Origin: Aromatoleum toluolicum
GTDB taxonomy: Bacteria > Pseudomonadota > Gammaproteobacteria > Burkholderiales > Rhodocyclaceae
Length of the DNA: 41,681 nucleotides
NCBI RefSeq assembly: GCF_012911005.2
Contig: NZ_WTVS01000052.1
Location: 1 to 41,681 of the forward strand
Reading direction: 5' to 3'
Shown here: positions 1-41,681 of the stretch, one piece after another
Position numbering within the stretch: position 1 is the stretch's first letter
Layout of the letters: each line of letters opens with the position of its first letter
Program-made: the position numbers and the translations under genes
The notes under the pieces: generated by a model
What the model was told of the DNA's origin: nothing
Database searches by the model: none
Seen by the model: the letters and a program-made list of their open reading frames with translations, nothing else

Positions 1-389
1 ACATCGAGCGCGGCAAGAGCCTCATCGTGCGCCAGACCGGCAGCAGCGACACGCCGGACGAGGAGGGCCGGGTCAAGGTCTTCTTCGAACTCAACGGCCA
101 GCCGCGCCTGCAGCGCATCCCCAAGGCCGGCGCCGCGCCCACGGGACGGCGCCATCCGAAGATGGACGAAGCGAACCCCAACCACGTCGGCGCGCCGATG
201 CCCGGCGCCGTGGTGACGGTCGCGGTGCATACCGGGCAGAAGATCGCCAAGGGCACGCCGCTGGTGTCGATCGAGGCGATGAAGATGGAAACCGCGCTCA
301 CCGCCGAGCGCGACGGCGTTGTGAAGGCGGTGTTCGTGAAGCCCGGCGACAAGGTCGCGGCCAAGGATCTGCTGGTCGAGCTGCAGTAG
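1..389 (+). CDS. pyc: Pyruvate carboxylase, C-terminal end (partial, cut by window start)
   Basis: The reading frame is already open at base 3 and runs to TAG at 387-389, so only about the last 128 residues are present. The first part (GKSLIVRQ, then VFFELNGQPR) matches the tail of the carboxyltransferase/allosteric region of pyruvate carboxylases. The last ~75 residues form a biotinyl (BCCP) domain with the signature EAMKMET; the biotinylated lysine codon is at 282-284. Pyruvate carboxylase makes oxaloacetate from pyruvate, bicarbonate and ATP in the cytoplasm. A biotinyl subunit of another acyl-CoA carboxylase or of oxaloacetate decarboxylase is less likely because of the FFELNGQPR segment. 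The apparent GTG at 27 is internal, not a start. Confidence 0.88.
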   Translation, partial: IERGKSLIVRQTGSSDTPDEEGRVKVFFELNGQPRLQRIPKAGAAPTGRRHPKMDEANPNHVGAPMPGAVVTVAVHTGQKIAKGTPLVSIEAMKMETALTAERDGVVKAVFVKPGDKVAAKDLLVELQ

Positions 390-438
390 GCGGGCCGCAC
401 AAGGAGTTCTCCCCCTCCCTCTCCAGAGGGGATTTCAC

Positions 439-468
439 GTCCGGGTCATGGTGCCCGGACATTTTTTT
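439..468 (+). terminator. Rho-independent terminator after pyc
   Basis: A perfect 7-bp stem, GTCCGGG (439-445) and CCCGGAC (454-460), with an 8-nt loop is followed by A and seven T residues (462-468). It lies 50 bp past the pyc stop codon and reads in the pyc direction. The opposite strand has no T-run after the stem, so it would not obviously end the convergent maiA transcript. Confidence 0.8.
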
Positions 469-510
469 GTCCGGCCGCGACGCGCTGCCCCGCTCTCCGG
501 GGAGGTCCGG

Positions 511-1158
511 CTACTCCGCGTCGGGCTGCTGGCCGGGCGCCGCGCGCTGAAAGGCATCGAGCGCCGCGCAGCGCTCGACGATGCCCATCACGGTCGGGAT
601 CCCCGACAGGTCGCAGTCGAAGCGCTGCGCGTTGAACACCTGCGGCACGAGGCAGCAGTCGGCCAGCGTGGGCGTATCGCCGTGGCAGAAGAGGCCGGTG
701 CGCGGGTCCGTGGCGAGCATGGACTCCACCGCCGACAGGCCGATCGCGATCCAGTGGCGGTACCACGCGTTCTTCTGCGCGTCGTTCACGCCCAGTTCGT
801 GCACCAGGTAGCGCAGCACGCGCAGGTTGTTCACCGGGTGGATGTCGCACGCGATCGCCTGCGCAATCGCGCGGATGCGCGCGCGCTCGGCGGGGCTGCC
901 CGGCAGCAGCGCGGGCTGCGGATGCACCTCGTCGAGGTATTCGATGATCGCGAGCGATTGCTGCAGCACGTTCCCGTCGTCGACCAGCGTCGGCACCAGC
1001 CCGGCCGGATTCAGCGCAAGGTAGTCCGCCTGCCGCTGCTCGCCGCCATTGCGCACGAGATGAACGGGGACCGCCTCGTATTCGAGCTGCTTGAGGTGCA
1101 GCGCAATGCGCACGCGGTAGGCGGCCGAGCTGCGGAAATAGGTGTAGAGCTTCAACAT
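511..1158 (-). CDS. maiA: Zeta-class glutathione S-transferase, probable maleylacetoacetate (or maleylpyruvate) isomerase
   Basis: A 215-residue protein of the usual family length. It starts MLKLYTYFRSSAAYRVRIAL, which holds the zeta-class SSxxxRVRIAL active-site motif with the two serines near residues 10-11, followed by a thioredoxin-fold glutathione site (NPAGLVPTLVDDG, QSLAIIEYL). The all-helical C-terminal domain has the typical NNLRVLRYL segment. Enzymes of this class use glutathione for cis-trans isomerisation of maleylacetoacetate (tyrosine/homogentisate breakdown) or maleylpyruvate (gentisate pathway); which one applies cannot be read from the sequence. The frame is open upstream to 1431, but the conserved N-terminus fixes ATG at 1158. 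No homogentisate or gentisate genes are adjacent, so it may act for a pathway encoded elsewhere. It lies 182 bp downstream of kup on the same strand. Confidence 0.85.
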   Translation of the reverse strand: MLKLYTYFRSSAAYRVRIALHLKQLEYEAVPVHLVRNGGEQRQADYLALNPAGLVPTLVDDGNVLQQSLAIIEYLDEVHPQPALLPGSPAERARIRAIAQAIACDIHPVNNLRVLRYLVHELGVNDAQKNAWYRHWIAIGLSAVESMLATDPRTGLFCHGDTPTLADCCLVPQVFNAQRFDCDLSGIPTVMGIVERCAALDAFQRAAPGQQPDAE

Positions 1159-1340
1159 TGCAGCACTTCCATGAATTCGAGGTGTGGGACGAGTTGGGGC
1201 GAGTTGGGGCGACGCGGTGAAACGGGCGCCGGCCCTGCCGTGCAGACCGTTTACCGTGACCGACGGCGCGACTCCGGTCAATAGGCCACTTCCAGCGCAG
1301 TTCTCGACTCCGTCCGTCCCGGTCACGAAGGACTGCATCG

Positions 1341-3218
1341 TTACAGCAGCACCTGCGTCCCCAGTTCGACGACCTGATTGGGCGGGAGGCGGAAATAGGT
1401 CGCGGCTCCCTCGGCCTGCCTGCTCATCCACGAAAACAGTGCGCAGCGCCAGTGCGGTAGCGCGCCCGGGCCGTCGACGATCACGGAGCGCGCGACGAAA
1501 TAGGTCGTCAGCATCGGTTCCAGGATCAGGCCCAGCCTGTCCGCACCCCTGAGCGCGTTCGGCAGGTCCGGCTCCTCGCGGAACCCGAAATGAACGTCGA
1601 CCTGATAGATGTCGGGCCCGAGCCGGTGCAGGCGCAGGCGTTCGTCTTCGGCAACGTAGGGCACTTCCTCGCTGATGACATGCAGGAACACGGTCTGTTC
1701 GTGCATGACCTTGTAATGCTTCAGGTTATGGAACAATGCGCTCGGAACGACGCTGGTGTCCGAGGTGAGGTAAACGGCGGTGCCGGCGACCTTGGGCACG
1801 TCCGGATGAGGGCCGTGCACGAAGCCGTCCATCGGTACGTCGATCTTCCGTCGCTGTTCGGAGACCAGCGCACTGCCATCCTTCCAACTGGTGAGAGCGA
1901 TGAAGATGAGTGCGCCGAGCACCAGCGGAAACCATCCTCCGGCCGCAATCTTCGTGAGGTTCGAGCCGAGGAAGGCACATTCCAGCAAGGCGAAGAGTCC
2001 CAGGCCGGCAATGATCGGCAGCCGGAAGCGGCCGGGAACAGCGATGGTGACGAAGATGGTGAGCACCGTGGTGATGATCATCGTGCCCGATACCGCGATG
2101 CCGTACGCCGCCGCGAGCGCGTTGGACGAGCGGAATTCCAGCACCAGCAGCACCACGGCCACCAGCATCAGCCAGTTGACGCTGGGAACGTAGATCTGGC
2201 CGCGCTCGCTGTCCGACGTGTGCAGGATGCGCACGCGCGGCAGGTAACCGAGTCGCGATGCCTGCAGCGTCATCGAATACGCGCCCGAGATCGTCGCCTG
2301 CGAGGCGATCACCGTTGCCGCGGTCGCAAGGCCGACGAGCGGGAAGACGAACCAGTCCGGTGCCAGCAGGTAGAACGGATTCTCGACCGCAGTCGGGTCG
2401 CGCAGGACCAGCGCGCCCTGACCGAAGTAGTTGATCAGCAGGGCGGGGCAGACCAGGCCGTACCACGCGACGCGAACCGCCTTTGCGCCGAAGTGGCCCA
2501 TGTCGGCGTATAGGGCCTCGCCGCCGGTCAGTGCAAGGAATACCGCCGACAACAGCAGGAACGCAGCGTGCGGCTGTTCCAGCGCGAAGCGCAAGGCGTG
2601 GGCCGGGTTGATCGCGGCCAGCACCTGCGGTGTCTGGACGATCGAGTGCAGGCCCAGCACCGCGAGCGTTGCGAACCAGACCAGGGTCACGGGGCCGAAC
2701 AGGGTACCGACGCGGCTCGTGCCGTGCTTCTGGATCAGGAACAGGCTGACCAGGATGCCGATCGTGATCGGTACGACCAGCCGCTCGAAGTCCGGCGCCG
2801 CCACCGCGATGCCTTCCACGGCCGACAGGACGGAGATCGCCGGCGTGATGATCGCGTCGCCGTAAAAGAGCGCCGCCGCGAAGATCCCGGCGCCGATGAC
2901 CATCGCCGCGAGCCGCCGCGTGCCGGATGCGCGGCGGTGGGCGAGGGCGGTCAGGGCGAGCACGCCGCCTTCACCGTCATTGTCGTGGTTCAGGACGACC
3001 CACACGTACTTGACCGAGATGATCAGCATCATTGCCCAGAAGAACGCCGACAGCGTGGCGAGAACGGTTGTCTCGTTCACCGCCAGCGCGTGCGAGCCGT
3101 GGAACGCCTCCTTGAACGCATACAGCGGGCTGGTGCCGATGTCGCCGTACACGATGCCGAGCGCCGCCAGTGCGAGGGCGCCCAGGCTGCTGCGCGAATG
3201 ATCCTGGTTTGCGGACAT
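1341..3218 (-). CDS. kup: Low-affinity K+ uptake transporter Kup
   Basis: A 625-residue protein, nearly the same length as E. coli Kup (622). The N-terminal motif LGIVYGDIGTSPLYAFKEAF is diagnostic of the KUP/HAK/KT family. About twelve hydrophobic segments fill the first ~450 residues, followed by a soluble C-terminal domain of ~170 residues. It imports K+ with protons across the inner membrane. ATG at 3218 is chosen because the protein then begins MSANQDHSR shortly before TM1; the open frame to 3278 would overlap kdpE and has no visible ribosome site. It begins 34 bp after the kdpE stop, so kdpD-kdpE-kup is probably one transcription unit, suggesting that this KdpDE pair may control K+ uptake through Kup. 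Confidence 0.95.
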   Translation of the reverse strand: MSANQDHSRSSLGALALAALGIVYGDIGTSPLYAFKEAFHGSHALAVNETTVLATLSAFFWAMMLIISVKYVWVVLNHDNDGEGGVLALTALAHRRASGTRRLAAMVIGAGIFAAALFYGDAIITPAISVLSAVEGIAVAAPDFERLVVPITIGILVSLFLIQKHGTSRVGTLFGPVTLVWFATLAVLGLHSIVQTPQVLAAINPAHALRFALEQPHAAFLLLSAVFLALTGGEALYADMGHFGAKAVRVAWYGLVCPALLINYFGQGALVLRDPTAVENPFYLLAPDWFVFPLVGLATAATVIASQATISGAYSMTLQASRLGYLPRVRILHTSDSERGQIYVPSVNWLMLVAVVLLVLEFRSSNALAAAYGIAVSGTMIITTVLTIFVTIAVPGRFRLPIIAGLGLFALLECAFLGSNLTKIAAGGWFPLVLGALIFIALTSWKDGSALVSEQRRKIDVPMDGFVHGPHPDVPKVAGTAVYLTSDTSVVPSALFHNLKHYKVMHEQTVFLHVISEEVPYVAEDERLRLHRLGPDIYQVDVHFGFREEPDLPNALRGADRLGLILEPMLTTYFVARSVIVDGPGALPHWRCALFSWMSRQAEGAATYFRLPPNQVVELGTQVLL

Positions 3219-3252
3219 GATGAATTCCCGTAGAAGGCGAAGGAAGGGCCGG

Positions 3253-3945
3253 TCAGGCCTGGAAGCGGTAACCGACACCGATTTCGGTGCGCAGATGCAC
3301 CGGCTGAGTGGGGTCCGCCTCCAGCTTCTGCCGCAGATGCCCCACGTAGATGCGCAGGTAATGGGTGCTGTCGACGTAGGCCGGCCCCCACACCTCGCGC
3401 AGCAGTTGGCGATGCGTCATGACCTTGCCGGCGTTGGCGAGCAGCACGACCAGCAGCCGATATTCGCGTGCCGTCAGATGCACCGGCTCACCCCCGCGCA
3501 GCACGGTGCGGTGCGCGAGATCGACATCCACATCGCCGAAGTGCACCTCCGCCGCGCCCGCGTCCGTGCCGCCCTCGGTGCGGCGCAGCAGGGCGCGGAC
3601 GCGCGCGAGCAGTTCGCCCACGGAGAAGGGTTTTGTCAGATAGTCGTCCGCGCCCGCATCGAGCGCCGTGATCTTGTCGTTCTCGTCGGAGCGTGCCGAA
3701 AGGATCAGCACCGGCATCCGCGACCAGTCGCGTACCGCACGCACGAAGTCGACGCCGTCGCCGTCGGGCAGCCCGAGGTCGAGGATGGCGAGGTCGGGCT
3801 TCCCCGATGCCGCCTCGCCTACCGCCTGCTGCACGGTCGACGCCTCGAGCACCTGGTACGCCGCTTTCTCCAGCGTCTGGCGGATGAAGTGACGGATCTG
3901 CAGTTCATCCTCGATGACGAGGATGCGGGCCTGGTGCGCGTTCAT
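3253..3945 (-). CDS. kdpE: KdpE-like OmpR-family response regulator
   Basis: A 230-residue protein with an N-terminal receiver domain (acidic pocket E12/D13, phospho-acceptor D56 in AILDLGLPDG, conserved K105 in LTKPFS) and a C-terminal winged-helix DNA-binding domain (LTAREYRLL, then HYLRIYVGHLRQKLE, ending EIGVGYRF). It matches KdpE in length and in the VGHLRQKLE region. Its ATG overlaps the kdpD stop by 4 bp (3942-3945), so the two are translationally coupled. In E. coli KdpE activates kdpFABC under K+ limitation; here the following gene is kup and no kdpFABC is seen, so the target set is probably different. Confidence 0.92.
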   Translation of the reverse strand: MNAHQARILVIEDELQIRHFIRQTLEKAAYQVLEASTVQQAVGEAASGKPDLAILDLGLPDGDGVDFVRAVRDWSRMPVLILSARSDENDKITALDAGADDYLTKPFSVGELLARVRALLRRTEGGTDAGAAEVHFGDVDVDLAHRTVLRGGEPVHLTAREYRLLVVLLANAGKVMTHRQLLREVWGPAYVDSTHYLRIYVGHLRQKLEADPTQPVHLRTEIGVGYRFQA

Positions 3946-5486
3946 GACGCGGCTCCCGCCGGGTCCGCAGGTTCGGGTTCGATGTCCGGCGGTTCGCCGC
4001 CACACGGCAGCGCGATGCGGACGCAGGCACCGCCCCCGGGCCGGTTCGAGGCGCTGACCTGTCCGCCATGCGCATCGATGACGGCCCGGCAGATCGCCAG
4101 CCCCAGGCCGAATCCGGGAGTCGGCAACTGCGGTGCGCCGCGCTCGAACAGCTCGAAGATGCGCGCCAGGCTGTCCGCCGGAAACCCCTCGCCGCGGTCG
4201 CAAACCTCGATCACGAGGCCCCCCGCGTCGTCCGTCGCCACGTCGATCGTCACAGGTGCGCCGGCCGGCGAATACTTCGCGGCATTCTCCAGCAGGTTGC
4301 AGAACACCCGCTCCATCAGCACCGCGTCCATCGCGACAAGGGGGAGGTCCGGCGGCATGGATACCTTCACCGGGTGCTCGCGCAAGGCCTCGCCCAGCAG
4401 CTGGATGCTCGCGCCGATCACCTCGTCGATCGCCTGCCACTCCTTCCGCAGGCGTACCTGCCCCGCCTGCAGGCGGGCCATGTCGAGCAGCTTTTCGACC
4501 ATCTCGTGCAGCCGTCCGGCCTGATCCCGGATCGCGCGAGCGATGTCGCGCTGCTCTCCGCTCAAGGGGGCGTCGGCCAGCGCCAGCGTATCGGCGAGGC
4601 CGAACAGCACCGTCAGGGGCGTGCGGATGTCGTGCGAAATGGACGAAAGGATCGAACTGCGAAGCCGCTCGGCCTCCGTTTCCATGCGGCTCGCCTGCGC
4701 AAGGTCCACCAAGTGCAGCCGTTCGAGCGCGATCGCAGTCACGGAGGCCACGGCTTCCAGCATCGGCCGCAGCAGGTCGAGCCCGTCGCGACCGCAGTCC
4801 CGCACCAGCAATACACCGTGGCGGCGGGTCGCGCCGTTCAGCGGAAAAAGCAGGGTCGGCCCGTTCGGGCCGCTGGTACTGCAGGACGGGTCGCTCGCCT
4901 GACTCCGGAACACGGCATCGAGTACCAGCGACTCGTCGAGCCCGAGCGCGGACGTGCCGGGGGGAAATCGGTGCAACTGCCCGTCGGCATCGGGCAGGAA
5001 GAAGAGGGGCTGCCCGTCGGTCTGCTCGCGTACGAACGTGGCTACGTGCTGCACGGCCTGTTCGGGCGATATTGCGCCGGCCAGACTGCGCGCGAGGGCG
5101 TAAAGTGCCACGGAGTGCGCCTCGCGGTCGCTCGCCTCGCGTGCGCTCGCCTGCAGGCTGGTCGTCAGATGGCTGATGAACAGCGACACGGTCAGCATCA
5201 CCGCAAAGGTGACGAGGTACTGCACGTCGCTGACCATGAACGAGAGATGCGGCGGAACGAAGAAGAAGTCAAACAGCGCAACGCTGACGAAGCTCGCCAC
5301 CACCGCTTCGGATCGCCCGAGGCGCGCGGCGATGAAGACCACCGTGAGCAGCAGGAGCATCGCGATGTTGGTGAGATCCAGTACGTCGCGCAGCGGCAGG
5401 CAGATCGCGACCGCGAGGCCGCAGGCGGCCAGTGCGAGCACATGGCTGGAGATCGATGGCGGATGCTTTCTGGAGTCGTTTCGCAT
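3942..5486 (-). CDS. kdpD: Short KdpD-like sensor histidine kinase (DUF4118 membrane domain, no N-terminal KdpD/Usp domains)
   Basis: A 514-residue protein, against about 895 for E. coli KdpD. Residues ~14-110 hold four close transmembrane segments of the DUF4118 type. Residues ~125-260 form a GAF-like region. A complete kinase core follows: H-box H285 (SISHDIRTPL), N-box N401 (NLLENAAKYS), G-boxes DRGEGFP (430) and GFGLGLAICR (458). The cytoplasmic KdpD N-terminal ATP-binding domain and Usp domain are absent. The open frame continues upstream to 5687 but shows no KdpD features there, so ATG at 5486 is preferred; its ribosome site is weak. It is coupled to kdpE by a 4-bp overlap. It may sense a membrane-linked cue such as K+ or turgor, but loss of the N-terminal domains means E. 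coli KdpD behaviour should not be assumed. Confidence 0.87.
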   Translation of the reverse strand: MRNDSRKHPPSISSHVLALAACGLAVAICLPLRDVLDLTNIAMLLLLTVVFIAARLGRSEAVVASFVSVALFDFFFVPPHLSFMVSDVQYLVTFAVMLTVSLFISHLTTSLQASAREASDREAHSVALYALARSLAGAISPEQAVQHVATFVREQTDGQPLFFLPDADGQLHRFPPGTSALGLDESLVLDAVFRSQASDPSCSTSGPNGPTLLFPLNGATRRHGVLLVRDCGRDGLDLLRPMLEAVASVTAIALERLHLVDLAQASRMETEAERLRSSILSSISHDIRTPLTVLFGLADTLALADAPLSGEQRDIARAIRDQAGRLHEMVEKLLDMARLQAGQVRLRKEWQAIDEVIGASIQLLGEALREHPVKVSMPPDLPLVAMDAVLMERVFCNLLENAAKYSPAGAPVTIDVATDDAGGLVIEVCDRGEGFPADSLARIFELFERGAPQLPTPGFGLGLAICRAVIDAHGGQVSASNRPGGGACVRIALPCGGEPPDIEPEPADPAGAAS

Positions 5487-5710
5487 GTTCGGTTCGTCGA
5501 TCCTCGCCCGCGGCACAGGACACCTGAGGCAGCGGGCGTGAGTTCGTCGTTGCGTCAATTCTGCCGGGGCGCAGATAAAAACGGGGTAAACGACGGGCAG
5601 GGCAGTCGGGCGCATCGCCCCCTCGCTCGATGTTCGCCCGCACTGCCGGCGGCACTTCGATCGACTAATATTGCCTGACTGCCACAACAGCGTGCTGCGA
5701 GGGGATCGCG

Positions 5711-6724
5711 ATGAGAGTGTTTCAGGTCGACACGGCGTGGACGGACGATAACCTGCGGATCGGCGAGCGCCCGGAACCGACCGCCGGCCCGGGCGAGGTC
5801 CGGCTGAAGATGCTCGCCTCTGCGCTCAACTACCGCGACCTGCTGGTGCCCCGCCGCGGCTACGGTTCGCGCATGCAGGCGTTGCCCCTGATCATGCTCA
5901 GCGACGGCGTCGGGCACATCGACCAGGTCGGCAGCGGCGTCGACGCCTACCGCATCGGCGATCGCGTCTGCCCGCTGTTCTTCTCCACCTGGCCCGGCGG
6001 CGAGCCGAGCGCCGAGCACCTCGCCTACAGCCTCGGCTGCGAGACCGACGGCACCATGGCGGAATACATGGTAGTCCCGGCCTCGACGGTCGCACCCGTG
6101 CCCGCCCACCTCGACGACACCGAGGCCGCGACCCTGCCTACCGCCGCCGTCACCGCCTGGCGCGCGCTCGTCACCGAAGGGCGGGTCACGGCCGGCGACA
6201 CCGTCCTCGTGCAGGGCACCGGGGGCGTCTCGCTGTTCGCCCTGCAATTCGCCAAGCTGCTCGGCGCCCGGGTCATCTGCACCTCGTCCAGCGACGAGAA
6301 GCTCGAACGCGCCCGCGAACTCGGCGCGGACGTCACCATCAACTACCGTGCGACCCCCGAATGGGGCCGCGTCGCGCGCGACGCCGCGGGCAGCGGCGGC
6401 GTAGACCACGTGATCGAAGTCGGCGGGCAGGGTACGCTGACGCAGTCGCTGCGCGCAGTGCGGCCGGGCGGTGCGATCAGCATGATCGGTGTGCTGGGCG
6501 GTTCCGTGATGGACGCTCCGTTGGGGCTGGTGGTCACCCGCCACGTCCGCCTGCAGGGCATCACCGTCGGCAGCCGCGAGGATTTCCTCGCGATGTCGCG
6601 CGCCGTCGCACACAGCGGCATGCGCCCCGTCGTGGACCGGACCTTCGCCTTCGAGCAACTGCGCGAAGCGATGCAGTATCTCGCCAGCGGCCGGCATTTC
6701 GGCAAGATCTGCATCCGGCACTGA
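5711..6724 (+). CDS. Zinc-free MDR-family NAD(P)-dependent alcohol dehydrogenase / quinone oxidoreductase-like protein
   Basis: A 337-residue medium-chain dehydrogenase/reductase. It has the GroES-like N-terminal fold ([27 protein letters not shown]), a nucleotide-binding Rossmann domain ([22 protein letters not shown] near residues 170-195, a variant of GxGxxG) and a C-terminal region ending FGKICIRH. The GHE zinc motif is replaced (LSDGVGHI) and the structural-zinc cysteine cluster is missing, so it belongs with the quinone oxidoreductase-like branch rather than zinc alcohol dehydrogenases. The substrate is unknown. ATG at 5711 follows GAGGGG. It diverges from kdpD across 224 bp and is followed after 17 bp by the YaiI-like gene. 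Confidence 0.85.
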
Positions 6725-6741
6725 GCGGCAGGACACATTCC

Positions 6742-7179
6742 ATGCAAATCTGGGTCGATGCCGACGCCTGCCCCGGCGTCATCAAGGAAATCCTCTTCCG
6801 CGCCGCCGAGCGCACCCGGCGCCCGCTCACCCTGGTCGCCAACCAGTACCTGCGCATTCCCGCGTCCCCGCTGATCCGCATGATCCAGGTGCCGGGCGGC
6901 CTCGACGAGGCCGACAAATACATCGCCGCGCACGTGCAGGCCGGGGATGTGGTCATCACCGCAGACATCCCCCTCGCCGCCGCAATCGTCGAAAAGGACG
7001 CCCACGCGCTATCGCCTCGGGGCGAACTCTACGGCAAGGAAAACATCCGCGAGCTGCTCGACCTGCGCAACTTCATGGACACCCTGCGCAGCACCGGCGT
7101 CGAAACAGGCGGCCCGGCGGCGTTCAATGCCGGGGACAGGCAGGCGTTCGCGAACCGGCTGGATCGCTTGCTGAAGTAG
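6742..7179 (+). CDS. YaiI/YqxD family protein (DUF188)
   Basis: A 145-residue protein with the full DUF188 signature: [20 protein letters not shown] at the start, then [22 protein letters not shown] and GELYGKENI. The family resembles PIN-like nucleases in its acidic residues (D5, D7, D31-type positions), but its function is not established. Family members are usually ~150 residues, so this one is complete. ATG at 6742 lies 17 bp after the MDR gene stop, so the two are probably co-transcribed. Confidence 0.9.
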
Positions 7180-7312
7180 GGGGCGGAGCGCAAGGGGGCG
7201 TCCTCCGGCCATGACCTGCCTGTGGCGATTTTCGCGAATCCGACGTTGCGGGACCGCCCATCCGTCAGCGGCCATTCACGTCGCCACCGCAGCGCTGCGG
7301 TGAACCATCGGA

Positions 7313-7683
7313 TCAAGCGATCAGCGCCGAGCGCACGCACTCCAGTCGCTCGCGAACCTCATGTGCGACGCGGCCGATCTCGGGGTCGCGGGTCAGCTGC
7401 AGCACGGCCACCGGATCCATGAAAGCGACGACGATTTGGCCATCGGCGTCCTCGCGAACGACGACGTTGCACGGCAGCAGCAGTCCGATGTCGGGTTCTG
7501 CAGTCAGCGCCTGATCGGCCAGCGGGGGATTGCAGGCGCCGAGGATGCGATAGGGGCGCCCGTCGATCCCCAGCTTGGCATCGTGGCCTGCACGTCGATG
7601 TCGGTCAGTACCCCGAAGCCCTCGACCTTGAGCGCCTCGGTGACGAGCGCCACGGCTTGCGCAAAGTCCGTGGTCTTCAGCAT
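7313..7683 (-). pseudogene. DUF302 family protein, broken by a frameshift
   Basis: Two frames together make one DUF302 protein of about 123 residues. The first frame starts with ATG at 7683 ([18 protein letters not shown], then [14 protein letters not shown]) and reaches the ATG codon at 7579-7581. The second frame then carries [20 protein letters not shown], the typical LLLPCNVVV core and the end near 7313. Only two bases (CC, 7577-7578) separate the two parts, so one base is missing or two are extra. The longer open frame in this region (to 7729) has a meaningless N-terminus. DUF302 proteins are small, often periplasmic or cytoplasmic proteins of unknown function. A sequencing error at the C/G run could also explain the break. 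Confidence 0.75.
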
Positions 7684-7838
7684 GGCAGCACCCGCGGTAT
7701 CGCGCGCCGATACTGCCGAAGAAGTTCATACCCGGAATGGTTTATCGGGCATCATCGGGTCTGCATTGTCATATGAACCCGATTCGTGCAGCCCGACTCG
7801 CGGGCATGCGCCGGGCAGGATCAGTGGAACCCCGAGCG

Positions 7839-10800
7839 ATGAAAACTTTCCGAATCGTAGCCTCGATGGCAGGCTTGCTCGCCTGCATTTCCCTCGCACA
7901 GGCCGGGACCGGCCGGATGAGCCCGGAGGAGGTGCCTGCGCCGCTCCGCCCGTGGGTCGACTGGGCGCGCCATAATCCACCGGCACCTGAATGCCCGCGC
8001 ACGGCGGGTGACGCTGCGCCCGCCGAATGCATCTGGCCGGCGGGTATCGAGATGCAGCTTTCAGCCCGACAGGGCGCCTTCACGCTGACGGTCGACGCCT
8101 TCGCCGACGGAACGGTGGAACTGCCCGGCGATGTCGAGACCTGGCCGCAGGACGTGCGCGTGGACGGCGAGCCCGCTGCGGTCGTGCCTGTGAACGGACG
8201 CCCGTCGCTGCGCGTCGGCGCGGGGCATCACGTGGTCGCAGGGCGCTTCGAATGGCAACAACTGCCGCTTAACCTGCAACTGCCGCGGCAGGTCGCGAAG
8301 GTTTCCGTCGCCATCGACGGCGAACGGTTCGCGGGTCAGCCGGATGCGTCCGGCCAGCTGTGGCTGCGCACCTCGCCGGACAAGGAGGGAGCGGTGGACT
8401 CCCTGTCCATGCGTGTCTTCCGGCAGTTCTCGGACGACGTGCCGATGGTGTCGACCGTCCGCTACGAATTCTCGATCTCGGGCCGGCAGCGGGAGATCCG
8501 CGTCCCGCATGCGGTGCTCGAAGGCTTCGTTCCCCTGACCGTCGACGGCGGGCTGCCGGCGCGCATCGACGCCGACGGCAGCCTGAAGGTGCAGGCGCGT
8601 GCCGGTTCGTGGGTGCTGAACGTGAGCTCGCGCAGGATGAGCTCAGCGAACGAGCTTCAATTGCCCGATGCCGCGAGCGAGCAGGAGGTGTGGTCCTTCG
8701 CGTCGCGCAACGAGGTCCGCGTCGTGAACCTGGAGGGGTCGCCTGCAGTCGATCCGAAGTCCGTGGGCGTGCCGGCGGAATGGGCCGGACTTCCGACTTT
8801 CGTGCTCCAGCCGGGAACGGCCCTGAAGATCGTCGAGGTGCAGCGGGGGGATTCCGGTGGCGCGGCGGATCGTCTGCAGATCCGGCGCACGCTGTGGCTC
8901 GACTTCGACGGCGGTGGGTTTTCCGTGCAGGACACGATAAACGGGACGATCGGCCGCAGCTGGCGGCTCGACCTGCCCGAGCAGTTCGCACTGGGGCGGG
9001 TATCGGTCAATGGCGTCGACCTGCCGGTGACCCGCAGCGAGGCCGGCCGCGGCGTGGAACTGCGTGAGGCGTCGATCGCGCTCGAAGCCGATGGCCGCAT
9101 CGACTCGTCCGCACGCGAGATTCCCGCAAGCGGCTGGACGGTGCCGCTGAGCGGCTGGGCGGCCCAACTCAACCTGCCGCCGGGGTGGCGCCTGATTCAC
9201 GCCTCGGGCGCCGATTCGGTGCAGGGCGAGTGGCTGATGTCGTGGACGCTGTGGGACATCTTCGGCGTCCTCCTGATCGCGGCTGTGACCTTCCGCGTCG
9301 TCGGCCCCGTCGCCGCCCTGACCCTGCTCGCGGGGCTGGTCCTGACCTGGCACACCTCGGGTGCGCCGAAATTCCTGTGGCTCGCGCTGGTCCTGTTCCG
9401 GGCGATCGCGGCCGCCGTCCCGGCCAGCGCGAAGTTGCGCGCCTGGGCCACCCGCGGGGCGCTCGTCAGCGGGATCCTGATCGCCCTCATGCTCGTTCCC
9501 TTCGCCGTCGCGCAGATCCGGCAGGCCATGTATCCGGCCCTCGGGATGAGTTATTCGCAAGCGACCGCCGGCAAGGGCAGAGCGGCGTACGCACCGCGTC
9601 CCGCACCGGCGGCACCGCCCGTCGCGCAGGAAGCGGATAGCTACGTGGAGCGCAAGTTGCGCGACGAAGCCGCTTCGGTGATGGCGCCGTACTCACGGGA
9701 AGCATCGTCACGGCCGGTGGCCGCCAAACCCGACCCGAACCTGAAGGTGCAGACCGGCCCCGGGATCCCGAGCTGGCGCTGGACTGCGATCCAGCTCGCG
9801 TCGCAGGGGCCGATCGCCAGCGGACAGACGCTGTCGCTGACATTGCTGTCCCCCGCTGCCTCCGCGTTGTGGTCCGTGCTCTCGGTGCTGCTGCTCGGCC
9901 TGGCGCTGTGGCGCTGCTGGGAGTTCGACCGGGCGGCGCTGGTGCGCAAGCTGCGCGGCGCGCTGAGTTCCGCGGCCGTTGTGGGCTTCGTCGCGGCTGT
10001 CGGTCTGGGCAGCACGCCGACGGACGCCCGCGCGCAATCCGCCTTCCCGTCGGAAGCGCTGCTTGGGGAACTGCGCACGCGGCTCCTCGCTCCCGAGCCC
10101 GCTCCGGCGTGCGCGCCGGTGTGCGCGGACCTCGCCGACCTGCGCATCGAAGCCGCTGGCAACACGATCACGCTCAAGCTCGAAGTTCATGCGCAGGCGC
10201 GCACGGTCGTTCCGCTGCCGAGCCCCGGGGCGAACATCCGGCCGTCGTCGGTGCTGGCGGGCGGGCAGCCGCCCGCCCTGCTGCGCGACGACAAGGGGCT
10301 GATCTGGGCGAGCGTGCGCGCCGGCATCACCTCGATCGAGATCGTCATTCCGGCGCATCAGGACGACGTGCCCGTGCATTTGCCGCTGACGCCGCGACGG
10401 GTGAGCGCGCAGCTCGTGCGCTGGAGCCTGTCCGGCATCGATGCGCGGGGCCTCGCGACGGAAACCCTGACGCTCTCGCGGCTGCGCGAAGTGCAGGCGA
10501 GGGCGGACAAGGAGTTCTCGGGCGGCGCCGATCTGCCGCCGTTTGCCGAAGTCGAGCGCCATGTGATGTTCGACCAGACCTGGACCGTCCGTACCGTCGT
10601 GCGGCGGCAGGGCCCGAGCGCGCTGCAGACGAGCGTGCGGATTCCGCTGCTGGCAGGGGAGGCCGTCACCGATCCGGGTATCAAGGTCGAGGACGGCGAG
10701 GCGGTCGTCGATCTCGCTCCCGGCGCATCGCGCAGCTTCACCAGCGTTCTCGAGCACGCCGCCAAACTGCGGCTGCTCACTTCGACGCACCCCGGCCAGA

Positions 10801-11948
10801 TCGAGCGCTGGACCGTGTCCGCAACGCCGTCGTGGCATGTCGAGTCGGCGGGCCTCGCTCCCGCCGCGTGGACCAATGGCGGCACGTGGCAGCCGCGCTG
10901 GCTGCTCTGGCCCGGCGAGACGGTCGAGCTGGCCCTGTCGCGCCCGGCGGGCATCGACGGCAATACGCTCACGTTCGACGACGTCCAGATCAACACCACC
11001 GTGGGACAGCGTTCGTCAGACGCCTCGGCGACGCTGCGACTGCGCAGCAGCGCCGGCGGGAATCACGTCATCGGCCTGCCCGACGGGGCGGAACTCCTGT
11101 CGGTGCGGATCGACGGCCAGGTGCAGCCCTTGCGGGCAGAGAAGAACAGGCTGGCGCTGCCGATCACGCCGGGCGAGCATTCGGTGCAGCTCGACTGGCG
11201 CGACGTCTCCGCGGCATCGAACCACTATCGTTCCCCGCAACTGGATCTCGGCGCGCAGGCGGTCAATGCGACTATCACACTCGCCGTGCCGCAGGACCGC
11301 GTGGTGCTGTTCACCAAGGGGCCGCTGGTCGGCCCGGCGGTGCTCCTGTGGGGCGTGCTCATCGTCGTGGTCGCGATTGCCGCCGTCCTCTCGCGCGTCG
11401 TGCCGGGGCCGCTGGGCATGGTGACCTGGATTCTCCTCGGCGTCGGGCTCGTCCAGTCGTCCGTTGTCTCGGTGTTCTTCGTCATCGGCTGGTTCGTGCT
11501 GCTCGCGATCCGGCGCAACTACGTCGATCCCTCGCCGTGGCGCTTCAACCTGTTCCAGATGGTGCTGCTGATGTTCACGCTGCTGGCCGCGAGCGCGCTG
11601 CTGTCGGCGCTGCGCCAGGGTCTGCTCGGCTATCCCGAAATGCTCGTGACCGGCAACGACTCGACGGCGTTCAGCCTGAGGTGGTATCTCGACCGCCTCG
11701 ACGGGACGACGCCGAGCGTGGAATTCTTCAGCATCCCGGTATTCGCCTATCGCCTGATGATGCTGGGCTGGGCGCTGTGGCTCGCGATCTCGCTGACCGG
11801 ATGGGTGCGGTGGGCGTGGGCATGCGTTTCGGCTGGCGGAAGCTACTGGCGCCCGGTCAATGTGCCGAAGCTGGGGCCGCGCAAGGCGACGGCGGCCGAT
11901 GCCGGCAGCGACGCCGACGAATCCCCGGGCCGGGGAACGCCGGGATAG
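7839..11948 (+). CDS. Very large uncharacterised exported membrane protein with two ectodomain/TM modules
   Basis: A 1369-residue protein that I do not recognise. ATG at 7839 gives a clear signal peptide (MKTFRIVASMAGLLACISLA, cleavage near AQA). Residues ~25-460 are beta-rich and soluble. About four transmembrane segments lie at ~470-560, then a Pro/Ala-rich linker (~575-600), hydrophobic segments near ~670-690 and ~705-725, and a second beta-rich region (~735-1155) that begins like a mature exported protein after a signal-like stretch (DARAQSAFPSE). A C-terminal bundle of five or six transmembrane segments (~1160-1335) and a charged tail end it. The two soluble lobes share an order of features (an early Cys pair, then RVSAQLVRWSLSG-like strands), which suggests an ancient duplication or fusion. 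It diverges from the broken DUF302 gene and stands alone. A cell-envelope role is inferred only from topology. Upstream in-frame ATGs at 7773 and 7806 lack support. Confidence 0.8.
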   Translation: MKTFRIVASMAGLLACISLAQAGTGRMSPEEVPAPLRPWVDWARHNPPAPECPRTAGDAAPAECIWPAGIEMQLSARQGAFTLTVDAFADGTVELPGDVETWPQDVRVDGEPAAVVPVNGRPSLRVGAGHHVVAGRFEWQQLPLNLQLPRQVAKVSVAIDGERFAGQPDASGQLWLRTSPDKEGAVDSLSMRVFRQFSDDVPMVSTVRYEFSISGRQREIRVPHAVLEGFVPLTVDGGLPARIDADGSLKVQARAGSWVLNVSSRRMSSANELQLPDAASEQEVWSFASRNEVRVVNLEGSPAVDPKSVGVPAEWAGLPTFVLQPGTALKIVEVQRGDSGGAADRLQIRRTLWLDFDGGGFSVQDTINGTIGRSWRLDLPEQFALGRVSVNGVDLPVTRSEAGRGVELREASIALEADGRIDSSAREIPASGWTVPLSGWAAQLNLPPGWRLIHASGADSVQGEWLMSWTLWDIFGVLLIAAVTFRVVGPVAALTLLAGLVLTWHTSGAPKFLWLALVLFRAIAAAVPASAKLRAWATRGALVSGILIALMLVPFAVAQIRQAMYPALGMSYSQATAGKGRAAYAPRPAPAAPPVAQEADSYVERKLRDEAASVMAPYSREASSRPVAAKPDPNLKVQTGPGIPSWRWTAIQLASQGPIASGQTLSLTLLSPAASALWSVLSVLLLGLALWRCWEFDRAALVRKLRGALSSAAVVGFVAAVGLGSTPTDARAQSAFPSEALLGELRTRLLAPEPAPACAPVCADLADLRIEAAGNTITLKLEVHAQARTVVPLPSPGANIRPSSVLAGGQPPALLRDDKGLIWASVRAGITSIEIVIPAHQDDVPVHLPLTPRRVSAQLVRWSLSGIDARGLATETLTLSRLREVQARADKEFSGGADLPPFAEVERHVMFDQTWTVRTVVRRQGPSALQTSVRIPLLAGEAVTDPGIKVEDGEAVVDLAPGASRSFTSVLEHAAKLRLLTSTHPGQIERWTVSATPSWHVESAGLAPAAWTNGGTWQPRWLLWPGETVELALSRPAGIDGNTLTFDDVQINTTVGQRSSDASATLRLRSSAGGNHVIGLPDGAELLSVRIDGQVQPLRAEKNRLALPITPGEHSVQLDWRDVSAASNHYRSPQLDLGAQAVNATITLAVPQDRVVLFTKGPLVGPAVLLWGVLIVVVAIAAVLSRVVPGPLGMVTWILLGVGLVQSSVVSVFFVIGWFVLLAIRRNYVDPSPWRFNLFQMVLLMFTLLAASALLSALRQGLLGYPEMLVTGNDSTAFSLRWYLDRLDGTTPSVEFFSIPVFAYRLMMLGWALWLAISLTGWVRWAWACVSAGGSYWRPVNVPKLGPRKATAADAGSDADESPGRGTPG

Positions 11949-12246
11949 GCGGCACGGGTCCCCCGGAGGGCGGGGGGCTCGCGGCGTGACGGAGAAGCCG
12001 GCCGGCCGCAGCTTCGTCGGCGCCGCATGAATATGTTGATCGGGTTGTAATATCCATGTCATAGTCATGGTTAAGTTGCGAGAGAAACCGGTCCGGCGAC
12101 GACGGGAACCGTCGCGCTCGCGACGCGATTGTTCATGTGTGGAAACAAAGTGCTGGTTTTTTGCGCATTTATTCGTCGCGCACACCCCGGTACAGTGCGC
12201 CGGAATTCCAGCATTTCGCTATGCATCAACTTCAAAGGAGGATGGC

Positions 12247-12453
12247 ATGGAGTTGTCGATACAAGCATCGGCGCGGACAACGGCGGGTTTCGGTACGGCC
12301 GACCCGCGGGCGGATATCGAGGCCAACGCGCGGAACGTCATCATGAAGACGCGCGCCAGCTTCGCGCACCCGGTCCAGATGGGCCGATGCGACGAGCCGG
12401 ACTGCGGGCAGTCCCGTGCCGGGCGCGCGCGTCGCCCCTTGCGAGGTCGCTGA
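12247..12453 (+). CDS. Possible small protein of 68 residues
   Basis: A short frame starting MELSIQASARTTAGF with an excellent ribosome-binding site (AAAGGAGG at about 12234-12241, five bases before the ATG). It contains a Cys pair (CDEPDC) and an Arg-rich end. No family is recognised. The 298 bp before it (11949-12246) contain no other gene and are locally A+T-richer near 12025-12075 and 12145-12180, fitting a promoter region. The strong hairpin at 12492-12527 follows. The ribosome site argues that something is translated; the lack of known homologues keeps this tentative. Confidence 0.4.
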   Translation: MELSIQASARTTAGFGTADPRADIEANARNVIMKTRASFAHPVQMGRCDEPDCGQSRAGRARRPLRGR

Positions 12454-12491
12454 CGCGCGGTTCGCCTGCAACCTGATGTAGTCCTGGTCCT

Positions 12492-12527
12492 GCGGGGCGG
12501 CGCTGGCGGAGGTCAGCGCCGCCCCGC
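12492..12527. terminator. Strong 14-bp hairpin between the small ORF and the convergent LysR gene
   Basis: The arms GCGGGGCGGCGCTG (12492-12505) and CAGCGCCGCCCCGC (12514-12527) are perfectly complementary with an 8-nt loop. The hairpin covers the stop codon of the LysR gene. There is no T-run on either side, so it is either a weak bidirectional terminator or a 3'-end stabilising structure for convergent transcripts. Confidence 0.55.
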
Positions 12528-13427
12528 GGCATTGAAGGGCGCGAAAAGCTCCGCTACCCAGTCGACGAAGACGCGGATCTTCGCGCTCAGGTGGCGGTTC
12601 GGGGGATAGACGACGTAGACCGGGAAGCCCGGGGTGGTCCAATCCTCCAGTATCGGTACCAGCTCCCCCGTCGCCAGTTGTCGATCGACCATGAAGCCGG
12701 GCAACTGCACGATCCCCAGGCCCGCGAGTGCGCCGGCCAGGTAGGCGTTGCTGTCATTGACGGCGACGGCGTAGCGGCCCGGCAGCTCGACGCGCTCGCC
12801 TTTGCGCTCGAATTCGAAGGGCGAGATCCTGCCTGTGCCCGCCGAGAAATAACCGACGACGCAGTGCTGTCCGCCAAGTTCCGATGGGTGCCGCGGGATC
12901 CCGTACTCGGCGAGATAGGCCGGTGCGGCACACGTGATGTGCTCGACGTATGCGATGCGTCGGGCAACCAGCGATTCGTCGATGAGGTTGCCGGCGCGGA
13001 CCACGCAATCGACGTTGTCGGCGATCAGATTCACGAGGCGGTCGCCGGCGCCGAGATCGATCTGGATATCCGGATAGCGTGCGTGGAAGCTGTGCAGCGC
13101 GGGGATGATGATTCGGGTCGCGACCGCGGCGGGAACGTCGACGCGCACGCGCCCCTTCGGCGAGGCTTGGGCGTTCGACAGGCTGGCGTCGATTTCTTCC
13201 AGTTCCGTCAGCAGTCGTGCCGTGCGTTCGTAGTAGGCCGCGCCGTCGGCGGTGACCGTGACGCGCCGCGTGGTGCGGTTGAGAAGCTTCACCCGCAGGT
13301 GCGTTTCCAGGCTCTGGATCAATTTCGTCACGGTCGGCTTCGGCATGCCGAGAGAGTCGGCCGCCTTCGTGAAGGTGCCAGCCTCGACGACGCGCGCGAA
13401 TACGCGCAGTGCCAGAAATTGGTCCAT
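12513..13427 (-). CDS. LysR-family transcriptional regulator, divergent from the hydrolase/RND efflux genes
   Basis: A 304-residue LysR protein. The N-terminal winged helix-turn-helix reads MDQFLALRVFARVVEAGTFT, then SLGMPKPTVTKLIQSLE and LNRTTRRVTVT, of the DmlR/CrgA-like type. A substrate-binding domain follows (VRVDVPAAVATRIIIPAL, GLGIVQLPGFMV). ATG at 13427 is chosen because it follows GAGGAG by five bases; the frame extends to 13481 without that support. It diverges from the hydrolase gene across 157 bp that include an A+T-rich stretch near 13470-13520. By position it may regulate the hydrolase or the efflux operon, as MexT does for mexEF-oprN, but the nearest efflux promoter looks like a MerR-family site. 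Confidence 0.9.
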   Translation of the reverse strand: MDQFLALRVFARVVEAGTFTKAADSLGMPKPTVTKLIQSLETHLRVKLLNRTTRRVTVTADGAAYYERTARLLTELEEIDASLSNAQASPKGRVRVDVPAAVATRIIIPALHSFHARYPDIQIDLGAGDRLVNLIADNVDCVVRAGNLIDESLVARRIAYVEHITCAAPAYLAEYGIPRHPSELGGQHCVVGYFSAGTGRISPFEFERKGERVELPGRYAVAVNDSNAYLAGALAGLGIVQLPGFMVDRQLATGELVPILEDWTTPGFPVYVVYPPNRHLSAKIRVFVDWVAELFAPFNAAGRR

Positions 13428-13584
13428 TCGACTCTCCTCGCTTCCGTCCGCGTCGATTGCTGCAGTGCGATTATTCATCAAGGGAAATAAAGAAGCTACG
13501 GATAGCCTATTTATTCAGTAGCAAGCGATGACTATCGTTCAGGCCATCAGCGCTGCCTGGCGCGCACAGTAGGTCCCGACGAAC

Positions 13585-14469
13585 ATGTCCCGCTTTTCTC
13601 AATCCCGCCCTGCCAGTCCGACCCGATTCCCGGCCACGGAGGACTGCAGCATCGACGTCGGCCTCCGACGACCGCTGGGCGTACGCGTCTACGGAAAGCG
13701 TCACGTCGGGGGGGCGCTGGTCGTGCATTTCCATGGCGGGGCCTTCGTTTCCGGTTCGCTCGACAGCGGAGCGATGGTGGCCGGTCTGCTGCACGAAGCG
13801 GGCGCCGTCGTGATGTCCGTCGATTACCCGCTGGCGCCGGCCGATCCGTTTCCGGCGGCGGTCGACGCGGCCTACGCGGCGTTGCAGTGGGCCTATTGCA
13901 AGCGCTCTCGGCTCGCGGGGCAGGGGGCTCGTGTCTTCGTCGCCGGCGAGGAGGCGGGCGGCAATCTCGCCGCCGCCACGGCGCTGATGGCGCGCGATCG
14001 CAACGCTCCACGGCTTGCTGGCCAGATCCTGCTTTCACCTATGCTGGATCCTTGCCTCGGCACTGCGTCGGTTCGCCGCAGCGAGCAGGGGCCGGCCGGC
14101 TGCCCGCTCGCCCACGGCTGGTGCGGATACCTGCGCGAGGCGTCCGCCGCCGAGCACCCCTATGCCACACCCGGCCGCTCGTTGCGCCTGGCGGGTCTGC
14201 CGCCGGCACTGCTGATCACGGCCGACGACGATCCGCTGCGCGACGAGACGCTCGCCTATGCCCGGCGCCTGGATGAGTCCCGCGTGCCGGTATCCGGGTT
14301 CGTGCTGCCGGCGCCCACCGGTTGGCCGGGCGCGCTGCAGGAAGTTGCGGGCGCGGGAAGGCCGTGGGTGGAGGAGGTGGGTCGTCGCATCGCGGCCTTC
14401 CTCGCAACGGCGGGTCGCAGGGAAACCGTCGATGCCGTCGAGCAGTTCGCACCCCAAAAAAGGTGTTGA
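13585..14469 (+). CDS. Alpha/beta-hydrolase fold-3 (HSL-type) protein lacking catalytic Ser and His: probable pseudoenzyme
   Basis: A 294-residue protein with the hormone-sensitive-lipase-type layout: oxyanion motif HGGAF (residues 50-54), VDYPLAP (79-85), and a nucleophile-elbow region that reads VAGEEAGGNLAAA. In active relatives this is GDSAGG, so the nucleophile Ser is Glu at 123 (codon GAG 13951-13953). The acid motif DDDPLRDE (214-221) is kept. The catalytic His segment, usually HGF, reads PTGW (244-247), so His is also missing. The fold thus appears intact while the triad is not, suggesting a binding or regulatory role or neutral decay. Its stop codon lies inside the -35 box of the efflux operon, 94 bp before the adaptor gene. 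Confidence 0.83.
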   Translation: MSRFSQSRPASPTRFPATEDCSIDVGLRRPLGVRVYGKRHVGGALVVHFHGGAFVSGSLDSGAMVAGLLHEAGAVVMSVDYPLAPADPFPAAVDAAYAALQWAYCKRSRLAGQGARVFVAGEEAGGNLAAATALMARDRNAPRLAGQILLSPMLDPCLGTASVRRSEQGPAGCPLAHGWCGYLREASAAEHPYATPGRSLRLAGLPPALLITADDDPLRDETLAYARRLDESRVPVSGFVLPAPTGWPGALQEVAGAGRPWVEEVGRRIAAFLATAGRRETVDAVEQFAPQKRC

Positions 14470-14497
14470 CTCCGTACTTGACTACGGACTTTAGGAT
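14466..14497 (+). promoter_or_regulatory. MerR-family-type promoter/operator of the RND efflux operon
   Basis: A -35 box TTGACT (14466-14471) is separated by 19 bp from TTAGGA (14491-14496), or by 20 bp from TAGGAT (14492-14497). The over-long spacer holds a dyad, TCCGTA (14471-14476) and TACGGA (14483-14488). An over-long 19-20 bp spacer carrying a dyad is the hallmark of promoters bent and activated by MerR-family regulators. The left half, TTGACTCCGTAC, equals that of the Tn501/Tn21 mercury operator as I recall it. The -35 box overlaps the stop codon of the hydrolase gene. No MerR-family gene is in the window, so the activator would be encoded elsewhere. Confidence 0.65.
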
Positions 14498-14563
14498 GCC
14501 CCTGTTCGCCGACGCCACGAGCGTAGTTCAGAACAAATCAACAAAGTAACCAAGGAGTTTGCC

Positions 14564-15823
14564 ATGTCCCCAGAGACCCATTCCAAGCACCGCCGGCTGT
14601 GGGCCGCCGGCCTGGCCGTCACAGCCCTCACCGTGGTTTCCGGTGCCATCCTCGGCCTGCGGTCGGCGCAGGTCGAAGCGAATCCGCCCGCCGGTGCGCC
14701 GCCGGCCATGCCGGTTTCGGTCGCGACCGTTGAGCAACGCGAGGTCGCGACCTGGGATGAGTTCTCCGGCCGCCTCGAAGCGGTCGAGCGCGTCGATATC
14801 CGCTCGCGCGTTGCCGGCACCGTGCAGGCCGTTCATTTCCGCGAAGGCGGACTCGTGAAGGCGGGGGATCTGCTGATCACGATCGACCCCGCGCCCTATG
14901 CGGCGGAAGTGGATCGCGCCACGGCCCAGGTCGCCGCCGCCCAGGCGCGCGCCGCCTTCACGACGAGCGAGCACGAGCGCGCCCAGCGCCTGTGGGAGCA
15001 GCGTGCGATCGCCGAGCGCGAGTTCGAGGAACGGGCGAACGCGCGTCGCGCGGCGGACGCTGATCTGCGCGCCGCCCAAGCCGCGCTGCAGTCGGCGCGC
15101 CTGAATCTCGGCTACACGCAGGTGAGGGCACCGGTGTCGGGTCGCGTCGGCAAGCTTGAAGTTACCGTCGGCAACCTTGTCGCCGCTGGCCCAGGCGCTC
15201 CGGTGCTGACGACGCTCGTTTCCGTCAGCCCGATCTACGCGAGCTTCGATGCGGACGAGCAGGTCGTCGCGCGCGCACTGCAAACCCTGCGCGAAGCGAG
15301 CGGCAAGGCGGCGCGGCTCGAAAGCATCCCGGTCCGGATGGCCACGGCGACGAGCGCGGACACGATCTTCGAAGGGCACCTGCAACTCGTCGACAATCAG
15401 GTCGACGCGGCCAGCGGCACGGTGCGCGTGCGGGCGGTGTTCGACAACGCGGACGGCGGCCTGATGCCGGGCCAGTTCGCGAAGCTGCGGATGGGGCGCC
15501 CGCAAGCGGCCTCGGCCGTGCTCATCGACGAGCGCGCGGTCGGCACCGACCAGAGCCGCAAATTCGTGCTGGTCGTCGATGCCGACAACAAGACCGCGTA
15601 CCGCGAAGTCACGCTCGGCGGAACGGCGGACGGCCTGCGTATCGTGACCGCCGGCCTGCAGGCGGGCGAGCGCATCGTCGTCAATGGCCTGCAGCGCGTG
15701 CGGCCGGGGTCGCTCGTCGCGCCGCAGGCGGTGGTGATGGACGGCCGCATGCAGGTCCGCACTCAGGTCGGCAATGAGAGCGCTGCGCGCGTGGCCGAGT
15801 CCACCACTTCGCCGCAGTCCTGA
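14564..15823 (+). CDS. mexE: RND efflux periplasmic adaptor subunit (MexE type)
   Basis: A 419-residue membrane fusion protein. An N-terminal signal/anchor (AAGLAVTALTVVSGAILGLR, residues ~14-33) is followed by a barrel-sandwich lipoyl-like domain (FSGRLEAVERVDIRSRVAGT), an alpha-helical hairpin rich in Ala, Glu and Arg (residues ~115-190), the second lipoyl half (YTQVRAPVSGRVGKLEVTVG), a beta-barrel and a membrane-proximal domain. ATG at 14564 follows AAGGAG. It joins the inner-membrane pump to the outer-membrane channel. Closest in style to MexE of the MexEF-OprN system. It is the first gene of a three-gene operon, 25 bp before the pump gene. Confidence 0.92.
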   Translation: MSPETHSKHRRLWAAGLAVTALTVVSGAILGLRSAQVEANPPAGAPPAMPVSVATVEQREVATWDEFSGRLEAVERVDIRSRVAGTVQAVHFREGGLVKAGDLLITIDPAPYAAEVDRATAQVAAAQARAAFTTSEHERAQRLWEQRAIAEREFEERANARRAADADLRAAQAALQSARLNLGYTQVRAPVSGRVGKLEVTVGNLVAAGPGAPVLTTLVSVSPIYASFDADEQVVARALQTLREASGKAARLESIPVRMATATSADTIFEGHLQLVDNQVDAASGTVRVRAVFDNADGGLMPGQFAKLRMGRPQAASAVLIDERAVGTDQSRKFVLVVDADNKTAYREVTLGGTADGLRIVTAGLQAGERIVVNGLQRVRPGSLVAPQAVVMDGRMQVRTQVGNESAARVAESTTSPQS

Positions 15824-15848
15824 TTCGCCTGCAATCGAGAGCACGATC

Positions 15849-18800
15849 ATGAACCTGTCCCGTTTCTTCATCGACCGCCCGATCTTCGCCGGCGTGCTGT
15901 CGTTACTGATGTTCGTCGCCGGCCTGCTCGCGCTGCGCGTGCTTCCGATCTCGGAGTATCCCGAGGTCGTGCCGCCGTCGGTGGTGGTCCGCGCGCAATA
16001 CCCCGGCGCCAACCCGAAGGTGATCGCCGAGACGGTCGCGACACCGCTGGAGGAGGCGATCAACGGCGTCGAAGGCATGCTCTACATGGGCAGCCAGGCG
16101 ACGACCGACGGCCTGATGACGCTGACCGTCACCTTCCGCCTCGGCACCGACCCCGACAAGGCGCAGCAGCTCGTGCAGAACCGCGTCTCGCAGGCCGAGC
16201 CGCGCCTGCCGGAGGAGGTGCGCCGACTCGGCGTCACGACCGTCAAGAGCTCGCCCGACCTGACGATGGTCGTGCACCTGCTGTCGCCGAACGGCCGCTA
16301 CGACATGACCTACTTGCGCAACTACGCGCTGCTCAACGTCAAGGATCGGCTCGCACGCGTCGACGGCGTCGGCCAGGTGCAGCTCTTCGGCTCGGGCGAC
16401 TACTCGATGCGGATCTGGCTCGATCCGCAGAAAGTCGCGGCGCGCGGCTTGTCGGCAGGCGACGTCGTGCGCGCGATCCGCGAGCAGAACGTGCAGGCCG
16501 CAGCCGGCGTCATCGGAGCGTCCCCGGGCCTGCCGGGCGTGGACCTGCAGCTGTCGGTGAACGCTCGCGGCCGCCTGCAGAGCGAGGAGGAGTTCGGCGA
16601 CATCATCGTGCGCACCGGCGAAGACGGTGCGGTGACGCGCCTGCGCGATCTCGGCCGCATCGAGCTGGGCGCCGCCGACTACGCGCTGCGCTCGCTGCTC
16701 GACAACAAGGACGCGGTCGCGATTCCGGTGTTCCAGGCACCGGGCTCTAATGCGATCGAGATCTCGGACCGCGTCCGCGAGACGATGCAGGAGCTGAAGC
16801 AGCACATGCCGGAAGGCGTCGAGTACGAGATCGTCTACGACACGACCCAGTTTGTGCGTGCGTCGATCGAAGCGGTCGTGAAAACGCTCCTCGAAGCGGT
16901 CGCGCTGGTCGTACTCGTGGTGATCCTGTTCCTGCAGACCTGGCGCGCGTCGATCATTCCGTTGCTCGCCGTGCCGGTGTCGATCGTCGGCACTTTCGCG
17001 GTGATGCATCTCTTCGGTTTCTCGATCAACGCGCTCTCGCTGTTCGGCCTGGTGCTGGCGATCGGCATCGTCGTCGATGACGCGATCGTCGTCGTCGAGA
17101 ACGTCGAGCGCAACATCGAGGCGGGGTTGTCGCCACGCGAAGCGACCTACCGGGCGATGAAGGAAGTCTCCGGTCCGATCATCGCGATCGCGCTGGTGCT
17201 GATCGCGGTGTTCGTGCCGCTCGCCTTCATCACCGGTCTTTCCGGCCAGTTCTACAAGCAGTTCGCGCTGACGATCGCGATGTCGACGGTGATCTCGGCG
17301 ATCAACTCGCTGACGCTTTCGCCGGCGCTGTCCGCGCTGCTGCTGAAGGGCCACGACGCGCCGAAGGATGCGCTGACGCGCGGCATGGACAAGGTCTTCG
17401 GGCGCTTCTTCGCCGCCTTCAACCGGACTTTTCGCCGCGGCGCGGAAGCCTACGGCGGCGGTGTGCGTGGCGCGATCGGACGCAAGGCGGTGATGATGGC
17501 CGTCTATCTCGCGCTCGTCGGCCTGACGTTCGGGCTCTTCAAGGCGGTGCCCGACGGCTTCGTGCCGGCGCAGGACAAGCAGTACCTGATCGGCTTCGCG
17601 CAGCTTCCGGACGGCGCGACGCTCGACCGCACGGAGGAGGTCATCCGTCGCATGGGCGACATCGCGCTGCAGCAGCCCGGCGTCGAGCACGCGGTGGCCT
17701 TCCCCGGCCTGTCGATTAACGGCTTCACGAACAGCTCGAACTCGGGGATCGTGTTCGTGCCGCTGAAGCCCTTCGACGAGCGCAAGGGCGAGGCGCTGAG
17801 CGCGGGCGCGATCGCGATGGCGTTGAACAAGAAGTTCGCCGGCATCGAGGACGCCTTCGTCGTGATGTTCCCGCCGCCGCCCGTGCAGGGTCTCGGGACG
17901 ACGGGCGGCTTCAAGCTGCAGCTCGAAGACCGCGCGTCGCTCGGCTACGAGGCGCTGGACGCCGCGACCAAGGCCTTCCTCGCGAAGGCGTCGAAGGCGC
18001 CCGAGCTCGCGGGGCTGTTCTCCAGCTACCAGGTGAACGTGCCGCAGCTCTATGCCGACATCGACCGCACCCGCGCGCGTCAGCTCGGTATCCCGGTGAC
18101 CGACGTGTTTGACACGATGCAGATCTACCTCGGCAGCCTGTACGTGAACGACTTCAACCGCTTCGGCCGGACCTACTCGGTGCGCGTGCAGGCGGATGCG
18201 CCGTTCCGTGCCCGCGCCGAGGACATCGGCCTGCTGAAGGTGCGCGCGCCGGGCGGGGAGATGGTGCCGCTGTCGTCGCTGATGAACATCCAGTCGAGCT
18301 TCGGGCCGGAACGCGCGATGCGCTACAACGGCTTCCTGTCGGCCGACATCAGCGGCGGGCCGGCCCCGGGCTACTCGTCGGGACAGGCCAAGGCGGCGGT
18401 CGAGCGCATCGCGGCGGAGACCCTGCCGTCGGGCATCGGCTTCGAGTGGACGGAGCTGACCTATCAGGAAATCCTCGCTGGCAATTCCGCGGTGTGGGTG
18501 TTCCCGCTCGCAATCCTGCTGGTGTTCCTCGTGCTCGCCGCGCAGTACGAAAGCCTGACCTTGCCGCTCGCGATCATCCTGATCGTGCCGATGGGGATCC
18601 TCGCCGCGATGACCGGCGTGTGGCTCTCCGGTGGCGACAACAACGTGTTCACGCAGATCGGGCTGATCGTGCTGGTCGGGTTGTCGGCGAAGAACGCGAT
18701 CCTGATCGTCGAGTTCGCCCGCGAGCTGGAATTCGCCGGCCGCACGCCGGTGCATGCGGCGATCGAGGCGAGCCGGCTGCGGCTGCGCCCGATCCTGATG

Positions 18801-19091
18801 ACCTCGCTGGCCTTCGTGATGGGCGTGCTGCCGCTGGTGCTCTCCACCGGCGCCGGCGCCGAGATGCGCAGCGCGATGGGCGTAGCGGTGTTCGCCGGGA
18901 TGATCGGCGTGACGGCCTTCGGCCTCTTCCTGACGCCGGTGTTCTACGTGCTGCTGCGCCGCCTCGCCGGCAACCGCGCCCTGAAGCTGCACGGCGAGAT
19001 CCCGCACCTCGAAGCCTTCGCCGGCTCGTCCGCGACGGGCGGTGCAGCGACCGCGACCGGCCTTGCCGCTCCGCGTGCGCATCACGAATAA
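15849..19091 (+). CDS. mexF: RND multidrug efflux permease (MexF/HAE1 type)
   Basis: A 1080-residue inner-membrane pump of normal HAE1 length. It starts MNLSRFFIDRPIFAGVLSLL and has the MexF-like LPISEYPEVVPPSVVVRAQY segment. The proton-relay aspartates of TM4 are present as D410-D411 in GIVVDDAIVVVENVERN. Twelve transmembrane segments and two large periplasmic loops are evident, with a second TM block from ~residue 880 on. It exports amphiphilic drugs or solvents by proton antiport; the actual substrate is unknown. ATG at 15849 is 26 bp after the adaptor stop; the open frame from 15774 is an overlap artefact. It is followed after 10 bp by the channel gene. Confidence 0.95.
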   Translation: MNLSRFFIDRPIFAGVLSLLMFVAGLLALRVLPISEYPEVVPPSVVVRAQYPGANPKVIAETVATPLEEAINGVEGMLYMGSQATTDGLMTLTVTFRLGTDPDKAQQLVQNRVSQAEPRLPEEVRRLGVTTVKSSPDLTMVVHLLSPNGRYDMTYLRNYALLNVKDRLARVDGVGQVQLFGSGDYSMRIWLDPQKVAARGLSAGDVVRAIREQNVQAAAGVIGASPGLPGVDLQLSVNARGRLQSEEEFGDIIVRTGEDGAVTRLRDLGRIELGAADYALRSLLDNKDAVAIPVFQAPGSNAIEISDRVRETMQELKQHMPEGVEYEIVYDTTQFVRASIEAVVKTLLEAVALVVLVVILFLQTWRASIIPLLAVPVSIVGTFAVMHLFGFSINALSLFGLVLAIGIVVDDAIVVVENVERNIEAGLSPREATYRAMKEVSGPIIAIALVLIAVFVPLAFITGLSGQFYKQFALTIAMSTVISAINSLTLSPALSALLLKGHDAPKDALTRGMDKVFGRFFAAFNRTFRRGAEAYGGGVRGAIGRKAVMMAVYLALVGLTFGLFKAVPDGFVPAQDKQYLIGFAQLPDGATLDRTEEVIRRMGDIALQQPGVEHAVAFPGLSINGFTNSSNSGIVFVPLKPFDERKGEALSAGAIAMALNKKFAGIEDAFVVMFPPPPVQGLGTTGGFKLQLEDRASLGYEALDAATKAFLAKASKAPELAGLFSSYQVNVPQLYADIDRTRARQLGIPVTDVFDTMQIYLGSLYVNDFNRFGRTYSVRVQADAPFRARAEDIGLLKVRAPGGEMVPLSSLMNIQSSFGPERAMRYNGFLSADISGGPAPGYSSGQAKAAVERIAAETLPSGIGFEWTELTYQEILAGNSAVWVFPLAILLVFLVLAAQYESLTLPLAIILIVPMGILAAMTGVWLSGGDNNVFTQIGLIVLVGLSAKNAILIVEFARELEFAGRTPVHAAIEASRLRLRPILMTSLAFVMGVLPLVLSTGAGAEMRSAMGVAVFAGMIGVTAFGLFLTPVFYVLLRRLAGNRALKLHGEIPHLEAFAGSSATGGAATATGLAAPRAHHE

Positions 19092-19101
19092 GGAGTTGAC
19101 C

Positions 19102-20565
19102 ATGACATTGCTGACTCATCCCCTGCGCATCGCGCTCGCTCCGCTCCTCGCCGCCCTCGTGCTGGCCGGCTGCGCGACGGCGCCCGCGATCGATCCCGCC
19201 GCGTTGCCGAGCGCGCCGGCGGCCTTCAAGGAAGGCGACGGGCGCTGGACGCAGGCCTTGCCGGTGCAGGCACAGACCGACGGCGCTTGGTGGAAAGCCT
19301 TCTCCGACCCCGTCCTCGACCGGTTGGTGGAGCGCGCACTAGAGCGCAACAACAGTATCCAGATCGCCGCGGCCCGCCTCGCGCAGTCCCGCGCGCTGCT
19401 GCAGGCGACCGACTCGCAACGCCTACCTCAGGTCGGCGTCGGCGCGGATGTCACGCGGCAGGGCGGGGCGATCACGCCGGCCGGCGGTGGCGCGGGCAAT
19501 CTGCTGCGTGCCGGCGCGAACTTCTCGTGGGAGCTTGACCTCTTCGGGCGGCTCTCGCAGGCGAGCAAGGCCGCGTCGCTCGACGCCGACAGCCGCGAGG
19601 CTTTGCTGCGCAACGCGCGTCTTGTCGTGCAGGCGGACGTCGCGCGCAGCTATCTCGCGCTGCGGGCGCTTGACGCCGAACGCGCGCTGGTGCGCGAGAC
19701 CGTCGGCGCGTATCGCGACACGCTGGCACTCACCGAACGCCGTTTCGAGGCCGGCGACATCGCCGAACTGGACGTCGCGCGCGTGCGCACCGAGCTCGCC
19801 GCGACCGAGTCGGACGCACTCGCGCTCGACCGCCGCCGCGCCGAAGTCGAGCACGCGCTCGCGGTGCTGGTCGGCGACGCCGCCTCCGACTTCGGGCTCG
19901 GCGCCGGCGACTGGAACACCGTGCTGCCCGTGATCCCGGCCGGCGTCCCGTCCACGGTGCTCACGCGCCGGCCCGACATCGACGCCGCGCGGCAATCGAT
20001 GCTCGCCGCCCAGACGCGCGTCGGTGTCGCGCAGGCGGCGTGGTTTCCGGACATCGCGCTGACCGGTTCCGGGGGCTTCGCGTCCACGGAGCTGGGTGAG
20101 CTCTTCAAATGGTCGGCGCGCTCCTGGGGTATCGGCGCATTGCTTTCGCTGCCGATCTTCGACGGCGGGCGGCGCGATGCGGGCGTGCGCAACGCCAACG
20201 CGGAACTGGATGCCGCGCTGGCCGGTTACCGCGAACAGGTGCTCGTCGCCTTCAAGGACGTCGAAGACCAGTTGTCCGCGCTGCGGCTCCTCGCGGAACA
20301 GGGCGAGGCGCAGGCACGCGCCGTCACCTCGGCGAGCCGCGCGACCGTCCTGTCGGACGTGCGCTATCGCAACGGGCTTGTCAGCCAGCTCGAACTGCTC
20401 GACGCCCGCCGCAGCGAGCTGCGCAATCGGCGGGAGGCATTGCAGGTGCGCTCCGCCCAATACCAGGCGACCGTCGGGCTGGTTCGCGCCCTCGGTGGAG
20501 GGTGGGAGCGAGATGAGGGGCTGGCGCTCGGCGGTCGTGCTGCGGCCGCGAGCACAGGCGGTTGA
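19102..20565 (+). CDS. oprN: RND efflux outer-membrane lipoprotein channel (NodT/OprN family)
   Basis: A 487-residue outer-membrane factor. It has a lipoprotein signal with lipobox LAGC (Cys 24), the usual DGAWWKAFSDPVLDRLVERAL opening split by the window's numbering into DGAWWKAF and DPVLDRLV, and two repeated TolC-like halves (ANFSWELDLFGRLSQA; LTRRPDIDAARQS, then SLPIFDGGRR). It is trimeric in known systems and forms the exit duct. ATG at 19102 follows AAGGAG by six bases, and the gene starts 10 bp after the pump gene, completing the tripartite operon. Confidence 0.93.
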   Translation: MTLLTHPLRIALAPLLAALVLAGCATAPAIDPAALPSAPAAFKEGDGRWTQALPVQAQTDGAWWKAFSDPVLDRLVERALERNNSIQIAAARLAQSRALLQATDSQRLPQVGVGADVTRQGGAITPAGGGAGNLLRAGANFSWELDLFGRLSQASKAASLDADSREALLRNARLVVQADVARSYLALRALDAERALVRETVGAYRDTLALTERRFEAGDIAELDVARVRTELAATESDALALDRRRAEVEHALAVLVGDAASDFGLGAGDWNTVLPVIPAGVPSTVLTRRPDIDAARQSMLAAQTRVGVAQAAWFPDIALTGSGGFASTELGELFKWSARSWGIGALLSLPIFDGGRRDAGVRNANAELDAALAGYREQVLVAFKDVEDQLSALRLLAEQGEAQARAVTSASRATVLSDVRYRNGLVSQLELLDARRSELRNRREALQVRSAQYQATVGLVRALGGGWERDEGLALGGRAAAASTGG

Positions 20566-20762
20566 GATTCGGCCGGTATGCGCCGGGCGATGGGCCGGCT
20601 GTTCGGTTCGAACTGCCTACCATCGCCCGATGCGGCCAATGCCGGGCCGCACCGGGTCGCGGACGCCTCAAGCGTGGAAATGTCGGTGACGCTTTGCCGA
20701 TATCGGCTAACGTCCTGCCGACAACCGCCACGAGAATCGGACCGTCACGCGCAGGAGCCTTG

Positions 20763-22181
20763 ATGTCCTTCTCTCGAGGTCCGGCGCGCTCGGCATTCAT
20801 CGACCACAACCGCCCGAGAAACCTGAGGATGAGCACTAAGCGGATCGTCGTGCTAGGCGCCGGCCCGGCCGGAGTCGCGGTTGCCATCGGCTTGAGGCGT
20901 GCGGGGGAGGAGGTGCTGCTGGTCGGCGAGCCGCGACGCTTTGCCGCGGTGGAGGGGGTGTCCGCGCGGGTGCTGGGCGCCCTGCACAAGGCCGGCTTCG
21001 CCCGGGCCGTCCGGTGCTTCGCTCCGCCATCGCAGCGCTGCGTGACGTGGGACGGTACGCGGTCGCGTGCCAATTGGGAGAGTCTCGTTGACCGCCAGGC
21101 CTTCGACCGGGCTGCGCTCGAGGACGCCCGTAGCGCGGGTGTGCGCGTGGTGGCCGACCGGATCGTGTCCTGCGTGTCCGCCGTGAGCGGGCATTACGTG
21201 GAGGTCGATCACGACGGCAGGCGGACGACCTTCGAAGCGGATTTCGTCGTCGAGGCGCGGGGTCGTGCCGCACCGGGGCAAGGGAGCGCGCGTGTGCGCG
21301 GTGCGGAGACGGTGTCCCTGCTGCAGTACTGGGTCGGTCCGCCCGCGACCGCCGGTTCGGCGGTGGAGAGCTGTGCCGACGGCTGGGTGTGGATGGCCGC
21401 GCTGCCGGACGGGCGGCGTTATCTCCAGCTGACGCTGGACGTCGCGACTGCGGCGCTGCCGCCGAAGCGGGAACTCGGCGCCTTCTGCCGTGCCCGCTTC
21501 GAGGCGATCGACGCAGCGCGTCCTTTCCTGGAGGGCGCCGAGCCGGTCGGCGAACCGCATGCGCGGACGAGCACGCCCGTACTGCAGGAAGATGTTGTCG
21601 GGCACGACTGGATCCGCGTCGGCGATGCGGCGATGGCGGTCGATCCCTTGTCCGGGAACGGGATCTTCCAGGCGCTTTCCTCGGCCTTGCAGGCCCCGGC
21701 CGTGATCGGCACCCTGCTGCACGATCCCGACCGTGCAGCGCTGGCGCGGCGTTTCCATCAGGAGCGGATCGAAAACCTGTTCTTCCATTTCGCGCGCATC
21801 GGCCGCGATTTCTACGCAATGGAGTCGCGTTGGCAGGACGAGCCGTTCTGGCGCACGCGCCGCGCTTGGCCCGATGCGCAGCCGATCCATCCCGACACTT
21901 CCGCCGCCGACTTGCAGGTGATGCGCCGGCCCGTCGTATCTGACGGCCGGATTGTCGAGGACGAAGTGGTCGTCACGCCCGGCCAGCCTCTCGGCATCTG
22001 GCATGTCGATGGCGTGAGGCTGGCGCCGCTGGTGCGGGCCTTGCACGCGTGCGGGTCGCAGACGAGCGCCGAGGCGGTGTTGCGCGCCGCACTCGGCGGT
22101 GATGCCACGCGTGCAGCGCGGGTGGCGGCGTGGTTGCGGGAGCAGGGCTGGCTGGCGGGGGAGCCCCAAGAGCTTCCGTAG
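20763..22181 (+). CDS. FAD-dependent oxidoreductase, tryptophan-halogenase-like, with PqqD-like C-terminal domain
   Basis: The N-terminal FAD-binding motif is KRIVVLGAGPAGVAVAIGLR; a GD-type motif follows (RVGDAAMAVDPLSGNGIFQA) and a DGWVWMAALPDG segment recalls the WxWxIP motif of flavin-dependent halogenases and LodB/QhpG-type monooxygenases. The last ~70 residues (LAPLVRALHACGSQTSAE, then VAAWLREQGWL) look like a PqqD-type peptide-binding winged helix. ATG at 20763 gives 472 residues and has AGGAG five bases upstream; ATG at 20829 (450 residues) places the FAD motif closer to the N-terminus as in most relatives but lacks a well-spaced ribosome site. The substrate is unknown. The gene stands alone after the efflux operon (about 200 bp with no gene), and its stop codon is part of a REP-like element. 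Confidence 0.78.
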   Translation: MSFSRGPARSAFIDHNRPRNLRMSTKRIVVLGAGPAGVAVAIGLRRAGEEVLLVGEPRRFAAVEGVSARVLGALHKAGFARAVRCFAPPSQRCVTWDGTRSRANWESLVDRQAFDRAALEDARSAGVRVVADRIVSCVSAVSGHYVEVDHDGRRTTFEADFVVEARGRAAPGQGSARVRGAETVSLLQYWVGPPATAGSAVESCADGWVWMAALPDGRRYLQLTLDVATAALPPKRELGAFCRARFEAIDAARPFLEGAEPVGEPHARTSTPVLQEDVVGHDWIRVGDAAMAVDPLSGNGIFQALSSALQAPAVIGTLLHDPDRAALARRFHQERIENLFFHFARIGRDFYAMESRWQDEPFWRTRRAWPDAQPIHPDTSAADLQVMRRPVVSDGRIVEDEVVVTPGQPLGIWHVDGVRLAPLVRALHACGSQTSAEAVLRAALGGDATRAARVAAWLREQGWLAGEPQELP

Positions 22182-22208
22182 GGCGGGAGCAGCGCAGCGT
22201 ATCCTGCC
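22178..22208 (+). repeat. REP-like element, copy 1 (31 nt)
   Basis: It begins GTAGGGCGGGAGCAGCGCAG and ends in TCCTGCC, which folds back on GGCGGGA with one mismatch. A GTAG tetranucleotide at the foot of a hairpin is the hallmark recognised by REP-associated tyrosine transposases. The GTAG overlaps the TAG stop of the flavoprotein gene. It pairs in inverted orientation with copy 2, as in a BIME. Confidence 0.65.
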
Positions 22209-22242
22209 ACGCGACGGTCCGGTCGATTCCGGTGGCCGGATT

Positions 22243-22273
22243 GGCGGGGCGCACTGCGTTCCTCCCGCCCTAC
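22243..22273 (-). repeat. REP-like element, copy 2 (31 nt, inverted)
   Basis: Read on the minus strand it begins GTAGGGCGGGAGGAACGCAG and ends GCCCCGCC, closely matching copy 1 in its first half and with the same total length. The two copies are 34 bp apart and in opposite orientation. Both lie in the 275-bp gap between the flavoprotein and RTX genes, which holds no CDS. Confidence 0.65.
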
Positions 22274-22317
22274 CCGAATTCGTGCATTTGTCCTCGGCCT
22301 ATCGAAAATGAGTTTGG

Positions 22318-22353
22318 ATACAACAGCATGCCGTGGCATGCTGTTGTATTTTT
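22318..22353. terminator. 15-bp perfect palindrome with T tail upstream of the RTX gene
   Basis: ATACAACAGCATGCC (22318-22332) and GGCATGCTGTTGTAT (22335-22349) are perfectly complementary around a 2-nt loop, followed by four T residues on the plus strand. It is 137 bp past the flavoprotein stop and 104 bp before the RTX start. A rho-independent terminator is the simplest reading; the near-perfect symmetry also allows a cruciform or a protein-binding site. Confidence 0.6.
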
Positions 22354-22456
22354 CACATTGCCGCCTGTCTGACACTTTTGCGCAGGCGGAGTCGTTCGCT
22401 GCGGCCGCGTGCCGACCGGCAAGAGATCGCGTTCCCTCCATTTCCGAGTATTCAAT

Positions 22457-25400
22457 ATGCTTGATAGCCTGATCTTTATCGACAGCTTCAATAACCGAAT
22501 CGTTACCGCGCCGTCGATCGATCCGAACCAGTTGGTGTTGTACCGCGATCCCTATTCCAACCAGTACACCATTCGGCTGCTGGGTATCGACGACGAGCTG
22601 CGCTTCGCCCCGGGCACGATCCAGGAGATCCAGTTCGGCGACGGCACGGTGTGGGATCAGTTCGCCATCGACCAGGCGGTGTGGCAGACGCAGCTGCAGC
22701 AAGGCACGTCGGGCAACGACTGGCTGTGGGGCACGGAAGGGCAGGACGTGCTGCTGGGCGGCGCGGGCGATGACCAACTGGTGGGCAACGGCGGCAACGA
22801 CGTGCTCGACGGCGGAACGGGCAACGACAAACTCGATGGTGGCGCTGGCGCGGACACCTATGTGCTCGCCGCCGGCGGCGGCTCCGACACCGTCATGGAC
22901 GGGGGCGCCTACTGGATGGAACAGAACCGCATCGTCACCGCCCCGACCATCGACCCGGGCCAGGTGATGCTGGTGCGCGAACCCGGCGGCTACGACCAGT
23001 ACGGCCAGTGGACCGGCGACCAGTACGTGCTGCGCCTGCTGGGTTCGCACGACGAGCTGCGCTTCAACCCCGGCACGATCCAGGAGATCCAGTTCGGCGA
23101 CGGCACGGTGTGGGACCAGTTCGCCATCGACCAGGCGGTGTGGCAGACGCAGCTGCAGCAAGGCACGTCGGGCAACGACTGGCTGTGGGGTACGGAAGGC
23201 CAGGACGTGCTGCTGGGCGGCGCGGGCGATGACCAACTGGTGGGCAATGGCGGCGACGACGTGCTCGATGGCGGCACCGGCAACGACAAACTCGATGGTG
23301 GCGCCGGCGCTGACACCTATGTGCTCGCCGCCGGCGGCGGCTCCGACACCGTCGTCGACACCTACGCCTACTGGATGGAACAGAACCGCATCGTCACCGC
23401 CCCGACCATCGACCCGGGCCAGGTGATGCTGGTGCGCGAACCCGGCGGCTACGACCAGTACGGCCAGTGGACGGGCGACCAGTACGTGCTGCGCCTGCTG
23501 GGTTCGCACGACGAGCTGCGCTTCAACCCCGGCACGATCCAGGAGATCCAGTTCGGCGACGGCACGGTGTGGGACCAGTTCGCAATCGACCAGGCAGTGT
23601 GGCAGACGCAGCTGCAGCAAGGCACGTCGGGCAACGACTGGCTGGGGGGCACGGAAGGGCAGGACGTGCTGTTGGGCGGCGCGGGCGACGACCAGCTGCA
23701 GGGCAACGGCGGCAACGACGTGCTCGACGGTGGAACGGGCAACGACAAGTTGGACGGCGGCGCCGGCTCGGACACCTACGTGCTCGCCGCCGGCGGAGGC
23801 TCCGACACCGTCGTCGACTCCTACTGGATGGAGCAGAACCGCATCGTCACCGCCCCAACCGTCGACCCGAGCAAAGTGATGCTGGTGCGCGAACCCGGCG
23901 GCTACGACCAATACGGCCAGTGGACGGGCGACCAGTACGTGCTGCGCCTGCTGGGTTCGCACGACGAGCTGCGCTTCAACCCCGGCACGATCCAGGAGAT
24001 CCAGTTCGGCGACGGCACGGTGTGGGACCAGTTCGCCATGGACCAGGCAGTGTGGCAGACACAGCTGCAACAGGGCACCTCCGGCAACGACTGGCTGGGG
24101 GGCACGGAAGGGCAGGACGTGCTGCTGGGCGGCGCGGGCGACGACCAGCTGCTGGGCAACGGCGGCAATGACGTGCTCGACGGTGGAACGGGCAACGACC
24201 ACCTCGACGGCGGCGCCGGTTCGGACACCTACGTGCTCGCCGCGGGCGGCGGCTCCGACACCGTCGTCGACACCTACGCCTACTGGATGGAACAGAACCG
24301 CATCGTCACCGCCCCGACCGTCGACCCGAGCAAAGTGATGCTCGTGCGCGAACCCGGCGGCTACGACCAATACGGCCAGTGGACGGGCGACCAGTACGTG
24401 CTGCGCCTGCTCGGTTCGCACGACGAGCTGCGCTTCAACCCCGGCACGATCCAGGAGATCCAGTTCGGTGACGGCACGGTGTGGAACCAGTTCGCCATCG
24501 ATCAGGCGGTGTGGCAGACGCAGCTGCAGCAAGGCAGCGCCGACAACGACTGGCTGTGGGGCACGGAAGGTCAGGACGTGCTGCTGGGCGGCGCGGGCGA
24601 CGACCAGCTGCTGGGCAACGGCGGCAATGACGTGCTCGACGGTGGAACGGGCAACGACCACCTCGACGGCGGCGCCGGCTCGGACACCTACGTGCTCGCC
24701 GCGGGCGGCGACTCCGACACCATCGTCGACACCTACGCCTACTGGATGGAGCAGAACCGCATCGTCACCGCCCCGACCGTCGACCCGAGCAAAGTGATGC
24801 TGGTGCGCGAACCCGGCGGCTACGACCAGTACGGCCAGTGGACGGGCGACCAGTACGTGCTGCGCCTGCTCGGGTCGCACGACGAACTGCGCTTCTACCC
24901 GGGCACGATCCAGGAGATCCAGTTCGGCGACGGCACGGTGTGGGACCAGTTCGCCATCGACCAGGCGGTGTGGCAAACGCAGCTGCAGCAAGGCAGCTCC
25001 GGCAACGACTGGCTGGGGGGCACGGAAGGGCAGGACGTGCTGCTGGGCGGCGCGGGCGACGACCAGCTGCTGGGCAACGGCGGCAATGACGTGCTCGACG
25101 GTGGAACGGGCAACGACAAGTTGGACGGCGGCGCCGGTTCGGACACCTACGTGCTCGCCGCGGGCGGCGGCTCCGACACCGTCGTCGACACCTACGCCTA
25201 CTGGATGGAACAGAACCGCATCGTCACCGCCCCGACCGTCGACCCGAGCAAAGTGATGCTCGTGCGCGAACCCGGCGGCTACGACCAATACGGCCAGTGG
25301 ACGGGCGACCAGTACGTGCTGCGCCTGCTCGGTTCGCACGACGAGCTGCGCTTCAACCCCGGCACGATCCAGGAGATCCAGTTCGGTGACGGCACGGTGT

Positions 25401-28312
25401 GGAACCAGTTCGCCATCGATCAGGCGGTGTGGCAGACGCAGCTGCAGCAAGGCAGCGCCGACAGCGACTGGCTGTGGGGCACGGAAGGTCAGGACGTGCT
25501 GCTGGGCGGCGCGGGCGACGACCAGCTGCTGGGCAACGGCGGCAATGACGTGCTCGACGGTGGAACGGGCAACGACCACCTCGACGGCGGCGCCGGTTCG
25601 GACACCTACGTGCTCGCCGCGGGCGGCGGCTCCGACACCATCGTCGACACCTACGCCTACTGGATGGAGCAGAACCGCATCGTCACCGCCCCGACCGTCG
25701 ACCCGAGCAAAGTGATCCTGGTGCGCGAACCGGGCGGCTACGACCAGTACGGCCAGTGGACGGGTGACCAGTACGTGCTGCGCCTGCTCGGCTCGCATGA
25801 CGAGCTGCGCTTCGCCCCGGGCACGATCCAGGAGATCCAGTTCGGCGACGGCACGGTGTGGGACCAGTTCGCCATCGACCAGGCGGTGTGGCAGACGCAG
25901 CTGCAGCAAGGCACGTCCGGCAACGACTGGCTGTGGGGTACGGAAGGGCAGGACGTGCTGCTGGGCGGCGCAGGCGATGACGAGCTGCAGGGCAGCGGCG
26001 GCAACGACGTGCTCGACGGCGGCGCCGGCAACGACAAACTCGATGGTGGCGCCGGCGCGGACACCTACGTGCTCGCCGCCGGCGGTGGCGCTGACACCAT
26101 TGTCGATGCGTATGCCTCCTGGATGGAACAGAACCGCATCGTCACCGCACCGGACGTCGATCCCGATCAGGTCACGCTGCTGTATCGTCCCGGCTCCTAT
26201 GATCCGTACATGGGCGGGGCGCAGCCCGAGCAGTATGTCCTGCGCATCGTCGGCTCGACCGACGAGCTGCGTTTTGCGCCCGGTGCGATCCAGGAAATCC
26301 AGTTCGGTGACGGTACGGTGTGGAACGCACAAATGATCTCGATGATGGCCGTGACGGACGTCAATGATCCGCCCAACGGAGAGGTCACGATCAGCGGGGC
26401 GCCGGTGCAGGGCGAAACGCTCGTTGCATCCAATACCCTGACGGATGCGGACGGTATGAGCGAGGTCCACTATCAGTGGCATGCCGACGGTGTCGCGATC
26501 GACGGTGCGATCGAAGATACCTACACCCTGTCGCAGGGTGATGTGGGCAAGACCATCACCGTCACCGCCTCCTACATGGATGGCTTCGGAACGCAGGTGA
26601 GCGTGGTCGGCTTCGCGATGGCGCCTGTCGCGAACCTCAACGATCTGCCGAGCGGTGAGGTGCTGGTAATGGGCGAGCCGGTGCAGGGGCAGACCCTGAC
26701 CGCAATCCACAACCTCGCAGACGCCGACGGACTGGGCGCACTCGGCTACCAGTGGAGTGTGGACGGCGCGGCGGTCGCAGGTGCCAACGAGAGCAGCTAC
26801 ACCCTCAAGCAGGGTGACGTGGGCAAGAGCGTTGCGGTCACCGTGAGTTATGTGGATGGCTTCGGCGCTGCGGAAAGCGTCGCAAGCGCGCCGACGGTTC
26901 CGGTCGAGAACATCAACGACCTGCCCACCGGAGAGGTCACGATCGATGGAGTCGTCATGCAGGGCCAGATCCTCACGGCGACCAGCAGCTTGGCCGATGA
27001 AGACGGAATCGGGCTGCTCCGCTACCAGTGGAGCGTCGATGGTGCCGCAATCTCCGGCGCGACGGAAAGCAGCTACATGCTTGCCGCAAGTGACGTCGGC
27101 AGGAGCATCTCCGTCACGGCCAGCTATGTCGACGGCTTCGGTACGACGGAAAGCGTCAATAGTCTCGCCACGGCCCCGGTGCTGCCCATCCCGAATCTCA
27201 CCCTGACCGGTGCCGGCGGCAACGATACGCTCTACGGCGATGGCGGTCACGACAGCCTCACCGGCCTTGGCGGGAGCGACACGCTGTACGGGCTCGACGG
27301 CAACGACATGCTGGATGGCGGAGCGGGAACGGACAACCTGCTGGGCGGGGAGGGCTCCGACCTGTATGTGATCAACCTCGCGTCGGATCACCTTGCGGCG
27401 GAGATCTCCGACACCGGCATGACGGGTACGGACGAAGTCCGCTTCGCGTCGGCATCCGCGAGCACATTGAAGCTCTACGCGTCCGACACCGGCGTCGAGA
27501 AGATCGTCGCGGGCACCGGCAGCGGAGCCACAGCAAACACCTCGGGTACGACGGCACTGAATGTCGATGCCTCGGCGGTGCTGAACGGCCTGACGCTGAT
27601 CGGCAATGCGGGTGCGAACACCCTGACCGGTACCGCCTACAGCGACACGCTCGACGGGGGCGCAGGTGGCGACAGGTTGACCGGCGGATACGGCGACGAC
27701 ACCTACGTCGTGGACAACATCAAGGATGTCGTCTCCGAGGGCAGCGTTTCGGGCGGCTCGGACACGGTGGTGTCGAGCATCGCCTACACCCTGGGCACAA
27801 ACGTCGAAAATCTCGTGCTGACGGGACAGTCCGGGCTGAGCGGAACGGGCAACTCGCTGGCGAACCGCCTGTCGGGCAGCGACGGTGCGGATACGCTGAA
27901 GGGGCTTGCAGGAAACGACGTCCTCCTGGGCGGTGCCGGGAACGACGTGCTGATCGGCGGTCTGGGCATGGACGAGCTGACAGGGGGGGCGGGCGCGGAC
28001 GTCTTCCGCTTCGAAAGCACCCTGGGCTCGACCAACATCGACACGATCACGGACTTCGACGGCACGAGCGACACGATCCAGCTGGAAAACCTGGTGTTCA
28101 AGAAGCTCGCGGCGACCGGCAGCCTCGCAGCTGCGAACTTCGTCGCCAGCGCCACGGGCGAGGCCGCCGATGCCAACGACTACGTGCTTTACAACACGAG
28201 CACGGGCGGCCTGTACTACGATGCGGACGGCAATGGAGCGGGCGCGGCCGTTCAGGTGGTGACGCTGACCGGCGCCCCGACCCTTGGCGCCGGGGACTTC
28301 ATCGTTACGTGA
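22457..28312 (+). CDS. Giant RTX-type calcium-binding repeat protein with Ig-like domains, probable type I secretion substrate
   Basis: A 1951-residue acidic protein. Residues 13-~1295 are nine tandem units (eight full, one partial), each with a haemolysin-type-related segment (ELRFNPGTIQEIQFGDGTVW) followed by about five RTX nonapeptides (GGAGDDQL, GNGGNDVL, GGTGNDKL type). Residues ~1303-1578 are three 92-residue Ig/cadherin-like repeats (QGETLVA, DADG, YQW, YTL, DVGK, DGFGT). The C-terminal ~370 residues hold further RTX blocks and end in the hydrophobic GDFIVT tail expected of a type I secretion signal. There is no N-terminal signal peptide, consistent with that route. No enzymatic domain is seen; adhesin or surface-layer roles are possible. 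ATG at 22457 has a poor ribosome site; GTG at 22409 is the alternative. No ABC exporter is nearby. Confidence 0.88.
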   Translation: MLDSLIFIDSFNNRIVTAPSIDPNQLVLYRDPYSNQYTIRLLGIDDELRFAPGTIQEIQFGDGTVWDQFAIDQAVWQTQLQQGTSGNDWLWGTEGQDVLLGGAGDDQLVGNGGNDVLDGGTGNDKLDGGAGADTYVLAAGGGSDTVMDGGAYWMEQNRIVTAPTIDPGQVMLVREPGGYDQYGQWTGDQYVLRLLGSHDELRFNPGTIQEIQFGDGTVWDQFAIDQAVWQTQLQQGTSGNDWLWGTEGQDVLLGGAGDDQLVGNGGDDVLDGGTGNDKLDGGAGADTYVLAAGGGSDTVVDTYAYWMEQNRIVTAPTIDPGQVMLVREPGGYDQYGQWTGDQYVLRLLGSHDELRFNPGTIQEIQFGDGTVWDQFAIDQAVWQTQLQQGTSGNDWLGGTEGQDVLLGGAGDDQLQGNGGNDVLDGGTGNDKLDGGAGSDTYVLAAGGGSDTVVDSYWMEQNRIVTAPTVDPSKVMLVREPGGYDQYGQWTGDQYVLRLLGSHDELRFNPGTIQEIQFGDGTVWDQFAMDQAVWQTQLQQGTSGNDWLGGTEGQDVLLGGAGDDQLLGNGGNDVLDGGTGNDHLDGGAGSDTYVLAAGGGSDTVVDTYAYWMEQNRIVTAPTVDPSKVMLVREPGGYDQYGQWTGDQYVLRLLGSHDELRFNPGTIQEIQFGDGTVWNQFAIDQAVWQTQLQQGSADNDWLWGTEGQDVLLGGAGDDQLLGNGGNDVLDGGTGNDHLDGGAGSDTYVLAAGGDSDTIVDTYAYWMEQNRIVTAPTVDPSKVMLVREPGGYDQYGQWTGDQYVLRLLGSHDELRFYPGTIQEIQFGDGTVWDQFAIDQAVWQTQLQQGSSGNDWLGGTEGQDVLLGGAGDDQLLGNGGNDVLDGGTGNDKLDGGAGSDTYVLAAGGGSDTVVDTYAYWMEQNRIVTAPTVDPSKVMLVREPGGYDQYGQWTGDQYVLRLLGSHDELRFNPGTIQEIQFGDGTVWNQFAIDQAVWQTQLQQGSADSDWLWGTEGQDVLLGGAGDDQLLGNGGNDVLDGGTGNDHLDGGAGSDTYVLAAGGGSDTIVDTYAYWMEQNRIVTAPTVDPSKVILVREPGGYDQYGQWTGDQYVLRLLGSHDELRFAPGTIQEIQFGDGTVWDQFAIDQAVWQTQLQQGTSGNDWLWGTEGQDVLLGGAGDDELQGSGGNDVLDGGAGNDKLDGGAGADTYVLAAGGGADTIVDAYASWMEQNRIVTAPDVDPDQVTLLYRPGSYDPYMGGAQPEQYVLRIVGSTDELRFAPGAIQEIQFGDGTVWNAQMISMMAVTDVNDPPNGEVTISGAPVQGETLVASNTLTDADGMSEVHYQWHADGVAIDGAIEDTYTLSQGDVGKTITVTASYMDGFGTQVSVVGFAMAPVANLNDLPSGEVLVMGEPVQGQTLTAIHNLADADGLGALGYQWSVDGAAVAGANESSYTLKQGDVGKSVAVTVSYVDGFGAAESVASAPTVPVENINDLPTGEVTIDGVVMQGQILTATSSLADEDGIGLLRYQWSVDGAAISGATESSYMLAASDVGRSISVTASYVDGFGTTESVNSLATAPVLPIPNLTLTGAGGNDTLYGDGGHDSLTGLGGSDTLYGLDGNDMLDGGAGTDNLLGGEGSDLYVINLASDHLAAEISDTGMTGTDEVRFASASASTLKLYASDTGVEKIVAGTGSGATANTSGTTALNVDASAVLNGLTLIGNAGANTLTGTAYSDTLDGGAGGDRLTGGYGDDTYVVDNIKDVVSEGSVSGGSDTVVSSIAYTLGTNVENLVLTGQSGLSGTGNSLANRLSGSDGADTLKGLAGNDVLLGGAGNDVLIGGLGMDELTGGAGADVFRFESTLGSTNIDTITDFDGTSDTIQLENLVFKKLAATGSLAAANFVASATGEAADANDYVLYNTSTGGLYYDADGNGAGAAVQVVTLTGAPTLGAGDFIVT
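22493..26340 (+). repeat. Nine tandem ~459-bp coding repeats in the RTX gene
   Basis: Anchoring on the AAC codon of NRIVTAP, units start at 22493, 22925, 23384, 23837, 24296, 24755, 25214, 25673 and 26132. Spacings are 432, 459, 453, 459, 459, 459, 459 and 459 bp, so the frame is always kept. The last unit stops after its GDGTVW segment. Units beginning at 24296 and 25214 differ at only three bases by eye, including shared rare synonymous choices, while the intervening units differ more. That pattern points to duplication of a two-unit, 918-bp block. Confidence 0.92.
26363..27190 (+). repeat. Three tandem 276-bp Ig-like repeats in the RTX gene
   Basis: Units start at 26363, 26639 and 26915 (the Asn codon of NDxP), giving an exact 276-bp (92-residue) period. 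Each has GEV, QGxxLTA, LADADG, YQWSVDG, SSYTL, DVGK and SYVDGFG. The copies are clearly diverged, unlike the 459-bp units, so they are older. Confidence 0.9.
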
Positions 28313-28344
28313 TGAGCGGGAAACGGCTCACGGGCTGAATCCGG

Positions 28345-28372
28345 TCGGCCGGACGTTACCGCGTCCGGCCGA
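28345..28372. terminator. 11-bp hairpin after the RTX gene
   Basis: TCGGCCGGACG (28345-28355) pairs perfectly with CGTCCGGCCGA (28362-28372) across a 6-nt loop, 32 bp after the RTX stop. Only a short T pair follows, so it is a terminator-like structure rather than a textbook intrinsic terminator. It lies between the convergent RTX and GG-peptide genes; nothing else is seen from 28313 to 28525. Confidence 0.6.
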
Positions 28373-28525
28373 TTCCATGCGGTCAGAGCTCCTGCAACGC
28401 GGTGGCGATGGCGCTACTTGCAAGCCACCCGGATGGTTGTTCCGCCCGAGTGGCTGCGGTTCAAACTCCCGGCGTCGACACGGTGATTACAAAATGGTCG
28501 GCGCTCACGGGACGCGATGATTGTC

Positions 28526-28747
28526 TCAAGGTACCGAGACCCAGCCCTCAAGCGCCTGATGGGCCGCCTCGTCCAGCGTCTTGGGACCGAAAGGATCGCC
28601 GTAGTTGCGATCCTGTCGGTCCTCCAACATCTGGCCGAGCATGCCGAGTCGGTTGGAATAGTCCCATATGCCGCCGCGCACGGCGCTCATGGCCTTGACG
28701 TCGAGCGTCTCGATGGCGGGCAGGTTGTGGATGATGAGATGGGTCAT
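28526..28747 (-). CDS. Small peptide with a double-glycine-type leader (possible bacteriocin/RiPP-like precursor)
   Basis: A 73-residue product. The first ~26 residues, MTHLIIHNLPAIETLD then KAMSAVRGG, look like a GG leader: hydrophobic and acidic positions followed by V-R-G-G at residues 23-26, the type cut by C39 peptidase-containing ABC exporters. The remaining ~47 residues (IWDYSNRLGMLGQMLEDRQD onwards) are hydrophilic, with no Cys and no Gly-rich helix, so it is not a typical class II bacteriocin core. ATG at 28747 has AGGAG seven bases upstream, a strong site. It follows the phosphatase gene on the same strand after 284 bp. No exporter, immunity or modification gene is next to it; the flavoprotein with a PqqD-like tail is 6.3 kb away. 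Confidence 0.7.
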   Translation of the reverse strand: MTHLIIHNLPAIETLDVKAMSAVRGGIWDYSNRLGMLGQMLEDRQDRNYGDPFGPKTLDEAAHQALEGWVSVP

Positions 28748-28817
28748 GATGGCTCTCCTGAGGCGTGTATCGCGTTTCTGCTGGTAGTGAGCTGGATGTT
28801 GCGCTCGCCACTCTTAT

Positions 28818-28833
28818 TGCAGAAAGCGCGCCA
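28818..28833 (-). promoter_or_regulatory. Candidate sigma-54 (-24/-12) promoter of the GG-leader peptide
   Basis: On the minus strand TGGCGCG, four bases, then CTGCA matches the sigma-54 consensus TGGCACG-N4-TTGCW in spacing and in the key GG and GC pairs, with two mismatches. It would start transcription near 28808, about 60 bases before the ATG. An A+T-rich block (28873-28892) lies just upstream and could be a factor-binding or UP-like region. No enhancer-binding protein is in the window. The 28748-29031 gap has no CDS. Confidence 0.35.
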
Positions 28834-29031
28834 GGGGCGCCATAAGCATCTTGAAAGAAGCGTAAGGGCCTGAAAATAAAAATAATGTGAAGGCGCATCG
28901 CTTGCGGCGAAGGCGATGTGGGTACCATTGGCGGACGCCAAGCGGTGGGCAATCCCCGACAGGTTCAGGTCAAGTGTTGGGTCTGTCACGTCACGGTTGG
29001 GCAGCCGACGCCGCATAAGGCAGGGGAGGGG

Positions 29032-30603
29032 CTAACGGGTGTCCCCTCGTGTGCTCGCGCGCGTCGGGCGCGTGGCGTCGATATCCCGGGCGGGTGGGCG
29101 CGCTCCCGGCGTGCGCAGCCGCGCGGCCGGAAACTCCTCCTGCCACAGGCGCGTGCCCGCGGCGTTCCACGCGGCGATGCGCAGCAACCGCGCGCCGGCC
29201 GGCCCGGAGAACTCCAGCGTGCAGAAGTTGCGCTGCGTGACCAGCGTCCCGGGCACCTCGCGCACCGGGAACGGGCGGGGATGCACGCGCGAGGTCAGCG
29301 GCGAGCAGGTCAGCTCGGTTAGCGGGTAGGTGCCGGGGCGCTCGCGCTCGGTCAGGTGGGTGTAGTGGATGTCGCCGGAGAGGAAGAACACGCCGTCGAT
29401 GCGCTCCGCAGCGAGCCAGTCGAGGAACGCGTGGCGCTCGCGCGGGAAGTTGTGCCAGCCCTCGCCGCCGCGCTGCTCGGGCGAGGGGCGGTCGCTGAGC
29501 ATGCGGCTGCCGTTGGCGACCAGCTTGAAGGTGGCGCGCGAGTCGCGCAGCGCGCCCTTGAGCCACTCGAGCTGCACCGCGCCCAACATCGTCCGCGTCG
29601 GGTCCGCGGCGGCATCGTCGTCGCGGTGGTAACGGTCATCGAGCAGGAACAGCTCGACGTCGCCGAGCGGCACCCGGGCGAAGGTCCCGCCGCCGTTGGG
29701 CAGTCCGTAGCTGGGGTTCGCCCAGTAGTCCTGGAACAGCTCTAGCGCCGTCGCCTTGAGCGCGAAGTCGCGGTTCGAGTTGTCCGGGCCGTAGTCGTGG
29801 TCGTCCCAGATGGCGACGTGCTGGCCGGTGCGCAGCAGCCGCTGCAGCGGCGCGAAGGCGCGCGTGATCGCCCAGCGCCGGTGCATCCGCGCGGCGGCCT
29901 CGTCCGCGGGCGCGAGGTCGTCGTCGCGGTAGTAGATGCTGTCGCCGAGCCACAGCATGACGTCGGGTCGCCGTGCGGCGATGGTATCGAAGATCTCGAA
30001 GCCGGCGCCGAAGGAGCCCTGCGTGACCGCGTAAGGGGGGTCGGGGACGTAGTTGCACGAGCCGGTGGCGATGACCAGCTCGCGAGGCGCGGTCGGATCC
30101 GCGGGCGCGGTGGTGAACGCGGGCACCTCGCCGTGCTCGACCGGGGTTCCGTCGAGCAGCACGCGGTAGGCGTAGCGGGTGGCGGCCTGCAGACCGTCGA
30201 GGTCGACGCGCGCGGTGTGGCCGCGCTCCGGGCTGACGGCGACCGGCGCGCTGCGCCGCGCCGCGTCGGGCTGCCCGTGCGGCCAGTACTCGAGCTGCAC
30301 CTGCGCGGGGGCGTCGGTCATCAGCCACACGCCGACGCGCGCGGCCGTCGCCGGGCCGGCCATCGGGCCGCCGGCCAGGGTGGCCGCGCTGGCGCCGGCC
30401 GCGTTCAGCGCCAGCAGCAGCCAGGGTAGCGCCAGGAGGCGCAGTACGCGCCACCCAGGCGTGGAACGGCGAACGTCCCGAACGACATTGCGCAACAGGC
30501 CGATATGGCGGATCAGCAGGTCATTGTCCCCGCGCTGCAGGGCATTGACCGTGAAAAACAACCAGGTGCCGCCGGGATGCCAGGCGCGTCGATAGTCGGG
30601 CAT
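29032..30603 (-). CDS. PhoD-like alkaline phosphatase/phosphodiesterase fused to a RAYT N-terminal fragment
   Basis: As read from ATG 30603 the protein has 523 residues. Residues ~53-73 (VLRLLALPWLLLALNAAGAS) are a signal-peptide-like hydrophobic segment; the mature part has an N-terminal beta domain and then a calcineurin-like PhoD domain with GSCNY, WLGDSIYYRDDD, IWDDHDYGPDNS, LLDDRYHRDDD and FLSGDIHYTHL metal-ligand motifs. Residues 1-~46 (MPDYRRAWHPGGTW, then NDLLIRHIGLLRNVVRDVRR) are instead the start of a REP-associated tyrosine transposase. No ATG, GTG or TTG start is evident near the hydrophobic segment, so the transposase fragment seems to supply the start codon. The signal would then be internal and may act as a membrane anchor, or export may be impaired. 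Twin arginines (RRSTPGW) precede the hydrophobic stretch but do not fit a good Tat motif. Confidence 0.8.
   Translation of the reverse strand: MPDYRRAWHPGGTWLFFTVNALQRGDNDLLIRHIGLLRNVVRDVRRSTPGWRVLRLLALPWLLLALNAAGASAATLAGGPMAGPATAARVGVWLMTDAPAQVQLEYWPHGQPDAARRSAPVAVSPERGHTARVDLDGLQAATRYAYRVLLDGTPVEHGEVPAFTTAPADPTAPRELVIATGSCNYVPDPPYAVTQGSFGAGFEIFDTIAARRPDVMLWLGDSIYYRDDDLAPADEAAARMHRRWAITRAFAPLQRLLRTGQHVAIWDDHDYGPDNSNRDFALKATALELFQDYWANPSYGLPNGGGTFARVPLGDVELFLLDDRYHRDDDAAADPTRTMLGAVQLEWLKGALRDSRATFKLVANGSRMLSDRPSPEQRGGEGWHNFPRERHAFLDWLAAERIDGVFFLSGDIHYTHLTERERPGTYPLTELTCSPLTSRVHPRPFPVREVPGTLVTQRNFCTLEFSGPAGARLLRIAAWNAAGTRLWQEEFPAARLRTPGARPPARDIDATRPTRASTRGDTR
30460..30603 (-). mobile_element. 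5' remnant of a REP-associated tyrosine transposase (RAYT, IS200/Y1-like)
   Basis: The first ~46 codons encode MPDYRRAWHPGGTW, FFTVN and a LLIRHIGLLRNVVRDVRR segment, which is the conserved start of RAYT proteins. The expected continuation with the HUH motif (xDAWVVLPDHxHxIW) and the catalytic tyrosine is missing: the frame passes directly into the phosphatase signal segment near 30455. The remnant cannot be active. A REP-like element lies 29 bp upstream in the same orientation, the usual arrangement for these genes. Confidence 0.75.
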
Positions 30604-30631
30604 GCCATCATGTTGCGCGGAACGCCATGGC

Positions 30632-30662
30632 GGCGCAATGCCCTTCGGTTCCTGCACCCTAC
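30632..30662 (-). repeat. REP-like element, copy 3, upstream of the RAYT remnant
   Basis: On the minus strand it begins GTAGGGTGCAGGAACCGAAG and ends CATTGCGCC, and is 31 nt long like copies 1 and 2. GGTGCA/GGCGCAAT-type arms pair imperfectly. Its head GTAGGG and its place just before the RAYT start support a REP relationship. The rest of the 30604-30852 gap holds no recognisable gene. Confidence 0.55.
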
Positions 30663-30852
30663 GGGATTGCCGTCGCGGCCGATCACAAAGCGCCACCGAA
30701 GTCGCGTATTTTCGAGTGGCTGAGTTGGGACGAGAATGGCCGATTGCGGCAAGGTGATCTGCAGTTCGCTGTCACGCGTCAGGCAAGCTTTTCACCGGTA
30801 CTGCGCGTAAGCTCGCGCAGCGCGGTGCATTCACAGGTTCGCCTTTAACGCC

Positions 30853-31359
30853 ATGACTACAATGATCCGGCCCGAGACAGCATTGGACGAGGAGGCAATC
30901 GAGCAAGTCACTCGACGGGCTTTTCTCTCTCATCCTTACAGCCATCAAACCGAGCAGTTCATCATCCGCGCCCTGCGGGCGGATCACGCACTGTCGGTAT
31001 CTCTGGTCGCCGAAGAGGCCGGCCGCGTCGTGGGGCACATTGCGCTGTCGCCAGTAAGTGTCAGTGATGGTGCTGCCGGCTGGTATGGACTTGGGCCGAT
31101 TTCGGTCGAGCCGGAGCGGCAAGGCCGTGGTATCGGGCGGGCGCTGATGGAAAGGGGGCTTGCCGAGCTCCGCAGGATCGGCGCGAACGGGTGTGTGCTC
31201 GTCGGTGATTCGGCGTTCTACACTCGTTTCGGGTTTGCGAGCAATCCGGCGCTCGTGCTTGAGGGCGTTCCGCCCGAGTACTTTCTTGCGCTGTCTTTGG
31301 GCACTGCTTCCGCTCTTGGCAATGTCCGGTTCCATCCGGCATTTCAGGCCACGAGCTGA
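30853..31359 (+). CDS. GNAT-family N-acetyltransferase (YhbS-like)
   Basis: A 168-residue protein with the GNAT acetyl-CoA fold: the substrate strand VVGHIALSPV, then LGPISVEPERQGRGIGRALM, which holds the pyrophosphate-binding Q/RxxGxG/A motif (RQGRGIG), then VLVGDSAFYTRFGF typical of the YhbS branch. Targets of this branch are not well defined. The start is either ATG 30853 or ATG 30862; neither has a clear ribosome site. Its stop codon is immediately followed by a scrap of an unrelated enolase-superfamily gene, so the 3' side is a rearrangement junction. Confidence 0.88.
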   Translation: MTTMIRPETALDEEAIEQVTRRAFLSHPYSHQTEQFIIRALRADHALSVSLVAEEAGRVVGHIALSPVSVSDGAAGWYGLGPISVEPERQGRGIGRALMERGLAELRRIGANGCVLVGDSAFYTRFGFASNPALVLEGVPPEYFLALSLGTASALGNVRFHPAFQATS

Positions 31360-31371
31360 CCCAACACTCCA

Positions 31372-31467
31372 TCGGGCTTCCACGGCTACGTCACGCTGCC
31401 CGACCTGCCGGGCATCGGCTTCGAGGGCAAGGCGGACCTGTATCGCGAGATGCAGAAACTGTCGGCC
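31372..31467 (+). pseudogene. C-terminal scrap of an enolase-superfamily (mandelate racemase/D-tartrate dehydratase-like) gene
   Basis: The frame just after the GNAT stop codon encodes SGFHGYVTLPDLPGIGFEGK and then ADLYREMQKLSA. The LPDxPGIGFE segment is the usual C-terminal end of mandelate racemase/muconate lactonising-type enzymes. No upstream barrel or metal ligands exist, so this is a deletion remnant of ~32 codons. It has no start of its own and runs on without its natural stop. It is 78 bp before the convergent SGNH hydrolase gene stop. Confidence 0.55.
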
Positions 31468-31544
31468 AGATCGCCGCGGCCCCGGTTGGGATCTTCGCTG
31501 CGTCGCTCGGCGGGTGAGGCTTTGGCCGACCTGGGAACTCGCGC

Positions 31545-32327
31545 CTACGCCAATCCGGCGTCCTCAAGCACCGGCTTCCAGCACCTATTCACGATCTTCC
31601 TGAACCCGGTCCCCTTCGGATGCAACTCGTTCGCCCAGTCCTTCGGTCCAAGCGTACCGCGGCTGTCCACGAGGAGCAGGTGGTTGGGGTCCCCTGGCGT
31701 GATCGCGGCGAGCATGTCGTGGAATGCGTCAATGAGGTATCTGACGCAGTCTTGCCGGAGTGCTTCCGGAACGTTGGCGGCGACGAGTGCGGGCTTGAGC
31801 CAACCGTCGGAACCGAACACGCCCCGTCCGTCGGGATTCGTGTAGTCGTAGCTGTGCATGACGATCTTGCAGTCAAGCGAGGTGTGGGTGTAGATGCGGC
31901 CGATCAGCGTGCGGTAGTGCTGATCCATCCGCAGGAGGAATCCTGAGAGGCCGCTATCGCCCGAGCGGAAACATTCCTCGGCGGACTGCGCGTCGGTACA
32001 GTCGAGATTCAGAAGCGGGCGCATGTCGTTGAGTCCCGCGAAATCGTTTCCGCCGCCGCTGATGAACGCCGCAGAAAGGCTCGATCCATAGAGACGCAGG
32101 GCGTCATTGACGCTTCGCTTGTACTTGCCTTCGACGTAGTCGAACGCCTCCGCGCCGTTCATACCCTTCGCAAGGATCACGTGTTCCTTCGTGTCGACCA
32201 GCGGGGCGAGATAGCTGGTGAGGCTTCCTCCCGGGAAGGGATACCAGAACCATGAGTCGCCGATCGCCAGAATCGTCGGTATGACGCCTGCGTTTCGCAT
32301 TGCCCCTTCGTCCCAGTAGATGCTCAT
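31545..32327 (-). CDS. SGNH/GDSL-type hydrolase
   Basis: A 260-residue protein with the SGNH blocks: GDSW (residues 23-26, nucleophile Ser 25), a Gly in the following region, GGGND (91-95, oxyanion Asn 94) and ELHP near the end (His 236, with E234 at the usual Asp position). Relatives are esterases or lipases. There is no signal peptide. ATG at 32327 follows AGAGGATGAGCC. The bases around its start (GAGCCATCATG) are identical to those around the start of the GG-leader peptide. It diverges from the Asp-box protein across a 399-bp gap. Confidence 0.83.
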   Translation of the reverse strand: MSIYWDEGAMRNAGVIPTILAIGDSWFWYPFPGGSLTSYLAPLVDTKEHVILAKGMNGAEAFDYVEGKYKRSVNDALRLYGSSLSAAFISGGGNDFAGLNDMRPLLNLDCTDAQSAEECFRSGDSGLSGFLLRMDQHYRTLIGRIYTHTSLDCKIVMHSYDYTNPDGRGVFGSDGWLKPALVAANVPEALRQDCVRYLIDAFHDMLAAITPGDPNHLLLVDSRGTLGPKDWANELHPKGTGFRKIVNRCWKPVLEDAGLA

Positions 32328-32667
32328 GATGGCTCATCCTCTTCTTGGTCTGGCACTGCAGCAACAGACGGTGCGTCATGCCTGCGCATGATCGCGCGCA
32401 TGGAGCTTCACGACGGTCTACCGGGCGAATGCGTTCGTTGACGACCGGCCTTCTTACGCCCATTGGAACCTGCTCGAAATGAGAGAACAACGGGCCGCAC
32501 GACGCTGTGCTGCATGCTATGCAATCAAGGTGATCGCCTGTCGTATGTCAAGGTCGTCAAAAGGAAAAGGGCGACAAGCCCAACGTAGAAAGGGACCAGC
32601 GCCAGACGCCGCCCGAAGCAGTACCAGTTCGGGCGAACCGACGTTGGGCAGGATGGATGTACTCGGG
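32328..32667. other. Long intergenic region between SGNH hydrolase and Asp-box protein
   Basis: No convincing gene is seen. It contains an inverted repeat with 7-bp arms, GCCCGAA (32611-32617) and TTCGGGC (32628-32634), spaced 10 bp, located about 35 bp before the -35 box of the next gene, where a regulator could bind. Base composition is lower in G+C than the flanking genes around 32510-32600. Confidence 0.4.
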
Positions 32668-32696
32668 TTGACTCGGTGTGGAATGGCATCTATCCA
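32668..32696 (+). promoter_or_regulatory. Sigma-70 promoter of the Asp-box protein gene
   Basis: TTGACT (32668-32673), a 17-bp spacer, then TATCCA (32691-32696) is a good sigma-70 match. It lies 30 bp before the ATG at 32727, with the ribosome site AAGGAG at about 32714-32719 between them. Confidence 0.6.
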
Positions 32697-32726
32697 GAAT
32701 GACGCCGTTCAGGAAGGAGTGCGATC

Positions 32727-34298
32727 ATGTTTCACACGCAATCACGCTCAACAAGATCGGCAGTCCTGCGAGCGGCGGCCCTCGGCTTGACGGTACTGGC
32801 AACCGGCTTGTGGTCCGGCGCGATATACGCACAGACGCCGATCAGCGACGTGAGCTCGAACCCGGACGGCGGCGATGCGACCGATCCGCTCGCGGTGACG
32901 CAATGCAACGGCGCGCCGCAACTGGGTGTCCTCTATCGCAATAGCGAGAGCGAGCCGCACCTCGCGGTCAACCCGCTCGACCCGGCGAACATGATCGCCG
33001 GGTGGCACCAGGACCGCTGGAGCTCCGGCGGCGCGCAGAGCCTGGGGGCGGCGTACACGACCGACGGCGGCGTGTCATGGACGCAGGTGGTGATCCCGTT
33101 CACGCGCTGTTCCGGGGCGGCGCCGCGCTCTGCGGGCGATTACGAGCGCGGCTCGGATCCGTGGATCAGCTTCGGCCCGACCGGCACGGCGCATTACATG
33201 GCGCTGGTCACCGACAGGTCGGTCAACGCGAACGCGATGGTCACCGCGCGTTCGACCGACGGCGGTAACACCTGGTCGGCACCAGTGGCGATCGCACGCA
33301 TGCCCGCACAGGATCCCGTCTTGCGTTCGCTGTTTCACGACAAGAACACCCTCACCGCCGACCCGTTCGACGAGCGGCTCGTCTATGCGACCTGGACCTT
33401 GTTCCGCACCGGGATCACGTCGCTCGTGTTCGCGCGCTCAACGGACGGCGGACTGACGTGGTCCAAGCCGGCGCCGATCGCGACGATGGGCGGGGGAGTC
33501 GGGAGTTCCGAGAAGACCGTATTCCGCCAAGGCGCGCAGATCGTCGTGCTTCCTGACGGAACGCTGGTTAACGCGTTCTTCCGCATACTGTTCGATGACG
33601 CCACTGGGCGCGTAACCAACGAGCAGGCGATCCTGCGCTCGACCGACAAGGGGCGGCACTGGACGCGCCTGGACACGCGGGTCGCGCCGTTCGAGAGCGC
33701 GTCGGCGGTCGATCCCGAGCTTGGTATTCCGGTGCGCGACGCGGGCGGATTGCCGAGCATCGCGGTCAATCCCGGTACCGGCGAAATCTATATCGCGTGG
33801 CAGGACCGCAACGCCAATAGCGCGGGGCTCGTGGGCGCCTTCGTCGCGCGCTCCAACGATGGCGGCCTGACGTGGTCGGCGCCGGTGCGCGTCAATCAGG
33901 GCACGACGGATGATGCCCAGGCGTTCCTGCCGATCGTCGCGGTCAGTGCGGACAGCACCGTGGGCGTGCTCTTCTACGATTTCCGCAACGACGTGTCCGG
34001 CGATGCGCCGTTGAGCACCGACGTGTTCCTGTCGCTGTTCTCGCATGAACTGGTCTTCATCGACGAGCGCCGGCTGACGGCCAGCTCATTCGACATGCGT
34101 CAGATGGCGATCACCGGCCCGCGCGGCTTCTTCCCCGGCGACTACGTCGGGCTCGCCAGCGCCGGCGGTGATTTCGTCGCGGCATTCACGAGGAGCAACA
34201 ACCTCGGTCTGCCGGTGGTATTCCCGCAAAACGAGAACGGCTTGTTCCTCGACACCCACAACCGCCAGGACATCGTGTTCGTGCGCGAGACGCCGTAA
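32727..34298 (+). CDS. Secreted Asp-box (BNR-repeat) beta-propeller protein
   Basis: A 523-residue exported protein. A Sec signal peptide (RAAALGLTVLATGLWSGAIY, cleavage near AYA-Q35) is followed by a six-bladed-propeller-type domain with five Asp-boxes: TTDGGVSW, STDGGNTW, STDGGLTW, STDKGRHW and SNDGGLTW. Such propellers occur in sialidases, but the sialidase FRIP-type arginine motif is not seen, so a glycosidase role is not supported. It could be a carbohydrate- or protein-binding exoprotein. ATG at 32727 has AAGGAG seven bases upstream, and a good promoter precedes it. It stands as a single-gene unit with a hairpin after it. Confidence 0.83.
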   Translation: MFHTQSRSTRSAVLRAAALGLTVLATGLWSGAIYAQTPISDVSSNPDGGDATDPLAVTQCNGAPQLGVLYRNSESEPHLAVNPLDPANMIAGWHQDRWSSGGAQSLGAAYTTDGGVSWTQVVIPFTRCSGAAPRSAGDYERGSDPWISFGPTGTAHYMALVTDRSVNANAMVTARSTDGGNTWSAPVAIARMPAQDPVLRSLFHDKNTLTADPFDERLVYATWTLFRTGITSLVFARSTDGGLTWSKPAPIATMGGGVGSSEKTVFRQGAQIVVLPDGTLVNAFFRILFDDATGRVTNEQAILRSTDKGRHWTRLDTRVAPFESASAVDPELGIPVRDAGGLPSIAVNPGTGEIYIAWQDRNANSAGLVGAFVARSNDGGLTWSAPVRVNQGTTDDAQAFLPIVAVSADSTVGVLFYDFRNDVSGDAPLSTDVFLSLFSHELVFIDERRLTASSFDMRQMAITGPRGFFPGDYVGLASAGGDFVAAFTRSNNLGLPVVFPQNENGLFLDTHNRQDIVFVRETP

Positions 34299-34307
34299 GC
34301 GGCGAAC

Positions 34308-34335
34308 GCTGCCGGAAAGGGCTTGTACCGGCAGC
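34308..34335. terminator. Hairpin between convergent Asp-box gene and molybdenum hydroxylase genes
   Basis: GCTGCCGG (34308-34315) pairs perfectly with CCGGCAGC (34328-34335) across 12 nt, 10 bp after the Asp-box gene stop and 29 bp before the iorA stop. There is no T-run, so its efficiency as a terminator is uncertain. Confidence 0.5.
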
Positions 34336-34363
34336 TCGCGCCGTCGGTGCGGCTTGGAATGCG

Positions 34364-34825
34364 CTATGCCAGTTTCGCGGCAGCCTGATGAATGGCGGCG
34401 CGAATCCGCGGATACGTGCCGCAGCGGCACAGGGTGCATTCCATCGCCGCATCGATCTCCGCATCCGTCGGATGGGGGGATTTCTTCAGCAGTGCGCAGG
34501 CACTCATCAGCTGACCGCTCTGGCAATATCCGCACTGCACGACATCGACCGCCATGAAGGCCAGGCGCAGCGCGTCGGCTTCACGTCCGGCCAGACCCTC
34601 GATGGTCGTGATCGAATGTCCTTCCGCGAGTGCGTCGGCGATTGTCGTCGTGCAGGCGCGAACCGGCATGCCATCGAGGTGTATCGTGCAGGCGCCGCAA
34701 ATCCCGACGCCACACCCGTACTTGGTGCCGGTCAGCTTCAACTCGGCACGCAGCACCCACAATAGCGGTGTATCCGCTTCGGCTTCGACGTCGGTTGTCT
34801 TACCGTTGATGAGCAGTCTGGGCAT
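34364..34825 (-). CDS. iorA: 2Fe-2S subunit of a molybdenum hydroxylase (IorA type)
   Basis: A 153-residue protein with a plant-type [2Fe-2S] domain (C38, C43, C46, C58 in YGCGVGICGACT and VRAC) and a second helical [2Fe-2S] domain (C98, C101, C133, C135 in QCGYCQSG and CRCG). This is the small subunit of isoquinoline 1-oxidoreductase-like aldehyde or N-heterocycle oxidases. Its start overlaps the end of the large-subunit gene by 26 bp (34800-34825), so translation is coupled. Together they carry molybdenum cofactor and iron-sulfur clusters; no FAD subunit is present. Confidence 0.92.
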   Translation of the reverse strand: MPRLLINGKTTDVEAEADTPLLWVLRAELKLTGTKYGCGVGICGACTIHLDGMPVRACTTTIADALAEGHSITTIEGLAGREADALRLAFMAVDVVQCGYCQSGQLMSACALLKKSPHPTDAEIDAAMECTLCRCGTYPRIRAAIHQAAAKLA

Positions 34826-37115
34826 GGCAATTCCACTCGGGGGCGGGTTTGAACCGGAGCGGCAGCGATCGCAGGCGCTGCCCGGTCAATGCAAACAGGG
34901 CATTGGCCAATGCGGGGGCGACGGGCGGTGTCGCGGCTTCGCCGACGCCTGCCGGCGCTTCGGTACTGGGCATGATCTCCGTTTCGATCTCCGGGCAATC
35001 GACGATGCGCACGATGTGCTGGTCGCCAAACGTGCTTTGCCTTACGCGGCCGTTTTCGATCGCGATTTCGCCGAAAAGCGCGGCGCTGAGGCCGAAAATG
35101 ATCCCGCCTTCGACCTGCTGACGGATCAGGTTGGGATTGACCGGAAAGCCGCAGTCGATGACGCACGCCACGCGGTGGACCCGGATCTGCTGGTTCGTGT
35201 CGAGCGATGCTTCGATCACCTGGGCGACGATGCTGCCGAAGCTCTCGTGCAGTGCGACACCATGGGCCCTTTGCGGGCCGCTTGGTGCGCGAGCCGGCGG
35301 TGTCCGCCAATTTCCCAGCGCGGCCGCGCGTTCGAGCACTGCGCGATGCCGGGGATGGCGCTTCAGCAGTGCGAGACGGAAATCCACCGGATCCTGACCG
35401 GTCGCCGCAGCGGCCTCGTCGAGAAAGGATTCCGTGAAAAAGGCGTGGTGCGAGTGCCCCACGGAACGCCAGAAGCCGATCGGCACCGGTAACTCGACCT
35501 GCTCGTGAGCGACGCGCACGTTCGGTAATTCATAGGGCAGATCGAAGGCGCCTTCCGAGGTCGTCTTGTCGCGGAACGGCCAGGGCAGGCCATACGTGCG
35601 TTCGAGCACTTGGGGAATGATCGACTGGCTGGCCGAGACGTTGCGCCATGCTGTCAGCCGGCCGTTGGCGTCGAAGCCGGCCTTCAGGCGCGATACGCAC
35701 GCCGGGCGGTAGAAGTCGTGGGTCGTGTCCTCCGCGCGTGACCACAGTGTCTGCACCGGAAGACCGATCGCTTCGCGGGCGATTGCCGCCGCCTGGGCGA
35801 TGAAATCCACTTCGAGGCGGCGCCCGAAGCCGCAGCCGAGCAGCATGACCTTGATGTCGACCTTGCCGGCCGGAATCCCGAGGACCCGGGCGACCGCATG
35901 CCGGGCCATCGTCGGCACCTGCGTCGATACCCATACGGTTGCCGAGTCGTTGTCGACCCGGACAGTGCAGTTCATCGGCTCCATCGTCATGTGGGCGAGG
36001 TATGGCGCGCGATATTCGGCCTCGATGTGCTTCGCAGCACCGGCCAGCGCACGCTCGACGTCGCCAGTCCGGTGGTACGTTCGGCCGTCGGCCTCATCGA
36101 GCGCCTGCGACAACTTCTGCAAGAGATCGACGCTGTTCACGCCGGCCATTGCGCCTTCGTTCCAGGTGATCGATACCGCTTCGAGAGCCGTGATCGCACG
36201 CCACGGGCTGTCTGCGATCACGGCGACGCCGGCGGTGCCGCCGTGGTAGCCATCGACCGGGACGACCTTGCGCACGCCCGGAAGGTCGGTCGCGCGTGCA
36301 GCGTCGACGCTTGCAACCGTGCCGCCGAGCACGGGACACATGCGCACGCTGGCGTACAGCAGCCCCTCGGGCAAGGCGTCGATCCCGAAGGCCGCGCTGC
36401 CGTCGAGCTTGCTCGGGCCTTCGATGCGCGCCAGCGGCTTGCCGATCAGCGTGAAGTCCTCGAGGGACTTGAGCGGAGGATGCTCCGGCAACGCTTGGCG
36501 TGCAGCCGCTCCGGCCAGCTCGCCGAACCCGGTGGATCGTCCCGAAGCATGGATGACCCGGCCGGACGATGCGCGGAACTCGCCAACTGGCACCCGCCAC
36601 TGCTCGGCTGCCGCCGCAATCAGCATGTGGCGTGCAGCTGCGCCCGCTTCACGCATCGGCAGCCAGAGATCCTTCATGCTCGAGGATCCGCCCGTCGCCA
36701 TGATCCCGAACTCGCGTGCGATCTTTGCGGTCATCCAGTCCGCAGCGCGCTTCACGGTGCCCTGATCGTCGGGCCGGAAAGGCAGGCTTTCGACGACGGC
36801 GGTGATGTTGTTGTAGATCGCGTCGATGGGCGCCATCTCGATGCGTACGCTCGACCAGTCCGCATCCATTTCGTCGGCCAGCAGCATCGCCAGCGAGGTC
36901 ATGACGCCCTGGCCCATCTCGCTTCTGGTCATCATGATGGTCACGGTCCCGTCCGGCGCGACCTTGACCCAGCCGTTCATGGCCGTCTCGCCGCGGGAGC
37001 TCGCCAGCGGCTGCGAGGAGACCATCCGCTGCCGTGGCGGCAGCACGGACCAGCCCACGACCAGGGCGCCCAATGCCCCGGCTGTTCCGAGAATGAAGCG
37101 GCGTCTGCTTACCAT
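34800..37115 (-). CDS. iorB: Molybdopterin-binding large subunit (isoquinoline 1-oxidoreductase beta type), Tat-exported
   Basis: A 771-residue protein. ATG at 37115 (after GGAG) gives a Tat signal: MVSRRRFILGTAGALGALVV with the SRRRF motif, although cofactor-loaded export is only inferred. The large subunit motifs are present: SEMGQGVMTSLAMLLADE, MTMEPMNCT, LLGCGFGRRLEVDF and the C-terminal GVGEAATPP carrying the likely catalytic Glu. Enzymes of this type oxidise aldehydes or aromatic N-heterocycles in the periplasm and pass electrons on, often to a cytochrome c not found here. The gene order, large before small, is the reverse of the classic iorA-iorB. The frame upstream to 37283 is not supported. 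Confidence 0.9.
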   Translation of the reverse strand: MVSRRRFILGTAGALGALVVGWSVLPPRQRMVSSQPLASSRGETAMNGWVKVAPDGTVTIMMTRSEMGQGVMTSLAMLLADEMDADWSSVRIEMAPIDAIYNNITAVVESLPFRPDDQGTVKRAADWMTAKIAREFGIMATGGSSSMKDLWLPMREAGAAARHMLIAAAAEQWRVPVGEFRASSGRVIHASGRSTGFGELAGAAARQALPEHPPLKSLEDFTLIGKPLARIEGPSKLDGSAAFGIDALPEGLLYASVRMCPVLGGTVASVDAARATDLPGVRKVVPVDGYHGGTAGVAVIADSPWRAITALEAVSITWNEGAMAGVNSVDLLQKLSQALDEADGRTYHRTGDVERALAGAAKHIEAEYRAPYLAHMTMEPMNCTVRVDNDSATVWVSTQVPTMARHAVARVLGIPAGKVDIKVMLLGCGFGRRLEVDFIAQAAAIAREAIGLPVQTLWSRAEDTTHDFYRPACVSRLKAGFDANGRLTAWRNVSASQSIIPQVLERTYGLPWPFRDKTTSEGAFDLPYELPNVRVAHEQVELPVPIGFWRSVGHSHHAFFTESFLDEAAAATGQDPVDFRLALLKRHPRHRAVLERAAALGNWRTPPARAPSGPQRAHGVALHESFGSIVAQVIEASLDTNQQIRVHRVACVIDCGFPVNPNLIRQQVEGGIIFGLSAALFGEIAIENGRVRQSTFGDQHIVRIVDCPEIETEIMPSTEAPAGVGEAATPPVAPALANALFALTGQRLRSLPLRFKPAPEWNCHAQTAHQR

Positions 37116-37300
37116 GCGGCCATCTCCGTCTTGGATGGGACGAATTGCGCTCGCTACGTTCCTTCGCCACGGGAACTCACTATTGATAGATGGCGCCCGG
37201 CAGCGGGTCAAGGCGGTTTGCCCGCCGGTCCGGGGGAGGGAATGCGGACAGACCCCGAAGAAAGCGGGGACGGACCCTGACAAGCGCCCTCAGCCGCCGC

Positions 37301-38224
37301 TCACCACGCCGACTTCCGGCTCGCCGGGCTGTCCGCGTGCGTGCTCAGGTATTCCCGCAGGTGTTCGATGAAGAAGGACACCTTGGCCGACAGGTTGAGC
37401 CGCTCCAGATACACGGCGTAGATGTCGGCCGGGGGCGTTTCGTAGTCGGCGAGCACCTGTTCCAGCCGGCCGCTGCGCAGGTACTTGGCGACGTCCCACT
37501 CGGCGCGCATCAGGATGCCCAGCCCGTCGAGCGCCCAGTTCAGCGCGACCTCGCCATCGTTGGTGCTGAGCTTGCCATGCACCTTGATCGCCTCGCCCTG
37601 CTTGCCGCGCGCGAGGCGCCATACGCCGTAGGCCGATTCATTCTGCCGCAGCACGATGCACTGGTGGCGGGCGAGATCAGCCGGCACTTCGGGCCTGCCG
37701 TGCGCGCGCAGATAGAGGGGCGATGCGCACAGCAGGCGGCGGTTCGAGGCGATCTTTTTTGCGATGAGGCGTGAGTCGGGAATCTCGCCGAAGCGGATGG
37801 CGACGTCGATCGCCTCGTCGGGCAGGCCCACCGGGCGGTCGGTGAGCTGCAGCTGCACTTCGACGTCGGGGTAACGTTTGCTGAAGCGTGAGATCGCCGG
37901 GCCGATATAGGAGCGGCCAAAGCCGAGGGGGGCGTTCACGCGCAGCAGCCCCTTGGGCACCGCCCGGCTGCCGGACACCCGGTTCTCCATTTCGGCGATG
38001 TCGCCGAGGATGCGCTGGGCGTTGGTGAAGTACACCTCGCCTTCGTTGGTGAGGCTCAGGCGGCGCGTCGTGCGGTTCAGCAGGCGCACCCCGAGTCGTT
38101 CTTCGAGCTGGGCCAGCCGCTTCGTGACCGCCGGCGGCGTCAGGTTCATCTCGCGCGCGGTCGCGGCGAGGCTTCCCATCTTGACCAGCAGGCAGAAGAA
38201 GGCGAGCTCGGAGTTTGGATTCAT
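37301..38224 (-). CDS. LysR-family regulator divergent from dctA-ttdAB
   Basis: A 307-residue protein. The DNA-binding part (FFCLLVKMGSLAATAREMNL, then PPAVTKRLAQLEERLGVRLL and NRTTRRLSLT) and the effector domain (GLLRVNAPLGFGRSYIGPAI; VDVAIRFGEIPDS) are typical. It resembles DmlR/TtdR-like regulators of dicarboxylate use. ATG at 38224 with GAGGGAG upstream is preferred over the longer frame to 38392. It diverges from dctA across 189 bp that hold likely binding sites, so it probably controls the dctA-ttdA-ttdB operon and itself. Confidence 0.9.
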   Translation of the reverse strand: MNPNSELAFFCLLVKMGSLAATAREMNLTPPAVTKRLAQLEERLGVRLLNRTTRRLSLTNEGEVYFTNAQRILGDIAEMENRVSGSRAVPKGLLRVNAPLGFGRSYIGPAISRFSKRYPDVEVQLQLTDRPVGLPDEAIDVAIRFGEIPDSRLIAKKIASNRRLLCASPLYLRAHGRPEVPADLARHQCIVLRQNESAYGVWRLARGKQGEAIKVHGKLSTNDGEVALNWALDGLGILMRAEWDVAKYLRSGRLEQVLADYETPPADIYAVYLERLNLSAKVSFFIEHLREYLSTHADSPASRKSAW

Positions 38225-38256
38225 GGCGCGCTCCCTCGGGTTCAGTGCCGGTTGAT

Positions 38257-38309
38257 TATTAACCTGCAGGAAGCAATGTATTAACTTCTGCTCGATTCTA
38301 GCAAGAATC
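38257..38309. promoter_or_regulatory. Candidate LysR operator region between the regulator and dctA
   Basis: Two direct copies of TATTAAC (38257-38263 and 38279-38285) lie 22 bp apart, two helical turns, so both face the same side. An inverted repeat GATTCT (38294-38299) and AGAATC (38304-38309) with a 4-bp centre follows and contains a T-N10/11-A-like core as in LysR boxes. All are closer to the regulator start than to dctA, as expected for autoregulation. Confidence 0.45.
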
Positions 38310-38413
38310 AACGCCCTTACTCTCCTCCTCGCGTTCAAGCCCAGCAGGGAGCGATAGCCCAGCCGCGGAAGACGGTCAGCTCGTTCGCCCAAGCAAGTCC
38401 TATCGGAGGAGAT

Positions 38414-39748
38414 ATGTTCAAACGATTAATTAGTAAGTTGTACGTGCAGGTGCTCGTCGGCGTCACGGCCGGCGTGTTGCTGGGCATTTTCTACCCGCAG
38501 CTCGGTGCCGACCTGAAGCCGATCGGCGATGCCTTCATCAAGCTGATCAAGATGGTGTTCGCGCCGATCATCTTCGCGACCGTCGTGCTCGGCATCGCGA
38601 AGATGGAAAGCATGAAGGAGCTGGGCCGGGTCGGCGTGCGCGCGCTGATCTACTTCGAGATCCTGTCGACCTTCGCGCTGGCGCTCGGGCTGATCGTGGT
38701 CAACGTGGTTCAGCCGGGCTCGGGGATGAACATCGACCCGGCGACCCTCGACGCGAAGAGCATCGCGAACTACACGGCGTCCGCCGCAAAATCGATGACC
38801 TTCGTCGAGTTCATGCTGAACATGATCCCGGCTAGCCTCGCCGAAGCTTTCGTCAAGAACGAGATCCTGCAGATCCTGGTGTTCTCGTCGCTGTTCGGCG
38901 TCGCGCTGTCGCGCCTCGGCCAGCGCGGCAAGCCGGTCGTTGATTTCCTCGAGTCCTTCTCGCACGGCATGTTCGACATCGTCGGCATGGTGATGCGCGT
39001 CGCCCCGCTCGCCGCATTCGGCGCGATGGCCTTCACGGTCGGCAAGTACGGCCTCGGCTCGATCGCCTCGCTCGGCAAGCTGATGGCGAGCATGTACCTG
39101 ACCTGCTTCCTGTTCGTCGCGGTCGTGCTCGGCGGGATCTCGCGGATGTGCGGCTTCAGCCTGTGGAAGTTCCTCAAGTACATCCGCGAGGAACTCTTCA
39201 CAGTGCTCGGCACCAGCTCGTCCGAATCGGTGGTGCCGCAGCTGATGAAGAAGCTCGAGAACGTCGGCGTGCCGAAGCCGGTCGTGGGCCTCGTCGTCCC
39301 GTCGGGCCTGACCTTCAACCCCGATGGCCAGTGCATCTACTACACGATGGCCGCGATCTTCATCGCCCAGGCGACCGACACACCGCTGACGATGGTCGAT
39401 CAGCTCGTGATCCTCGGCGTGCTGATGCTGACCTCGAAGGGCTCGGCGGGTGTGACCGGCTCCGGTTTCATCACCCTGGCCGCGACCCTCGCGTCGATGG
39501 GCAAGATCCCCGTCGCCGGCATGGTGCTACTCCTCGGTGTCGATCGCTTCATGTCCGAAGCCCGTGCGATCACCAACACGATCGGCAACGCCGTCGGGAC
39601 GATGGCGATCGCGAAATGGGTCGGCGACCTCGATGATGCCCGCGTCAAGGAAGTCCTGGACGGCAAGGTTGAGGAACGCCGCGAAACGCCGGAAGCCACT
39701 CTCCCCGAATTTGCCGACCGCACCGCAGTGCAGGCGAAAGCCGCCTGA
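38414..39748 (+). CDS. dctA: C4-dicarboxylate/proton (DAACS) symporter DctA
   Basis: A 444-residue inner-membrane transporter of usual length (E. coli DctA 428). It starts [20 protein letters not shown] and has the family motifs [30 protein letters not shown] (serine-rich re-entrant loop) and [20 protein letters not shown] near TM7-8. It takes up succinate, fumarate, malate and related acids, and tartrate has been inferred for some relatives. GGAGGAG precedes the ATG. It is followed after 85 bp by ttdA, so uptake and metabolism of the acid are encoded together. Confidence 0.95.
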
Positions 39749-39833
39749 CAGAGCGGCGAACCATCCGCGGGTGAGCATCATCGTGGCGCCCGCGGAAAGC
39801 AGTCCCCCAACCGATTACCAACGGAGCAACATC

Positions 39834-40733
39834 ATGGATAAGGAAGTCGCAGTTCAGTCCCTGACCGACACGATGGCCAAGTTCACGTCCTACATCGGCA
39901 AGCGCCTGCCGACCGACGTGAAGCAGAAACTGGCCGATCTTCGCACCCTCGAGACCAACCCGCTCGCCAAGTCGATCTACGACTCGATGGCCGAGAACCA
40001 GGAAGCCGCCGACAAGCTCGACCGCCCGAGCTGCCAGGACACCGGCGTGATCCAGTACTTCATCTCGGCGGGCGCGAAGTTCCCGCTCTTGGGCGAACTG
40101 GAAGAGATCCTGCAGAACGCGACGCTGGGCGCGACGAAGATCGGCCCGCTGCGCCACAACGCGGTCGAGACCTTCGACGAGAAGAACACCGGCACCAACA
40201 CCGGCTCGAAGATTCCCTGGCTGGACTGGGAAATCGTGCCGGACTCGGACTGCGCGACGATCGACGTCTACATGGCGGGCGGCGGCTGCACGCTGCCGGG
40301 CAAGGCGACGGTGCTGATGCCGGGCCAGGGCTACGAAGGCGTCACCGAGTTCGTGTTCGACGTCATCACCTCGCGCGGCGTGAATGCCTGCCCGCCGCTC
40401 TTGGTCGGCGTGGGTGTGTCGACGTCGGTTGAGACCGCGGCGCGGCTTTCGAAGCGCGCGATCCTGCGGCCGGTGAATTCGAAGAACCCCAACGCGAACG
40501 CCGCGCTGATGGAAGAGCTGCTCGAAGAGGGCCTCAACGAAGTCGGCATCGGCCCTCAGGGCCTCACCGGCAACAACAGCGTGATGGGCGTGAACATCGA
40601 GTCATCGGCGCGCCACCCCTCGACGATCGGCGTGGCCGTCTCGACCGGTTGCTGGGCGCACCGCCGCGGCAAGATCCGCTTCAACGCCGACCTGTCCTAT
40701 GAAGTCCTGTCCCACGAAGGAGTGGTGCTGTGA
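39834..40733 (+). CDS. ttdA: L(+)-tartrate dehydratase / class I fumarase-type alpha subunit
   Basis: A 299-residue protein that follows E. coli TtdA (303) closely in motif order. The three cysteines that hold the [4Fe-4S] cluster are C67 (SCQDTG), C152 (MAGGGC) and C273 ([10 protein letters not shown]). Other family stretches include [14 protein letters not shown] and [11 protein letters not shown]. It eliminates water from L(+)-tartrate to make oxaloacetate, or acts as a two-subunit fumarase; the two cannot be separated by eye. ATG at 39834 has ACGGAG upstream. The beta gene overlaps by 4 bp. Confidence 0.9.
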
Positions 40734-41338
40734 AAAAGATTCTGCAAACCCCGATCCGCGACGAAGACCTCGAGAGCCTGAATGTCGGCGATGTCGTGTA
40801 TCTCACCGGCCACCTCGTCACCTGCCGCGACGTTGCGCACCGCCGCCTGATCGAGCAGAAGCGCGAGCTGCCGGTGGATCTCAAGGGCGGCGCGATCTTC
40901 CATGCCGGCCCGATCGTGCGCAAGAAGGACGACGGCAAGTTCGAGATGGTGTCGATCGGCCCGACCACCAGCATGCGCATGGAGAAGTTCGAGCGCGAGT
41001 TCATCAAGCAGACGGGCGTGAAGCTGATCGTCGGCAAGGGTGGCATGGGACCGGAAACAGCGGCGGGCTGCCAGGAAGGCAAGGCCGTGCATGCGATCTT
41101 TCCGGGCGGCTGCGCGGTGCTGGCGGCGACCAAGGTCGAGGAGATCGAGCGCGCCGAGTGGCAGGACCTGGGGATGCCGGAGACGCTATGGGTCAATCGC
41201 GTCAGGGAGTTCGGGCCGTTGATCATCTCGATCGACACCAAGGGCAAGAACCTGATCGAGCAGAACAAGGCGCGCTTCAACGAGAAGAAGGCGCCGGTGA
41301 TGGAAAGGATCTTCAGCCAGGTGCGTTTCATCAAGTAA
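40730..41338 (+). CDS. ttdB: L(+)-tartrate dehydratase / class I fumarase-type beta subunit
   Basis: A 202-residue protein, the same size as E. coli TtdB (201). Start [20 protein letters not shown] uses GTG at 40730, overlapping the ttdA stop (GTGA), with GAAGGAG upstream; translation is coupled. It shows the beta-domain motifs [37 protein letters not shown] and KGGMG. It completes the dehydratase heterodimer or heterotetramer encoded with DctA. Confidence 0.92.
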
Positions 41339-41350
41339 GCGGTGCGTTGC

Positions 41351-41392
41351 CACGACGCGGGCGGGGCGATGAGCGATCCCGCCTGCGTCGTG
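41351..41392 (+). terminator. 15-bp hairpin after ttdB
   Basis: CACGACGCGGGCGGG (41351-41365) pairs with CCCGCCTGCGTCGTG (41378-41392) with one mismatch, 12 bp after the ttdB stop. No T-run follows, so termination may need Rho or may be partial. Confidence 0.55.
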
Positions 41393-41425
41393 CTCGCCGA
41401 CCTGCAGTTTTATCGTGTGACAGTA

Positions 41426-41455
41426 TTGACTAAGGTCAGGAGGAAATTGTATCGT
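41426..41455 (+). promoter_or_regulatory. Sigma-70-like promoter upstream of rseC
   Basis: TTGACT (41426-41431) and TATCGT (41450-41455) are separated by 18 bp, in a locally A+T-rich stretch (41395-41485) after the ttdB hairpin. It would drive rseC, whose ATG is 30 bp further on. The AGGAGG inside the spacer has no start codon at a suitable distance. Confidence 0.5.
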
Positions 41456-41484
41456 TTCACAAACAAACTGTTTGATATCAACCA

Positions 41485-41681
41485 ATGAGCCAAGGCTATC
41501 GCTCTCCCGCAGAAAACGACGACCGGGGACTTCGACTTATCGAAGCCGAGGCGCGTGTGGTCGCCATCGAAGGGCAGGTCGCCTGGCTTCAGCCCGAGCA
41601 CCGCAGCGGCTGCGGCGCGTGTGCAGCGGCCTCGCTGTGCGGGGCCGCGACGCTTGCGCGCGCGGCGGGGGGCGGCAGGGC
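41485..41681 (+). CDS. rseC: RseC/MucC family protein (SoxR reduction-associated), partial at window end
   Basis: The first 65 residues are present. After a short lead, EARVVAIEGQVAWLQPEHRS and the cysteine cluster C43, C46, C52 (SGCGACAAASLCG) match the cytoplasmic start of RseC. RseC is an inner-membrane protein found with the RpoE system and with the Rsx/Rnf complex that keeps SoxR reduced. The ribosome site before ATG 41485 is weak. Membrane segments would lie beyond the window. Confidence 0.8.
   Translation, partial: MSQGYRSPAENDDRGLRLIEAEARVVAIEGQVAWLQPEHRSGCGACAAASLCGAATLARAAGGGR

Follow-up and report, generated by a model that had tools for sequence, protein, structure and literature searches.

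We found that a phosphatase gene of Aromatoleum toluolicum appears to start within the remains of a transposase gene. The window, meaning the whole 41,681-nt contig NZ_WTVS01000052.1 that was analysed, contains on its minus strand an open frame from an ATG at 30603-30601 to a stop codon at 29034-29032. It encodes 523 amino acids with no internal stop, and comprises 554 codons if read from an upstream GTG at 30696. In this frame, codons 1-46 of a REP-associated tyrosine transposase (RAYT; 30603-30466) are joined in the same frame to a PhoD-like phosphatase, so that the frame runs unbroken from one into the other, as the first-pass annotation had described. Comparison with related loci reveals two deletions behind the present gene. 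It is quite likely that its start lies in RAYT-derived DNA, most probably at the TTG at 30495-30493 (MRNVVRDVRRSTPGWRVLRLLALPWLLLALNAAGASA), and that the RAYT-derived residues belong to an ordinary, cleaved signal peptide.

Since the genome of the window (G000) is a draft in 289 contigs, the join might be an assembly error, or the likeness to RAYT might be due to chance. However, the same join is present over residues 1-522, with 95% identity and an unbroken frame, in G001, a single-contig genome of 5.26 Mb; therefore it is not an assembly error. In addition, when two RAYTs were used as tblastn queries, 11 of 14 genus loci proved to have a relic ahead of the phosphatase and co-oriented with it. 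The probability that the join is artefactual or accidental is negligible.

Residues 3-48 alone matched the NCBIfam family NF047646 (REP_Tyr_transpos) with an E-value of 2.3e-5 and 24.3 bits against a family cut-off of 80, the match covering only profile positions 1-45 of 146. Together with the tblastn relics, this supports the earlier assignment of about 46 codons to the start of a RAYT. Residues 1-57 are 86% identical to a RAYT frame on contig C82 of Azoarcus sp. Aa7 (G003:C82), and RAYT-only matches in other genera are 47-77% identical to the RAYT part of the window. RAYT transposases are marked by the Y1_Tnp domain (PF01797) with its HUH motif and catalytic tyrosine. Residues 1-49 gave no Pfam match and Y1_Tnp was not found there; codons 1-46 contain no H.H motif, and the later catalytic parts are missing. 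The element is a RAYT remnant, not a RAYT, and probably has no enzymatic role. G000 has four matches to the NF047646 profile, none of them above the cut-off; the best (70.2 bits, at C2) is another transposase.

A REP element, consisting of a GTAG foot and the hairpin GGTGCAG...TTGCGCC (fold -12.8 kcal/mol), still precedes the remnant at 30662-30632, as had been noted before. GTAG followed by a 7-bp stem agrees with the GTAG-foot palindrome of REPs, but the high copy number of REPs is lacking. The 19-mer has one exact site in G000, that of the window, and three more at 2-3 mismatches; the 17-mer core, with up to one mismatch, has 12 sites in 17 genomes, six of them at this RAYT or phosphatase. 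A related REP precedes the RAYT in Azoarcus sp. Aa7, in A. buckelii U120 (G006) and in A. diolicum 22Lin (G013). An inverted REP 3' of the RAYT is clearest in G004, and its core occurs in A. toluclasticum (G005), G009 and one A. evansii KB740 (G002) copy, G002b; between the RAYT part and the phosphatase of the window there is none. PMC2817692 describes RAYT genes as always flanked by two inverted REPs; with its 5' REP in place, the remnant of the window may fit this arrangement.

The phosphatase body (30384-29107) is composed of a DUF7800/PhoD_N-like domain and a PhoD catalytic domain (PF09423, PF25077, PF16655). In a Pfam profile search PF09423 (PhoD) scored 95.8 bits against a cut-off of 27; the NCBIfam PhoD equivalog scored 35 bits against a cut-off of 1000, and the solved relatives 9uya and 2yeq are distant (E-values 2.5e-11 and 1.3e-7). 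The strings GDSIYY, DDHD, NGSRM and SGDIHYTH, which we take to be metal-binding motifs, are all present in 11 of 13 genus copies including those of the window and G001, GDSIYY as written being missing in G002a and G015. The native signal peptide core (LRLLALPWLLLALNAAGASA; 30444-30385) is conserved among relatives, and by sequence the segment has a hydrophobic core and an ASA end. The protein is probably an ordinary though distant PhoD relative and a candidate Sec-exported enzyme, presumably active. Its 3' end has been altered as well: in the 3'-end alignment the native stop codon position (29106-29104) reads GGA instead of TGA in G000 and G001, which adds 24 C-terminal residues encoded by former 3' untranslated DNA (29103-29032) that holds the present stop.

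How the join was made can be read from A. buckelii, in which a decayed full-length RAYT is followed by the native phosphatase start (ATGCATGCCGCCAGG...). Aligned to this locus, the window has two deletions, and the native phosphatase ATG is gone, as the first-pass annotation had supposed. At junction 1, RAYT codon 46 is joined at TTCGCCG/TTCGACG to the RAYT C-terminal region, outside the RAYT's own frame; the resulting fragment of RAYT C-terminal coding DNA occupies 30473-30446, and its left edge is this junction. At junction 2 (30454-30447), the RAYT C-terminal region is joined to the phosphatase at the microhomology GTGGCGCG, which occurs at the RAYT end and again in the region of the native phosphatase start. 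In G016 both the RAYT side and the phosphatase side carry GTGGCGCG; in G004 it is present on the phosphatase side. G002a and G228, the latter from another genus, are joined at the position of junction 2 too; because this position is shared, junction 2 probably predates junction 1.

The following course of events is quite likely. A REP-flanked RAYT would once have stood immediately ahead of the gene of a Sec-exported PhoD-like phosphatase, both being read in one direction. The RAYT would have died and then been eroded by deletions at short repeats. A deletion at GTGGCGCG would have brought the RAYT C-terminal region to a point just before the hydrophobic signal core, with loss of the native ATG, and a second deletion, within the RAYT, would have set its first 46 codons in the reading frame of the phosphatase. 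Translation of the phosphatase would now have to start inside RAYT-derived DNA, most likely at the TTG at 30495-30493. The positively charged n-region would be made of 10 in-frame RAYT codons plus about seven codons' worth of RAYT sequence in another frame, and would be cut off as part of an ordinary signal peptide.

Which start codon is used may be judged from the distance to the hydrophobic core. The first-pass annotation held that no alternative ATG, GTG or TTG is evident at the natural phosphatase start. This is right for codons 38-80 only, as no such codon occurs from codon 38 to the ATG at 30363, the next one after TTG 30495; it overlooked the in-frame TTG codons at 30495-30493 and 30561-30559, both also TTG in G001. 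The upstream candidates are TTG 30495, TTG 30561, ATG 30603, GTG 30657 and GTG 30696. Any reading with an intact signal peptide and translation from ATG, GTG or TTG seems to place the start in RAYT-derived DNA. TTG 30495 leaves 19 residues before the core (25 in G001) and TTG 30561 leaves 41, whereas ATG 30603, the original RAYT start chosen in the first-pass annotation, leaves 55 (60 in G001). In 11 other copies, the n-regions from the starts tested are 10-28 residues long, apart from one of 38 in G004. Because its signal peptide length is as in the relatives, TTG 30495 is preferred over the RAYT ATG, and we consider it somewhat better than an even chance that translation begins there.

Translation from ATG 30603, with 46 RAYT residues before the signal core, is rather unlikely; it would mean that the long n-region is tolerated, or that the enzyme is membrane-anchored or slowly exported. 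This ATG is present in both G000 and G001, and the only indel between them within codons 1-46 is of 3 nt and leaves the frame open in both, as an ATG start needs. ATG is also the stronger start codon of the two, and the mRNA folds slightly less tightly around it (-9.8 in both genomes, the loosest among the RAYT-derived ATG and TTG starts, vs -11.4 at TTG 30495, or -13.6 in G001). Against these points stand, besides the n-region of 55-60 residues, the absence of Shine-Dalgarno pairing at the ATG (0 vs -1.7 kcal/mol with a spacing of 3 at TTG 30495), which gives no support to the earlier claim that the remnant supplies a ribosome site, and the four nonsynonymous and zero synonymous changes in codons 1-36 between G000 and G001. 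In G000, TTG 30561 pairs best among the RAYT starts (-5.0), but in G001 it reaches only -1.7, and no RAYT-derived start has a good Shine-Dalgarno sequence in both genomes. The remaining probability is divided among the other starts. A RAYT-supplied promoter, also put forward earlier, was dropped because a scan for the sigma-70 consensus, the only promoter type searched, found no match in 30400-30950.

It is also conceivable that the gene is becoming a pseudogene and is either untranslated or yields only a leaderless protein from ATG 30363. The native ATG and the native stop are both lost in G000 and G001, the G008 copy is broken and 3 of 17 genus genomes have no copy. Moreover, where G000 and G001 agree but differ from A. 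diolicum, 13 nonsynonymous and 8 synonymous codon differences were counted, a high ratio that would fit a period of relaxed or changed selection. However, no frameshift or stop has arisen across 523 codons in two genomes, and the four motif strings are intact in both. Between G000 and G001, the mature part (codons 77-523) has 22 nonsynonymous and 22 synonymous changes (dN/dS 0.355), and the 419 native phosphatase codons give a dN/dS of 0.27; both lie inside the range of the other 77 phosphatase pairs (0.17-0.64). Decay into a pseudogene is improbable. The enzyme body looks constrained. Codons 1-46, with five nonsynonymous changes, one synonymous change and the 3-nt indel (dN/dS about 1.8), show no constraint in these few data; the contrast with the mature part is not significant (Fisher p 0.20, six changes only). 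A claim about selection on the RAYT part was dropped, since six changes are too few. Domestication of the transposase segment, suggested in the first-pass annotation, is not borne out, because no constraint on codons 1-46, no promoter and no good Shine-Dalgarno sequence were found. It is more likely that a TTG and an n-region were captured.

Of 17 genus genomes, 14 match the query. Among 395 family genomes, with up to three candidates scored per genome, 44 have a match, and a match from residue 1 through the phosphatase end is listed for two, G000 and G001. Unfused relatives carrying the same 46 residues, which had been proposed as a refuting case, were not seen in these 395 genomes. G015 matches residues 18-506 in one frame, because a RAYT-like scrap (VNALQCRGNDLR) lies in frame before its native ATG. 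At this locus (G015:C59, L044) the scrap is accompanied by a short REP-like stretch upstream of the native ATG; tblastn missed the scrap, and it is outside the relic count. Among the matches listed, that of G014 begins at residue 35 and that of G016 at residue 40. Three RAYT matches (G206, G271, G065) extend in the alignment to query residues 109-115; the other listed family matches are phosphatases from about residue 35-66 or further in, or RAYT N-termini on separate frames. By tblastn, a relic was found at none of five outgroup MAG loci and at one of six further family phosphatase loci (G228, E-value 1.9e-11), weak hits in G087 and G249 (E-values 0.03-0.07) being set aside. At the G228 locus (L152, G228:C1:3818500-3825500), in a single-contig genome, the relic is out of frame and meets the phosphatase at the position of junction 2. 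In the same genus, G087 and G267 have in common another phosphatase locus without a convincing RAYT hit, the weak ones in G087 having E-values of 0.03-0.06. Among the papers listed in literature searches on RAYTs, Aromatoleum and signal-peptide n-regions, no report of a RAYT-phosphatase case was found.

Related bacteria appear to begin the same gene within other pieces of the RAYT remnant. The start LRPGLAWRALRRLALP is found in A. buckelii and A. diolicum, with near-copies in a Thauera MAG (VSGLAWRALRRLALP; L063) and in G087 (LRPGFAWRALCRLALP); since it nearly recurs in loci without a convincing RAYT hit, it is regarded as the native start. The alignment of orthologous loci, recommended earlier as a way to find the unfused start, located the native ATG in A. 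buckelii, A. diolicum and G015, that is, in 3 of the 13 genus copies with a complete 5' region. One copy (G004) has CTG instead, and in nine the ATG was lost by deletion or replacement. According to the alignment, 8 of the 13 copies have their closest start codon upstream within REP/RAYT-derived DNA. It is supplied by the in-frame RAYT N-terminus in G000 and G001, by RAYT C-terminal DNA in another frame in G002a and G007, by the RAYT tail in G016 (Shine-Dalgarno -7.7 kcal/mol), by the inverted 3' REP in A. toluclasticum and G009, and by the tail/REP edge in G002b, which was placed by its likeness to A. toluclasticum. G014 retains a native TTG, which leaves its start ambiguous. Where copies were aligned, the deletions or 3' break points fall short of the conserved hydrophobic core. 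The idea that each species is an independent capture was dropped, since G000/G001, G002a and G228 have in common a join at the position of junction 2 and the gene tree has little resolution (5 of 15 inner branches starred).

The gene and its relic have also changed place. When stretches of 8-15 kb were compared by blastn, used in place of a translated comparison that was too noisy, homology between most species was limited to the RAYT relic and the phosphatase. The exceptions are G000/G001, an upstream block common to G001 and A. diolicum, G002b/A. toluclasticum, common 3' flanks in G004 and G008, and a few non-collinear hits. The G014 copy lies between two convergent genes whose flanks are 35-36 bp apart in G000, A. 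toluclasticum, G009, G011 and A. diolicum; these are empty sites in five genomes. The empty-site search took in G014, G007, G009, G016, G015 and G002a and left out G004, G005, G006 and G013, and among the loci tried an empty site was demonstrated for G014 only. At the G007, G009 and G016 loci no simple empty site was found, the flanks being apart in other genomes, as at break points. Window positions 28422-30842 have no counterpart in G016 between the RTX-like gene and the GNAT gene, where 91 bp separate the last matched base from the GNAT match; this interval exceeds the block length, and about 570 bp peculiar to G016 adjoin the site. When five genomes were compared pairwise, the phosphatase had a lower dS than a neighbouring ligase gene in 9 of 10 pairs (among them G000-G013 with 0.043 vs 0.319 and G000-G014 with 0.128 vs 0.996), the order being reversed in G005-G009 (0.324 vs 0.090); for G000-G016, the phosphatase dS was 0.067 and that of the GNAT gene 0.359. 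The right-flank gene of G014 was left out of this comparison as too divergent (dN 0.63-0.67 from the others). The low dS of the phosphatase relative to its neighbours indicates horizontal movement of a phosphatase-RAYT block, which in the window would extend approximately over 30827-29022 and contain the phosphatase, the RAYT remnant and the REP; the GNAT match with G003:C43 begins at 30828, and positions 28493-29021 are found at another place in A. diolicum.

Several observations were made around these loci. Next to the block, a small minus-strand frame at 28526-28747 has a leader ending in GG (MTHLIIHNLPAIETLDVKAMSAVRGG), which in our view resembles a bacteriocin-type leader; its region (28493-29021) adjoins in A. 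diolicum the start of the gene found at 32727-34298 of the window. Further on, the repetitive RTX-like gene (22409-28312, plus strand) overlaps an opposite-strand frame of 1859 codons (21812-27391), which is probably a by-product of the repeat codon pattern. In G009 (G009:C1:4545277-4547341), the upstream flank of the phosphatase matches window positions 41409-41639, about 11 kb from the window phosphatase, and the flank on the other side, downstream, matches places some 11 kb away from the phosphatases of A. toluclasticum and G002b, as if two phosphatase loci had recombined. In Azoarcus sp. Aa7, a RAYT occurs at two contig ends and a phosphatase at two (C82 end, C67 start, C34 start and C3 end; L049, L144, L047 and L050), as if the genome had the block twice, once with its RAYT almost intact.

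A bolder proposal is that a REP-RAYT picked up the secreted phosphatase and spread with it as a cassette within Aromatoleum and into one related genus or more, and that the RAYT died repeatedly, its remains (in frame, out of frame, tail or REP) becoming start codon and n-region. We hold this to be possible, at somewhat less than even chances. Against a simple RAYT-driven cassette, the 3' ends of homology vary between copies, a search of 650 bp beyond the 3' end of the phosphatase in each of 13 copies revealed no REP, the inverted 3' REP of G004 sits between RAYT and phosphatase, and the G007, G009 and G016 loci resemble rearrangement break points rather than insertions. Compared with an IS200/IS605-like mobile unit, empty sites are present (G014), but fixed ends and an intact transposase are not: no RAYT beside an assembled phosphatase exceeds the NF047646 cut-off, and the one at G003:C82, which passes it, lies at a contig end. 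If the proposal is true, RAYTs can carry cargo horizontally and a decaying transposase is a recurrent source of N-termini. Movement of the phosphatase by the RAYT would be at odds with the view of RAYTs as single-copy, vertically inherited genes, given in PMC8049555. Whatever the agent of movement, the block differs from the RAYTs described there in having moved with the phosphatase.

In conclusion, these copies form a natural series in which one gene has received several new starts, apparently all from one dying mobile element. The series suggests that very different sequences can, in nature, take the place of a signal-peptide n-region, and it makes start-codon turnover beside a transposase relic directly testable. 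Like a RAYT with flanking REPs, the window keeps the RAYT N-terminal motif and an upstream REP with GTAG foot and hairpin, and the relative G004 also has an inverted REP downstream of its RAYT; unlike RAYT systems, only 46 N-terminal codons are left here, the HUH and tyrosine parts are gone and the REP core is nearly single-copy. With PhoD-like alkaline phosphatases (PF09423) the protein shares the PhoD and PhoD_N-like domains and a Sec-like signal core, whereas its N-terminus comes from a transposase relic and its C-terminus was extended by stop loss. Other genes are known in which mobile-element sequence has taken over the 5' end, the relic giving the start codon and first residues. The same appears to hold here, with the difference that several junctions use different parts and frames of one relic.
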